The notes under the pieces were generated by a model. It saw only the letters and a program-made list of their open reading frames with translations. It was not told the origin of the DNA and searched no databases. DNA of 43,397 nucleotides from Euzebyales bacterium (GTDB taxonomy: Bacteria; Actinomycetota; Nitriliruptoria; Euzebyales; Egibacteraceae). Below, one piece after another: positions 1-43,397 of the stretch. Numbering within the stretch: position 1 is the first letter of the stretch; each line of letters opens with the position of its first letter. The stretch spans positions 1 through 43,397 of the forward strand of contig JACDBB010000104.1 in the NCBI GenBank assembly GCA_013695145.1, given 5' to 3'. Position numbers and translations under genes: made by a program.

Positions 1-1443
1 GCTCCGACGGAACAGGCCGAGGGCGGCGTCCTCGTCGCGGCGCTGTCCGCCGAGCCGGACCAGCTCGACCCGCACCTGACGACCGCCAGCCCGAGCTTCA
101 CCATCAACGAGCAGATCTACGACGTGCTCGTGGAGACCACGCCGGACCTGCAGTTCGAATCCTCCATCGCCACCGACTGGGAGACCTCGGAGGACCAGCT
201 CACCTGGACGTTCACGCTGCGCGACGACGTGGTCTTCCACGACGGCGAACCGCTGACGGCCGCCGACGTGGTCTACAGCTACGAGCGCGTCTCCGATGAG
301 GAGTCGGGGGCCGCGAACACGTTCCGCCTGGCCACCGTCGAGTCCGTGACCGCGCCGGACGACACCACCGTCGAGATCCAGCTGACCGAGCCGAGCCCCA
401 ACCTGCTGGCCAACGTGTCCAACGGCGGCCTGGCGATCATCCCGGAGGGATCCGCCGAGGAGGGGCAGCTGGAGAGTGAACCGGTCGGGTCGGGGCCGTT
501 CCGCTTCGTCGACTACACCGAAGGCAGCAGCGTGGAGCTGGAGGCCAACCCCGACTACTGGGGTGAGCCGACGGCGCTGGAGGGCGTGGAGTTCCGGTTC
601 ATCTCCGAGGGCACCGTCGCCCTGACCGCTCTGGAGACCGGTGAGGTCGACTGGACCAACAACGTCCCCCCGCAGAACGTCGAGGACATCCTGGCCAACG
701 ACGCGCTGCAGGCCGACGCCGTGCCGAGCACCGACTACTGGTACTACGCCTTCAACCAGAGCCGCGAGCCGTTCGACGACCCGCTGGTGCGCGAGGCGCT
801 CGCCTACGGCTTCGACCGGGACGCGCTGACCGAGGCCGCCAAGTTCGAGGCGGCCACGCCCAACCAGACGGCCATCCCGGCCGACAGCTTCTGGGCCAGC
901 GACTACGCCCCCTACTCCTACGACCCCGAGCGGGCGCAGCAGCTGCTGGACGAGGCAGGCGTCGACGAGCTCGACTTCTCGATCATGGTCACCGACGAGT
1001 TCCCCGAGACGATCGAGGCCGCGCAGGTGCTCGAGGCCCAGTGGAGCGAGCTCGGCGTGACGCTCAACATCGAGACCCTGGAGTTCGCGACCTGGCTTGC
1101 TCGTGACGGCGAGAGCGACTACGACGCGAAGCTCCTCGGATGGCTCGGCAACATCGATCCGGATGACTACTACTACCGCCAGCACCACTCGACGGGGCCC
1201 AACAACAACATGGGCTACGCCAACGAGGAGGTGGACCGGCTGCTGGACGAGGCCCGCGCCGAGACCGACGAGGACGCCCGCAAGGAGCTGTACGACCAAG
1301 CGGTCGAGATCATCGTCGACGAGAACAGCTACACCTACCTGTACAACCCCGACATCGTCGAGGCGTGGAGCCCCGACGTCTCCGGCTACGAGGTCCGCGC
1401 CGACGGCAAGACGCTGTTCGCTCCGGTGGAGCTGAACCGCTGA
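1..1443 (+). CDS. Peptide ABC transporter substrate-binding protein, 5'-truncated
   Basis: Extracellular solute-binding protein of family 5 (DppA/OppA type), which captures peptides outside the cell and delivers them to the permeases encoded next. The reading frame is open from base 1, so the start and any lipoprotein signal lie outside the window. About 480 residues are visible. They include the family-typical early stretch DQLDPHLTTA, the 'TFTLRDDVVFHDGEPLTAADVV' type region, and a C-terminal domain with NNNMGYANEEVDRLLDEAR. The stop TGA at 1441-1443 overlaps the proposed permease start, so the five genes form one operon. Substrate could be oligopeptide, dipeptide or nickel; nothing in the sequence decides this. 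Confidence 0.93.
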   Translation, partial: APTEQAEGGVLVAALSAEPDQLDPHLTTASPSFTINEQIYDVLVETTPDLQFESSIATDWETSEDQLTWTFTLRDDVVFHDGEPLTAADVVYSYERVSDEESGAANTFRLATVESVTAPDDTTVEIQLTEPSPNLLANVSNGGLAIIPEGSAEEGQLESEPVGSGPFRFVDYTEGSSVELEANPDYWGEPTALEGVEFRFISEGTVALTALETGEVDWTNNVPPQNVEDILANDALQADAVPSTDYWYYAFNQSREPFDDPLVREALAYGFDRDALTEAAKFEAATPNQTAIPADSFWASDYAPYSYDPERAQQLLDEAGVDELDFSIMVTDEFPETIEAAQVLEAQWSELGVTLNIETLEFATWLARDGESDYDAKLLGWLGNIDPDDYYYRQHHSTGPNNNMGYANEEVDRLLDEARAETDEDARKELYDQAVEIIVDENSYTYLYNPDIVEAWSPDVSGYEVRADGKTLFAPVELNR

Positions 1444-2381
1444 GGCGCTACGTCCTGCGCCGCCTCTGGCAGACGGTCGTGGTGCTGCTGGGCGTGAGCG
1501 TGCTGGTTTTCGCGATCGTCCACCTGGTGCCCGGGGATCCGATTCAGGTGGCGCTGGGCACCAGGTTCGACCCCGCCACCTACGAGGCGCTGCGCGAGCG
1601 GGCCGGCTTCAACCAGCCGCTGCCCGTCCAGTACGTCCAGTGGCTGACCGGAGCGCTGACCGGGGATCTCGGCGTCAGCTTCCGCAGCGGGCAGCCGGTG
1701 ATGACGACGATCCTTGGCCGCCTGCCCGCCACGCTGACCCTGGCGTTCGCCGCGCTGCTCGTCGCCCTGGTGATCGCCCTGCCGGTTGGCATCATCTCGG
1801 CGGTCCGGCGCGGCTCCGTCGTCGACTACACCTCCACGGTGTTCAGCCAGCTGGGCGTGTCCATCCCCGACTTCTGGATGGGGATCCTGTTCATCCTGCT
1901 GTTCAGCCTGACGCTGGGCTGGCTGCCGCCGTCCGGGTACACCCCGCTCACCGAGGACCCCCTCGGCTGGCTCTCGCGCCTGGCGATGCCCGCGGTCACG
2001 GTGGGCGTGGTGAGCGGGTCGGTGCTCACCAGGTTCGTGCGCTCGTCGATGCTCGAGGCGCTCGGGCAGGACTACACGCGCACGGCCAGGTCAAAGGGCC
2101 TGGCCCAGCGGGTCGTGGTCAACCGGCACGTGCTCAAGAACGCGCTCATCCCGTTCGTGACGGTGGCCGGGCTGCAGCTCGCTGTGCTCCTCGGCGGGGT
2201 CGTCATCGTCGAGATCGTGTTCGCCTGGCCGGGCCTCGGCCAGCTCGCGTTGACGGCGGTGGAGCGGCGCGATTACCCGGTCCTGCAGGGCACCGTGCTG
2301 CTGCTCGCGCTCACCACGGTGCTGATCAACCTGGCCGTCGACCTGGCCTACGCGTTCCTCGACCCGAGGATCCGGTACTGA
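1440..2381 (+). CDS. Peptide ABC transporter permease, DppB/OppB type
   Basis: First inner-membrane permease of the peptide importer, about 313 residues. It starts in the usual family manner (RRYVLRRLWQ) with the first membrane helix directly after, has the extracytoplasmic HLVPGDPIQ segment, and carries the cytoplasmic EAA loop around EALGQDYTRTARSKGLAQ, which contacts the ATPases. The natural start fits a CTG at 1440 overlapping the upstream TGA. CTG is a rare start; an in-frame GTG at 1365 would add 25 low-complexity residues read from inside the upstream gene, and a GTG at 1479 would cut into the first helix. The stop TGA at 2379-2381 overlaps the next ATG. Confidence 0.9.
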   Translation: MRRYVLRRLWQTVVVLLGVSVLVFAIVHLVPGDPIQVALGTRFDPATYEALRERAGFNQPLPVQYVQWLTGALTGDLGVSFRSGQPVMTTILGRLPATLTLAFAALLVALVIALPVGIISAVRRGSVVDYTSTVFSQLGVSIPDFWMGILFILLFSLTLGWLPPSGYTPLTEDPLGWLSRLAMPAVTVGVVSGSVLTRFVRSSMLEALGQDYTRTARSKGLAQRVVVNRHVLKNALIPFVTVAGLQLAVLLGGVVIVEIVFAWPGLGQLALTAVERRDYPVLQGTVLLLALTTVLINLAVDLAYAFLDPRIRY

Positions 2382-3310
2382 TGGCGGCCCCGGACACCAT
2401 GAGGGAGCGGGAGGCGGGCGCTCCCCCGGCGCCCGCGGCGTCCTCTCGCACCCGCGAGGTGGCGCGGCTGCTGGTGTCCAACCGGCTGGCGCTGGCGGGT
2501 GTGGTGGTACTGGGCGCGCTCGTGCTCCTGGCGCTGTTCGCTCCGCTGATCGCGCCGTTCGGCATCAACGAGATCGCGATCGACCGACGGCTGGAGGCCC
2601 CCAGCGCCGCGCGCCCCTTCGGGACCGACCAGCTCGGACGCGACATCTTCAGCCGCGTCCTGATCGGCACCAGGATCTCCCTGCAGGTCGGTTTCGTCGC
2701 CGTCAGCATCGCGCTGGTGTTCGGCGTGATCCTCGGGCTGGTCGCCGGCTACTACGGCGGCAAGACCGACGACGCCCTGATGCGCCTGATGGACGTCTTC
2801 TTCGCCTTCCCCGCGATCCTGCTCGCGATCGCGGTCCTGGCGATCCTCGGGCCTGGCATCACCAACGCGATGATCGCGATCGGCATCGTGTACATGCCGA
2901 TCTTCGCGCGGATCACGAGGGCGAGCGTGCTGAGCGTGCGCGAGGAGGTCTACGTGCGGGCGGCGCGCTCGATCGGTGCCGGCGACCTGCGCATCCTGCG
3001 GCTGCACGTGCTGCCCAACGTCGCCGCGCCCATCATCGTGCAGACGTCCATCAGCCTGGCCTTCGCGATCCTGTCAGAGGCCGCGCTGAGCTTCATCGGC
3101 CTCGGGGCCCAGCGACCCGATCCGGCATGGGGCCTGATGCTGGCCGAGGGTCGCGGCTTCATCCAGCAGGCGTGGTGGATGGCGTTCTTCCCCGGTGCGG
3201 CCATCTTCTTCACGGTCCTTGCGCTCAACGTCGTGGGGGACGGGCTCCGCGACGCGCTGGACCCGCGCCAGAAGTCCGCCATCGAGTCGCGGGGGATGGT
3301 GGGGTCGTGA
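2381..3310 (+). CDS. Peptide ABC transporter permease, DppC/OppC type
   Basis: Second permease of the importer, 309 residues. The N-terminal cytoplasmic tail runs into a first helix at about residues 35-55. The family mark FGTDQLGRDIFSRVLIGTR follows, then several helices and an EAA loop (YVRAARSIGAGDLRILRLH). The C-terminus ends in NVVGDGLRDALDPR, typical of DppC. The ATG at 2381 shares its A with the upstream stop, and the stop at 3308-3310 overlaps the GTG of the first ATPase, so expression is translationally coupled. Confidence 0.93.
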   Translation: MAAPDTMREREAGAPPAPAASSRTREVARLLVSNRLALAGVVVLGALVLLALFAPLIAPFGINEIAIDRRLEAPSAARPFGTDQLGRDIFSRVLIGTRISLQVGFVAVSIALVFGVILGLVAGYYGGKTDDALMRLMDVFFAFPAILLAIAVLAILGPGITNAMIAIGIVYMPIFARITRASVLSVREEVYVRAARSIGAGDLRILRLHVLPNVAAPIIVQTSISLAFAILSEAALSFIGLGAQRPDPAWGLMLAEGRGFIQQAWWMAFFPGAAIFFTVLALNVVGDGLRDALDPRQKSAIESRGMVGS

Positions 3311-4326
3311 CCGAGCCCGCGCCCGGTTCCGCGGAGCCTGTGCTGCGCGTCGCCGACCTCCACGTGCGCTTCGGCGGGCGCCGCGGCGTCGCGCACGTCG
3401 TGCGTGGGATCTCCTACGACGTGCACGCCGGCGAGACGCTGGCGATCGTGGGGGAGTCCGGCTCGGGCAAGTCGGTGTCGACCCTGAGCCTGCTGGGGCT
3501 CGTCCCCCAGCCGCCCGCCCAGGTGTCCGGCGAGGTGCGGTTCGGCGGCCGCAACCTGCTCGACTCGAGCGAACGGGAGTGGCGCAGGGTGCGTGGCAAC
3601 GACCTGGCCATGATCTTCCAGGACCCGATGACGTCGCTGAACCCGGTGCTGACCGTCGGCAGGCAGCTGACGGAGGGGCCCGAGCTGCACCTCGGGCTGT
3701 CCGAGGCCGACGCGCGCGCCAGGGCGGTCGATTTCCTCGGGCGTGTCGGCATCCCGTCGCCTGAGCGGCGCATGGACGCCTACCCGCACCAGCTGTCCGG
3801 CGGGATGCGCCAGCGGGTCATGATCGCGATCGGCCTGGCGTGCGATCCCCAGGTTCTGATCGCCGACGAGCCCACCACCGCGCTCGACGTGACGATCCAG
3901 GCGCAGATCGTCGAACTGATCAGCCACCTGCAGGACGAGCTCGGCACCGCGGTGATCTGGATCACCCACGACCTCGGCGTGGTCGCCGGCGTCGCCGACA
4001 GGGTCCTGGTGATGTACGCGGGCCAGTTCGTCGAGGAGGCGACGGTCGACGACCTGTACGCGGACCCGCGCCACCCCTACACGCACGGCCTGCTCGGGTC
4101 CCTCCCGGTGCTGGGCGTGGACCGTCCCGACCAGCTGGTGGCCATCGCGGGGCTCCCGCCGGACCCGACGGACCTGCCGTCGGGCTGCGCGTTCCACCCG
4201 CGCTGCCCCTACCAGCTCGACGAGCGCTGCGCGGACGAGATCCCGCCGCTGCGGGACATCGGACAGGGGCACGCCACTCGCACCTTCTACGAGGTGCCCG
4301 ACGCCGCCGAGGAGACGGCCTCGTGA
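3307..4326 (+). CDS. Peptide ABC transporter ATP-binding protein, DppD/OppD type
   Basis: Cytoplasmic ATPase of the importer, 339 residues from a GTG at 3307. Visible are Walker A GESGSGKS (residues 49-56), the Q-loop [11 protein letters not shown], the signature LSGGMRQRV, Walker [13 protein letters not shown] and the H-loop ITHDLGVV. The C-terminal oligopeptide-family extension with the cysteine-containing CAFHPRCPY stretch is complete. The start is chosen because GTG overlaps the DppC stop and an in-frame upstream extension would only read through the DppC gene. It should pair with the following DppF-type protein. Confidence 0.94.
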
Positions 4327-5339
4327 GCGACGTGCTGGTGTCCGTCGACGCCCTGGAGGTCCACTTCCCCGCCACGGGACCGCTGCGCAAGCGCGGTGGC
4401 GCGGTGCGGGCGGTCGACGGCGTGTCCTTCGACGTCCTGCGGGGCGAGACACTCGGGCTGGTCGGGGAGTCCGGTTGCGGGAAGTCGACCACGGGACTGG
4501 CGCTGCTCCGGCTGGTGGACCCCACAGCTGGGCGGGTGGTGTTCGACTCCGAGGACGTGACCTCGCTGCCGGCCAAGCGGATCCGCGCGCTGCGCCGGCG
4601 CATGGCCATGATCTTCCAGGACCCCTACGCGTCCCTCAACCCCCGCCGCCCGGTGGGCGCCTCGATCGCCGAACCGCTGGAGATCCACGACCTCCACCGC
4701 GGCGAGGCTCGCGACCGCCGCGTCGCCGAGCTCATGGAGCTCGTCGGGCTCAATCCGGACTACCGGCAGCGTTACCCGCACGAGTTCTCCGGCGGCCAGC
4801 GTCAGCGCGTGGGGATCGCCAGGGCGCTCGCGGGTGAGCCGGACTTCATCGTTTGCGACGAGCCGATCGCGTCGCTGGACGTGTCCATCCAGGCGCAGAT
4901 CGTGAACCTGATGGAGCGGCTGCAGGACGAGCTCGGGCTGACCTACCTGTTCATCGCCCACGACCTGTCGGCCGTGCAGCACATCTCCGACCGCATCGCG
5001 GTGATGTACCTGGGCCGAATCGTCGAGCTGGCGGACCGCGCGCAGCTCACCGAGGACCCCAAGCACCCCTACACCCGTGCGCTGGTGTCGGCGGTCCCGA
5101 TCCCCGACCCCAAGCGCGAGCGCCGGCGCGAGCGGATCATCCTGGAGGGCGACCTGCCAAGCCCCATGGACCCGCCGTCAGGCTGCAATTTCCGCACGCG
5201 GTGCCCCGACGTGTTCGAGCCCTGCGACGCGGTCGATCCCGCGCTGCAGGACGTGGGTCACCACCAGCGCGCCGCCTGCCACCTCTACGGGGTGGTCGGC
5301 GAGGAGGTCGGCGCGGCCTCGGGTGACCCCGGCGGGTGA
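4323..5339 (+). CDS. Peptide ABC transporter ATP-binding protein, DppF/OppF type
   Basis: Second ATPase of the importer, 338 residues, GTG start overlapping the DppD stop by four bases (GTGA). It has Walker [10 protein letters not shown]-loop [13 protein letters not shown], signature FSGGQRQRV, Walker [14 protein letters not shown]-loop IAHDLSAV and the C-terminal [14 protein letters not shown] motif. The Asp-Glu pair and all ATPase motifs look intact. The last 55 bases overlap the 3' end of the convergent MFS gene, and the stop lies within a short tandem repeat. Confidence 0.94.
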
Positions 5340-6583
5340 CGCGCCGGCGGGTGACGCGCCAGCGGGTCGGCGGCCCGTTCGGCGACCAGGACGCAGGCGA
5401 CGGCCGCCACCAGGACCCCCGTCAGGACCGCCATGGGCGGGCCGTAGGAGCCCGTGGCGTCGCGCAGCGCGCCCGTCAGCGTGGGCCCGGCCGCCCGTGA
5501 CAAAGCGATCGCGGCCGCTTGGACGCCCATCAGGCGGCCGAACCCGACGCCGGCGTACCAGTCGCTCATGATCACCGCCCGCAGCGGTATCGCGGCGCCG
5601 AACACCAGCCCGAAGACCGTGAAATGGCCCACCAGCTCGACATCGGAGCGTCCGCCGATCGCCAGTGCCGCCGCGATCACCATGCCGACGAGCACCAGGA
5701 CGAACAGCCGGGTGCCGCGAAAACGGTCGGCCATGCGCGGCAGCACCAGCCGCCCCGGGAAGCTGGCCACCCCCGACGCCGCCGCCCAGAACGCCACAGT
5801 CGCCACGGCGAAGCCCGCCGCCTCGAAGCGCGCGACCCGGTGGACGATGATCGCCTCGAAGGCGAGCAGCGCGAGGCAGGTGCCGGCGGTGAACCAGAGG
5901 AACCGTCGACTGGCGAGCACGCCGCGCAGCGGCACCGGCTGGGCGTCCGCTCCCTCGCGCCTGGCGAGCACCGAGGGCGCCGGCCGGATCACCAGCAGCG
6001 CCGTCGCGCCACCGACCGCGGCCAGCAGCACGCCGAGGACCATGGTGGCCTGCCGCCAGCCGAGCGCGCCCACCAGCCAGCTCGTGACCGGGATGAAGAT
6101 CGGCCCCGCCAGCCCGGCGAGGAACGTGAGCGTGGCGACGGCCTTGTTCCGGCTGCCCCGGTCGAACCACTGCTCGATCACGACGAAGGCCGGCTCGTAG
6201 AACGTCATCGCCGTCGCGGGACCGAGCACGAGCCACCACACCGCGAGCACCTGCCATGGCTGCCGCGCGGCGGCGAACCCGACCAGGCCACCGCCGGCCA
6301 GCAGCGATCCCACGCCCATCACCGCCCGGACCCCGTGGCGATCGGCGACCCGGCCGACGGCCACGCTGGCCGCACCGCCGACCAGCACCGCGCCGCCGAA
6401 CGCGCCAGACAGGACGGTGGCTGAGAACACCCCGCCGGCGGCCTGCTCGGTGACCAGCACCGAGAACCCGTAGAGAATGACCCCGTAGGCGATCGTGACC
6501 ACGGTGGCGACCGCGGCTACCAGGACGCGGGGGTACCAGCGGTGATCGGGATCGAGGATCCTGGGACGGGCGCGGCTGGGCAC
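5285..6583 (-). CDS. Major facilitator superfamily transporter
   Basis: A 432-residue inner-membrane transporter with about twelve hydrophobic segments. It carries the MFS cytoplasmic loop signature in [16 protein letters not shown] between helices 2 and 3, and a related loop [12 protein letters not shown] in the second half. The general pattern resembles the monocarboxylate or oxalate/formate antiporter branch, but the substrate is unknown. The GTG at 6583 precedes MPSRARPR. The C-terminal tail [11 protein letters not shown] comes from a tandem repeat that overlaps the DppF gene end. It is divergent from the DUF368 gene with about 50 bases between the starts. Confidence 0.85.
5331..5375. repeat. 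15-nt tandem repeat across two convergent gene ends
   Basis: Two exact copies of a 15-base unit (GGCGGGTGACGCGCC) at 5331-5345 and 5346-5360 are followed by a decayed third copy. The array contains the stop codon of the DppF gene on the plus strand and encodes the repeated ARHPP tail of the MFS protein on the minus strand. Confidence 0.7.
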
Positions 6584-6633
6584 GGCCGGTCAGCGTACCC
6601 GGCCGGGTGGGTCCGCCGGATACGCTGCCGCGC

Positions 6634-7581
6634 GTGACCGACACACACCAGCGGGCCCCGATCCGTACGACGTCCGCGGCGGTTCTCGCCCACTACCTGC
6701 GCGGCTGCGCGATGGGCTCCGCCGACATCGTCCCCGGTGTCAGCGGGGGGACCGTCGCGCTGATCCTCGGTATCTACGAGCGGCTGATCGGCTCGATCCG
6801 CGCCGCGGCCTCCGTGCCCCTGGCCGCCGCGCGCGGCGATCGCCGCCGTGCGCGGTCGTTGCTCCGGGAGGTCGAGTGGGCGCTGGTGCTGCCCCTCGCG
6901 GCCGGCATCGCCAGCGCGCTGGTCGTCGGCGCCGCGGTGATACCGGGGCTGATGGAGCGCCACCCGGAGGGCAGTCGCGCGCTGTTCTTTGGACTGATCG
7001 CCGCCGCGCTGCCGATCCCGTGGCGACGCGTCCGGGCGCGGAGGGCGTCGGTGTACGGCATCGCGGCGATCGCGGCGGCCGGCGCGTTCGCGCTGGTGGG
7101 CCTGCCGCCGGCGGAGCTCGCCGAGCCTGCGCTGCCCCTCGTGTTCGCGGCCGCGAGCGTGGCCATCGTCGCCATGATCCTGCCCGGAGTCAGCGGGTCC
7201 TTCCTGCTGGTGATCATGGGCATGTACGCGCCCACGCTGGCCGCGGTCAACGACCGCGACCTCGTCTACGTCGCCGTGTTCGCGGCGGGCGCCGTCGTCG
7301 GGCTGGGGCTGTTCGCCAGACTGCTCGAGTGGCTGCTCGCCCACCGCCACGACGCGACGATGGCCGCGCTGGTGGGGCTGATGGTCGGGTCGCTGCGCGC
7401 GCTGTGGCCGTGGCAGGACGCCGACCGCGGCCTGCTCGCCCCGCCGGCGGATGGCTCGGCGTGGACCGTCGTCGGCATGGCGGTGCTCGGCTTGTCGCTC
7501 ATCACCGTCCTCGCGCTGGTCGAGCGCCGCCTCGACGGCGCCGACGAGGCGCCGGCACAGCGGCCGGCACAGCGGCCGTGA
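6634..7581 (+). CDS. DUF368 family membrane protein
   Basis: A 315-residue polytopic membrane protein. It has the two diagnostic DUF368 motifs: MGSADIVPGVSGGTVALILG near the N-terminus and ILPGVSGSFLLVIMGMY in the middle, which look like an internal duplication. DUF368 members have been tied to polyprenyl-phosphate (C55-P) recycling across the membrane (PopT-type), so a lipid-carrier role is likely from family knowledge, not from this sequence. GTG at 6634 is preferred; a GTG at 6607 in the same frame would add nine residues. The stop overlaps the GTG of the next gene. Confidence 0.88.
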   Translation: MTDTHQRAPIRTTSAAVLAHYLRGCAMGSADIVPGVSGGTVALILGIYERLIGSIRAAASVPLAAARGDRRRARSLLREVEWALVLPLAAGIASALVVGAAVIPGLMERHPEGSRALFFGLIAAALPIPWRRVRARRASVYGIAAIAAAGAFALVGLPPAELAEPALPLVFAAASVAIVAMILPGVSGSFLLVIMGMYAPTLAAVNDRDLVYVAVFAAGAVVGLGLFARLLEWLLAHRHDATMAALVGLMVGSLRALWPWQDADRGLLAPPADGSAWTVVGMAVLGLSLITVLALVERRLDGADEAPAQRPAQRP

Positions 7582-8192
7582 CCCGTGATTGGGCCGCGTG
7601 GCGGCAGGCCGCGGTGTCGCACCTGGCCCCGACCGCGCGGCCGCGCGCGTTGGCTCCGGACCTGCGGCGCCCGCTGGATCCAGCCGAGCTCGCCCGCCGC
7701 CTCGCGTCGTCCGGCGTGGACTGGGTGCTGGTGGGCTCGTGCGTGCTGGTGCTGCACGGCGCGCGCTTGGAGCCCGGGGATCTCGACGTCGTCCCGGACC
7801 GCGACCCAGCCAACCTGGCGCGGCTCGCTCGGCTGCTCGACAGCCTGGGTGCGGTACCCGCGCACGTGCCCGGGTGGGAGCACACCCTGACAGTGGCGGA
7901 ATGTCGCAGGTGGACACCTCGGACCGCGGCTGTGACCAACCTCGATCACCAGTTCGTGACGGCGCACGGACTACTGGACATCGTGCCGCTGCTTACGGGC
8001 GCCTACGAGTCGCTCGTGCGCGGCAGCGTGGCGCTCGACGCCTGGGGGACCCGCGTCCGCGCCGCCGACGCGGTCGCGATCGCCACCGACATCGCGACCA
8101 GGACCCGTGCGAAGGACCCAGCGCGGAGGGCCGAGGCCGAGCGGATCCTGCGTGTCGTACGTCCGGATGCTGATAGGATCCAGAGAAGATAG
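7578..8192 (+). CDS. Nucleotidyltransferase-like protein
   Basis: A 204-residue protein whose GTG start overlaps the DUF368 stop (GTGA). The central stretch WVLVGSCVLVLHGARLEPGD followed by LDVVP matches the GS-x(n)-DxD pattern of minimal nucleotidyltransferases, including the AbiEii/MNT type. A later acidic position (LLDIVPLL) could supply the third metal ligand. The arginine- and lysine-rich C-terminus (TRTRAKDPARRAEAERILR) is typical of this fold's final helix. Whether it modifies a tRNA, a protein or a nucleotide cannot be told. It stands 26 bases ahead of the next gene on the same strand. Confidence 0.65.
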   Translation: MTRDWAAWRQAAVSHLAPTARPRALAPDLRRPLDPAELARRLASSGVDWVLVGSCVLVLHGARLEPGDLDVVPDRDPANLARLARLLDSLGAVPAHVPGWEHTLTVAECRRWTPRTAAVTNLDHQFVTAHGLLDIVPLLTGAYESLVRGSVALDAWGTRVRAADAVAIATDIATRTRAKDPARRAEAERILRVVRPDADRIQRR

Positions 8193-8218
8193 ACCAGTGC
8201 GGACGGATCGGAGAGGCG

Positions 8219-8695
8219 ATGGAGGTCACGCGCACCGTCGCGGGCCAGTCGTTCGCGTTCAGCGCGGCCGAGATCGAACAGGTGATGGCGGACGATCTCC
8301 CCGACCCTGTGCGTGAGCACTACGTGGTCATCGCCGGTCGCCGCTTCCCTCCCAAGCAGGTGCTCGCGAGAGTCACCGGGCTGGACCGCGCCGACTTCAC
8401 CACCCATCAGGCGAGGCGGATCCTCCAGCGCGCCGGCTTCGTTGTCGGGAGGCGGGCTCGCGGTGACGCCCCGGTTGAGTCCCGCCGCCCGGATTGGCCC
8501 CATGGCGGGCGTGAGGCCGACCTCCTGCGTCCGTACCGCGGCCGCTGGGTCGCCCAGCGCGACCTGGAGGTGCTGGTCGCCGCTGACGACCCCCGTGATG
8601 TGGTGCGTTGGCTGCACCGCCATGACGTGAGGGGCGCGCACGTCTACCGCGTTCCGGCCGGCCAGGGCGAGACCGATCTCATCGGACCGCGATGA
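8219..8695 (+). CDS. ScoMcrA-N-like plus DUF5678-like two-domain protein
   Basis: A 158-residue protein with two small parts. Residues 15-80 (YVVIAGRRFPPKQVLARVTG and FTTHQARRILQRAGF) strongly resemble the N-terminal head domain seen in ScoMcrA-like modification-dependent endonucleases, but no nuclease domain follows. Residues 100-150 (LLRPYRGRWVAQRDLEVLVA and the following helix) resemble DUF5678, which in other prokaryotes is encoded beside retropepsin-like proteases. That is exactly the context here: its TGA overlaps the ATG of the retropepsin gene. The domain assignments are recalled by pattern and not checked by a profile search. Function unknown; a role in substrate or nucleic-acid recognition is a guess. 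Confidence 0.7.
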   Translation: MEVTRTVAGQSFAFSAAEIEQVMADDLPDPVREHYVVIAGRRFPPKQVLARVTGLDRADFTTHQARRILQRAGFVVGRRARGDAPVESRRPDWPHGGREADLLRPYRGRWVAQRDLEVLVAADDPRDVVRWLHRHDVRGAHVYRVPAGQGETDLIGPR

Positions 8696-9099
8696 GGCTG
8701 CCGTTCCGCGAACTGCCCGACGACGCCGGAGGGACACCACGTCCGGTCTTGGGCGTCTGCCTCGGCGGCGACGAGCACGTCCGCTTCGACTGCCTGCTGG
8801 ACACCGGAGCGGTGCACAACCGCTTCGGGTCGTGGGTGGCTCAAGTGCTCGGCATCGAGTCCGAGGAAGGGCAGCGCCAGCGGTTGGCCGTCGGCGGTGT
8901 GGTCGTCGACGCCGTCACGGTTCCACTGCGGCTGTCCGTGGGCGAGTTCACCTGGCAGGCGCCGGTCTCCTTCTGCGACCCGTGGCCGTTCGGTTTCAAC
9001 CTCCTGGGCCAGGAGGGTTTCTTCCGCTTCTTCCGCGTCACGCTCGCCGCCGCGCGCTACACGGTCGAGATCGAGCCCGACCGTGGCCCGGTGGCCTGA
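8692..9099 (+). CDS. Retropepsin-like aspartic protease family protein
   Basis: A 135-residue single-domain protein. The motif CLLDTGAVHNRF near residue 37 provides the DTG catalytic aspartate of retropepsins. The later FNLLGQEGFFRFFRVTL is the usual hydrophobic 'LLGxxGFF' hallmark of the second half. Such short forms are expected to be active as homodimers. No signal peptide is visible, so it is likely cytoplasmic. The ATG at 8692 overlaps the stop of the DUF5678-like gene, supporting co-translation and a physical link between the two products. Confidence 0.8.
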   Translation: MRLPFRELPDDAGGTPRPVLGVCLGGDEHVRFDCLLDTGAVHNRFGSWVAQVLGIESEEGQRQRLAVGGVVVDAVTVPLRLSVGEFTWQAPVSFCDPWPFGFNLLGQEGFFRFFRVTLAAARYTVEIEPDRGPVA

Positions 9100-9130
9100 C
9101 CGCACGCGGAGCGACGCCCGCCCGCCTCGT

Positions 9131-9165
9131 GTCGACTTTGGCCGCTGAGCGCGGCCAATGTCGAC
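9131..9165. terminator. Stem-loop between convergent genes
   Basis: Two 15-base arms (9131-9145 and 9151-9165) pair at 14 of 15 positions around a five-base loop. The arms begin and end with GTCGAC. The hairpin lies between the 3' ends of the retropepsin-like gene and the S9 peptidase gene, as expected for a bidirectional terminator. There is no T-tract on either side, so intrinsic termination is inferred from position and stem strength. Confidence 0.6.
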
Positions 9166-9202
9166 AACCCTTCGCAGACCCCGGAACGCGGGGTCGGCCC
9201 GG

Positions 9203-10999
9203 TCAGCCCCTGTCGCGCTGGGCGGCGGGCATGCCGAGGTGCTCGGCAAGGAAGTCGAGCGCGAGCGTCTGCTGGCGGATCGTCTCGTCGACGGCGTACG
9301 AGCCGTGGCCGGCCTCGAACACGTCGTAGGCGTAGACCTTCCCGAGGGCGTCCAGCGCCGCGACGTAGTTGTCGACCTGGCGCTTCGGGCAGCGCGTGTC
9401 GTTGGCGCCGGTCACGATCAGCACCGGGCACGTGACGTTGCCCACATGGGTGATGGGCGAGCGCTCCCGGAACAGCTCAGGCAGGTCGTCCGGGCTGCCG
9501 CCGAACAGGGACCGGTCGAACTCCTGCAGCGCCGGCGCCTCGTCGGCGTACGCGGCGACGTAGTCGGCCACGGGCACGACGGCCACCGCTGCGGACCAGG
9601 CGCGCGGCTGCGTGCCGATGGCCTGCAGCGTGACGTAGCCGCCCCAGGATGCGCCCGTCAGGACGCAGCGGTCGGGATCGGCGATGCCGGCTGCGACGAG
9701 GTGATCTCGGCCCGCGAGCACGTCCACCAGCTCTGGGCGGCCCGGGTCGCCCTGCAGGACGTCCTCGAACGCCTTGCCGTAGCCGCTCGAGCCGCGGTAG
9801 TTGGGCATGAGCACCGCGTAGCCGTGGTCGACCCAGGACTGCTGCTGGGGGTCGAAGCTGTCCTCGGTCTGGGCGGTCGGGCCCCCGTGCACGTCGACGA
9901 CCAGGGGGAAGGGCCCCTCACCATCGGGGGTGACGAGGAAGGCGTGCACTTGGTCGCCGTCGCCGTTGTCGTAGTGGAGACTGGTGTACGCGCGACCCTC
10001 GGGTGCTGGCTGGCCCGGCGGCGTCAGCAGCGCGCGGTCGGCGTCGGCGTCACGCACCCGCACCTGCGAGGGCTTCGCCGAGGAGTTGAACGCGTACCAG
10101 ATCGCGCCGTCAGGGCGAACCCTGGCCCCGCGGATCGTGCCGTCGGTCAGGTCGAGGGGCTCCGCGCGATCGCTGTCGAAGTCGTAGCGCAGCAGCTCGG
10201 TGCGGCCGAGGTGGTCGTGGCCGAGCAGCAGCGCCGAGGCGTCCGGCCACCAGTCCGCGACCCAGATCTCGCCGGGCAGGTCGATGACGAGCTCTCGGCG
10301 AGCGCCGTCGCCGACATCGAGGACCTCCGGCCGCATCCGCCCCGTGCGGTCGGCCAGGATCGCGACGCGCGGGTCGCCGGCGACGGGGGACCACGCCGCG
10401 GGGCTCACGGTGTTGCCCCGCCCGTCCCACACCTCCGCGACCGGCTCGCCGCTGACCGCGTCGAGCACCCGCAGCGCCGGGTGCAGCACGTCGCCGTGCT
10501 CGGTGTGGCTGACGGCGAGCTGGGACGCGTCCTTGCTGAGCCCGCCGACACTCGCCGGCTGGGCGTGCCCGTACACCTGCCGGACGCCCGCATCGTCGGC
10601 GACGTGGATGCCGAAGCCTCCGTCGCGGCTGGAGACGCCGACGGCCAGTCGGCCGGGTCGCAGGGACAGCCCGGAGGACCACCCGTCGGAGAGCCCTGGC
10701 ACGAGCGCATCCGCGGGCCCGCCGCCGAAGGGCGTGCGCACGTACCTGCCGAACTCGTCGCCCGCGCGGTCGTCGAACCACACGACGCCCGCCCCGTCAG
10801 GCGTCGGCTGCCCGCCGAGCACACCGGTCGGCTTGTCGGTCAGGGTCACCTGCCGGTCCGTCGTCGTGTCCCAGGACACCAGCTGCCACACGCCGCTGGC
10901 GTTGGTCCCGTAGGACAGGCGGTGGGGCGTGGTCTCGGCCCAGGTGGGCAGCGTCACGCGGGCGGCCTGGTAGCGGCGGATCCAGGCGGGGGTGGTCAC
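9203..10999 (-). CDS. S9 family peptidase (prolyl oligopeptidase/acylaminoacyl peptidase type)
   Basis: A 598-residue serine hydrolase with an N-terminal beta-propeller-like half and a C-terminal alpha/beta-hydrolase. In the latter, VVDVHGGPTAQTEDSFDPQQ forms the oxyanion region, GASWGGYVTLQAIG holds the nucleophile serine, GANDTRCP the aspartate, and EAGHGSYAVDE the histidine. It probably trims short peptides in the cytoplasm. The GTG at 10999 starts at TTPAWIRRYQAARVTLPTW; the frame stays open to 11146, but that extension is proline/arginine-rich and reads through a repeat. It could cooperate with the peptide importer but is not in its operon. Confidence 0.88.
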   Translation of the reverse strand: MTTPAWIRRYQAARVTLPTWAETTPHRLSYGTNASGVWQLVSWDTTTDRQVTLTDKPTGVLGGQPTPDGAGVVWFDDRAGDEFGRYVRTPFGGGPADALVPGLSDGWSSGLSLRPGRLAVGVSSRDGGFGIHVADDAGVRQVYGHAQPASVGGLSKDASQLAVSHTEHGDVLHPALRVLDAVSGEPVAEVWDGRGNTVSPAAWSPVAGDPRVAILADRTGRMRPEVLDVGDGARRELVIDLPGEIWVADWWPDASALLLGHDHLGRTELLRYDFDSDRAEPLDLTDGTIRGARVRPDGAIWYAFNSSAKPSQVRVRDADADRALLTPPGQPAPEGRAYTSLHYDNGDGDQVHAFLVTPDGEGPFPLVVDVHGGPTAQTEDSFDPQQQSWVDHGYAVLMPNYRGSSGYGKAFEDVLQGDPGRPELVDVLAGRDHLVAAGIADPDRCVLTGASWGGYVTLQAIGTQPRAWSAAVAVVPVADYVAAYADEAPALQEFDRSLFGGSPDDLPELFRERSPITHVGNVTCPVLIVTGANDTRCPKRQVDNYVAALDALGKVYAYDVFEAGHGSYAVDETIRQQTLALDFLAEHLGMPAAQRDRG

Positions 11000-11041
11000 G
11001 GGCGGCTCCGGTTCTCGTTCGCAGCGACTGGTGCGGTAGGG

Positions 11042-11068
11042 GCGAGGCGGGCGAGGCGGGCGAGGCGG
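11042..11068. repeat. Three tandem 9-nt units (GCGAGGCGG)
   Basis: Three exact head-to-tail copies of GCGAGGCGG lie just upstream of the S9 peptidase start on the minus strand. They are likely simple slippage-derived sequence. Confidence 0.6.
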
Positions 11069-11072
11069 CATT

Positions 11073-11101
11073 TTGTGGCGGTCGCTGCGCGGCCGCCACA
11101 A
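11073..11101. terminator. Nine-base-pair hairpin downstream of the crotonase gene
   Basis: TTGTGGCGG at 11073-11081 pairs perfectly with CCGCCACAA at 11093-11101 around an 11-base loop. It follows the crotonase gene in its reading direction and precedes the S9 peptidase gene. There is no U-tract, so a terminator role is only plausible. Confidence 0.4.
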
Positions 11102-11132
11102 CCTCCGATTGTGAGAATCGCCTCCGCAGGCT
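11093..11132 (+). repeat. Dispersed element, left-end copy (copy 4)
   Basis: The stretch around TTGTGAGAATCGCC followed by TCCGCAGGCT matches the left end of the element at 25551-25585 (TGATGAGAATCGCC then TGTCGCAGGCT). The preceding CCAC..CC..GAT bases agree as well. No right end (CATTCACGTGTCAG) is seen downstream, so this is a partial or eroded copy in an intergenic gap. Confidence 0.5.
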
Positions 11133-11146
11133 CCGCCATCCGCCAC

Positions 11147-11839
11147 TCAGCGCAAGGCGAGCAGCGCCCGGACGTCGGCGCGCATCGACGACGACACCGC
11201 GTCGGCGCTGGCTCCCCGCAGCCGGCGCTTGGTCTCGGCGTACGCGGCGCCCGGCAGGCGCGCGAGCACGCGAGCGCGGTCGACCGCGCGGTCTCGCACG
11301 GCACCCGACGCCGCCAGCTCGTCGGCGAAGCCGACCTCGACCGCGGTCTTCGGATCCACGACCGTCCCGGGGAGGAGCAGGCCGTCGAGGCGGTCGACGC
11401 GGACGCTGCCGCGCGCGAGCGCGATGATCCAACGGGGGAGCGCGAAGCCGATGGTGGTCTCGATCAGGCCCCACTTGTAGGCGCCATCGGCTGCGACGGC
11501 GTGGTCGGCCGCCAGGCAGAGGATCGTGCCGCCCGCGACGGCATGCCCCGTGGCGGCGACCACCACCGGTCGGGGCTCCAGCCACAGCCGGAGCATCGTC
11601 TCGCCGCAGGCGACCAGCAGATCCTCCATCGCCGCCATGTCGTCGGAGCCCATGACCTTCATGTCCAAGCCTGCGGACAGCATCCCGTCGCGACCCGCGA
11701 TCACGAGCGCGGCCGCGTCGACGGCCTCTTCCAGCGCCGTGTCCAGTTCGGCGAAGAACGGCAGGCCGAACGCGTTCACCTTGCCGTCGTCGATCGTCAA
11801 CGTGACGACGCCATCGTCACGGACCGCTGTGATCACCAC
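11147..11839 (-). CDS. Enoyl-CoA hydratase/isomerase family protein (crotonase)
   Basis: A 230-residue cytoplasmic crotonase-fold protein. The first strand pair reads VVTLTIDDGKVNAFGLPFF, the oxyanion-hole segment is ALVIAGRDGMLSAGLDMK, and the second is ATGHAVAGGTILCLAAD. The canonical hydratase glutamates are not obvious in GLIETTIGFALPRWIIAL (one Glu is present), so it may be an isomerase or another CoA-ester enzyme. The GTG at 11839 is favoured because an AGGAGG stands eight bases upstream. It is slightly shorter than the usual 255-260 residues. The physiological substrate cannot be read from the sequence. Confidence 0.85.
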   Translation of the reverse strand: MVITAVRDDGVVTLTIDDGKVNAFGLPFFAELDTALEEAVDAAALVIAGRDGMLSAGLDMKVMGSDDMAAMEDLLVACGETMLRLWLEPRPVVVAATGHAVAGGTILCLAADHAVAADGAYKWGLIETTIGFALPRWIIALARGSVRVDRLDGLLLPGTVVDPKTAVEVGFADELAASGAVRDRAVDRARVLARLPGAAYAETKRRLRGASADAVSSSMRADVRALLALR

Positions 11840-11898
11840 GTCGGGGGCCTCCTGCCGCCAAGCCGCTTGGGTCACGTCAGTGTCGCAGACGCCCGCGC

Positions 11899-12366
11899 TC
11901 AGGCGATGCCGACCAGCTCCGCGACGCCGAGGATGTGGTCCTTCGCCGCCCGGCGGAGCTCGCCTCGTCGGACGCCGGGCGGCAGGTCCAGCTCGGTGTC
12001 GAGCGCGAACAGGCGGAAGAAGCAGCGGTGCGCGCCGCGCTTCTCGTCGAGGCTTGGACCGGTGTATCCCGACTCCTCGAACTCGTTGAGCCCCTGCACG
12101 AGCGAGACCGGGTCCTCGACCAGCGTGTCGGACGGCACCCCCTCCGGCAGGGACGTCTCGTCCGGCCCGATGCCGTAGACCACCCAGTGCGTCACCACGC
12201 CGGTGTCCGCGTCCGGGTCGTCGCAGACCAGCGCCAACTCCTTGGTGCCCTCGGGAACGCCCTCCCACGTCAACGGGGGCGAGGCGTCGCCGCCGTCTGC
12301 GGTGTGGCGCTCCGGGATGTCCTCGTCATGTCCGAAAGCCGGGCTGGTGAGGCGGAACGCCGCCAT
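11899..12366 (-). CDS. YbhB/YbcL family PEBP-like protein
   Basis: A 155-residue member of the phosphatidylethanolamine-binding/Raf-kinase-inhibitor-like family. It starts MAAFRLTSPAF and has the ligand-pocket motifs ASPPLTWEGVPEGTKELALV, DDPDADTGVVTHWVVYGI and HRCFFRLFALD, all in the expected order. AGGAG stands close upstream of the ATG at 12366. The bacterial function is unresolved; no secretion signal is visible, so the protein is likely cytoplasmic. It lies divergent from dps, with a 242-base gap that contains a tandem duplication. Confidence 0.92.
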   Translation of the reverse strand: MAAFRLTSPAFGHDEDIPERHTADGGDASPPLTWEGVPEGTKELALVCDDPDADTGVVTHWVVYGIGPDETSLPEGVPSDTLVEDPVSLVQGLNEFEESGYTGPSLDEKRGAHRCFFRLFALDTELDLPPGVRRGELRRAAKDHILGVAELVGIA

Positions 12367-12413
12367 CGTGGCTCGTCTCCTGATTTTGGGTTCGTCTGTG
12401 GGGCGGGCACGGT

Positions 12414-12465
12414 CTTGATATGCCCTCGACCAGTGTTGTCTTGATATGCCCTCGACCAGTGTTGT
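12414..12465. repeat. Perfect 26-bp tandem duplication upstream of dps
   Basis: Two identical, abutting 26-base units (12414-12439 and 12440-12465), each beginning CTTGATATGCCCTCGACCAG, lie in the gap between the divergent YbhB and dps genes. The unit ends 143 bases before the dps ATG. It could be a duplicated operator or a recent slippage event. Each unit contains TTGATA, a possible -35-like hexamer. Confidence 0.75.
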
Positions 12466-12608
12466 GACCCTCCTGGCCGCGGACCACACCCTCCGGTCGT
12501 GGGCGGCGTCTGGCGCGCCCGTGAGACTAACCCCGCCGGAGGTTGCTAGCTGACCACTACGGGGTAGCAGCGTGACCAGGATTCCCAACGGACAGGAGCC
12601 CGATCGCC

Positions 12609-13145
12609 ATGGCCCACACCTACACCGTCCCAGGGATGGATTCCGAGGACGCCAAGAAGGTCGTCGAGACGCTGCAGGACCGACTGAACGCGCTGACGGA
12701 CCTGCACCTGACGCTGAAGCACATCCACTGGAACGTCGTGGGCCCGAACTTCATCTCGGTCCACGAGATGCTTGACCCGCAGGTGGACGCGGTGCGCCTG
12801 ATGTCTGACGACGTCGCCGAGCGCATCGCCACGCTCGGCGGGGTCCCGATGGGCACCCCCGGCAACCTCGTGGCCGAACGCGGCTGGGACGACTACGCGA
12901 TCGGCAGGGCGACCACGCAGGAGCACATGGCGGCCCTCGACCTGGTCTTCGCGGGCGTCAATGCCTCCCACCGAGAGGCGGTCGAGGCCTTCGACGACCT
13001 CGACCTGGTCAGTCAGGACATGCTGATCTCCCAGCTCGACAAGCTGGAACTCTACCAGTGGTTCGTGCGTGCCCACCTCGAGAACGCCAGCGGGCAGATC
13101 CCCGAGGCGTCGACCGAAGTCGGCGCCGCGCAACACCAGGCCTAG
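12609..13145 (+). CDS. dps: Dps family DNA-protection/ferroxidase protein
   Basis: A 178-residue mini-ferritin expected to assemble as a dodecamer, oxidise Fe(II) with peroxide and shield DNA in stationary phase or oxidative stress. The inter-subunit ferroxidase ligands are visible in LKHIHWNVVGPNFISVHEML followed by DPQVD. The rest is four-helix bundle, and the C-terminus carries a short disordered tail. AGGAG is ten bases before the ATG. The 3' end overlaps the stop of the convergent hypothetical gene by four bases. Confidence 0.93.
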   Translation: MAHTYTVPGMDSEDAKKVVETLQDRLNALTDLHLTLKHIHWNVVGPNFISVHEMLDPQVDAVRLMSDDVAERIATLGGVPMGTPGNLVAERGWDDYAIGRATTQEHMAALDLVFAGVNASHREAVEAFDDLDLVSQDMLISQLDKLELYQWFVRAHLENASGQIPEASTEVGAAQHQA

Positions 13146-13891
13146 CGCAGGCCGAGCCGCTCGGCGTGGGCCAGGAAGCCGCCCACGGGCTGGGCGAACA
13201 GGCGGAAGTGCTTGCGCTCGTTCTCCCAGACGCGCACGAGCTGCTGCCATGGGACCTCGCGCAGCCGCACCTCGGGCAGGGGGTCAGCCCACGGCATCGC
13301 CTTGCGCAGGCCATCGGAGGTGCGCAGTGCGTTGATCCGCGCGGACAGCGCCGCGGCCGCGGGGGTGCCGGAACGGTAGACGACGGCCACCGCGAGCTGC
13401 TTGCCGATCCGGTGGGCCTGCACGGCGCCGGCGTCGATCAGCTCGGTGAGCCGGTCGCGACCCCCTGCGCCGCCCGGCAAGCTGTCGACAGCGACGTCGA
13501 CAAGGCCCAGCACGGCGCGCGACTCGATGCGTACAGGCACCTCGATCTGGCAGGTGAAGGCGGACACGTCCTGGTCCTCGCCGGCGCGCTGGCGCACGTG
13601 GCGCACGTACTGCGGGCTGGGCGTCAGCTGCGGCTCGCGTTCCTTGCCGGTCCACAGCGACAGGCTGACGGGCGGCGTGAGATCGTTGCCGCAGAACGGT
13701 CGCAGCAGCGCCGTCAGGTAGTCGCGATCGGAGTCGGTGTCCAGCGAGGCGAACACGTTCCACGTCAGCAGGTCGACGCTGTCCGGGTCCGTGAACGCCC
13801 GCTCGACCCGTTCCGGGTCGTCTGCCAGCTCGATGCGCAGCCGGTCGGCGTAGAAGACCGGGTTCTGCTTCGTGCGATGCGAGAGCCTCAT
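13142..13891 (-). CDS. Hypothetical protein, 249 residues
   Basis: I do not recognise this family. The frame is clean with a normal ATG (MRLSHRTKQNPVFYADRLRI), no membrane segment, and conserved-looking stretches such as VDLLTWNVFASLDTDSDRDY and YVRHVRQRAGEDQDV. Charged and aromatic residues near WTGKEREPQL and QIEVPVRIESRAV recall nuclease-like folds, but no defined motif supports this. It is convergent with dps with overlapping stops (13142-13145), and its start lies just outside serB, which is on the same strand. Confidence 0.7.
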   Translation of the reverse strand: MRLSHRTKQNPVFYADRLRIELADDPERVERAFTDPDSVDLLTWNVFASLDTDSDRDYLTALLRPFCGNDLTPPVSLSLWTGKEREPQLTPSPQYVRHVRQRAGEDQDVSAFTCQIEVPVRIESRAVLGLVDVAVDSLPGGAGGRDRLTELIDAGAVQAHRIGKQLAVAVVYRSGTPAAAALSARINALRTSDGLRKAMPWADPLPEVRLREVPWQQLVRVWENERKHFRLFAQPVGGFLAHAERLGLR

Positions 13892-13903
13892 GATGGCGGG
13901 ATG

Positions 13904-15220
13904 CTACCGGGTGGCTTCCGGCCCGACCGACCCTGGGTTGGCTTCCGGCCTGACCGACCCTGGGTTGGCTTCCGCCCCCCACCCGACCTGGCTGGCTGTG
14001 TCCTCCGGCACTCGCACCCGCGGGGCAGGGACGTAGGCCGGGTCCTCCGCGTCGGCGTCCTCGATCTCCTCGCGCGTGATGCCGAGCAGGAACAGGATCG
14101 CGTCCAGGTAGGGCACGCTGACGACCGTGTCCGCCGCCTCCCGAACGATCGGTTTGGCGTTGAAGGCGATGCCCAGGCCGGCGCGTCCGAGCATGTCCAG
14201 GTCGTTGGCGCCGTCGCCGACGGCCACTGTCTGGGAGAGCGGGACCCCCGCGTCCGCCGCGAACCGCGCCAGCCAGTCCGCCTTGGCCGAGCGGTCGACG
14301 ATCGGCCCCACCAGCTGGCCGGTCAGCACGCCGTCACGGACGTCCAGGACGTTCGCGGCGGCGTAGTCGAGGCCCAGCTGGTCGACGAGCAGATCGGTGA
14401 TGGCGGTGAACCCACCGCTGACCACCGCGAGGACGTAGCCGAGCCGGCGCAGCGTGCGCACCAGCGTCTGCGCGCCGGGCGTGAGCACGAGGTGGTCGCG
14501 GACGTGCTCCAGCATGGCGACCGGCACGCCGTCGAGGAGGGCGACGCGTTCGCGCAGCGACGCCTCGAAGTCCAGCTCACCGGTCATCGCCCGCGCCGTG
14601 ATCTCGGCGACCTCGTCCGCGCGGCCGGCGTGCGCGGCCAGGAGCTCGATCACCTCACCCTGGACGAGCGTCGAATCGACATCGAGGACGATCAGCCGCT
14701 TGGCCCTGCGGTAGAGCGTCGCGCGCTGCACGGCCACGTCGACGTGCTGGGCGGCGGCCTCGGCAGCCAGATCGCGGCGCAGCTGCCCGGGGTCCCCTCC
14801 GGACACCACCAGCTCGAAGCTCGTGATGGGGTAGCGCGACAGCCGCACGATGCGGTCGATGTTCGCGCCGCAGCCGGCGATCGCGCCGGTGATCGCGGCG
14901 AGCGCGCCGGCGCGCAGCGGCTGCCCCAAGACCGTGACGTGATGGCGGACCCGCGCACGCTCGGGCCGGCGCGCGCCGACCGACTCGAACTCGACGGTCA
15001 CACCCAGGGGCGTGGCGCAGTCGACCAGGGCGGCGCGGGTGGCGTCCTCGTCGGCGCCGAGGGAGGTGAGGATCCCCAGGACGAGACGATCGCGGATCAC
15101 GACCTGCTCCATGTCGAGGATGCGCGCGCCCTGGCTGTCAAGGGCCGTGCACAACGCACTGGTGACCCCTGGCCGGTCCCGGCCGGTTACGGTGACCAGC
15201 AGCGCCGTCGCGTCGTCCAC
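13904..15220 (-). CDS. serB: Phosphoserine phosphatase with ACT domains
   Basis: A 438-residue HAD-family enzyme making L-serine from phosphoserine. N-terminal ACT-like domains (residues 1-165; VTVTGRDRPGVTSALCTALD) sense amino acids. The catalytic domain has motif I VLDVDSTLV with the nucleophile at about residue 180, motif II VVSGGFTAI, and motif III/IV VGDGANDLDMLGRAGLGIAF. The GTG at 15220 leads straight into the ACT domain. After the usual domain there is an extra tail: EDPAYVPAPRVRVP, then a nine-residue EANPGSV(R/G)P repeat encoded by 27-bp tandem DNA. The gene diverges from the next hypothetical gene. Confidence 0.93.
   Translation of the reverse strand: MDDATALLVTVTGRDRPGVTSALCTALDSQGARILDMEQVVIRDRLVLGILTSLGADEDATRAALVDCATPLGVTVEFESVGARRPERARVRHHVTVLGQPLRAGALAAITGAIAGCGANIDRIVRLSRYPITSFELVVSGGDPGQLRRDLAAEAAAQHVDVAVQRATLYRRAKRLIVLDVDSTLVQGEVIELLAAHAGRADEVAEITARAMTGELDFEASLRERVALLDGVPVAMLEHVRDHLVLTPGAQTLVRTLRRLGYVLAVVSGGFTAITDLLVDQLGLDYAAANVLDVRDGVLTGQLVGPIVDRSAKADWLARFAADAGVPLSQTVAVGDGANDLDMLGRAGLGIAFNAKPIVREAADTVVSVPYLDAILFLLGITREEIEDADAEDPAYVPAPRVRVPEDTASQVGWGAEANPGSVRPEANPGSVGPEATR
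13913..13966. repeat. 27-bp tandem repeat in the 3' end of serB
   Basis: Two copies of a 27-base unit (13913-13939, 13940-13966), differing at one position, are followed by an eroded third copy up to about 13993. Being a multiple of three, the units add EANPGSVRP and EANPGSVGP to the C-terminus of SerB without shifting the frame. Confidence 0.8.
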
Positions 15221-15302
15221 TGGAGGCTGTCCCTTCGTGTCGTCGCCTCTGCGGACCGCAGCGTAGGCGAGCGGTTCGGACCGGGTAGCCTTCGGCATCG
15301 CC

Positions 15303-15803
15303 ATGGAGGAGATCGCGAAGCCACATGAGCTGCTCGCCGCGCGGAGGTCCACGGCGGAGCTGTTCCGGCTGCTACGCGCCTGGTTCGACGTCAGCGACCA
15401 GGTGACGCTCGACCTGCGCGCCGTGGACAGCGCTGTCGAGGAGCTGGGTAACCCGCAGCTCGTCATCGCCATGGCCATGCGCAAGCTGCAGGCTCTGCAC
15501 CTACTGACCACGCCAGGGGTGCGCACGACGACCGACGTGGTGCTGACCGTCATCCAGGACCTGGAGCGCGCGCTGTTGCAGGCGCCGAACATGCACCTCA
15601 AGCAGGCCGCAGCCGCCACGGACTGGGACGCCGCGCTGGCCAGCCTGGACGAGTCCGACGGCGCCGAGGCGGAGCCTGCGGCTCAGTCCTCCGGCCTGCG
15701 CGCGGACGAGATCGCCGACTTCCGCCGCCACCACGCCGCCCTGCACGAGGCCGCCCGCGCCGTCCTCCACGTCTCCGACGGCGAGATCCGCACGCTGCGC
15801 TGA
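15303..15803 (+). CDS. Hypothetical helical protein, 166 residues
   Basis: No family recognised. Predicted mostly helical and soluble: MEEIAKPHELLAARRSTAEL, then a VIAMAMRKLQALHLLTT helix and a C-terminal HHAALHEAARAVLHVSDGEI segment. There is no signal peptide or membrane helix. The ATG at 15303 faces serB divergently. The stop TGA at 15801-15803 falls inside the first bases of dispersed element copy 1, so the original C-terminus may have been altered when the element arrived. Confidence 0.65.
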   Translation: MEEIAKPHELLAARRSTAELFRLLRAWFDVSDQVTLDLRAVDSAVEELGNPQLVIAMAMRKLQALHLLTTPGVRTTTDVVLTVIQDLERALLQAPNMHLKQAAAATDWDAALASLDESDGAEAEPAAQSSGLRADEIADFRRHHAALHEAARAVLHVSDGEIRTLR

Positions 15804-15916
15804 CACGTGAATGGCCCTGAGCGCCCAGGGGCGAGCCCCCCGGGGTCGACACCGTGTCGAGATTCCTGCGCTATGCGTGGCTGTTCCGACACAGTGTCAG
15901 ACCCGCCTGCGCCGAT
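15800..15916 (-). repeat. Dispersed palindrome-rich element, copy 1 (reverse orientation)
   Basis: Read on the minus strand, this block is about 93% identical by eye to 25589-25687. Both share a CACGCATAGCGCAGGAA core, two 15-base palindromes (here 15846-15860 and 15886-15900) and the CATTCACGTGTCAG right end, here at 15800-15813. The GC-rich stretch between core and right end carries the only indels. Similarity fades toward 15916, so the far (left) end with TGAGAATCGCC is not clearly preserved. It occupies the gap between a hypothetical gene and the threonine dehydratase gene. Confidence 0.8.
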
Positions 15917-15968
15917 GGGGATGCTTGCCGCACAGGATGTCATCGGCTGACGGACCGCTCTGCCGCGG

Positions 15969-16952
15969 CTAGGACGCGGCCGCGAGGAGGGCGGCGAAGC
16001 GGTCGGCGCCGACGTTCCCGCCGGTGATGGTGACGCCCACCCGCAGGCCGCGCGCGTCGACCTTCCCGGCTACCAGGGCCGCGAGCGCGCACGCGCCGCT
16101 GGGCTCGGTGACCATCTTGAGCCGCTCGAAGGCGAAGCGCATGGCCACCACGATCTCTGCGTCGCTCACCAGCGCGATGTCGTCGACCAGCCCTTGGTTG
16201 ATCGGGAAGGTCAACGCGCCGGGAGCGGTGACCTGCTGGCCGTCGGCGATCGTGCGCGGCACGGCGATCTCGACCCGCTCGCCGGCCGCCAGCGAGCGCT
16301 TGGTGTCGTCACCGGCCTCCGGTTCGACGCCGACGACGCGCAGTTCGGGGTGCAGCGTCTTGGCGACGGTGGCGCAGCCGGCGATGAGGCCCCCACCACC
16401 GACGCAGACCAGCAGGAGATCGAGGGCGCCGACCGCCTCGAGGAGCTCCAGGGCGACCGTCCCCTGGCCCGCCATGACGTGGGGATGGTCGAACGGTGGG
16501 ATGAGCGTGACCCCGCGGTCGGTGGCCAGGGCGGTCGCGAGCGACCGCCTGTCCTGGGCGTACCGGTCGTAGGTCACCACCTCTGCCCCGTAGCCGCGGG
16601 TCGCGGCCATCTTCGCGGTCGGGGCGTCGGACGGCATCAGGATGACCGAGGGGGCGCCGTGCAGGCGTGCCGCCAGCGCGACCGCCTGCGCGTGGTTGCC
16701 GCTGGAGAACGCGGCCACGCCGCGGGCGCGCTCGGCCTCCGACAGCCGCGACACGGCATGGAACGCGCCGCGGAACTTGAACGAGCCGGTGCGCTGCAGC
16801 TGCTCGGCCTTGCAGTGCACGCGGGCGCCGGTGAGGCCGTCCAGCGTCCGGCTGGTCAGGACCGGCGTGCGGTGCGCGACCCCGTCGAGGCCCGCCGCGG
16901 CGGCGCGGACGTCCTCCAGTGTGAGCGGTGGGGACCCGGAACGCATGATCAT
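15969..16952 (-). CDS. Threonine/serine dehydratase, PLP-dependent
   Basis: A 327-residue fold-type II PLP enzyme that deaminates threonine or serine to a 2-oxo acid and ammonia. The Schiff-base lysine is K59 in RTGSFKFRGAF. The asparagine loop is AFSSGNHAQAVALAA, and the phosphate-binding glycine loop is CVGGGGLIAG. It is the short catabolic type without the C-terminal ACT regulatory domain of IlvA, so it should not be isoleucine-feedback regulated; racemase activity is also possible in this family. ATG at 16952 or 16946 are equivalent choices. It is divergent from marP. Confidence 0.9.
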   Translation of the reverse strand: MIMRSGSPPLTLEDVRAAAAGLDGVAHRTPVLTSRTLDGLTGARVHCKAEQLQRTGSFKFRGAFHAVSRLSEAERARGVAAFSSGNHAQAVALAARLHGAPSVILMPSDAPTAKMAATRGYGAEVVTYDRYAQDRRSLATALATDRGVTLIPPFDHPHVMAGQGTVALELLEAVGALDLLLVCVGGGGLIAGCATVAKTLHPELRVVGVEPEAGDDTKRSLAAGERVEIAVPRTIADGQQVTAPGALTFPINQGLVDDIALVSDAEIVVAMRFAFERLKMVTEPSGACALAALVAGKVDARGLRVGVTITGGNVGADRFAALLAAAS

Positions 16953-16996
16953 CCGGGCGACACCGTAGCCGGTCGGCCGCGGCGCCGGTCCGTAGG

Positions 16997-18208
16997 ATGG
17001 CGCCTATGGACGGTGCCGGCTGGAACCTCGTCGACCTCGTCCTGGCGCTGCTCCTGCTGTACGGCCTCGTGCGCGGGTTCAACCAGGGCGCGCTGTCGCA
17101 GGTGGCCGCCTTCGGCGGGGCGGGGCTCGGGCTGTTCGCCGGCGCGAGGTTCGCGCCCACACTCGCGGGTCTGTTCGTGAACGGTCCCGGGCCGTCGCTC
17201 GCGCTCCTCACGCTGATGCTGCTCCTGGCGGCCGTCGGGATCAGCCAGGGCGTCGGGGCGACCATCGGAACGCGATTGGCGCACGCGGTGGCGCGAGCGG
17301 GCGCGGGCGGGCTCGACCGCACCGCCGGGATGGCCGTGGGTGCCGCCGGGCTCGTCGTGGTGGTGTGGCTGTTCGCCTCTGTCCTCGTGCAGGGCCCGTT
17401 GCCGGTCGTCGCCCAGCAGGTGCGCGAGTCGCGGGTGGTGGCGGTCCTGGACCAGGCGCTGCCCCCACCGCCGGACGTCTTCGGCCGCGTTGCGACCTAC
17501 TTGGACCAGCAGGGCTTCCCCCAGGTCGTCGGCGGGATGAACGGGGGCGTCACCGCCCCGCCGGTGCCGCCGACCAGCGACGAGGCGGTCCAGGCGGCGG
17601 CCGACGCGGCCCAGCCGAGCGCCGTGCAGGTGCAGGCGCTGGGGTGCGGTGGCATCTCCTCGGGCAGCGGCTTCGTGACCCAGACGGGGTTCGTGGTCAC
17701 CAACGCGCACGTGGTCGCCGGCGGTGAGCGGCTCCAGGTGCGCGACAGCGAGGGCCAGCACGACGCGGTCACCGTCCTGTTCGACCCGGCGTTGGATCTC
17801 GCTGTGCTGTCCGCGCCGTCCACGGCCGCGGCGCCGCTCGGATGGGTCAGGACGCCGTCGGAGCGGGATACCGAGGGGGCGACCCTCGGATTCCCCGGCG
17901 GCCAGCGGGAGCTGACGGTCAAGCCCGCCACGGTCCGTTCGCGAACCCAGGCGGTCGGCCGTGACATCTACGGGGGCGGCCGGGCTGAGCGGGAGATCCT
18001 GACGCTCGCGGCTGACGTGCGCCAGGGCGACTCCGGCGGCCCGTTCGTCACCAGCGAAGGGCTGGTCGGCGGTGTGGTGTTCGCCGCCAACCCGGCCGAG
18101 CCCGGCAGCGGCTACGCCCTGACCGCCGAGCGGGTCCGCCCCGACATCGCGGCGGCGATCTCCGCCAACTCCGCGGTGGGCACCGGGGACTGTCGCTTCA
18201 GCGGCTGA
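16997..18208 (+). CDS. marP: MarP-type membrane-anchored serine protease (CvpA domain plus trypsin-like domain)
   Basis: A 403-residue protein close in size and layout to mycobacterial MarP, needed for acid and oxidative resistance. The first 135 residues hold four membrane helices of the CvpA/colicin V type (LVDLVLALLLLYGLVRGFNQ). A linker leads to an extracytoplasmic chymotrypsin-fold protease. The triad is His238 (VVTNAHVV), Asp267 (ALDLAVLSAP) and Ser346 (RQGDSGGPF). Cys217 and Cys399 match the two cysteines that form MarP's redox-sensitive disulfide. ATG at 16997 or 17006 are both possible. A strong hairpin follows the gene. Confidence 0.92.
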   Translation: MAPMDGAGWNLVDLVLALLLLYGLVRGFNQGALSQVAAFGGAGLGLFAGARFAPTLAGLFVNGPGPSLALLTLMLLLAAVGISQGVGATIGTRLAHAVARAGAGGLDRTAGMAVGAAGLVVVVWLFASVLVQGPLPVVAQQVRESRVVAVLDQALPPPPDVFGRVATYLDQQGFPQVVGGMNGGVTAPPVPPTSDEAVQAAADAAQPSAVQVQALGCGGISSGSGFVTQTGFVVTNAHVVAGGERLQVRDSEGQHDAVTVLFDPALDLAVLSAPSTAAAPLGWVRTPSERDTEGATLGFPGGQRELTVKPATVRSRTQAVGRDIYGGGRAEREILTLAADVRQGDSGGPFVTSEGLVGGVVFAANPAEPGSGYALTAERVRPDIAAAISANSAVGTGDCRFSG

Positions 18209-18257
18209 CCGCGCACCGCGCGATCCGCCGACCGTGACCGCCGACCGTGACCGCTCG

Positions 18258-18295
18258 TTGAAGGGTTGATCCGCGATACCGGATCAAACGTTCAA
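18258..18295. terminator. 16-bp stem-loop between convergent genes
   Basis: Arms 18258-18273 and 18280-18295 pair at 14 of 16 positions around a six-base loop. The structure lies 50 bases after the marP stop and before the 3' end of the convergent DAHP synthase gene. It is probably a shared terminator, although no clear T-tract follows. Confidence 0.65.
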
Positions 18296-18358
18296 TGAAA
18301 CCTGTGGCGTGGGGTGGGGTGGCTCGCGGCCGGCCGTGCGCGGGAGTGCGGGGGCCGG

Positions 18359-19726
18359 TCAGGCGCGCAGCATCTGGGCCACGCCGAAGGCCAGCTCCAG
18401 CGCCTGCTGGTTGTTGAGCCTCGGATCGCAGGCGGTTTCGTAGCGGTAGGCGAGGTCGAGGTCGGCGATCTCCTGGGCGCCGCCGAGGCACTCGGTGACG
18501 TCCTCGCCGGTCAGCTCGATGTGCACTCCGCCTGGCACCGTCCCCTCGGCGTGGTGCACCGCGAAGAACGTCCGCAGCTCGGCCAGCACGTCGGAGAACC
18601 GTCGCGTCTTGTAGCCGTTGTCCGAGATGAACGTGTTGCCGTGCATCGGATCGCAGGACCACACGACCGGGATGCCGAGATCGCGCACCCCGCGAACGAT
18701 CTCCGGCAGCGCGTCACCGGCCGCCTCGGCGCCCATGCGCGTGATGAACGTCAGACGGCCGGGGACCTGGTCGGGGTTGAGGCGCTTGGCGAGCTCCGCG
18801 GCTTCGTCGACGGTCGTGGTCGGCCCGAGCTTCACGCCGATCGGGTTGCCGACGCCCGACAGGAAGTGGACGTGCGCGCCGTCGGGGTCTCGGGTGCGCT
18901 CACCGATCCACAGCAGGTGCGCGGAGCAGTCGTACCACTCGCCGGTCAGCGAGTCCTCCCGCGTCAGCGCCTGCTCGTAACCGAGCAGCAGGGCCTCGTG
19001 CGACGTCCAGAAGTCGACGGTGTGGAAGGTCGGGTCCCCCGTGACGTCGACGCCGCAGGCGCGCAGGAAGCGCAGCGCGCGGTCGATCTCGTCGGCGACC
19101 GCCGCGTAGCGCTGCCCCTGGGGGCTGGACGCGACGAACTCCTGGTTCCACTGGTGGACGCGGGTCAGGTCAGCGAAGCCGCCGCGGGTGAACGCGCGCA
19201 GCAGGTTGAGGGTGGCGGCCGCCTGGTTGTAGACGCGGACCAGCCGTTGGGGGTCGGGCGTGCGGGCCGCCTCGGTGAAGTCGATGCTGTTGACCGCGTC
19301 ACCCCGGTAGACCGGCAGGGTCACGCCGTCGACCGTCTCGCTGGGCACCGACCGCGGCTTGGCGAACTGCCCGGCGATACGTCCCACCTTGACGACCGGC
19401 AGCTGCGCGCCGTAGGTGAGCACCACCGCCATCTGCAGCAGCACCTTGAGCTTGTCGCGGATCGTGTCGGCGCCGAACGCGGCGAACGTCTCCGCGCAGT
19501 CGCCACCCTGCAGCAGGAACGCTTCCCCGGCCGCGACCTCGGCCAGGCGGGCACGCAGGTCGCGGATCTCCCCGGCGAACACCAGCGGAGGCTGGCGGCG
19601 CAGCTCGGCCTGCGCGCGTTCCACCGCGGACGCGTCCGGCCACGCCGGCTGCTGGCCGGCTGGCAGCGCGCGCCACGACGCCGGCGACCACGGGGGCGGG
19701 GTGAGGGTGGTGGTCATGCCCGCCAT
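18359..19726 (-). CDS. Class II 3-deoxy-7-phosphoheptulonate synthase
   Basis: A 455-residue plant/actinobacterial-type DAHP synthase that condenses phosphoenolpyruvate and erythrose 4-phosphate in the first step of aromatic biosynthesis. Diagnostic stretches are [63 protein letters not shown] and [21 protein letters not shown] at 19726 or the one nine bases downstream (19717) fits; the N-terminus [20 protein letters not shown] is normal. Together with pabB at 37802 the window holds two steps of the chorismate branch, but they are far apart. Allosteric regulation is likely but cannot be seen. Confidence 0.94.
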
Positions 19727-19813
19727 GGTCCCACCGGCCGCGCGGCCGCGCAAAGCGGCGGGGCTAGGCTGGCGCGCCAACGCCCACCGTCGACACAGAA
19801 CAAGGACCTACGG

Positions 19814-20572
19814 ATGAAGTTGGATGGCAGTTCGGCGCTGGTCACCGGCGGCGCGTCGGGACTGGGCAGGGCGACGGCTGAGCACCTGGCGGGTCGCGGC
19901 ATGCGGGTGGTGATCGCCGATCTGTCCGAGCACGGTGAGGCCGCGGCGACCGCCATCGGGGAGCCGACCCGGTTCGTGCCGACCGACGTGACCGATCCGG
20001 GTGCTGTCGAGGGCGCGATCGGCGCAGCCGTCGAGGCGGGCCCCTTGCGTGTGGTCGTCAACTGCGCGGGGATCGGGACGCCGGGCCGCGTGCTGAGCAG
20101 GCGCGGCCCGCTGCCGCTCGAGCGGTTCGCCACGGTGGTCACCGTCAACCTGATCGGCACGTTCAATGTGATTCGCCTCGCCGCCGCGGCGATGGTGGAG
20201 ACCGAGCCCGACGGCGAGGAGCGGGGCGTCATGGTCAGCACAGCCTCGATCGCCGCGTTCGACGGGCAGATCGGCCAGGCGGCGTATGCGGCGTCGAAGG
20301 GAGGGGTCGCCGGCATGACCCTGCCGATCGCCCGCGACCTCGCCGACAAGCTCATCCGGGTCGTCACGATCGCCCCCGGGATCTTCGCCACGCCGATGCT
20401 GGCCGGGCTGCCGCGGGACGCGCAGGACTCCCTGGGGGAGCAGGTGCCCCATCCCCGCCGGCTCGGCCGCCCCGAGGAGTACGCCGCGCTGGTCGGCCAC
20501 GTCATCGACAACCCGATGCTCAACGGCGAGGTCATCCGGCTGGACGGCGCGCTGCGCATGGCTCCCCGCTGA
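19814..20572 (+). CDS. Short-chain dehydrogenase, type II 3-hydroxyacyl-CoA dehydrogenase (HSD10) like
   Basis: A 252-residue Rossmann-fold NAD(P)-dependent oxidoreductase. The cofactor loop is TGGASGLG (residues 11-18), followed by the ADLSE acidic turn that favours [17 protein letters not shown] and the catalytic YAASK. The long matches [40 protein letters not shown] and [13 protein letters not shown] are those of the HSD17B10-like branch acting on 3-hydroxyacyl-CoAs in fatty-acid or branched-chain degradation. AAGGA is placed correctly before the ATG at 19814. It starts opposite the DAHP synthase gene, so both may share the 87-base gap for promoters. Confidence 0.92.
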
Positions 20573-20603
20573 CCGTCATGAAACGCTGAGCCGGCGGCGG
20601 CGG

Positions 20604-21512
20604 TCACGGCCGGAGCAGGCGCCAGGCGGCGGGTTCGACGGTGTAGGTGCGCGCCCGCAGCGGGTCGGACAGCTCACCATCGGCGTCGTGCATGACCGGG
20701 TCGCCCTTCACGGTCACCGAGCGGCCCTGGGCGGCCAGGACGTCGTCCCGGTCGGTGTGGGTGCCCTGACGCAGCGCGGCGCCGAACGCGAGCCGGGCGC
20801 TGGGGGTGACCCCCGTCGCCACGATGACGTCGAGCAGACCGTCGTCGGGCACCGCCGCGGGGCACAGGGTGGTCCCACCGCCGATGCAGGTCGCGTTACC
20901 GACGCCGACCATCAGCGTCGGCCCCGTGTGCAGGGTCGAGGCGTCGACGGCGATCTCCAGCTCGTAGCCGCCCTCCGCCACACCCGCGATCAGCGCCCCG
21001 ACGGGGTAGGCGAGCGGTCCGAGGCCGCCCTTCAACCCTTCGGAGCGCGCTGCCGCCGCGGCTCCCAGACCGGCGTGGACCGCGTTGACGACGACTCCCC
21101 CGGCGTCGTCGACCAACAGGTCGCAGGCGGCCGGTGACGCGAGGAGCAGCGCTCGCGCGGCCTCTCCCGCCTCCAGCGGCAGCCCCAATCCCCTGGCGAA
21201 GTCGTTGCCGGTGCCCAGCGGCAGCAGGCCGACGGGAACCTCCGGCAGCAGGCCGAGCGACCACAGCCGTCCGACGGCGAGGTGGAGGCTGCCGTCACCG
21301 CCGGCGACGACGAGCGCGCGGTCGTCCAGTCGCCGCAGGACGGCGTCGAGCTCGGAGGCGTTCCGTGGCTTGGCGACCGCCACGTCCGCCCCGTCGCGCA
21401 GGACCGAAAGCGCGGCGTCGACCTGCTCCTGCTCCGCCGAGCCGGCGGCGGGGTTGACCATGACCAGCAGGTCGCGTCGGTACGCGGGGGAGCGAATCCG
21501 GTTGTCCGTCAC
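20604..21512 (-). CDS. Diacylglycerol/sphingosine kinase family lipid kinase
   Basis: A 302-residue member of the DagK/YegS family that phosphorylates a lipid such as diacylglycerol. Visible are the N-terminal VMVNPAAGSAEQEQ, the catalytic nucleotide loop VVAGGDGSLHLAVGRL and the LLPLGTGNDFARGLGLP block. A C-terminal beta-sandwich ends with DPVMHDADGEL. GTG at 21512 has AGGAC upstream. The gene starts ten bases after the pruA stop, so the two are probably co-transcribed. The lipid substrate is unknown. Confidence 0.9.
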   Translation of the reverse strand: MTDNRIRSPAYRRDLLVMVNPAAGSAEQEQVDAALSVLRDGADVAVAKPRNASELDAVLRRLDDRALVVAGGDGSLHLAVGRLWSLGLLPEVPVGLLPLGTGNDFARGLGLPLEAGEAARALLLASPAACDLLVDDAGGVVVNAVHAGLGAAAAARSEGLKGGLGPLAYPVGALIAGVAEGGYELEIAVDASTLHTGPTLMVGVGNATCIGGGTTLCPAAVPDDGLLDVIVATGVTPSARLAFGAALRQGTHTDRDDVLAAQGRSVTVKGDPVMHDADGELSDPLRARTYTVEPAAWRLLRP

Positions 21513-21521
21513 CGCGAGGTC

Positions 21522-23144
21522 CTAGCCCTGATGCGGGTAGCGCCAGTCGGTGGGGGCCGCGAACGTCTCCTTGATGGCGCGGGGGCTCACCCAGCGGACG
21601 ATGTTGAACAGCGATCCGGCCTTGTCGTTCGTGCCGGAGCCGCGGGCGCCGCCGAACGGCTGCTGGCCCACCACCGACCCCGTGGGCCGGTCGTTGACGT
21701 AGATGTTGCCCGCCGCGTTGCGCAGCCGCTCCAGCGCATGGTCGATCACGTAGCGGTCGTCGGCGAAGAGCGCACCGGTCAGGGCGTAGTCGCTGGTGGT
21801 GTCGACCAGGTCGAGCGTCGTATCCCAGTCGGCGTCGTCGTAGACGAACACGGTGAGGATCGGCCCGAACAGCTCACGGACCATCGTCTCCGAGCGTGGG
21901 TCGTCGGTGACCAGCACGGTCGGGTCCACGAACCAGCCGACCGCGTCGTCGGTGCCGCCGCCGACCAGCACCTCAGCTCCGGCGTCACGGGCCGAGGCGA
22001 TCGCGTCGGCGTGCTTGCGGAACGCCCGCTGGTCGATCACCCCACCCGCGAACACCGACAGATCGCCGACGTCGCCCACCTCGATGCCGCTCGCCAGGTC
22101 CGCGATGCCGTCGCGCACCCTTGGCCAGAGGCTCGCCGGGATGTAGGCGCGTGACGCCGCCGAGCACTTCTGTCCCTGGTACTCGAAGGCGCCGCGCCCC
22201 AGCGCGACGACCAGCGGGTCCACCGGCGCGCTCTGGTGGGCCACGACGAAGTCCTTGCCGCCCGACTCGCCGACGATGCGGGGATAGGCGCGGTAGGTGT
22301 CGATGCGCTCGCCGATCATCTTCCAGACGCCGCGCAGCACGGTCGTCGAGCCCGTGAAGTGCAGCCCAGCGAACGCCTGGTGGCGCGTCGCGACGTCCAC
22401 CGCCAGCGCGCCGTCGCCGTGGACGAGGTTGATGACCCCTGGCGGCAGTCCGGCCGCCTCGAGCGCCTGCATGGTGTAGTGCGCCGCCAGCGCCTGCTTC
22501 TCCGACGGCTTCCACACGACGACGTTGCCCATCATCGCCGGCGCGGTCGGGAGGTTCCCCGCGATCGCCGTGAAGTTGAACGGTGTGACCGCCAGGACGA
22601 AACCCTCCAGGGGGCGGTAGTCCATGCGGTTCCACATCCCCGGACCCGAGATCGGCTGCTCGCCGTAGGTCTGCTGCGCGTAGGCGGCGTTGAATCGCAG
22701 GAAGTCGATCAGCTCGCACGCGGCGTCGATCTCCGCCTGCTGCACGGACTTGGACTGGCCGAGGATGGTCGCGGCGTTGATCGTGTCGCGCCAGGGTCCT
22801 GCGATGAGCTCGGCTGCACGCAGGAAGACGGCGACCCGCTCGTACCACGGCAGCGCCGCCCAGTCGCGCGCCGCGGCCAGGGCGGCGTGGATCGCGCGCC
22901 CGATGACCGGTTCGCTGGCGGCGTGCACGTCGGCGAGCACCAGCTCGTGACGGTGGGGCGCCACCTGCGTGAACGTGCTCTGGCCGGAGACCCGCTGGCC
23001 AGCGATGACGTGGTGCGCTTCGAGGCGTTCCTTCTCCATCGCGCGCACGCGCTCGGTGAGCGTCGCCCGCTCGGAGGATCCGGGGGCGTAGCCGCGCACC
23101 GCCTCGTTGATCGGCTCAGGGACTCGGAACTGACCCGTCGTCAT
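21522..23144 (-). CDS. pruA: L-glutamate gamma-semialdehyde dehydrogenase (1-pyrroline-5-carboxylate dehydrogenase)
   Basis: A 540-residue aldehyde dehydrogenase that oxidises the proline-degradation intermediate to glutamate with NAD. It is the single-domain form typical of actinobacteria, not the PutA fusion. The general base glutamate is in IVGESGGKDFVV, the nucleophile cysteine in FEYQGQKCSAASRAY, and the cofactor region around VVWKPSEKQALAAHY. The C-terminal GQQPFGGARGSGTNDKAG is characteristic of this subfamily. No proline dehydrogenase gene is adjacent; a lipid-kinase gene follows instead. Confidence 0.95.
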   Translation of the reverse strand: MTTGQFRVPEPINEAVRGYAPGSSERATLTERVRAMEKERLEAHHVIAGQRVSGQSTFTQVAPHRHELVLADVHAASEPVIGRAIHAALAAARDWAALPWYERVAVFLRAAELIAGPWRDTINAATILGQSKSVQQAEIDAACELIDFLRFNAAYAQQTYGEQPISGPGMWNRMDYRPLEGFVLAVTPFNFTAIAGNLPTAPAMMGNVVVWKPSEKQALAAHYTMQALEAAGLPPGVINLVHGDGALAVDVATRHQAFAGLHFTGSTTVLRGVWKMIGERIDTYRAYPRIVGESGGKDFVVAHQSAPVDPLVVALGRGAFEYQGQKCSAASRAYIPASLWPRVRDGIADLASGIEVGDVGDLSVFAGGVIDQRAFRKHADAIASARDAGAEVLVGGGTDDAVGWFVDPTVLVTDDPRSETMVRELFGPILTVFVYDDADWDTTLDLVDTTSDYALTGALFADDRYVIDHALERLRNAAGNIYVNDRPTGSVVGQQPFGGARGSGTNDKAGSLFNIVRWVSPRAIKETFAAPTDWRYPHQG

Positions 23145-23199
23145 GGCGCCTCCTGTTCAGGCCGTCGGCGGCCAAGCCCGGGCGCGCCTTGCGAGCACC

Positions 23200-23628
23200 C
23201 TACCCCGCGACGGGCGGCGCCAGAACCTGCGCTGAGGCCAGCCCATCGTCCTCGCAGGCTCCGGCGATTCCCATGATCCCCATCTCGGTCGCGCGGGCGA
23301 GGCCGGTCAGGCGCTCGGCGTGCAGCGCGCGCACGGCGGCGGACGTCGCGGCGGGTAGCCGAGGGTCGGGGCCGCGCTGCAGGGTGCCGGCCACGCGGCC
23401 GCAGAAGGCGTACAGCTCGTCCGCGGCGGCCCGCGCCGGGCCGTCGAGGCGAGGCAGCAGCTCCAGCCATTCGCGATGCGCGGCGTCGTGGACGGCCAGC
23501 ACCATGGCCACGGCGGTGGAGTCGTCGGCGCGCTCGAGGCCCCGTCGCAGCCAGGACACCTGGGCGCGAACGAACAGCGCGGCCGCATCCGCGTCATCGT
23601 GGCCGCCCGCTCCGATCATCGCGCGCAT
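23200..23628 (-). CDS. Hypothetical helical protein, 142 residues
   Basis: No family recognised. Alpha-helical, alanine-rich and soluble (AAALFVRAQVSWLRRGLERA, RAAADELYAFCGRVAGTL). ATG at 23628 is preferred because a GGGGGAA stretch stands just upstream; the frame extends to 23697 with a less plausible leader. The gene lies between pruA (same strand, upstream end) and the divergent fpg. It could be a small regulatory or unannotated actinobacterial protein. Confidence 0.55.
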   Translation of the reverse strand: MRAMIGAGGHDDADAAALFVRAQVSWLRRGLERADDSTAVAMVLAVHDAAHREWLELLPRLDGPARAAADELYAFCGRVAGTLQRGPDPRLPAATSAAVRALHAERLTGLARATEMGIMGIAGACEDDGLASAQVLAPPVAG

Positions 23629-23726
23629 GCTCGTTCCCCCTTCCGGCGGCCGACGGCTTGCACGGCCTGTGAGGATCTTCGGCACGTGCGAGACCAAACT
23701 TCACGCGGTCGCGCGATGATGGGGGC

Positions 23727-24545
23727 ATGCCCGAGCTGCCCGAGGTCGAGAGCGTCCGCCGCCAGCTGGGCCCGCGCATGCGCTGCAGGACGATCCGCGC
23801 GGTCACCGTGGACCCGCAGGCTCGCTTCGCGGACGTGGACAGGGCCGTCGGCCACCGGGTCAGCGACGTGGTCCGGCGCGGCAAGTACCTCATCGCCGGC
23901 CTCGACGGCGGACTCGAGCTGGTCATGCACCTCGGCATGACCGGCTCGTTCCGATTCCGAGGGGAGGCGGACGGCTGGGCCCCGGACGCTTACGTGCGGG
24001 CGACCCTCACCCTCGAGGGGGCTGGTGACGGCGCCGTGATGGACTTCCGCGACGTGCGCCGCTTCGGTCGCCTCGCGGTCGTGCCGGCAGGGGACTACCA
24101 CTCGATCGCGACGCTGGCGCGCCTCGGCCCCGAGCCGCTCTCGGACGACTTCGACCCCGACCGGTTCCACGCCGCCCTCACGCGTACGCGCGCGCCGGTC
24201 AAGCCCTTCCTGTTGTCGCAGCGCCCCGTCGCCGGTGTCGGCAACATCTACGCTGACGAGGCGCTCTGGCGGGCGCGCATCAACCCGCATTCCCGACGCG
24301 TCGGCCGCGCCCGAGCCCACGCACTGTGGCTGGCGATCCGCGCCGTGCTGGCCGAAGCCATCGCACGGGAGGGGACGACCTTCCGCGACTATCAGATGGT
24401 CAACGGCGAGTCGGGGCGCAACGCGGCCTTCCTGGTCGCCTACGGGCGGGCTGGTCGCCCGTGCCCGCGGTGCGCCACGCCGCTGTCCAAGGTCGTGCTC
24501 GGTGGCCGTGGCACGACCTACTGCCGCGTCTGCCAGCGGCGCTAG
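23727..24545 (+). CDS. mutM: Formamidopyrimidine-DNA glycosylase (Fpg/MutM family)
   Basis: A 272-residue base-excision repair enzyme that removes oxidised purines and cleaves the abasic site. The N-terminal PELPEVE supplies catalytic Pro2 and Glu3, K53 lies in RRGKYLI, and the helix-two-turn-helix contains GVGNIYADEALWRARI. A complete C-terminal zinc finger (CPRC, 16 residues, CRVC) follows. Actinobacteria carry Nei paralogues; the intact finger and RGKYL argue for Fpg but substrate choice cannot be settled by eye. No partner gene is adjacent. Confidence 0.93.
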   Translation: MPELPEVESVRRQLGPRMRCRTIRAVTVDPQARFADVDRAVGHRVSDVVRRGKYLIAGLDGGLELVMHLGMTGSFRFRGEADGWAPDAYVRATLTLEGAGDGAVMDFRDVRRFGRLAVVPAGDYHSIATLARLGPEPLSDDFDPDRFHAALTRTRAPVKPFLLSQRPVAGVGNIYADEALWRARINPHSRRVGRARAHALWLAIRAVLAEAIAREGTTFRDYQMVNGESGRNAAFLVAYGRAGRPCPRCATPLSKVVLGGRGTTYCRVCQRR

Positions 24546-24763
24546 TGCTCCTTTCGTGGAAGTTCCGTGACGCACAGAGGGCACGACTGCGCGCGGCTCG
24601 CAAGGCGCGGACAGCGCCTCGTACCGGGCCGTACTTGGGCGACGAAGCAACGCGGCGAGCCCCAGCCCGGCCGGCGCTTGAGGCCATGAACGGGCAGGCG
24701 TGGCCGAATGTAGGAGACTTCCGCGGAGGAGCGCTAGTGCTGCCAGTCGTGAGGAGATGAGGC

Positions 24764-25432
24764 GTGAGCGCGGCGAAAACACCGCAGGGCACCGGTGGCT
24801 CCTACGCCGGCTCCTCGCCGCGTGACCTGCTGGCGAACCGGCGGATCATCACGGACACGGTCCTGCCACCGTTGGTGTTCGTCGTGGCCGACGCGTTGGC
24901 GGGTCTGCGGTGGGCGGCCGGCGCGTCCATCGGCCTCGCGGTCATCCTGGTCGCCGGACGACTGCTGCGCCGCCAGCGGCTGCTGTACGCGGTCACCGGG
25001 CTGGGCGGTGCGCTGCTCGGGGTCTCCTTCGCGCTGTGGTCAGGAGGCGCCGAGGCGTACTTCGTCCCCGGGATCGTCTCCAGCGCAGCGCTTGGCGTTG
25101 CCTGCGTCGGCAGCATCCTCGTGCGGCGGCCACTCATCGCGCTGACCAGCGCGGCGATCTACCGCTGGCCGCTCGCGTGGTACTGGCACCCGCGGGTCCG
25201 CCCCGCGTACAGCGAGATCACCTGGGCGTGGGCCGCGCTGTACCTCGCCAAGGCGGCCGTCCAGGCCGTGCTGGTGGAGCAGCGCGCGGTCGGCGTCCTG
25301 GCCGTGGTGCGCATCGCCACCGGCTGGCCGGCGTTCGCGCTGCTGCTCGTCGGCACCTACGCCTACGTGACGTGGCGGCTCGACCGCCTGGGCGCGCCCG
25401 AGGTCGCCGAGTTCCGGGACCTGCGCGCATAG
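24764..25432 (+). CDS. DUF3159 family membrane protein
   Basis: A 222-residue integral membrane protein with about five to six hydrophobic segments. The matching pattern for this actinobacterial family includes the leading LANRRIITDTVLPPLVFVVA, a LVRRPLIALTSAAIYRWPL middle and a terminal TYAYVTWRLDRLG. GTG at 24764 has AGGAGA seven bases upstream. Family function is not known. The 218 bases between the fpg stop and this gene show no RNA gene or coding sequence that I can support. Confidence 0.85.
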   Translation: MSAAKTPQGTGGSYAGSSPRDLLANRRIITDTVLPPLVFVVADALAGLRWAAGASIGLAVILVAGRLLRRQRLLYAVTGLGGALLGVSFALWSGGAEAYFVPGIVSSAALGVACVGSILVRRPLIALTSAAIYRWPLAWYWHPRVRPAYSEITWAWAALYLAKAAVQAVLVEQRAVGVLAVVRIATGWPAFALLLVGTYAYVTWRLDRLGAPEVAEFRDLRA

Positions 25433-25459
25433 GCTGGTCCCCGACCATCCACGGCTTCA

Positions 25460-25867
25460 TCCCACGATCTCAAGGTCGTCACCCGGGTACGCCCCTCCTG
25501 GATCAAGCTCGACCGTGACCTGGTGTCAGCAGGTCATGGGAGCTGGCGCCCCCACCCCGGATGATGAGAATCGCCTGTCGCAGGCTGGTCCGACACTGTG
25601 TCGGAACAGCCACGCATAGCGCAGGAACCTCGACACGGTGTCGACCCTGGGGGCTGGCCCGGGCGCTCAGGGCCATTCACGTGTCAGGGCTCGACCACGA
25701 CGGCGCCCGGCATGCGTTCATCGAGTCCATGGTCCGCTTCGCGCGGCAGATCGGCTCGCGACTGATCGCCGAGGGCATCGAGACCGAAGGCGAGCTGGCG
25801 GCGCTGGCCACGCTCGGGGTGGTGGGGCCGGGCAGGGCTACGCCGCCTCGCGCGCGACGAGGCCGTG
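25460..25867 (+). pseudogene. EAL-domain (c-di-GMP phosphodiesterase) remnant split by a repeat element
   Basis: Two pieces of one EAL domain flank a small repeat element. The first, 25460-25529, reads LKVVTRVRPSWIKLDRDLVS, matching the IKxD motif. The second, from 25681, reads VSGLDHDGARHAFIESMVRF and then SRLIAEGIETEGELAALATL, matching the IAEGVE motif. Joining the two at the repeated GTGTCAG restores the natural ...DRDLVSGLDHD... order. A further frameshift near 25830 separates the terminal QGYAASRATRP. The upstream EAL glutamate region is missing. The gene is inactive as it stands. Confidence 0.8.
25530..25687 (+). repeat. Dispersed palindrome-rich element, copy 2 (full length, inserted in the EAL gene)
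   Basis: About 151 bases lie between GTGTCAG at 25523-25529 and GTGTCAG at 25681-25687. The left part has TGAGAATCGCC at 25565-25575 and a GCCTG/CAGGC mini-hairpin. The middle carries two perfect palindromes, CCGACACTGTGTCGG (25590-25604) and TCGACACGGTGTCGA (25630-25644), centres 40 bp apart. The right end is GGCCATTCAC. The two ends form an imperfect inverted repeat (GAGAATCGCC versus GTGAATGGCC, eight of ten). No protein is encoded. Confidence 0.85.
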
Positions 25868-26069
25868 ACGGTCGCCTTCTACGACTTCGAGGGCTTCCGT
25901 CCGTTCAACGACCTCGGCGGCTTCGCCTTCGGCGACGAGGTGCTCAGGGCGATCGCTCGCTGCCTCGCCGGTGTGACCGCGGGGGTGCTCGACGCCGAGG
26001 TCGCCCACCTGGGAGCGGACGACTTCGTCCTGCTGGTCCCACCACGCGGGTTCTCCGAGCTGCTTAGTC
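25865..26069 (+). pseudogene. GGDEF-like (diguanylate cyclase) domain remnant
   Basis: The plus strand reads VTVAFYDFEGFRPFNDLGGF, then AFGDEVLRAIARCL and LGADDFVLLVP. This matches the central part of GGDEF domains of the 'D-x-D-x-FKPFND-x-YGF-x-RGDEVI' kind, with GADDF in place of GG(D/E)EF. The similarity breaks near 26069, where the continuing sequence is in another frame. It sits directly after the EAL remnant in a different frame, with nothing between, so one EAL-GGDEF gene has lost material and frames. Confidence 0.6.
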
Positions 26070-26428
26070 AGCGAGGTCGTGCGCCGCACCGAGAGCGAGG
26101 TCATCCCCCAGGTCCGCACCGAGCTGCGGCTGCGCGCCACCTACGTCGCGCCGCGGCGGCGAGGGCGGAGCAGGCCGGGGCGGCCGGCGAGCGGCTCATG
26201 GAGGTGACGCTGCGGGGCGACGAGCAGGAGCTGCTGGGGTTCCTGGACCGCGCCGCGCTGGTCATCCGCGGCGCCACCGCGCCGAGCAACCAGCCGATCC
26301 CCCCTGAGGTGGCCCTGCTGGACCGTCTGCTGCGTCAGCGCTCGCGGGCGATCTCCCGCGCGGACGTCGCGCGGCACGGCGCCTGGCTAGACGCGGCTAG
26401 GCGTCGGCTAGGCGTCGGCTGGGCGTTG
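26070..26428. other. Gap without a supported gene
   Basis: The plus strand stays open with readable stretches (EVTLRGDEQELLGFLDRAAL, PPEVALLDRLLRQRSRAISR) that may belong to a decayed gene, but I recognise no family and no clear start. Three head-to-tail 11-base units (CGGCTAGGCGT type, 26394-26426) abut the clpP stop. Confidence 0.5.
26394..26426. repeat. Three tandem 11-bp units next to the clpP stop
   Basis: CGGCTAGGCGT occurs at 26394-26404 and 26405-26415 and, with one change, at 26416-26426. The array ends two bases before the clpP stop codon at 26429. Confidence 0.7.
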
Positions 26429-27010
26429 CTAGATGCCGCCGCGGTTGCGAACCTCATCGATGATCCCGTACTCGACCGCCTGGTCGGAGGACAGCCAGAA
26501 GTCGCGGTCGGTGTCCTTGGAGATCTGCTCGACCGACTTGCCCGTGCGCTCCGCCAGGACCTCGTTGAGCCGGTGGCGCAGGAACACGATCTGCTCCGCC
26601 TGGATCTGGATGTCGGAGGCCTGACCCCGCGCGCCGCCCAGCGGCTGGTGCAGCATGATCCGGGCGTTGGGCGTCGCCGCGCGCGTGCCGGTCCCTGTGG
26701 CGAGGATCACGGCCGCGGCGGAGGCCGCCATGCCGACGCAGACGGTGTGCACCTTCGACCGCATCAGCTGCATGACGTCGTAGATCGCGAACAGCCCGTG
26801 GATGACGCCGCCCGGAGAGTTGATGTACAGCGACACGTCCTCGTTAGAGTCGGCGTCGAGCGACATGAGCTGCGCGACGACCGTGTCGGCCATCGTGTCC
26901 TCGATCGGGCCGCGCAGGTACAGCACCCGCTTCTCGTACAGCGTCTTGAAGACGTTGGACTCGACGAGCCGCTCGAAGGGGCTCTCCTCGGCCATGCGCG
27001 CTGGTGCCAC
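26429..27010 (-). CDS. clpP: ATP-dependent Clp protease proteolytic subunit
   Basis: A 193-residue ClpP. The catalytic triad is Ser97 (GMAASAAAVILATG), His121 (ARIMLHQPLGG) and Asp170 (DTDRDFWLSSDQAVEYG). The oligomerisation handle helix and the YINSPGGVIHGLFAIYDVMQ oxyanion strand are present, so it should form active heptameric rings that need ClpX or ClpC. GTG at 27010 has AAGG nine bases upstream; ATG at 26995 is the alternative. No tig lies upstream and no clpX downstream, unlike the usual order. Downstream is decayed DNA, so this is a solitary copy and may be a paralogue. Confidence 0.93.
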   Translation of the reverse strand: MAPARMAEESPFERLVESNVFKTLYEKRVLYLRGPIEDTMADTVVAQLMSLDADSNEDVSLYINSPGGVIHGLFAIYDVMQLMRSKVHTVCVGMAASAAAVILATGTGTRAATPNARIMLHQPLGGARGQASDIQIQAEQIVFLRHRLNEVLAERTGKSVEQISKDTDRDFWLSSDQAVEYGIIDEVRNRGGI

Positions 27011-27304
27011 CCTGACGGACCTTTCGTGTCGCTAGTGGGGCGGTGCCCGGATGTGGGCCCGCGAACGGTGGCCAAGCCTAGCCTGGATGTGCGCGTCAGC
27101 AGGCCTGCCGACCGGGGGCCGCTCAGACTGGAGATGCGCGGGGTTGCTGGTCGTGTTCACAGCCCGGGATCATCACGAGCCTTGGACGCGGTCAGTCGGC
27201 GCCGTGCGGTTGCGGGCTCGACGGGGGGTGAGTACCACGGGGGTCTCGCCGTCGTAGGAGTATCCCGCGCGACGCGTGCGGGTGCCCCGGCGGGGGAAGA
27301 GAAT
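27011..27304. other. Divergent intergenic region between clpP and the 27305 cassette
   Basis: About 290 bases with no supported gene. It must hold the clpP promoter on the minus strand and the cassette promoter on the plus strand, but I cannot pick convincing -35/-10 elements or a ClgR box by eye. Confidence 0.45.
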
Positions 27305-27490
27305 GTGCCGCCCTTTACCTTTGCCATAACTCTTCCCGAGTTTCTCTCGAAGCTTGAGGCCTTCGGAACCAGTGTGGAGACTGGCCGTGGGGCGTCGTGC
27401 GTCAAGTTCGGACAGGGCCTTCCGACTCGTGGCCGCACATCGAGCCTCCTGTTGCGTGAGGCGCTCCTCGTAGAACGAGCGTCGGCGTGA
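27305..27490 (+). CDS. Small hypothetical protein, 61 residues
   Basis: The frame from GTG at 27305 reads VPPFTFAITLPEFLSKLEAF, then GTSVETGRGASCVKFGQG and TSSLLLREALLVERASA. The preceding purine run GGGGGAAGAG is a fair ribosome-binding site. The stop TGA overlaps the GTG of the next gene (27487), as in a coupled operon, which is the main support for it being real. Helix-turn-strand content and the 'G(R)GAS' turn weakly recall HicA-size toxins, but the match is too poor to call. Confidence 0.45.
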   Translation: MPPFTFAITLPEFLSKLEAFGTSVETGRGASCVKFGQGLPTRGRTSSLLLREALLVERASA

Positions 27491-27768
27491 GTCAGTGGGA
27501 GGTACTTCAGCTCAGGCAATCCAGGATGGAACAGTGGGTCCATCCTTCAAGGACAATTGAGGTCGACACTCACGAGCATGTCAGGAGGGTACGTGTTCAA
27601 TATCGGGGCAGGGTGGGCACGCGGATCGCACAGGCAGGGCCAGAGTGCGACTCCCTAGAGGATCTCGCGGAAGCCGCACTCAGTGACGCGGCGATGGGGC
27701 CTGTTCTCCGCGCGGGCCTAGGAGAGGGCTACGCCGATGACCCTGCCGCTCCGTCACGACAACGATAA
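27487..27768 (+). CDS. Hypothetical protein, 93 residues
   Basis: No family recognised. GTG at 27487 overlaps the preceding stop; the product begins MSQWEVLQLRQSRMEQWVHP and has a basic middle (HVRRVRVQYRGRVGTR) followed by an acidic helix (ECDSLEDLAEAALSDAAM). The 3' end overlaps the next gene by 32 bases, and an AGGAGAGGG within it serves as that gene's ribosome-binding site. The base composition is less GC-rich than the flanks. Confidence 0.5.
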   Translation: MSQWEVLQLRQSRMEQWVHPSRTIEVDTHEHVRRVRVQYRGRVGTRIAQAGPECDSLEDLAEAALSDAAMGPVLRAGLGEGYADDPAAPSRQR

Positions 27769-28659
27769 GGGCGAGTATCGGGCCCCGGAATCGGCGCTTG
27801 GCACCATCACATGGCGCATGCACGTGGTCCTCAGGGCCGGTACAAGAGAGGTAGCGTGGACCGCCGATCGGCACCGCGTGGTGGTCGGGCTCCGCCGCCC
27901 GCGGTTCACGTGCAGGCTCGCGCTTGTTGACCCGGCGTGCTCTGCTGGGGGCGAGCCGCTGCGGCTCCTCGACGATTACGGGTTTCTCAGTCGCCAGGAA
28001 CTGGCTGATATGGCCAGAGGTACCTCCAACGAGGAGGAGTATGCGAAGGGGGGCACGGTCGTACCACGCCCTCCGCTCTGGCTCCTCTCTCCTGTGGCAC
28101 TCTCCGAAGTTCTAGCGGCTCGCTGGAAAGAGCGGCTGCTTGCACCGCCCAGCCACCAGTTCTGGCCGCCGAGCCTTACGATCCGTGACCCTGCGCGAGG
28201 TTGGCCGACCGACTTGGAGGGAACCGCTCGCCTTCCTTTGGACTTGGTGGCGAACGGCCGGCCAGTGGCGAGGCTTGCATGTCTGGCAACCGGCGCCACG
28301 CCGGACCAACTCACGGGTCACGGTGGGTTGAATGGTATTGAGTGTGACGAGATGCAGGTACTGCCATTGGGTGGCCTGGGTGAGGCGGCCGGAGGCCGGT
28401 GCGTCGGCGTGGCCTCCATGCGCCCGATGCGAAGCGCTACGAGATCTGATCTCTACGCCTGTACGCTCCTGGCAGGTCCCCCCCCCGGTACGGCGAGCGA
28501 CCGATCGCGGCGCTCGCCCGATTGACCTCCCCAGAGCGCATCATCGCGGAGGGCCGCTGGGTTGGTGTAGAGCAGTTCGGTGATGGTGGGTGGTCCTCGC
28601 CATGGCTTGAGGTGGACGCCAACTGCGCGCCCATCCGCCTGGTCAGTGTCGGCGGCTGA
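27737..28659 (+). pseudogene. Hypothetical protein, frameshifted at a nine-C tract
   Basis: ATG at 27737 with AGGAG upstream opens MTLPLRHDNDKGEYRAPESA and continues to about residue 247. A run of nine C (28478-28486) then shifts the frame: the direct frame ends at 28525. The next frame continues protein-like as RYGERPIAALARLTSPERII and WLEVDANCAPIRLVSVGG, to a stop at 28657-28659. One extra C would join both into about 307 residues. It may be a pseudogene, a sequencing error or a phase-variable gene. No domain recognised; soluble. The following MFS gene starts 17 bases later. Confidence 0.6.
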
Positions 28660-28676
28660 AGGTTGCAAGGGAAACC

Positions 28677-29899
28677 GTGCGCACCCGTACTGACGTAGGC
28701 CGAGGTTTCGGCACGTTGTGGTCGGCGACCGGCGCGGTCAACATCGCCGACGGCCTCATGCTCACGGCGTTCCCGCTCCTGGCAGCTGGGCTCAGCGAGC
28801 GGCCAACCGAAGTCGCCGGCGTGACGGTAGCGCTGCACTTGCCCTGGCTGCTATTCGGACTAGTCAGCGGTCTCCTGCTGGACCGCTACGACCGGCGGTT
28901 GCTGCTCGCAGTAGCGAACATGATCCGGGCCGCGGCCTTGGGCGCGCTCGCGGCGGTCGTGGCCCTAGGCGCCGAGACGCTTGTCTTCTTATACAGCGCG
29001 GCGTTCGCGTACGGCATGTGCCAAACCCTCGTGGATACGGGAGTGCAGACTCTGACTCCCAGGATCGTCGCGGCGCCGCACCTAGAGGCGGCCAACGGAA
29101 GGCTGATGGCCGTCGAGATGGTGCTGAACCGATTGGTCGGTCCTGCGGTCGGTGGAATCATCTTCGCAGTATGGGCGGGGCTGCCGATCGCGCTGGGAGC
29201 AGGCGCGCTCACTCTGGCCGCCCTCCTGATCTCTCTATTGGGAGCACAGGCTGGCGCAATAGCCGAAGGTGGGCGGTCCGAACGCTGGTGGCGAGACATC
29301 CTCGAGGGCTGGCGCTTCCTCATCGCCAACAGCTTGCTCCGGGCCCTGACTATGACGGTCGCGGGCGTCAACCTGCTATTCAGCGCAGGCCAAGCGGTGC
29401 TGGTCCTGCTGGCCACGGAGCGGCTCGGCCTCAGTTCCGCCGGGTTCGGCCTCCTACTTGCGGCCGGTGCCGTCGGAGGCTTCCTAGGTAGTTTGGCCGC
29501 TAGCCCACTGAAGGCGCGGCTATCGGGGGGACGATCTTTGGCGGCGCGCTCCTCGTCACCGGGGCGGCCACCGCGCTCATGGCCTTAACGAGATCACCCG
29601 TGGTTGTCGGTGCGGCGCTCGCGGTCAGCGCTTTCACTGGCGTGGTCTGGAACGTCCTCAACGTTTCCCTGCGTCAGCGCATCGTCCCAGACGCTCTCCT
29701 TGGCCGCGTGAGTAGTTCCATGAGGCTCCTCGCCTGGGGTGCCATTCCTGTCGGGGCAGCGCTCGGCGGGCTGCTCACCGAATGGGGTAACCTGGTCATC
29801 ACATATTTGGTGATCGGGTCGGGCTATCTCCTGATGGTACCGGTCGTCATCCGGTTCCTGTCGAGCCTCAATCTTAATAATCCCGACGGTACGCGCTGA
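28677..29899 (+). pseudogene. MFS efflux transporter, frameshifted at a six-G tract
   Basis: A drug/macrolide-efflux type major facilitator of about 407 residues if corrected. GTG at 28677 (AAGGG upstream) begins RTRTDVGRGFGTLWSATGAV; the helix 2-3 loop is GLLLDRYDRRLLLAVAN, then further helices up to SPLKARLSGG. There the frame breaks at six G (29525-29530). The next frame gives TIFGGALLVTGAATALMALT and then RQRIVPDALLGRVSSSMRLL, which completes the C-terminal helices to 29899. One extra G would restore it. Likely exports a product linked to the upstream small genes, but this is speculation. Confidence 0.75.
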
Positions 29900-30203
29900 G
29901 ACCACCACTTCGGCGGCGCCTTGCTGCCCAAGTCCGCGAACTCAAGCGACACTTGAACCCGGTGTCAGCGACGACTGCTCGGAAGGGCTCGCCTGGTTAC
30001 GGGTTTCTAGTGCCTTGCCGTCCATTTGTTTGTCTATGTAGTAGTATGTGAACTTTCGTACTCTCTTGCGGGCTGCGGGTGAGTGAGTCGATGAGCGGGC
30101 GGCCCATTCGGGGCTGATCAAGCTGCGTGCTGGTTACGAGGCTGACGGCTTTCGGCCTGCCAGGCTGTCCGCGTAGACGCGGACAGATGAGGAGGTCGGT
30201 ATC
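29900..30203. other. Non-coding stretch with a perfect hairpin
   Basis: No gene seen. A less GC-rich patch lies around 30005-30060. CTGTCCGCG at 30165-30173 pairs perfectly with CGCGGACAG at 30178-30186 around a four-base loop, 18 bases before the ATG at 30204; it could act on translation of the remnant gene. Confidence 0.5.
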
Positions 30204-30365
30204 ATGCCGAGGACCGTGACCGCCCGCCACGCGAGGGACCGCGAGCTGCTGCGCGGCTCGCTGGTGACGATCCGCCGCCGCTGCGGCAAGCCAACCGCCA
30301 CTGCGCGCACGACGACCCGCACGAGACCCGGCGCTGTCCTACTCCAAGGGCGGGCGCACCCTTAG
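30204..30365 (+). pseudogene. DUF6788-like remnant
   Basis: ATG at 30204 with AGGAGG eight bases upstream gives DRELLRGSLVTIRRRCGKP, which matches the start of a small cysteine-motif family (LRGSLV...CGKPxCHC), here recalled as DUF6788. After CGKP the sequence in the next frame reads CHCAHDDPHETR (the start of that stretch altered), and after a further one-base shift LSYSKGGRT. Two indels therefore broke the gene, and the direct frame stops at 30365 after 53 residues. Confidence 0.5.
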
Positions 30366-30573
30366 GCCATCAGCGGCCAACCTCAATGCGATCGCGCGGC
30401 CGATTCCTCGTCCGCTGCCTTCCACGATCGCAGCCTTGTCCGTCGATGGAGTGCCGTCCGAAGTGGTCATGGCCCCACCTTGGCCGGTCCGGCGCTGGCG
30501 AGCCAGGCCGTGGTGAGGCTGGTCCTCGGAGGGCCAGGCTCCAGCGGGATGTCCCCCTGATGGTTCTGTGGGG

Positions 30574-30903
30574 CTACGAGGCAGGCCCCGCGGTCCTAGC
30601 GTCGAGGACCTCGGTGGGTTGGCTCGATATCCCTCCGTCGCCGTGAGCCGACTTCAGGGCGAAGTGTCGCCTGCGGAGGTCCGCTGCGGTCTGAGTCAAG
30701 CGAGGACTGGGATACCACCCCACAGGACTGTCGACCGTGGATCCCCGTCCCATCTGCAGGAGGAGACCCGCAGTTACCAGCACGCCGATCATCGGTTCCT
30801 CGAAAGCCTCTGAAACTATGCCGGCCCCCCGCAGCACCCGCCAGAGCCGAAGCCCTCCCCACCACTGGCCCCACCGGTCCAGCAGCGACTGCGTGGTCGG
30901 CAT
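30574..30903 (-). CDS. Small hypothetical protein, possible membrane peptide
   Basis: A 109-residue frame on the minus strand: MPTTQSLLDRWGQWWGGLRL, then EEPMIGVLVTAGLLLQMG as a possible single membrane helix, and a polar tail. GAGGA stands seven bases before the ATG at 30903. It lies among gene remnants and no family is recognised, so it may be a fortuitous frame. The bases from 30366 to 30573 show nothing. Confidence 0.3.
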   Translation of the reverse strand: MPTTQSLLDRWGQWWGGLRLWRVLRGAGIVSEAFEEPMIGVLVTAGLLLQMGRGSTVDSPVGWYPSPRLTQTAADLRRRHFALKSAHGDGGISSQPTEVLDARTAGPAS

Positions 30904-30947
30904 AGTCCCGTCCTCGGGGTAGACCAGCCATGCCGATGTCAGCATAG

Positions 30948-31150
30948 ATCGAGAACATCACCCTGCCGCTGACGGCCCACGCCCCCTCACCGATGACCCG
31001 CGCGCACAAGCCGACGCGCTCATCGACCGGCTCGACCTCACCGACCTGGCCGACCGGCAGGCCGCCGCGGTGTCCTTGGGTGGGCGCCGACGCGCCGCTC
31101 TGGCCCGCGCGCTGCTCACCCAGCCCGCCGTGCTGCTCGCCGACGAGAGT
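30948..31150 (+). pseudogene. ABC transporter ATPase fragment (MacB/LolD-like)
   Basis: The plus strand reads IENITLPL and, after a small disruption near 31010, DALIDRLDLTDLADRQAAAV followed by SLGGRRRAALARALLTQP and VLLADES. These are the helical-domain, signature (here SLGGR) and Walker B regions of an ABC ATPase. The Walker A part and everything after Walker B are absent. It ends in unrelated sequence before the IclR gene, so it is a broken piece from a deletion or rearrangement. Confidence 0.7.
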
Positions 31151-31318
31151 CGCGGCCGGTGGAGGCGCGCCCCGGACGGGTGCGACCGCTCGGCGGCGCC
31201 GAATCCCGCCTTGACGGCGGCACCACAACCCCGTGAGACTCCCTGGACCCCGTCGGTGGGGACGCCGGCTGCCGATCCCTGACGGTCGATCCCGAACAGA
31301 GCGGGCAGGAGGAAGCGG

Positions 31319-32065
31319 GTGACTGCTGGCGTCGCACGTGGTTCGCGGACGTTGGGCCGCGGCCTGGCGGTGTTGCAGGCGCTGGGGTCCACCGCGGACG
31401 GCTGCACCGTGGCGGAGCTCGCCTCGGCGACCGCGTTGGACCGCGCCGTGCTCTATCGGCTGCTGGAGACGCTCGCGGGGTCGGGGTTCGTCGTGCGCGA
31501 CGGCGGCACGCGCCGCTTCCGCCTCGGAGTCGCGCTGGTCGAGCTCGGCGCCCGCGCCAGCCGCGGTCTGGAGGTGCGCCGCGTCGCTGTGCCGGTCATG
31601 AAGAGCCTGGTCGACCAGGTGGGTGAGGCGGTCTGTCTGGCGGTCAGGGACCGCAACGACGTGGTCGTCGTCGACCGCGTCGAGCCGCCTGCGCTGTTCG
31701 TGCGGGTCGGCTACTACGTCGGCTTCCGCCACCCGCTGATTGTCGGAGCGCACGGGAGGGCGCTGCTCGCCTACCTGGGCGGAGCCGAGCGGGAGCGGCT
31801 GGCCGGTCGCGACTCCCCCCTCGCCGCAGAGCTGAACGCCACCAGGTCGCGGGGGTTCGCGCTGTCGAAGGACGAGCTGGAGCGCGGCGCGTCAGGCGTC
31901 GCGGCCCCGGTGCTCGACCGCGCCGGCAGGCCGATCGCCAGCGTGGGTGTCGTCGCCCCCACCGCGCGGCTGGCCGACCCGTCGATGCTGGGCCCGCGCG
32001 TGCACGGGCTGGCGGTCGAGGTCTCCAGGCGGCTGGGCTTCGCGGGCGTCGCCCCTGCGCGCTAG
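31319..32065 (+). CDS. IclR family transcriptional regulator
   Basis: A 248-residue regulator. The N-terminal winged helix-turn-helix (LGRGLAVLQALGSTADGCTV then AELASATALDRAVLYRLLET) is followed by the GAF-like effector domain with VGEAVCLAVRDRNDVVVVDR, GAHGRALLAYLGG and the terminal VAAPVLDRAGRPIASVGVV. GTG at 31319 has AGGAGG upstream. IclR proteins usually sense small organic acids and control neighbouring catabolic genes, but the neighbours here are remnants and a convergent unrelated gene, so the target is unknown. Its stop lies two bases from the convergent gene. Confidence 0.9.
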   Translation: MTAGVARGSRTLGRGLAVLQALGSTADGCTVAELASATALDRAVLYRLLETLAGSGFVVRDGGTRRFRLGVALVELGARASRGLEVRRVAVPVMKSLVDQVGEAVCLAVRDRNDVVVVDRVEPPALFVRVGYYVGFRHPLIVGAHGRALLAYLGGAERERLAGRDSPLAAELNATRSRGFALSKDELERGASGVAAPVLDRAGRPIASVGVVAPTARLADPSMLGPRVHGLAVEVSRRLGFAGVAPAR

Positions 32066-32067
32066 CG

Positions 32068-33345
32068 CTACTGGAACAGCTCGATCAGGAAGCGGCCGAG
32101 CACCAGACCGAGCGCGATGCCGCCCAGCACCAGCACGACCAGCCCGAGCAGGCGCACCACCGAAGAGCCCGTGCGGGCGGGTCGCGGGGAGCCGGCGTAC
32201 TCGTCGTCGTCCTCGCCCGAGGTGTAGGCGGCGACCACACGGCCGTCGTCGCCGTCGTGCTCCGCGCCGAGCTCGGCGATGTCGTCCGGGGCGCTCGCGT
32301 GGGTGTCGTCGCCCTGCGCCGCCGTCCCGTCGCCCTGGAGCACGCCGTTCACGACCTCGTCGTCGTCCGAGGCGGAGAACAGCTCCGACAGCTGGGTCGC
32401 CGCCCTGTCCGAACCCACGGCGGGATCGGGACCTTCCGCGGCGCCGCGGTGGGGTTCCACCGAGTCGGTGACCATGTGGCCTCCGGCGGTCGTCTCGGGA
32501 GCGGGGCCGCGACGGGGGGTCGTCGCCGGGGCGGGACGGGGGCGCGCTGGCGTCGGCGCGTCCAGGGCGCTGGCGGCCGAGGGTGTCGCGCGCCGACGCG
32601 GGGCCGGCGTGCCCGCCCCGCCGAGCACGGCCGCCAGCAGCCGCGCTCCGAGGTCGGGTGTGGGAGGGAGGCCTTCCAGCCGACGCTTGCCGCGCCGCAG
32701 CAGCTGCGCCGCGGCGGAGCGTGCCGGGTCGGAGGCGATCGCGGCGTCCAGCTCAGGGACCTGGTCCCGATCGGCGAGGCCGAGGACGTGGTCGGCCAGC
32801 GTCCCGTCAGCGGCGGCGGCGCCGGCCGCGGGCTGCTCGGCGGCGGTCGGCTCCGCAAGGGCGACCAGCGCCTCCGCGAGCAGGGTCCCCGCGTCGGCCC
32901 GGTCCTGCTCCCTGGCGGGGATGCCCAGGTCGTGGGCGCTCAGCAGCGCCTCCAGCCCGGCCTCGTCGAGCGCGGCCAGCCGTCGCTCCGCGGGATCGGG
33001 CGACGGGCGCGCGGCCGGGAGCCCGTCGACGACGACGCTCACCGACGGCGACGCCGGGCCGGTCCCCCGCTCGGACAGCTCCGCGACGCCCAGCTCGGCG
33101 GTGCGCACCCGCACCCAGCGCTCGAGCGTCTGATCGGTCGGGGGCTCCTCCCACAGCGCGTCGTAGGTCGCGTGCAGCAGCGCCTCGACGTCGCGGGCAC
33201 CCAAGAGCCGCCGCGCGACGGCGTGCGCGGCGGGCAAGGTGCGCGTGATCGCCTCCGCGAGCGCCAGCGCGTCGCGCTCCTCCAGGCCGGCGAGCACCGC
33301 GGGGTCGGGCTGGCGACGGTAGGTGGTGAGGTCGGTGGACAGCAC
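32068..33345 (-). CDS. Tail-anchored protein with a weakly sigma-region-2-like N-terminus
   Basis: A 425-residue protein of unknown function. Residues 10-90 (LAEAITRTLPAAHAVARRLL, GARDVEALLHATYDALWEEP) recall the first helices of sigma-70 family region 2. A long alanine/proline-rich linker and an acidic segment (SASDDDEVVNGVL, SGEDDDEYAG) follow. The last 32 residues form one membrane helix (VRLLGLVVLVLGGIALGLVL) with almost nothing after it, so the bulk should face the cytoplasm. GTG at 33345 is chosen because it follows a GAGGA site. Regulatory or cell-envelope role is possible; the sigma resemblance is weak. Confidence 0.6.
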   Translation of the reverse strand: MLSTDLTTYRRQPDPAVLAGLEERDALALAEAITRTLPAAHAVARRLLGARDVEALLHATYDALWEEPPTDQTLERWVRVRTAELGVAELSERGTGPASPSVSVVVDGLPAARPSPDPAERRLAALDEAGLEALLSAHDLGIPAREQDRADAGTLLAEALVALAEPTAAEQPAAGAAAADGTLADHVLGLADRDQVPELDAAIASDPARSAAAQLLRRGKRRLEGLPPTPDLGARLLAAVLGGAGTPAPRRRATPSAASALDAPTPARPRPAPATTPRRGPAPETTAGGHMVTDSVEPHRGAAEGPDPAVGSDRAATQLSELFSASDDDEVVNGVLQGDGTAAQGDDTHASAPDDIAELGAEHDGDDGRVVAAYTSGEDDDEYAGSPRPARTGSSVVRLLGLVVLVLGGIALGLVLGRFLIELFQ

Positions 33346-33415
33346 GGCTTCTCGTCCTCGCAAAGGTCGACGGCGGGCGCCCGCCAAGCCTAGTCCACGC
33401 GCTCCCGGTCCCGGC

Positions 33416-35068
33416 TCATGTGCGCTGGACACGGAGGCGGACGCCCGCCCACGCCGGGTCTGTGAAGGGCGCGTCGTCTCGCCAGTGGACGCCCCGGGAC
33501 TCTGCCCGCAAGCGCGCGCTGCCCACGATGAGGCGGCCGACGGTGATCGCGTTGTGCAGCTCGATTCCCGGCTGGCTGGCGGTCGGCGGCGCACCAGCCT
33601 CGGCCGCCGCGGCGTCGAGCGCCTTGGCGGCGGCGTCGAGGGACTCGCCGGTGCGGATCGGCCCCGCACCGGCGGACAGCTCGGCGCGCAGAGCCGTCCG
33701 CAGGCGGTTGGCGGTGTCGTCGGTGAGCGGGGCCGTCCCGAAGGCGGGCGGCTCGTCCGCGTCGTCGGGGGGGCGCGGCGGGGGGTCGGCGTCGAGCGTG
33801 GCGGCCAGACGGACGCCGGCGCGGTGGCCGAACACGCAGGCCTGGGCGAGGGAGTTGCCCGCCATCCTGTTCGCTCCGTGGACACCCGTGCAGGCGACCT
33901 CCCCGGCGGCGGACAACCCCGGCAGCCCGGTCGCGCCCCACAGGTCCGTCGCGACGCCCCCGATCATGTAGTGCTCCGCCGGCTCGACCGGCACCGGTTC
34001 GCCTGCGACGTCGAAGCCGCACCTGGCGGCGCCCTCGACGACGGTCGGGAACTCGCTGGCCAGCACCTCAAGGCGGAGATGGGTCGCGTCCAGCCACGCC
34101 CCGCCCGGCTGATCGAGGATCCCCTTGGTGACGACGTGGCGGGGCGCCAGCTCGGCGTCAGGGTGGCGCTCCGGCATGAAGCGCCTGCCGTCCGCATCGA
34201 CGAGCGTCGCGCCCGCGCCGCGCAGCGCCTCGGTCAGCAGGAGCCGCCAGGTGCCGGGGGCGCCCGGGTCGGGGACCTTCAGGCCCGTGGGGTGGAACTG
34301 CACGAACTCGCAGTCGATCAGCGCCGCCCCGGCCCGATGGGCGAGGGCGGCCCCGTCGGCGGTCGCACCGTCCCGGTTGGTCGTCGCACCGAACAGGCCA
34401 CCGCACCCACCCGTCGCGAGGACCACCTCGCGCGCCGCCACCAGCGCGAGCCCGGCCTCCTGCGCAGGACCAAGCGGGGATGAGTCCAGCTCGTCGAGCA
34501 GCGCCCACACGCCCGTCACCCTGGGGGCCGCGCGCTGGTCGACCACCAGCTCGCACGCGATGCCCTGGAGGCGATCGAGGCGGCCGCCACTGGCCTGCGC
34601 ACCGATCGCGCCGGTGGCCGACCGCAGCGTCCGGAAGATCTCGGCGCCCGTGGCGTCGGCGCGGTGGACGCTGCGCGACACTGACTGGCCGCCCTCGCGA
34701 GACAGATGGAGGTGGCCGTCGGCGTCGCGGTCGAAACGGGCGCCACGCCGCACGAGATCGCCGACACGGTCGGGTGCCTCCTGCGCCATCACCGCGACAG
34801 CGACCGGGTCGCACAGGCCGTCGCCGGCGCGGATGGTGTCCGCGGCGTGCAGGGCCGGCTCGTCCGCCGGTCCGGCCGCCGCCGCCATCCCGCCCTGCGC
34901 CAGCGGCGTCGAGCCGCCCGAGCCGACCGCGCCCTTGTCGAGCACGGCCACCCTGGTCAGCGGGCGCGCCTCCAGGAGGTCGAGGGCGGCGACCAGCCCG
35001 GCGACGCCCGCCCCGACCACGACAACGTCGTAGTCGATCCTCCGCCCTGCGCCGGCGGGTGCGGTCAC
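33416..35068 (-). CDS. nadB: L-aspartate oxidase
   Basis: A 550-residue FAD enzyme that oxidises aspartate to iminoaspartate for quinolinate and NAD synthesis. The dinucleotide fold is DYDVVVVGAGVAGLVAALDL; the substrate-site stretches are TPLAQGGMAAA, FVQFHPTGL, EHYMIGGVATDLWG and GANRMAGNSLAQACVFG. The fumarate-reductase-like C-terminal helical domain is present. GTG at 35068 is fixed by AGGAGA a few bases upstream. nadA and nadC are not adjacent, unlike many genomes. The gene diverges from ftsH across a 156-base gap that must contain both promoters. Confidence 0.94.
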   Translation of the reverse strand: MTAPAGAGRRIDYDVVVVGAGVAGLVAALDLLEARPLTRVAVLDKGAVGSGGSTPLAQGGMAAAAGPADEPALHAADTIRAGDGLCDPVAVAVMAQEAPDRVGDLVRRGARFDRDADGHLHLSREGGQSVSRSVHRADATGAEIFRTLRSATGAIGAQASGGRLDRLQGIACELVVDQRAAPRVTGVWALLDELDSSPLGPAQEAGLALVAAREVVLATGGCGGLFGATTNRDGATADGAALAHRAGAALIDCEFVQFHPTGLKVPDPGAPGTWRLLLTEALRGAGATLVDADGRRFMPERHPDAELAPRHVVTKGILDQPGGAWLDATHLRLEVLASEFPTVVEGAARCGFDVAGEPVPVEPAEHYMIGGVATDLWGATGLPGLSAAGEVACTGVHGANRMAGNSLAQACVFGHRAGVRLAATLDADPPPRPPDDADEPPAFGTAPLTDDTANRLRTALRAELSAGAGPIRTGESLDAAAKALDAAAAEAGAPPTASQPGIELHNAITVGRLIVGSARLRAESRGVHWRDDAPFTDPAWAGVRLRVQRT

Positions 35069-35224
35069 GCGATTCTCCTCACGGTGCGCGGCACCGTCGA
35101 TCACCGACAGGCCACGGTGGCCGGGGAATCTAACAGGGTACGGTGGGCTCTCGACCCTCGTCGTGCCCGTCATCCAGGGCACCGTCTCGCCAGGCCCACC
35201 GGACCCAGGAAAAGGACGCACACG

Positions 35225-37129
35225 TTGAACCGCCAGACGACGATCCGCCTCGTCACGGGCCTGTTCGTGGGCCTGCTGATCCTGTGGTTCTTCCAGGGGT
35301 TCGCACAGCAGGCGTCGCGCATCACCTACAGCGAGTTCAAGTCCGAGGTCACCGCCGGCGACGTGGACAGCGTCACGATCACCGGCCAGAACGTCCAGGG
35401 CGAGCGCGCCGACGAGGGCGAGACGTTCACCACCGTGCTGCCGCCGGAGCTCGTGCTCGGCCAGCAGGGCGAGGTGGAGCGGCTGCTCGAGGACAACGAC
35501 GTCGCGATCGACGCGCAGGTCGAGAGCAACGGGGTCTTCTCGCTGCTGCTGATCTACATGATCCCGCTGCTGTTGTTCGTCGGGTTCTTCTACTACATGA
35601 ACCGCCAGGCGCGCGGGCAGATGGGCGGCATCGGACAGATCGGCAAGTCGACCGCGAAGCTGCACAAGCCCCACGAGCCGACGACCCGCTTCGTCGACGT
35701 CGCCGGCTACCGGGAGGTCAAGGAGGAGGTCCAGGAGGTCGTGGCTTTCCTGCGGGAGCCGGACCGCTTCCGCAAGGCCGGCGCCACGGTGCCCAAGGGC
35801 ATGCTGCTCGTCGGCCCTCCGGGGACGGGCAAGACGCTGCTCGCCAGGGCCGTCGCCGGCGAGGCCGGCGTGCCGTTCATCTCGGTCACCGGCTCGGACT
35901 TCATGGAGATGTTCGTCGGCGTGGGCGCCAGCCGGGTGCGCGATCTGTTCAAGACCGCCCGGACCAACGCCCCGTGCATCATCTTCATCGACGAGCTCGA
36001 CTCGATCGGCCGCAAGCGCGGCGCCGGCCTCGGCGGCGGCCACGACGAGCGCGAGCAGACGCTCAACCAGCTGCTCGGCGAGATCGACGGGTTCGAGGCC
36101 TCCGAGGGCGTCGTCATCATGGCCGCCACCAACCGCCCTGACGTGCTCGACCCCGCGCTGCAGCGGCCGGGTCGCTTCGACCGCCAGATCGTGGTGCCGC
36201 TGCCGACCCTGGAGGAGCGCGAGGAGATCCTGGGCGTCCACACCAAGGGCAAGCCCATCGGCGAGGACGTGGAGCTGTCGACCATGGCGCGCGGCACGCC
36301 GGGCATGAGCGGCGCCGACCTCAAGAACCTGGTGAACGAGGCGGCGCTGATCGCGGTGCGCTCCGACTCGGACGTGATCCGCATGCGCGACCTGGAGCAG
36401 GCGCGCGAGCGCCAGACCATCGGCCGCGAGCGGTCGAGCCTGCGCCTGGACGAGGACGAGAAGCGCGCCGTGGCCTACCACGAGGGCGGCCACGCGCTGG
36501 CGGCGTTCCTCGAGGAGGAGGCCGACCCGGTCTACAAGGTGACCGTCCTGCCGGTCGGGATGGCCCTGGGCGTCACCACCCAGCTGCCCATCGACGAGCG
36601 CCACATCTACCTGCGCAGCTACCTCGACGCCAAGCTGAAGGTGATGCTGGGCGGCCGGGCGGCCGAGATGGTCGTGCTGGGCCAGCCCACGACCGGTGGC
36701 CAGCACGACCTGGTGCAGGCGACCTCCCTCGCCAGGGCGATCGTGCGTGAGTTCGGCATGGGCGCGCTCGGCCCGGTCGGCTACGGCGACGAGCGCCAGG
36801 TGTTCCTGGGCGAGGAGATCGCTCGCGGCCACGAGTACTCCGACGAGACGGCCGAGCTGATCGACCGCGAGGTCCGTGACATCCTCACCAAGGCGCTCGA
36901 GGAGACGATCACTCGCTTCGCCGGGCTGCGCGCGGGACTGGACGCGATGGCCGAGCTGCTGGTGGACAAGGAGTCGCTGACCGGCGAGGAGGCCCTCGCG
37001 GCCGTCAGGGGCGCCCTCACCCACGCGCAGCGGGAGCAGCTGCGCGGCCGGGCGAGCGTCACGCGGGTGGCGGACACCGTGAAGGACGCCGTCGAGGAGG
37101 CGCCGCAGCACGAGCGGGTCGGCTCGTGA
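35225..37129 (+). CDS. ftsH: ATP-dependent zinc metalloprotease FtsH
   Basis: A 634-residue membrane AAA+ protease that degrades misfolded and regulatory membrane proteins. TM helices are at about residues 7-25 and 105-124, flanking a periplasmic-side domain. Walker A is GPPGTGKT (197-204), Walker [10 protein letters not shown], and the second region of homology [20 protein letters not shown]. The zinc site is HEGGH (419-423), with the third ligand Asp495 in [17 protein letters not shown] replaces the usual HEAGH but keeps both histidines and the glutamate. The start is TTG at 35225, eight bases after AAGGA. The stop overlaps the next gene. Confidence 0.95.
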
Positions 37130-37782
37130 TCTCCTTCCTCGGCGGGACGGGGCCGCAGGGGCGCGGGCTCGCGCTGCGCCTGGCGTTGGCGGGTCACACC
37201 GTCGCGATCGGCTCGCGTGACGTGGCGAAGGCGGAGGCGGCGGTCGGCAAGCTCGCCGCCAAGACCGATCAGGCGCTGGACGTGCGGGCCGCCACCAACG
37301 AGGAGGTCGCGGACCAGGCCGAGGTGGTGGTCGTCACAGTCCCCTATGCCGCACAGCGGGCCACCCTGACGCCGCTGGCCGCTGCGCTCGCCGGCAAGGT
37401 CGTCGTCAGCTGCGTCAACGCGGTCGCGTTCGACGACGCCGGCCCGCATCCCCTGCCGGTGCCGGACGGATCGGCGGCGCAGGAGGTTGCGCGGCTGCTT
37501 CCCGGTGCGCGCGTGGTCGGCGCGTTCCAGAACGTGTCGGCGCCGCTGCTGCTGCGCGTGGCCGATCCGGTCGCCGGTGACGTCCTGCTGGTCGGCGACG
37601 ACGAGGCCGCCCGCGAGCGGGTGGCCGCCTTGGTGGCCGACATCGCCGACCTGCGGCCGGTCCACGTCGGGCCGCTGCGCCTGGCCGGTCCCATCGAGGA
37701 GATGACGGCCGTGCTCCTGGCGGTCAACAAGCGCTACGGCGCCCACGCCGGCCTCGCCCTCACCGGCCTCGACCGCGCCTGA
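37126..37782 (+). CDS. npdG: NADPH-dependent F420 reductase
   Basis: A 218-residue Rossmann oxidoreductase that passes hydride between NADPH and coenzyme F420. The N-terminal GGTGPQGRGLALRLALAGHT binds NADP, with GSRD choosing the 2'-phosphate; VVVTVPYAAQRAT, VVSCVNAVAFDD and a later AGPIEEMTAVLLAVNKRYG are family stretches that contact F420. GTG at 37126 overlaps the FtsH stop by four bases, so it is translated from the ftsH message. This implies the organism makes F420. The coupling with FtsH has no evident metabolic reason. Confidence 0.9.
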   Translation: MISFLGGTGPQGRGLALRLALAGHTVAIGSRDVAKAEAAVGKLAAKTDQALDVRAATNEEVADQAEVVVVTVPYAAQRATLTPLAAALAGKVVVSCVNAVAFDDAGPHPLPVPDGSAAQEVARLLPGARVVGAFQNVSAPLLLRVADPVAGDVLLVGDDEAARERVAALVADIADLRPVHVGPLRLAGPIEEMTAVLLAVNKRYGAHAGLALTGLDRA

Positions 37783-37801
37783 GGGCCGCCGATCCCGTGA
37801 G

Positions 37802-39199
37802 TCAGGCCGGAGCGGTGGCGTTGGTGGCCGTGAGGAACGCGGCGGCCTTGTCCAACGCCTCCGCGTGCTCGGCGGCGGGGTCGGAGTCGGCGACGATGCC
37901 GCCGCCGGCGCCGTAGGAGGCGACCCCAGCGGCGACGACCGCGGTGCGGATCGCCACCGACAGGTCAACCAGCCCCCTGGTGACGACGCCGATCGCGCCG
38001 CAGTAGACCCCGCGGCGGATCGGTTCGAGATCGCGGATGCGCGACCAGGCCATGCGCTTGGGCGCGCCGGTGACCGAACCCGGCGGGAACGTGGCCGCGA
38101 GCAGGTCGTCCAGGCCGACCTCGGGACGCAGCCGCCCGCGCACGGTCGACGTCAGGTGCCACACCGTGGGGTGGGCCTCCAGCGCGGCCAGCTCAGGGAC
38201 GCGCACCGTCCCCGTGACGCACACCCGGCCCAGGTCGTTGCGGGCGAGGTCCACGATCATGATGTGCTCGGCCGCGTCCTTGGCGCTGGCCTGCAGCGCC
38301 GCCGCCTCGGCGCGGTCGGCGGCCGGATCGGCCATCCTCGGTCGTGTGCCCTTGATGGGGCGGGTGACGACCTGGTCGGCGTCAGTCGCCAGGAACGTCT
38401 CCGGCGACACCGACACGACCTCGGCGTCGCCCGCCCTGAGCCAGGCGGCGTGCGGGGCGCCGGGCGATGCGGCCCACAGGCGCCGCGCGAGCGCCGCGCC
38501 GCCGTGCGGCCAGTCCACGGCCAGCTGCAGCGTCAGGTTGAGCTGATAGAGGTCGCCCGCGGCGATCATCGCTTGGGCCGCAGCGACCGCCGCGCGGTGC
38601 GCCGCCGCGCCGAGTGACGGCGTCGCGTGCCGCCGGCGCGGCGCCAGCGCGTCGCTCGCGTCGCCCGACCCGCCCAGCGTCTGCGGGCGGTGCTGCGCAC
38701 CGCCACCCCCGAGAGTGTGAGAATCGCCCTCGCGAGCTCGGGCGCATTCACGTGTCAGGGCCGCCACCCGCGCCTCCCAGCGCGCGGCCCTGACGGCCGC
38801 GGGCTCCCGAGTCCAGCCCGGCACGTCCGCGGCCACCACCTGCAACCGTCCCGCGGGGTCCTGGCACAGCGCGGTGTCATACACCCCGAACCGCACGGGC
38901 GCCAGCGGCGCCGGTGCCGGCCGCCGGTCGGCGACGGCGAGCTCGAGCAGCCCGGGTGAGACGTCATCGGTGATGAAACCGATGGCGCCGCCTGCGAACG
39001 GCGGACCGTCCGGGTCCCGCTCCTCACGCCAGCCGCACGCGTCGGCCACCGCGGCGAGCGCGCGCAGATTCCAGACCGCGCCGAGGGGATCGACGCCGAA
39101 GACCTGCCAGCCGCGGACCGCGACCGCGGCCCCCTCGTCGCCGGCCGCGAGGCGGAGCAGCTCGGCGGCGGGAGCGGCGGTGCGGTGCGGTGCGGTCAC
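37802..39199 (-). CDS. pabB: Aminodeoxychorismate synthase component I / chorismate-binding enzyme
   Basis: A 465-residue enzyme that aminates chorismate, probably toward p-aminobenzoate. The chorismate-binding domain shows VVTRPIKGTRPRM, HIMIVDLARNDLGRV and FPPGSVTGAPKRMAWSRI, followed by YGAGGGIVADSDPAAEHAE. KGT fits PabB and most group members; anthranilate synthase is not excluded. The N-terminal half is short. The linker between the halves (ECARAREGDSHTLGGGG) is encoded by a copy of the dispersed element, inserted in frame. GTG at 39199 overlaps the stop of the upstream small gene, fixing the start. Confidence 0.88.
   Translation of the reverse strand: MTAPHRTAAPAAELLRLAAGDEGAAVAVRGWQVFGVDPLGAVWNLRALAAVADACGWREERDPDGPPFAGGAIGFITDDVSPGLLELAVADRRPAPAPLAPVRFGVYDTALCQDPAGRLQVVAADVPGWTREPAAVRAARWEARVAALTRECARAREGDSHTLGGGGAQHRPQTLGGSGDASDALAPRRRHATPSLGAAAHRAAVAAAQAMIAAGDLYQLNLTLQLAVDWPHGGAALARRLWAASPGAPHAAWLRAGDAEVVSVSPETFLATDADQVVTRPIKGTRPRMADPAADRAEAAALQASAKDAAEHIMIVDLARNDLGRVCVTGTVRVPELAALEAHPTVWHLTSTVRGRLRPEVGLDDLLAATFPPGSVTGAPKRMAWSRIRDLEPIRRGVYCGAIGVVTRGLVDLSVAIRTAVVAAGVASYGAGGGIVADSDPAAEHAEALDKAAAFLTATNATAPA
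38705..38758 (+). repeat. Dispersed element, short palindromic copy (copy 3) inside pabB
   Basis: GTGTGAGAATCGCC at 38715-38728 and GCATTCACGTGTCAG at 38744-38758 match the left and right ends of the element at 25530-25687, but only 15 bases lie between. The ends pair as a near-perfect hairpin (GAATCGCCC with GGGCGCATTC). The copy lies in a tolerant linker of PabB and keeps the frame open. Confidence 0.65.
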
Positions 39200-39435
39200 G
39201 CCGATGACGGTACGCCGTACTTTCGTCGGAAGTCCGCGTCGCCCATCTCGTCGAGGTCGAGGGCGAGCGCGGCCTCGAACTCGGCGGCCTGCTCGGAATC
39301 GGTGAACGTCTGCGCCCACATGAGGTTGCCGGTCGCCGCCGCCTGCAGCTGAACGTCGTACATGGTGCCGCCGTCGTAGCCGCCGCGGGTGCGGGTCAGG
39401 ACGCGGAACGCGCGCCGCGCGGGAGTGTCGGTCAC
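39196..39435 (-). CDS. Hypothetical protein, 79 residues
   Basis: A small soluble protein with no recognised family. From GTG at 39435 (AGGTG eight bases upstream) it reads VTDTPARRAFRVLTRTRGGY, then YDVQLQAAATGNLMWAQTF and a helical end EFEAALALDLDEMGDADFRR. An ATG at 39462 would add nine residues. The stop overlaps the pabB GTG, so the two are coupled. The 242 bases upstream to the dnaE2 stop hold no supported gene. Confidence 0.6.
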   Translation of the reverse strand: MTDTPARRAFRVLTRTRGGYDGGTMYDVQLQAAATGNLMWAQTFTDSEQAAEFEAALALDLDEMGDADFRRKYGVPSSA

Positions 39436-39677
39436 GTGGGCAGCACCTAGCATCGTGGTCAAGGGGGAGCACGGTTGGCGTTGCTCTGTCGTGCGGCGCG
39501 GTGGGGGCCACGACCGTCGAGGGAGTGCGACGCGGACTGGCGGGCCCGCGACGGTACTCCAGAGTCCGGCGGGCGCGCAACGCCGTCGGTGCCGCCCGCC
39601 GCCCTAAAGCGACTGTCTGTCCCTTGCAGGCGCTGCGCATGGTCGCCGCCCGCGACGATGCTGCAGTGGCCGGCTGG

Positions 39678-42600
39678 TCAGTGGAAGTCGCGGGAGCGCA
39701 CGGTCATGCGGAGCTCGAGTGGGTCGATCCGCCCGGCGATGACGTTGATGACGCCCTCGGCGCGCTCCAGGCGGCCCTGGATCAGCAGCGCCGGGGAGGA
39801 GGTCGCCGCCTTCCGGTAGCGGCGCCAGACGTCCTTCGAGCAGATGACGTTCACGAGTCCCGTCTCGTCCTCGAGGTTGATGAACGTGGTGCCCCGGGCG
39901 GTCGCGGGACGCTGGCGGTGGGTGACGACCCCCGCCACCAGCACGGTCTCCCCGTGCGGCGCGGTTCTCAGCCCCGCGGCGGTGGTGACCCCGAGCCCGT
40001 CGAGGTGGTCGCGGGCGAACTGGGCGGGGGATGAGGTCGGTGAGACCCCAGTCGCCCACAGGTCGGCGGCGGCCTCCTCGGCCGCGGTCATGCCGGGCAG
40101 CGTCGGCGCCCGGTCGCCGGTGACCACGCGGGCGAGCCGGTCGGCGTGGGCCTGCGCGACCGCGCCCGCTGTCCACAGCGCGGGTCGGCGGTCCAGCGCG
40201 AAGCACCCGAACGCTCCCGCGGTGGCCAGCGCCTCCATCTGCGCCTGGGTCAGCCCGCAGCCGCGCACGACGTCCTCCATGCGGGCATAGGGTCGGCCCG
40301 CGGCGATCCGCTCGGCGAGGTCGGCCCCGATGGTGCGCACCGACTCGACGCCGAGGCGCACGTCCGGCCCCGACCCTGTCCCCTCGCCGCTCCCGGCCGC
40401 GCCGGTCTCGAGGGTGGCCTGCGCGGCGCTGGCGTTGAGGTCGGGCCCGTGCACCACGACGCCGTGGCGGCGGGCGTCGGCCACCAGGGTCTGCGGCGAG
40501 TAGAAGCCCATCGGCTGGGCGTTGAGCAGCGCGGCCAGGAACGGCGCGGGGTAGTGCAGCTTGAGCCAGGCGCTGGAGTACACGATGTAGGCGAAGCTCA
40601 CCGCGTGGCTCTCGGGGAAGCCGAAGTTCGCGAACGCGGCGAGCTGGGTGTAGATGCGGTCGGCGACCTCGCCGGTGACGCCCCGCTCGGCCATGCCCTC
40701 ATACAGCCGGTCGCGCATCGCCTCCATGCGCTCGCTGGAGCGCTTCGAGCTCATCGCCTGGCGCAGCTGGTCGGCCTCGGCCGCGGTGAACCCGGCCACG
40801 TCGACGGCCATCTGCATGAGCTGCTCCTGGAACAGCGGCACGCCCAGCGTGCGCCGCAGGCTGCGCTCCAGCAGCGGGTGCAGGTAGGAGACCGGCTCCT
40901 TGCCGTTGCGCCTGCGGATGTAGGGGTGCACCGAGCCGCCCTGGATCGGTCCCGGCCGGATGATGCCGACCTGCACCACCAGGTCGTAGAAGGTGCGCGG
41001 TCGCAGCCGCGGCAGGGCCGACATCTGCGCCCTGCTCTCGACCTGGAACACCCCGACGGAGTCCGCCCGGCAGAGCATCTCGTAGACGGCGTCGTCCTGT
41101 GGCAGGTCGGCCAGGTCGATCCGGTCGCCGTGATGGCCGGCGATGAGGTCGATGGCGTAGTGCAGGACCGACAGCATCCCGAGGCCAAGCAGGTCGAACT
41201 TCACCAGCCCGGTGGCGGCGCAGTCGTCCTTGTCCCACTGCAGGACGGTGCGGCCCTCCATGCGCGCGCGCTCGACCGGGCAGACGTCGATCACGGGCCG
41301 GTCGCAGATCACCATCCCGCCCGAGTGGATGCCGAGGTGGCGCGGGAAGCCCTGCAGCTCGGTGGCGAGGTCGGCGACCGGCCCCGGGATGCCGTGGTCG
41401 CCGGACTCGGTCAGCGGCTCCCGCGGGTCGACCTGCCACGGGTCGACCTGCTTGGACCAGGCGTCGGCCTGTCCCGGAGAGTGGCCGAGCGCCTTGGCCA
41501 TGTCGCGCACCGCCGACTTCGGCCGGTAGGTGATCACGTTGCAGACCTGCGCCGCCTTGTCGCGGCCGTAGCGCTCGTAGACGTACTGGATGGCCTCCTC
41601 CCGCCGGTCGGCCTCGATGTCGAGGTCGATGTCGGGCGGACCGTCGCGCTCCGGTGACAGGAAGCGCTCGAACAGCAGGTCGAGCTTGACCGCGTCCGCC
41701 TTGGTGATGCCGATGACGTAGCACACCGCCGAGTTGGCGGCTGAACCTCGTCCCTGGCAGAGGATGTTCGCGCGCTGGCAGAATCCGACGATGTCCCAGA
41801 CGATGAGGAAGTAGCCGGGGTAGCCGAGCCTGGCGATCATGTCGAGCTCGTGGTCGATCTGGCGCCAGGCGCCGGGGGTGCGCTCGGCGTGCCGTGGCCC
41901 GTAGCGCTGTGTGGCGCCGGCGTAGGCCAGCTCGCGGAGCCAGCTCATCTCGGTGTGGCCCGTCGGCACGGGGTAGTCCGGCAGGTTGGGTGCGATCAGG
42001 GCGAGGTCGAACGCGCACGCCCGGCCGAGCTCGGCCGCTCGCTCGACCACCCCTGGGTAACGGCGGAACCGGCGGGCCTGCTCGCCGCCGGAGCGCAGGT
42101 GGGCGCTGGCCGACGCCGGCAGCCAGCCGTCGAGCTCGTCCAGGCTCCTGCGGGCGCGCACCGCGGCCAGCGCGGCCGCCAGCGGGTAGCGGCCGGGCCT
42201 TGCGTAGTGGACGTTGTTGGTGGCGATGACCTCCACACCCGCCCTGACGCCGATCTCGGCGAGCGCGTCGTTGCGGTGCGAGTCGAGCGGATCGCCGTGG
42301 TCGATCAGCTCGACGGCGACGTGCTCCCTGCCGAACGCCGCGACCAGGCGGGCCAGCTCGCGTCTGGCGGCGGAGGGTCCGTCGGTGACCAGCGCATGGG
42401 GCAGCGCGCCCTTGCGGCAGCCGGTCATGACCAGCCAGTGGCCGCCGGCCAGCTCCGCCAGCGACGCAAGATCGATCCGCGGCGCGCCCTTCTCGCCGGC
42501 CATCTGCCCCGAGGTGATGGCCCGGCACAGCCGCGCGTATCCCCGCGCGTCCCTGGCGAGCACCACCAGGTGCCGCCCCGCGGGGTCCGCCACCCCGTTC

Positions 42601-42980
42601 TGCGGCGCGTCCACGCCCAGGCTGAGCTCCGCACCGAACACCGTCGGCAGCCCGACCGCCCCGGCCGCCTCGGCGAAGCGAACCACGCCGTACACGCCGT
42701 CGTGGTCGGTGAGCGCCAGCGCCTCCAGACCCAGCCGCGCCGCCTCCTCGGCGAGCTCCTCCGGGTGCGACGCCCCGTCGAGGAAGCTGAAGTTCGAGTG
42801 GCAGTGGAGCTCGGCGTAGGGCGTGTCGCCGGTCTGGCGCCGCACTCCGGTGGTGAACGGTGTCCGCTTGCGCGACCAGGCGGGGCTGTCACCGCCGTCG
42901 CCAGTCGGTCCGTGCTCGTCACCGGACAGCCGCTGGGCCAGCTGCGACCATCCGCTCGAGCGAGGATTGTGCCGGCCCAT
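39678..42980 (-). CDS. dnaE2: Error-prone DNA polymerase III alpha-like subunit (DnaE2/ImuC)
   Basis: A 1100-residue damage-induced C-family polymerase for translesion synthesis. It has an N-terminal PHP domain ([33 protein letters not shown]), palm motifs [19 protein letters not shown] and [20 protein letters not shown] with catalytic aspartates, fingers ([14 protein letters not shown]), the helix-hairpin-helix and a C-terminal OB fold ([20 protein letters not shown]). Length about 1100 and lack of the extra DnaE1 domains indicate DnaE2. ATG at 42980 overlaps the ImuB stop, giving the expected imuB-dnaE2 order. SOS control is likely, but its operator would lie upstream, outside the window. 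Confidence 0.95.
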
Positions 42981-43397
42981 CAGTCGTACACCGCCTCGAT
43001 CCACCAGCGGCCGTCGGCGAGGGCGAGCAGCCACGCGGCCCCGTCGGCCGTCGCCACCTGGAACCGCGCGCGGCGGCGGCGGGCGGCGGGATCCCACCAG
43101 CGCTCGTCGACCGGCCATGGCCCCGCCCATGCGACCACGTCACGCCACGGTCCCGAGTCCACCCACAGCCGGGCGGGTGGTGCGGTGACCGCACCGCGGC
43201 CGGTCACGCCGACGACGTCACCCTCGTCGCTGGTCACCTCGGCCGGCGCCGGCTCGGCGTAGACCGTGGCCGGCCACGGCGGCGGGATGCGCCGCGGCCA
43301 GGGCGCCGCGCCGCCGGGGTCGATGGCTGCCCGCCCCCTCCCACCGCCGCCACCCTCAACCTCAACCTTTTCTTTAAAACTCTTACCCGATGGGACG
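42980..43397 (-). CDS. imuB: ImuB-like Y-family polymerase accessory protein, C-terminal part only
   Basis: The C-terminal 138 residues of a protein that runs off the window end. They include the ImuB-type PWPRRIPPPWPATVYAEPAP stretch, RGAVTAPPARLW, and the closing WPVDERWWDPAARRRRARFQ and WLLALADGRWWIEAVYD that mark the family's tail. ImuB is a catalytically dead Y-family protein that links ImuA' and DnaE2 to the beta clamp in the mycobacterial mutasome. The frame is open to the edge. The outermost 35 bases are unusually AT-rich for this genome and encode KSFKEKVEVEGGG, likely a flexible linker. Confidence 0.8.
   Translation of the reverse strand, partial: VPSGKSFKEKVEVEGGGGGRGRAAIDPGGAAPWPRRIPPPWPATVYAEPAPAEVTSDEGDVVGVTGRGAVTAPPARLWVDSGPWRDVVAWAGPWPVDERWWDPAARRRRARFQVATADGAAWLLALADGRWWIEAVYD

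Follow-up and report, generated by a model that had tools for sequence, protein, structure and literature searches.

A ScoMcrA-type head and a DUF5678-like domain joined in one protein and translationally coupled to a retropepsin-like protease: a candidate toxin-antitoxin-like or regulatory module of Actinomycetota

What might the head domain of a modification-dependent restriction enzyme do in a small protein that has no nuclease and is encoded directly before a protease? The question is raised by a locus of an Euzebyales bacterium, lying in a window (the whole stretch of DNA analysed, 43,397 nucleotides) that forms contig C220 in a draft genome of 3.33 Mb. A reading made from the sequence only had described here a compact cassette of three open reading frames, and their coordinates and spacing were confirmed. 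All lie on the forward strand: a nucleotidyltransferase-like gene (7578-8192, 204 aa, GTG start), then, after a gap of 26 bases, the gene of a 158-aa protein, MID (8219-8695), and that of RET, a retropepsin-like aspartic protease of 135 aa (8692-9099), whose start overlaps the MID stop by four bases (ATGA, 8692..8695). MID consists of a ScoMcrA-head-like N-terminal domain (residues 1-80, 8219..8458), a variable linker (about residues 81-96, 8459..8506) and a DUF5678 domain with a G-x-W-V-A motif and a C-terminal tail (residues 97-158 and the stop, 8507..8695).

MID and RET share about 50-62% protein identity with their relatives, and in three pairwise comparisons the MID gene differed at 89-98 third, 38-52 first and 41-47 second codon positions; this conservation at the protein level identifies both as genes. 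Since it favours MID and RET, a long antisense open reading frame at 8003-8740 is unlikely to be a real gene. The nucleotidyltransferase-like gene, which had been counted as a member of the cassette, had a homologue in none of 26 related loci, which rules it out as part of the module. Its family is present in 23 of 66 genomes of the class, with eight matches in the source genome; its start overlaps the stop of a VCA0040/DUF368-type gene upstream (6607-7581), and its product gave nothing above cut-off against Pfam.

The related loci come from a scan of 84,980 species, one genome for each, in which five MID sequences and two peptide patterns served as queries, a procedure that reaches close MID relatives only. 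The 26 loci belong to Actinomycetota (24, including L051, whose assignment was checked) and Dormiibacterota (L046, assigned by record title, and L047, by taxonomy), and among them are metagenome-assembled genomes (MAGs) of Euzebyaceae, Egibacteraceae and Nitriliruptorales. A RET match lies directly downstream of MID in 25 of the 26; the sole exception, L063, carries a broken MID copy. The four-base overlap recurs in 19 of 21 measurable loci, a count that leaves out five in which a gene is broken or partial; the exceptions are L049, with a 5-base gap, and L055, whose value of -31 is an artefact of automatic start choice. L047 retains the 3' part of RET only, L059 ends at a contig edge, and frame-split genes (RET in L062, MID in L048 and L064) may be errors of MAG assembly. 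The genes flanking the pair differ between loci, and the neighbourhoods are unrelated. Strong MID matches with an adjacent RET occurred in 6 of the 66 class genomes (G000, G005, G006, G008, G019 and G026), and the distribution is therefore patchy; weak matches (E between 1e-5 and 1e-2), among them several that look GntR-type by eye, were discarded. The pair was absent from viral contigs, MID had no match in phage records, and plasmids yielded no RET and, for MID, two head-only matches. MID and RET are a real two-gene module, conserved in other genomes as the earlier reading required, and two small overlapping genes in a fixed order are a type II toxin-antitoxin-like feature.

The assignment of RET at 8692-9099 to the retropepsins held. 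It scored 25.7 bits with Pfam Asp_protease_2, above the cut-off of 24.3, and both of its motifs are intact, the catalytic D37-T38-G39 (8800..8808) and the hydrophobic-hydrophobic-Gly motif L104-L105-G106 (9001..9009). In an alignment of 21 relatives D37, G39 and G106 are invariant, and position 38 is T or S. The predicted model (pLDDT 91.6) is a single-domain retropepsin fold, for which Foldseek returned 127 matches at E of 0.001 or below, including SIV and HIV proteases (SIV protease at E 5.2e-5) and Rickettsia APRc. The fold and the DTG motif are shared with two bacterial proteins, RimB and APRc (5c9f), whose descriptions, in the parts accessible to us, name no DUF5678 or head partner.

The head of MID was more elusive. 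Plain Pfam matched no head model, and the NCBIfam SCO5918 family (NF038312) gave E 4.9e-10 and 39.4 bits, below its cut-off of 60. The AlphaFold model of MID is confident in the head (pLDDT 92-96 by blocks), and the top two PDB rows in Foldseek were both ScoMcrA (5zmm), with poor E-values of 0.71 and 0.80. VIA-align superposed 55 residues of the MID model on 5zmm_E at 2.6 Å with Z 6.7, the next entry reaching 2.8; the list after ScoMcrA includes ArlR DNA-binding domains at Z 2.3-2.4, too weak for use. Because a VIA-align Z below 8 may reflect a mere common arrangement, an independent profile test was made against nine ScoMcrA-type heads, namely a Streptomyces orthologue (L150, 1088 bits to 5zmm_A) and eight from plasmids (a further plasmid head was left out of the set), with 60 column-shuffled controls for each comparison. 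By hhalign the head family reached 92.3% (P 5.7e-7, score 39.8; shuffles at most 18.4), a broader head alignment 95.3% (score 46.6; shuffles at most 22.0) and the whole MID family 88.7% (score 40.3; shuffles at most 20.0). The SCO5918-type subset alone scored lower (50.0%, score 27.3), and an unrelated alignment, that of RET, scored 15.2. As the scores of the head and MID alignments exceed all shuffled controls, homology of the MID head to the ScoMcrA head, which the sequence-only reading had proposed, is well supported. The link comes from profile-profile comparison and fold; a PDB sequence search with MID and the head profiles did not reach ScoMcrA, and a search of 246 genomes with one ScoMcrA head gave no match, which carries little weight, since searching with a lone sequence is insensitive.

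In the accessible text of its description, the ScoMcrA head is called a small, flexibly attached domain without a known function (PMC6224610). Five of the eight plasmid heads sit in proteins annotated as HNH endonucleases. No HNH match was found in 24 members of the MID family at E up to 10, in keeping with the claim that the 158-aa MID carries no nuclease. All 20 MID-RET pairs compared have a net basic head and a net acidic RET. Between the domains of MID the linker is predicted to be disordered (pLDDT below 50 at residues 83-94), and it varies in length and sequence among 24 relatives. The domain company of the head fits nucleic-acid binding, without proving it, and the head may act as a sensor.

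The C-terminal domain followed a similar course. Pfam DUF5678 (PF18929) matched MID at E 0.061 and 13.6 bits, below the cut-off of 23.2. With hhalign the domain aligned with 11 DUF5678 proteins taken from retropepsin or DUF5678 loci at 97.5% (P 5.3e-12, score 58.3), the best of 60 shuffles scoring 14.6, and a relative with the same head and DUF5678 architecture (G102) matched DUF5678 at 26 bits, above the Pfam cut-off. The proposed profile check of MID was accordingly negative for both domains with plain Pfam and positive for both with hhalign on family alignments. The earlier reading had named beforehand two findings that would count against it, no profile match and no conservation of the pair; both analyses were run, and it survived them.

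That DUF5678 habitually accompanies retropepsins was borne out from both directions. Among 149 Actinomycetota genomes, the locus of 12 out of 17 DUF5678 places also gave a retropepsin match (weakest E 0.0033), one protease being common to two of the 12. A search from the protease found 18 RET-family places in 17 of 396 genomes, and a DUF5678-type open reading frame lies directly upstream in 17 of the 18: in seven MID-RET pairs and in 10 of the 11 other loci, where it was recognised by a short motif. In the remaining locus (L184) no DUF5678 partner was detected. Elsewhere most DUF5678 partners lack a recognised DNA-binding N-terminus, and many consist of DUF5678 alone. Retropepsins of this kind are usually paired with DUF5678, and the N-terminus joined to it is interchangeable. 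In 20 MID-RET pairs, a small sample with related rows, the distances of DUF5678 and RET were correlated at r 0.82, those of head and RET at 0.65 and those of head and DUF5678 at 0.61; the partial correlation of DUF5678 and RET given the head was 0.71, that of head and RET given DUF5678 was 0.33, and this difference kept its sign in 98.2% of the 500 column bootstraps. DUF5678 tracks the protease more closely than the head to which it is joined, a result that is supportive, not decisive. Two further retropepsin partners of the DUF5678 type (L178:1875-2735 and L177:203-1474) have long N-terminal regions with no convincing Pfam name.

The source genome itself contains a second protease module, in which an antitoxin-type DNA-binding domain takes the place of the head (L107:1064-1845, on G000:C151). 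Its 135-aa partner protein combines a FitA-like RHH domain (30.8 bits, cut-off 27) with DUF5678 (21.2 bits, cut-off 23.2), and the partner gene overlaps by four bases that of a 125-aa retropepsin (gag-asp_proteas, 37.9 bits, cut-off 28.2). A homologous pair in G005 has a disrupted first gene, and its DUF5678 scores 25 bits, above cut-off. The same RHH query picked up a FitA-type gene in G040, and the open reading frame after it looks by eye like a PIN toxin; within one class of bacteria, therefore, the same kind of antitoxin DNA-binding domain is found ahead of a nuclease in one instance and ahead of DUF5678 and a protease in another. Plasmids yielded neither the L107 partner nor the protease encoded with it. 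FitA/VapB-type modules have the gene order and four-base overlap of MID-RET; they encode a PIN nuclease, whereas MID-RET encodes a retropepsin and has the head in place of RHH. Toxin- or antitoxin-type genes are neighbours of few loci, 3 of 26 (PIN on both sides of L060, a Gp49/HigB-type gene at L059 and HTH_3 at L057). Upstream operator palindromes did not exceed chance in 25 loci, which disfavours simple autorepression.

We tentatively read MID-RET as a DNA-tethered, DUF5678-docked aspartic protease with a toxin-antitoxin-like or regulatory role and a head that binds or senses DNA, and give this reading a little less than an even chance. A toxin-antitoxin-like logic is suggested by the upstream partner of putative DNA-binding type, the translationally coupled enzyme and the patchy distribution in unrelated contexts. 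Against the reading stand the absence of upstream palindromes, the many DUF5678 partners with no recognised DNA-binding N-terminus, and L184, where a partner was not detected. DUF5678 would bind RET as a docking, inhibiting or presenting partner, RET would be a cytosolic, dimeric retropepsin with protease activity, and the ScoMcrA-type head would place the complex on nucleic acid. Loss or cleavage of the partner, or its binding of a ligand, might let RET act on a substrate, possibly the disordered linker of MID. A bolder proposal seems doubtful to us: that MID-RET belongs with toxin-antitoxin or abortive systems as a relative built on a protease, in which a retropepsin in the place of the effector would be held by DUF5678 behind a swappable nucleic-acid-binding front, so that the same head, as a sensor or tether on DNA, could drive a nuclease or a protease.

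The arrangement could also serve anti-phage defence, the head recognising foreign or modified DNA and releasing RET on host or phage proteins, with the protease replacing the nuclease. The homology of the head to ScoMcrA and to the plasmid HNH-type proteins, the patchy distribution and the broken copies of MID (L048, L063, L064) and RET (L062) agree with this. However, most genes within 4 kb of the pair are of housekeeping type (Pfam, first 25 of 165 families), and PADLOC matches are scattered over 131 neighbours, the commonest model occurring in 4 (first 25 of 43 families; raw counts, not set against random regions); MID and RET themselves have no PADLOC match, and the viral contigs and phage records named above argue in the same direction. 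A defence function is possible but unsupported, and we consider it quite improbable. Of the sensor-plus-protease arrangement in defence or toxin-type regulation once envisaged for this locus, the toxin-type half is strengthened by the FitA-like sister module; neither the neighbours nor PADLOC support enrichment in defence islands.

By analogy with RimB, the pair might instead be a non-toxic switch of regulated proteolysis, in which RET would cleave MID, acting as a DNA- or RNA-binding regulator, or trim a host protein. RimB is a bacterial retropepsin that, in the available text of its description, works with operon partners and trims a ribosomal protein (PMC11957791); the predicted disorder of the linker would suit cleavage of MID, and head-only genes of Streptomyces lie, by eye, near a cold-shock-protein gene. 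A fixed housekeeping target is argued against by the patchy distribution and the unconserved neighbours, and we hold such a switch to be unlikely. Hardly credible is the notion that unrelated small genes merely co-occur and that their domain resemblances are accidental: plain Pfam does leave both MID domains below cut-off, but the pair is kept in nearly every locus and both domains score above all shuffled controls, and chance co-occurrence is refuted by the conservation data.

As far as our searches show, the parts of MID-RET belong to known families, and their combination and the sister module are undescribed; a literature search for DUF5678 with retropepsins, or for a retropepsin toxin-antitoxin pair, found no description. 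To our knowledge, characterised bacterial retropepsins are few and their regulators mostly unknown. MID-RET can be tested as one unit because it has a defined partner domain in DUF5678, conserved translational coupling and interchangeable N-termini. Should RET be the toxic half, a protease would occupy the place usual for nucleases such as PIN toxins. Other DUF5678-retropepsin pairs have the DUF5678 partner directly upstream, as in MID-RET; in them the head is absent.

For the head, the closest comparison is ScoMcrA, a type IV restriction endonuclease (PDB 5zmm) whose N-terminal head is homologous to that of MID. Unlike ScoMcrA, MID lacks the sulfur-binding, SRA and HNH domains and has DUF5678 and a separate retropepsin in their stead, and it offers a nuclease-free setting for finding what the ScoMcrA head binds. 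In the SCO5918 family of Streptomyces (NF038312) the same domain stands alone. We looked at nine stretches of about 14-16 kb around such head-only genes (L082-L090, e.g. L085:8361-8678) and found no RET match in them; the head-only genes lie, by eye, near a cold-shock-protein-like gene, and the loci also hold a gene of about 500 aa that we took for a putative RNA helicase. Further settings of head-like domains were seen. In one 244-aa protein (L131:1009-1740) a head-like domain comes after DUF6884 (40.5 bits, cut-off 30). On a Nocardioides plasmid (L137:3968-4741) the head precedes a nuclease-like domain (UPF0102, 21.2 bits, cut-off 23.6), and on a Rhodococcus plasmid (L138:3353-4318) it precedes a different C-terminal domain, in a gene adjoining an Mrr_cat gene. 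Thermus plasmids encode relatives of the nuclease-like domain of L137 that carry a MarR-annotated N-terminus instead of the head.

Follow-up and report, generated by a model that had tools for sequence, protein, structure and literature searches.

A coding sequence for an EAL domain in the genome of a Euzebyales bacterium (Actinomycetota; assembly GCA_013695145.1) is interrupted by a block of DNA with the heptamer GTGTCAG at both borders. What is this block, did it enter the gene by insertion, and does the heptamer represent a duplicated target or an end of the block itself? We approached these questions through the 43,397-nt stretch of contig JACDBB010000104.1 that holds the locus (positions 1–43397; hereafter, the window), the rest of the same genome (G000), and the genomes of relatives.

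The interrupted EAL gene

The heptamer is exact at both borders (25523–25529 and 25681–25687), as stated in the preliminary description of the locus, and occurs 6 times on the plus strand of the 43.4-kb window, so that a pair exactly bounding one repeat unit is not attributable to chance. Excision of 25530–25687 (158 nt) leaves GAC CTG GTG TCA GGG CTC GAC, which reads D-L-V-S-G-L-D in a single frame; the rejoining of DRDLVS to GLDHD, which that description had also claimed, is thus borne out, and the rejoined peptide matches the EAL profile (PF00563, E = 2.2e-13, profile positions 164–225). Uninterrupted homologs of the rejoined peptide are encoded in 4 relatives (G003, G004, G010, and G019) by ORFs of 756–1037 aa. 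In all 4, the EAL gene adjoins clpP (26429–27010 in the window, minus strand; profile match and synteny), and in G004 the DUF3159 gene (24764–25432 in the window, plus strand; profile match and comparison with G004) lies on the opposite side.

Ortholog alignment delimits the left part of the interrupted domain (DLKVVTRVRPSWIKLDRDLVS; 25466–25529, plus strand) and, together with PF00563, the right part (GLDHDGARHAFIESMVRFARQIGSRLIAEGIETEGEL...; 25688–25840, plus strand). When the 2 flanks are joined, the alignment with the 4 orthologs is gap-free at the join, where the window reads GTGTCAGGGCTC and the orthologs read ATCGCCGGGGTC, ATCAGCTCCGTG, GTCACCGCCGTG, and GTGACCGGTGTA. Because this alignment to uninterrupted, syntenic orthologs is gap-free, the GTG before the left TCAG is read as an ordinary EAL valine codon and the block as an insertion; the comparison indicates that the block is a real insertion into the EAL coding sequence, as originally proposed. 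The outcome that had been named against this proposal, namely that relatives carry the block as ancestral sequence, was not seen in any of the 4 relatives checked, all of which lack it.

The host gene is decayed in other respects as well and is a pseudogene. DUF3159 and the EAL site are ~2.1 kb apart in G004 versus 0.1 kb in the window, which implies that ~2 kb of 5′ sequence has been lost from the EAL gene. A 2-nt frameshift lies downstream, and a GGDEF-like remnant (25858–26065, plus strand; PF00990, E = 1.8e-8) is present in another frame of the same decayed region.

A high-copy family of hairpin repeats

The block comprises a unit body of the long type (CAGGTCATGGGAGC...CATTCACGTG; 25530–25683, plus strand), with the palindrome CCGACACTGTGTCGG and the related TCGACACGGTGTCGA, followed by a TCAG (25684–25687, plus strand), a fixed element end whose gene-strand reading, CTGA, coincides with the stop of the neighboring gene in most other copies. 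BLAST comparison of the block with its own genome returned 71 matches, the best being ~94% identical over the whole length, and identity to ~40 other copies ranges from 80% to 98% over most or part of the length. The right end, CATTCACGTGTCAG, is found at 89 places in the genome when 1 mismatch is allowed, and the reversed-pattern control gave 0.

The short unit has ~83 nt between TCAGs and folds into 2 hairpins; 128 of the 130 aligned units span 79–89 nt including the TCAGs. In the long unit (~160 nt), represented by the window block, an extra palindrome-rich segment replaces the loop of the second hairpin. Hybrids that combine the first hairpin of the short type with the insert of the long type were also seen, as was a composite form of ~290 nt. 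Units are either solitary or arranged head to tail in arrays, in which neighbors share a single TCAG.

An alignment of 40 short units has a mean column identity of 83%, and the two-hairpin structure pairs 94% of its cells, against 29%–36% in slid controls. Double changes occur at 2 hairpin pairs (13 sequences each), a covariation that may stem largely from 2 subfamilies and thus from few independent events. Folded as a single strand, the window copy gave modest z-scores (−1.9 and −2.1).

A covariance model was built on the short (~83 nt) form, and, with 150 candidates scored per genome, its counts for the 3 richest genomes are lower bounds: at least 149 copies in the window genome, at least 122 in G002, and at least 115 in G010. 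At least 33 copies were found in G003 and 5 in G019; elsewhere in the bacterial family, there were 2 or fewer weak matches. G002, G010, and G003 represent 3 genera other than that of the window genome. G010 and G019 belong to the same genus, with at least 115 copies in the former versus 5 in the latter, and this congeneric contrast (>100 versus 5) makes empty and occupied sites directly comparable. The 2 genomes form a natural pair for dating the element and for finding the enzyme that mobilizes it. Many arrays are situated at contig ends (examples among the short contigs and contig ends are C29, C32, C78, C143, C174, C210, and C212); the repeats probably break the assembly, so that copy counts would be low estimates.

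The window contained 0 Rfam matches at or above the gathering score. An exact scan of public genomes with the 17-base right end returned 11 scattered single matches in unrelated phyla, which is about the number expected by chance, and these were rejected as relatives of the element. Long-query DNA matches in G010 and G011 (L062 and L063) were short and weak and were set aside. The element was also considered as a coding sequence: 66 of 130 units have an in-frame GTG 3 nt downstream of the TGA, and in 21 of these 66, the far TGA is the exact end of the resulting ORF; the internal ORF is not conserved, and the coding interpretation was rejected.

The flank shared among copies

TCAG is the left 4-mer in 85 of the 130 units and the right 4-mer in 92. 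The left edges of solitary copies have only TCAG in common, the preceding bases being variable, and TCAG also flanks a divergent copy from another genus (G002). GTGTCAG closes not only the window block but, as noted previously, also the copies at 15800–15911 (minus strand) and 38674–38758, and it forms a nearly invariant right end at ~90 genomic positions. Because the heptamer closes most copies while left flanks share TCAG only, the shared flank is TCAG and not the 7-mer. The 7-bp match in the window is the left TCAG (25526–25529, plus strand), which is the shared 4-bp flank, plus the EAL-codon GTG (25523–25525) that the element end happens to share; at this single site, the GTG may be more than coincidence.

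These comparisons give no support to the reading of the heptamer as a 7-bp target duplication. The alternative offered in the preliminary description, a fixed element end or sequence-specific insertion, fits better, the common target being TCAG, or CTGA on the gene strand, and usually a TGA stop. What held of the heptamer is its TCAG portion, common to left edges family-wide; the preceding GTG differs from site to site. A short direct repeat beside one copy therefore need not be a target duplication.

A transposon-like MITE, whose transposase duplicated an arbitrary 7-bp target that here happened to be GTGTCAG, would account for the exact 7-bp direct repeat around the insert and for the restoration of the frame when one copy is removed. 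The family does resemble bacterial MITEs in being short, non-autonomous, dispersed, and flanked by a short direct repeat. We nevertheless regard this explanation as very improbable, since GTGTCAG closes most other copies and their left flanks share only TCAG; moreover, the consensus ends, unlike those of MITEs, are not reverse complements and show no terminal inverted repeats, and the flank is nearly always TCAG. A longer duplication of the form NNTCAG, suggested by the variation among copies in the 2 bases that precede the right TCAG, was rejected as well: in solitary copies, the bases before the left and right TCAGs agree no more often than in shuffles (position −1, p = 0.07; position −2, p = 0.38). 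Among the right ends in A2–A4, the 2 bases between CACG and TCAG are far more variable than their neighbors and differ from the left flank.

The left GTGTCAG might instead be the remnant end of a preceding array unit that was deleted, and many other long units are indeed preceded by a GTGTCAG that ends the unit before them. At the EAL site, however, the sequence preceding the heptamer (GACCGTGACCTG) consists of EAL codons in gap-free alignment with the 4 orthologs, which refutes the remnant reading here and leaves it with hardly any credibility.

Copies at the stop codons of genes

On the opposite strand, TCAG reads CTGA. Of 63 right edges, 41 supply, with the TGA of the element, the in-frame stop of an opposite-strand frame that is 100 codons or longer. 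The frame ending there exceeds the others in length in 38 of 54 clear cases (expected 1/3, p = 3e-8), the test being based on open frames rather than gene-caller output. A separate set of covariance-model matches from 3 genomes repeats the result (42/67, p = 8e-7). About one third of right edges are without a long frame ending at the TGA, many of them at contig ends or beside short ORFs. Ten proteins that end at the element belong to known families, and most of their domains reach near the protein end; they include a succinate dehydrogenase-like iron–sulphur protein, SPFH, a LigD-like ligase, a member of the phosphoglucomutase family, GlpX, a member of the amine oxidase family, a branched-chain permease, AdoHcyase, and an aldo/keto reductase. 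Beyond the far edges lie closely spaced genes of the same or convergent direction, and at 16 of 32 classified sites, a same-direction ORF starts within 120 nt of the far edge.

Two other copies in the window are placed in this manner. The right-end TCAG of a short-type copy (11065–11150, plus strand) forms the TGA stop of an enoyl-CoA hydratase-like gene (11147–12268, minus strand), which is followed at this copy by an S9 peptidase gene in the same direction. Likewise, the right-end TCAG of a left-truncated, long-type copy (15800–15911, minus strand) is the TGA stop of an ORF on the plus strand (15303–15803). A run of GGCGAGGCGGGCGAGGCGG repeats occupies 11040–11070, immediately before the short-type copy at 11065.

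Occupied sites in G010 were compared with empty sites in G019 at genes that, judged from their sequences, we take to be nadA, aroE, ruvA, and dnaJ. The position of the stop codon is identical in nadA, aroE, and ruvA and shifted by one codon in dnaJ; these same-genus sites are ~75%–86% identical over the aligned gene ends, a divergence at which the exact insertion base is not resolvable. The nadA site has one TCAG in the empty G019 and 2 in the occupied G010, the single-to-double pattern of a flanking repeat that characterizes MITEs. The ruvA and ruvB genes directly overlap in G019 and are separated by an array in G010.

Placement of this kind could also be expected of functional 3′-end parts, such as terminators, mRNA stabilizers, or translational couplers, that are kept by selection and spread by recombination rather than by targeted insertion. 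The location of sites at the 3′ ends of genes, frequently in narrow gaps between same-direction or convergent genes, the hairpins, and the in-frame GTG that about half of the units have 3 nt downstream of the TGA are all compatible with such a role. Against it, the units are embedded in stop codons with single-base precision, and a second TCAG stands at the far side, which requires no stop; some copies are found within genes (the EAL copy and a copy in a pabB-like gene); and the small ORF is not conserved, with an exact end at the far TGA in the minority of units given above (21/66). The rise in copy number from 5 to >100 between congeners resembles the dynamics of mobile elements. On balance, we consider selection for a 3′-end function unlikely as the explanation for the family, although it deserves more weight than the other rival readings.

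Candidate enzymes and a proposed mechanism

Since no transposase or autonomous copy was found, we infer mobility of the element from its distribution and from the empty sites. Were the family of REP/REPIN type, a Y1 (RAYT/IS200) transposase would mobilize its hairpins in single-stranded form, and TCAG would serve as the tetranucleotide tag. Several properties of the family fit this reading: extragenic hairpins, a conserved tetranucleotide at the edge, high copy number, and mosaic tandem arrays similar to those of REPs and BIMEs (PMC8266576) and of REPINs with RAYT (TnpA-REP). REPs are defined by a GTAG tag and a Y1 enzyme (PMC8266576, PMC3733652). Y1_Tnp (PF01797) had no match in the window genome, which is 94% complete, although 5 of the 14 genomes in the control gave a match. 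The family has TCAG on each side instead of GTAG (or CGTC) at one foot, with consensus ends TCAGCATCTCATG and ATTCACGTGTCAG, and the unit has ~83 nt with 2 different hairpins in fixed order, compared with a palindrome of 20–50 nt. These differences make a REP/REPIN origin improbable.

Two other enzyme families were rejected as mobilizers. The IS110 transposase (PF01548) is absent from the element-rich G000 and G010 and present in several element-poor genomes. Reverse transcriptase has 3 matches in the window genome (C122:3973–4473, C235:2892–3275, and C68:26282–26599), at least 1 of them with an internal stop; it is also present in element-poor relatives and has no link to the element. Thus, no parental insertion sequence was found among the families searched (Y1, IS110, and reverse transcriptase).

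Taken together, the EAL block is likely to be a non-autonomous, hairpin-forming interspersed repeat inserted at TCAG/CTGA, usually at the stop codons of genes. A putative enzyme would insert the unit at CTGA and leave CTGA on both sides, whereby the host gene would retain its stop and the insertion would be nearly neutral. Tandem arrays could be built by reinsertion at the shared TCAG or by slippage. Copies inside genes would normally be purged, with survivors confined to pseudogenes or tolerant linkers; the window copy may have survived since the EAL–GGDEF gene was already decaying, or it may itself have started the decay. More tentatively, the family could represent an undescribed class of mobile DNA in which a putative enzyme recognizes stop sites (CTGA in a 3′-end context) and makes harmless insertions at gene ends in several genera of actinobacterial type, a possibility that we raise with considerable reservation.

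Relationship to known repeats

We found no description of the family in the literature, as covered by open-licence papers. The closest known kind are the mycobacterial interspersed repetitive units (MIRUs), and, compared by description rather than by sequence, the new family works like them. Both consist of units of 40–100 bp (a size range that includes the short unit), occur as solitary copies and tandem arrays, occupy tight gene junctions including operons (for example, ruvA–ruvB in G010), are placed at translation signals while leaving neighbors intact, and are apparently mobile. MIRUs (Supply et al. 1997, as described in PMC12548453, PMC2734929, and PMC4213456) reportedly insert at start codons, together with a coupled ORF (PMC12548453), whereas the family described here is anchored on the TGA of the upstream gene within TCAG/CTGA, includes composite long forms, and lacks a consistently retained internal ORF. 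The M. tuberculosis complex has intergenic MIRU arrays, which other species lack where their rnc and fpg genes are almost adjacent (PMC2734929).

The family provides a second lineage, spanning several genera and with >100 copies in each of 3 genomes, in which small repeats are nested exactly at stop codons, much as MIRUs are at translation junctions. How repeats of this kind move, and why they are placed at stop or start codons, becomes testable through G010 and G019.

Rickettsia palindromic elements are in-frame coding insertions (PMC3733652), and one further copy in the window resembles them. This short-type copy of 85 nt (38674–38758, plus strand), with CCAG on its far side, lies in open frame inside a pabB-like gene (37802–39640, minus strand), unlike most copies of the family, which are at stop codons outside coding sequence. 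It forms an in-frame insertion of ~27 residues that separates the chorismate-binding core of the pabB-like protein from its N-terminal part.
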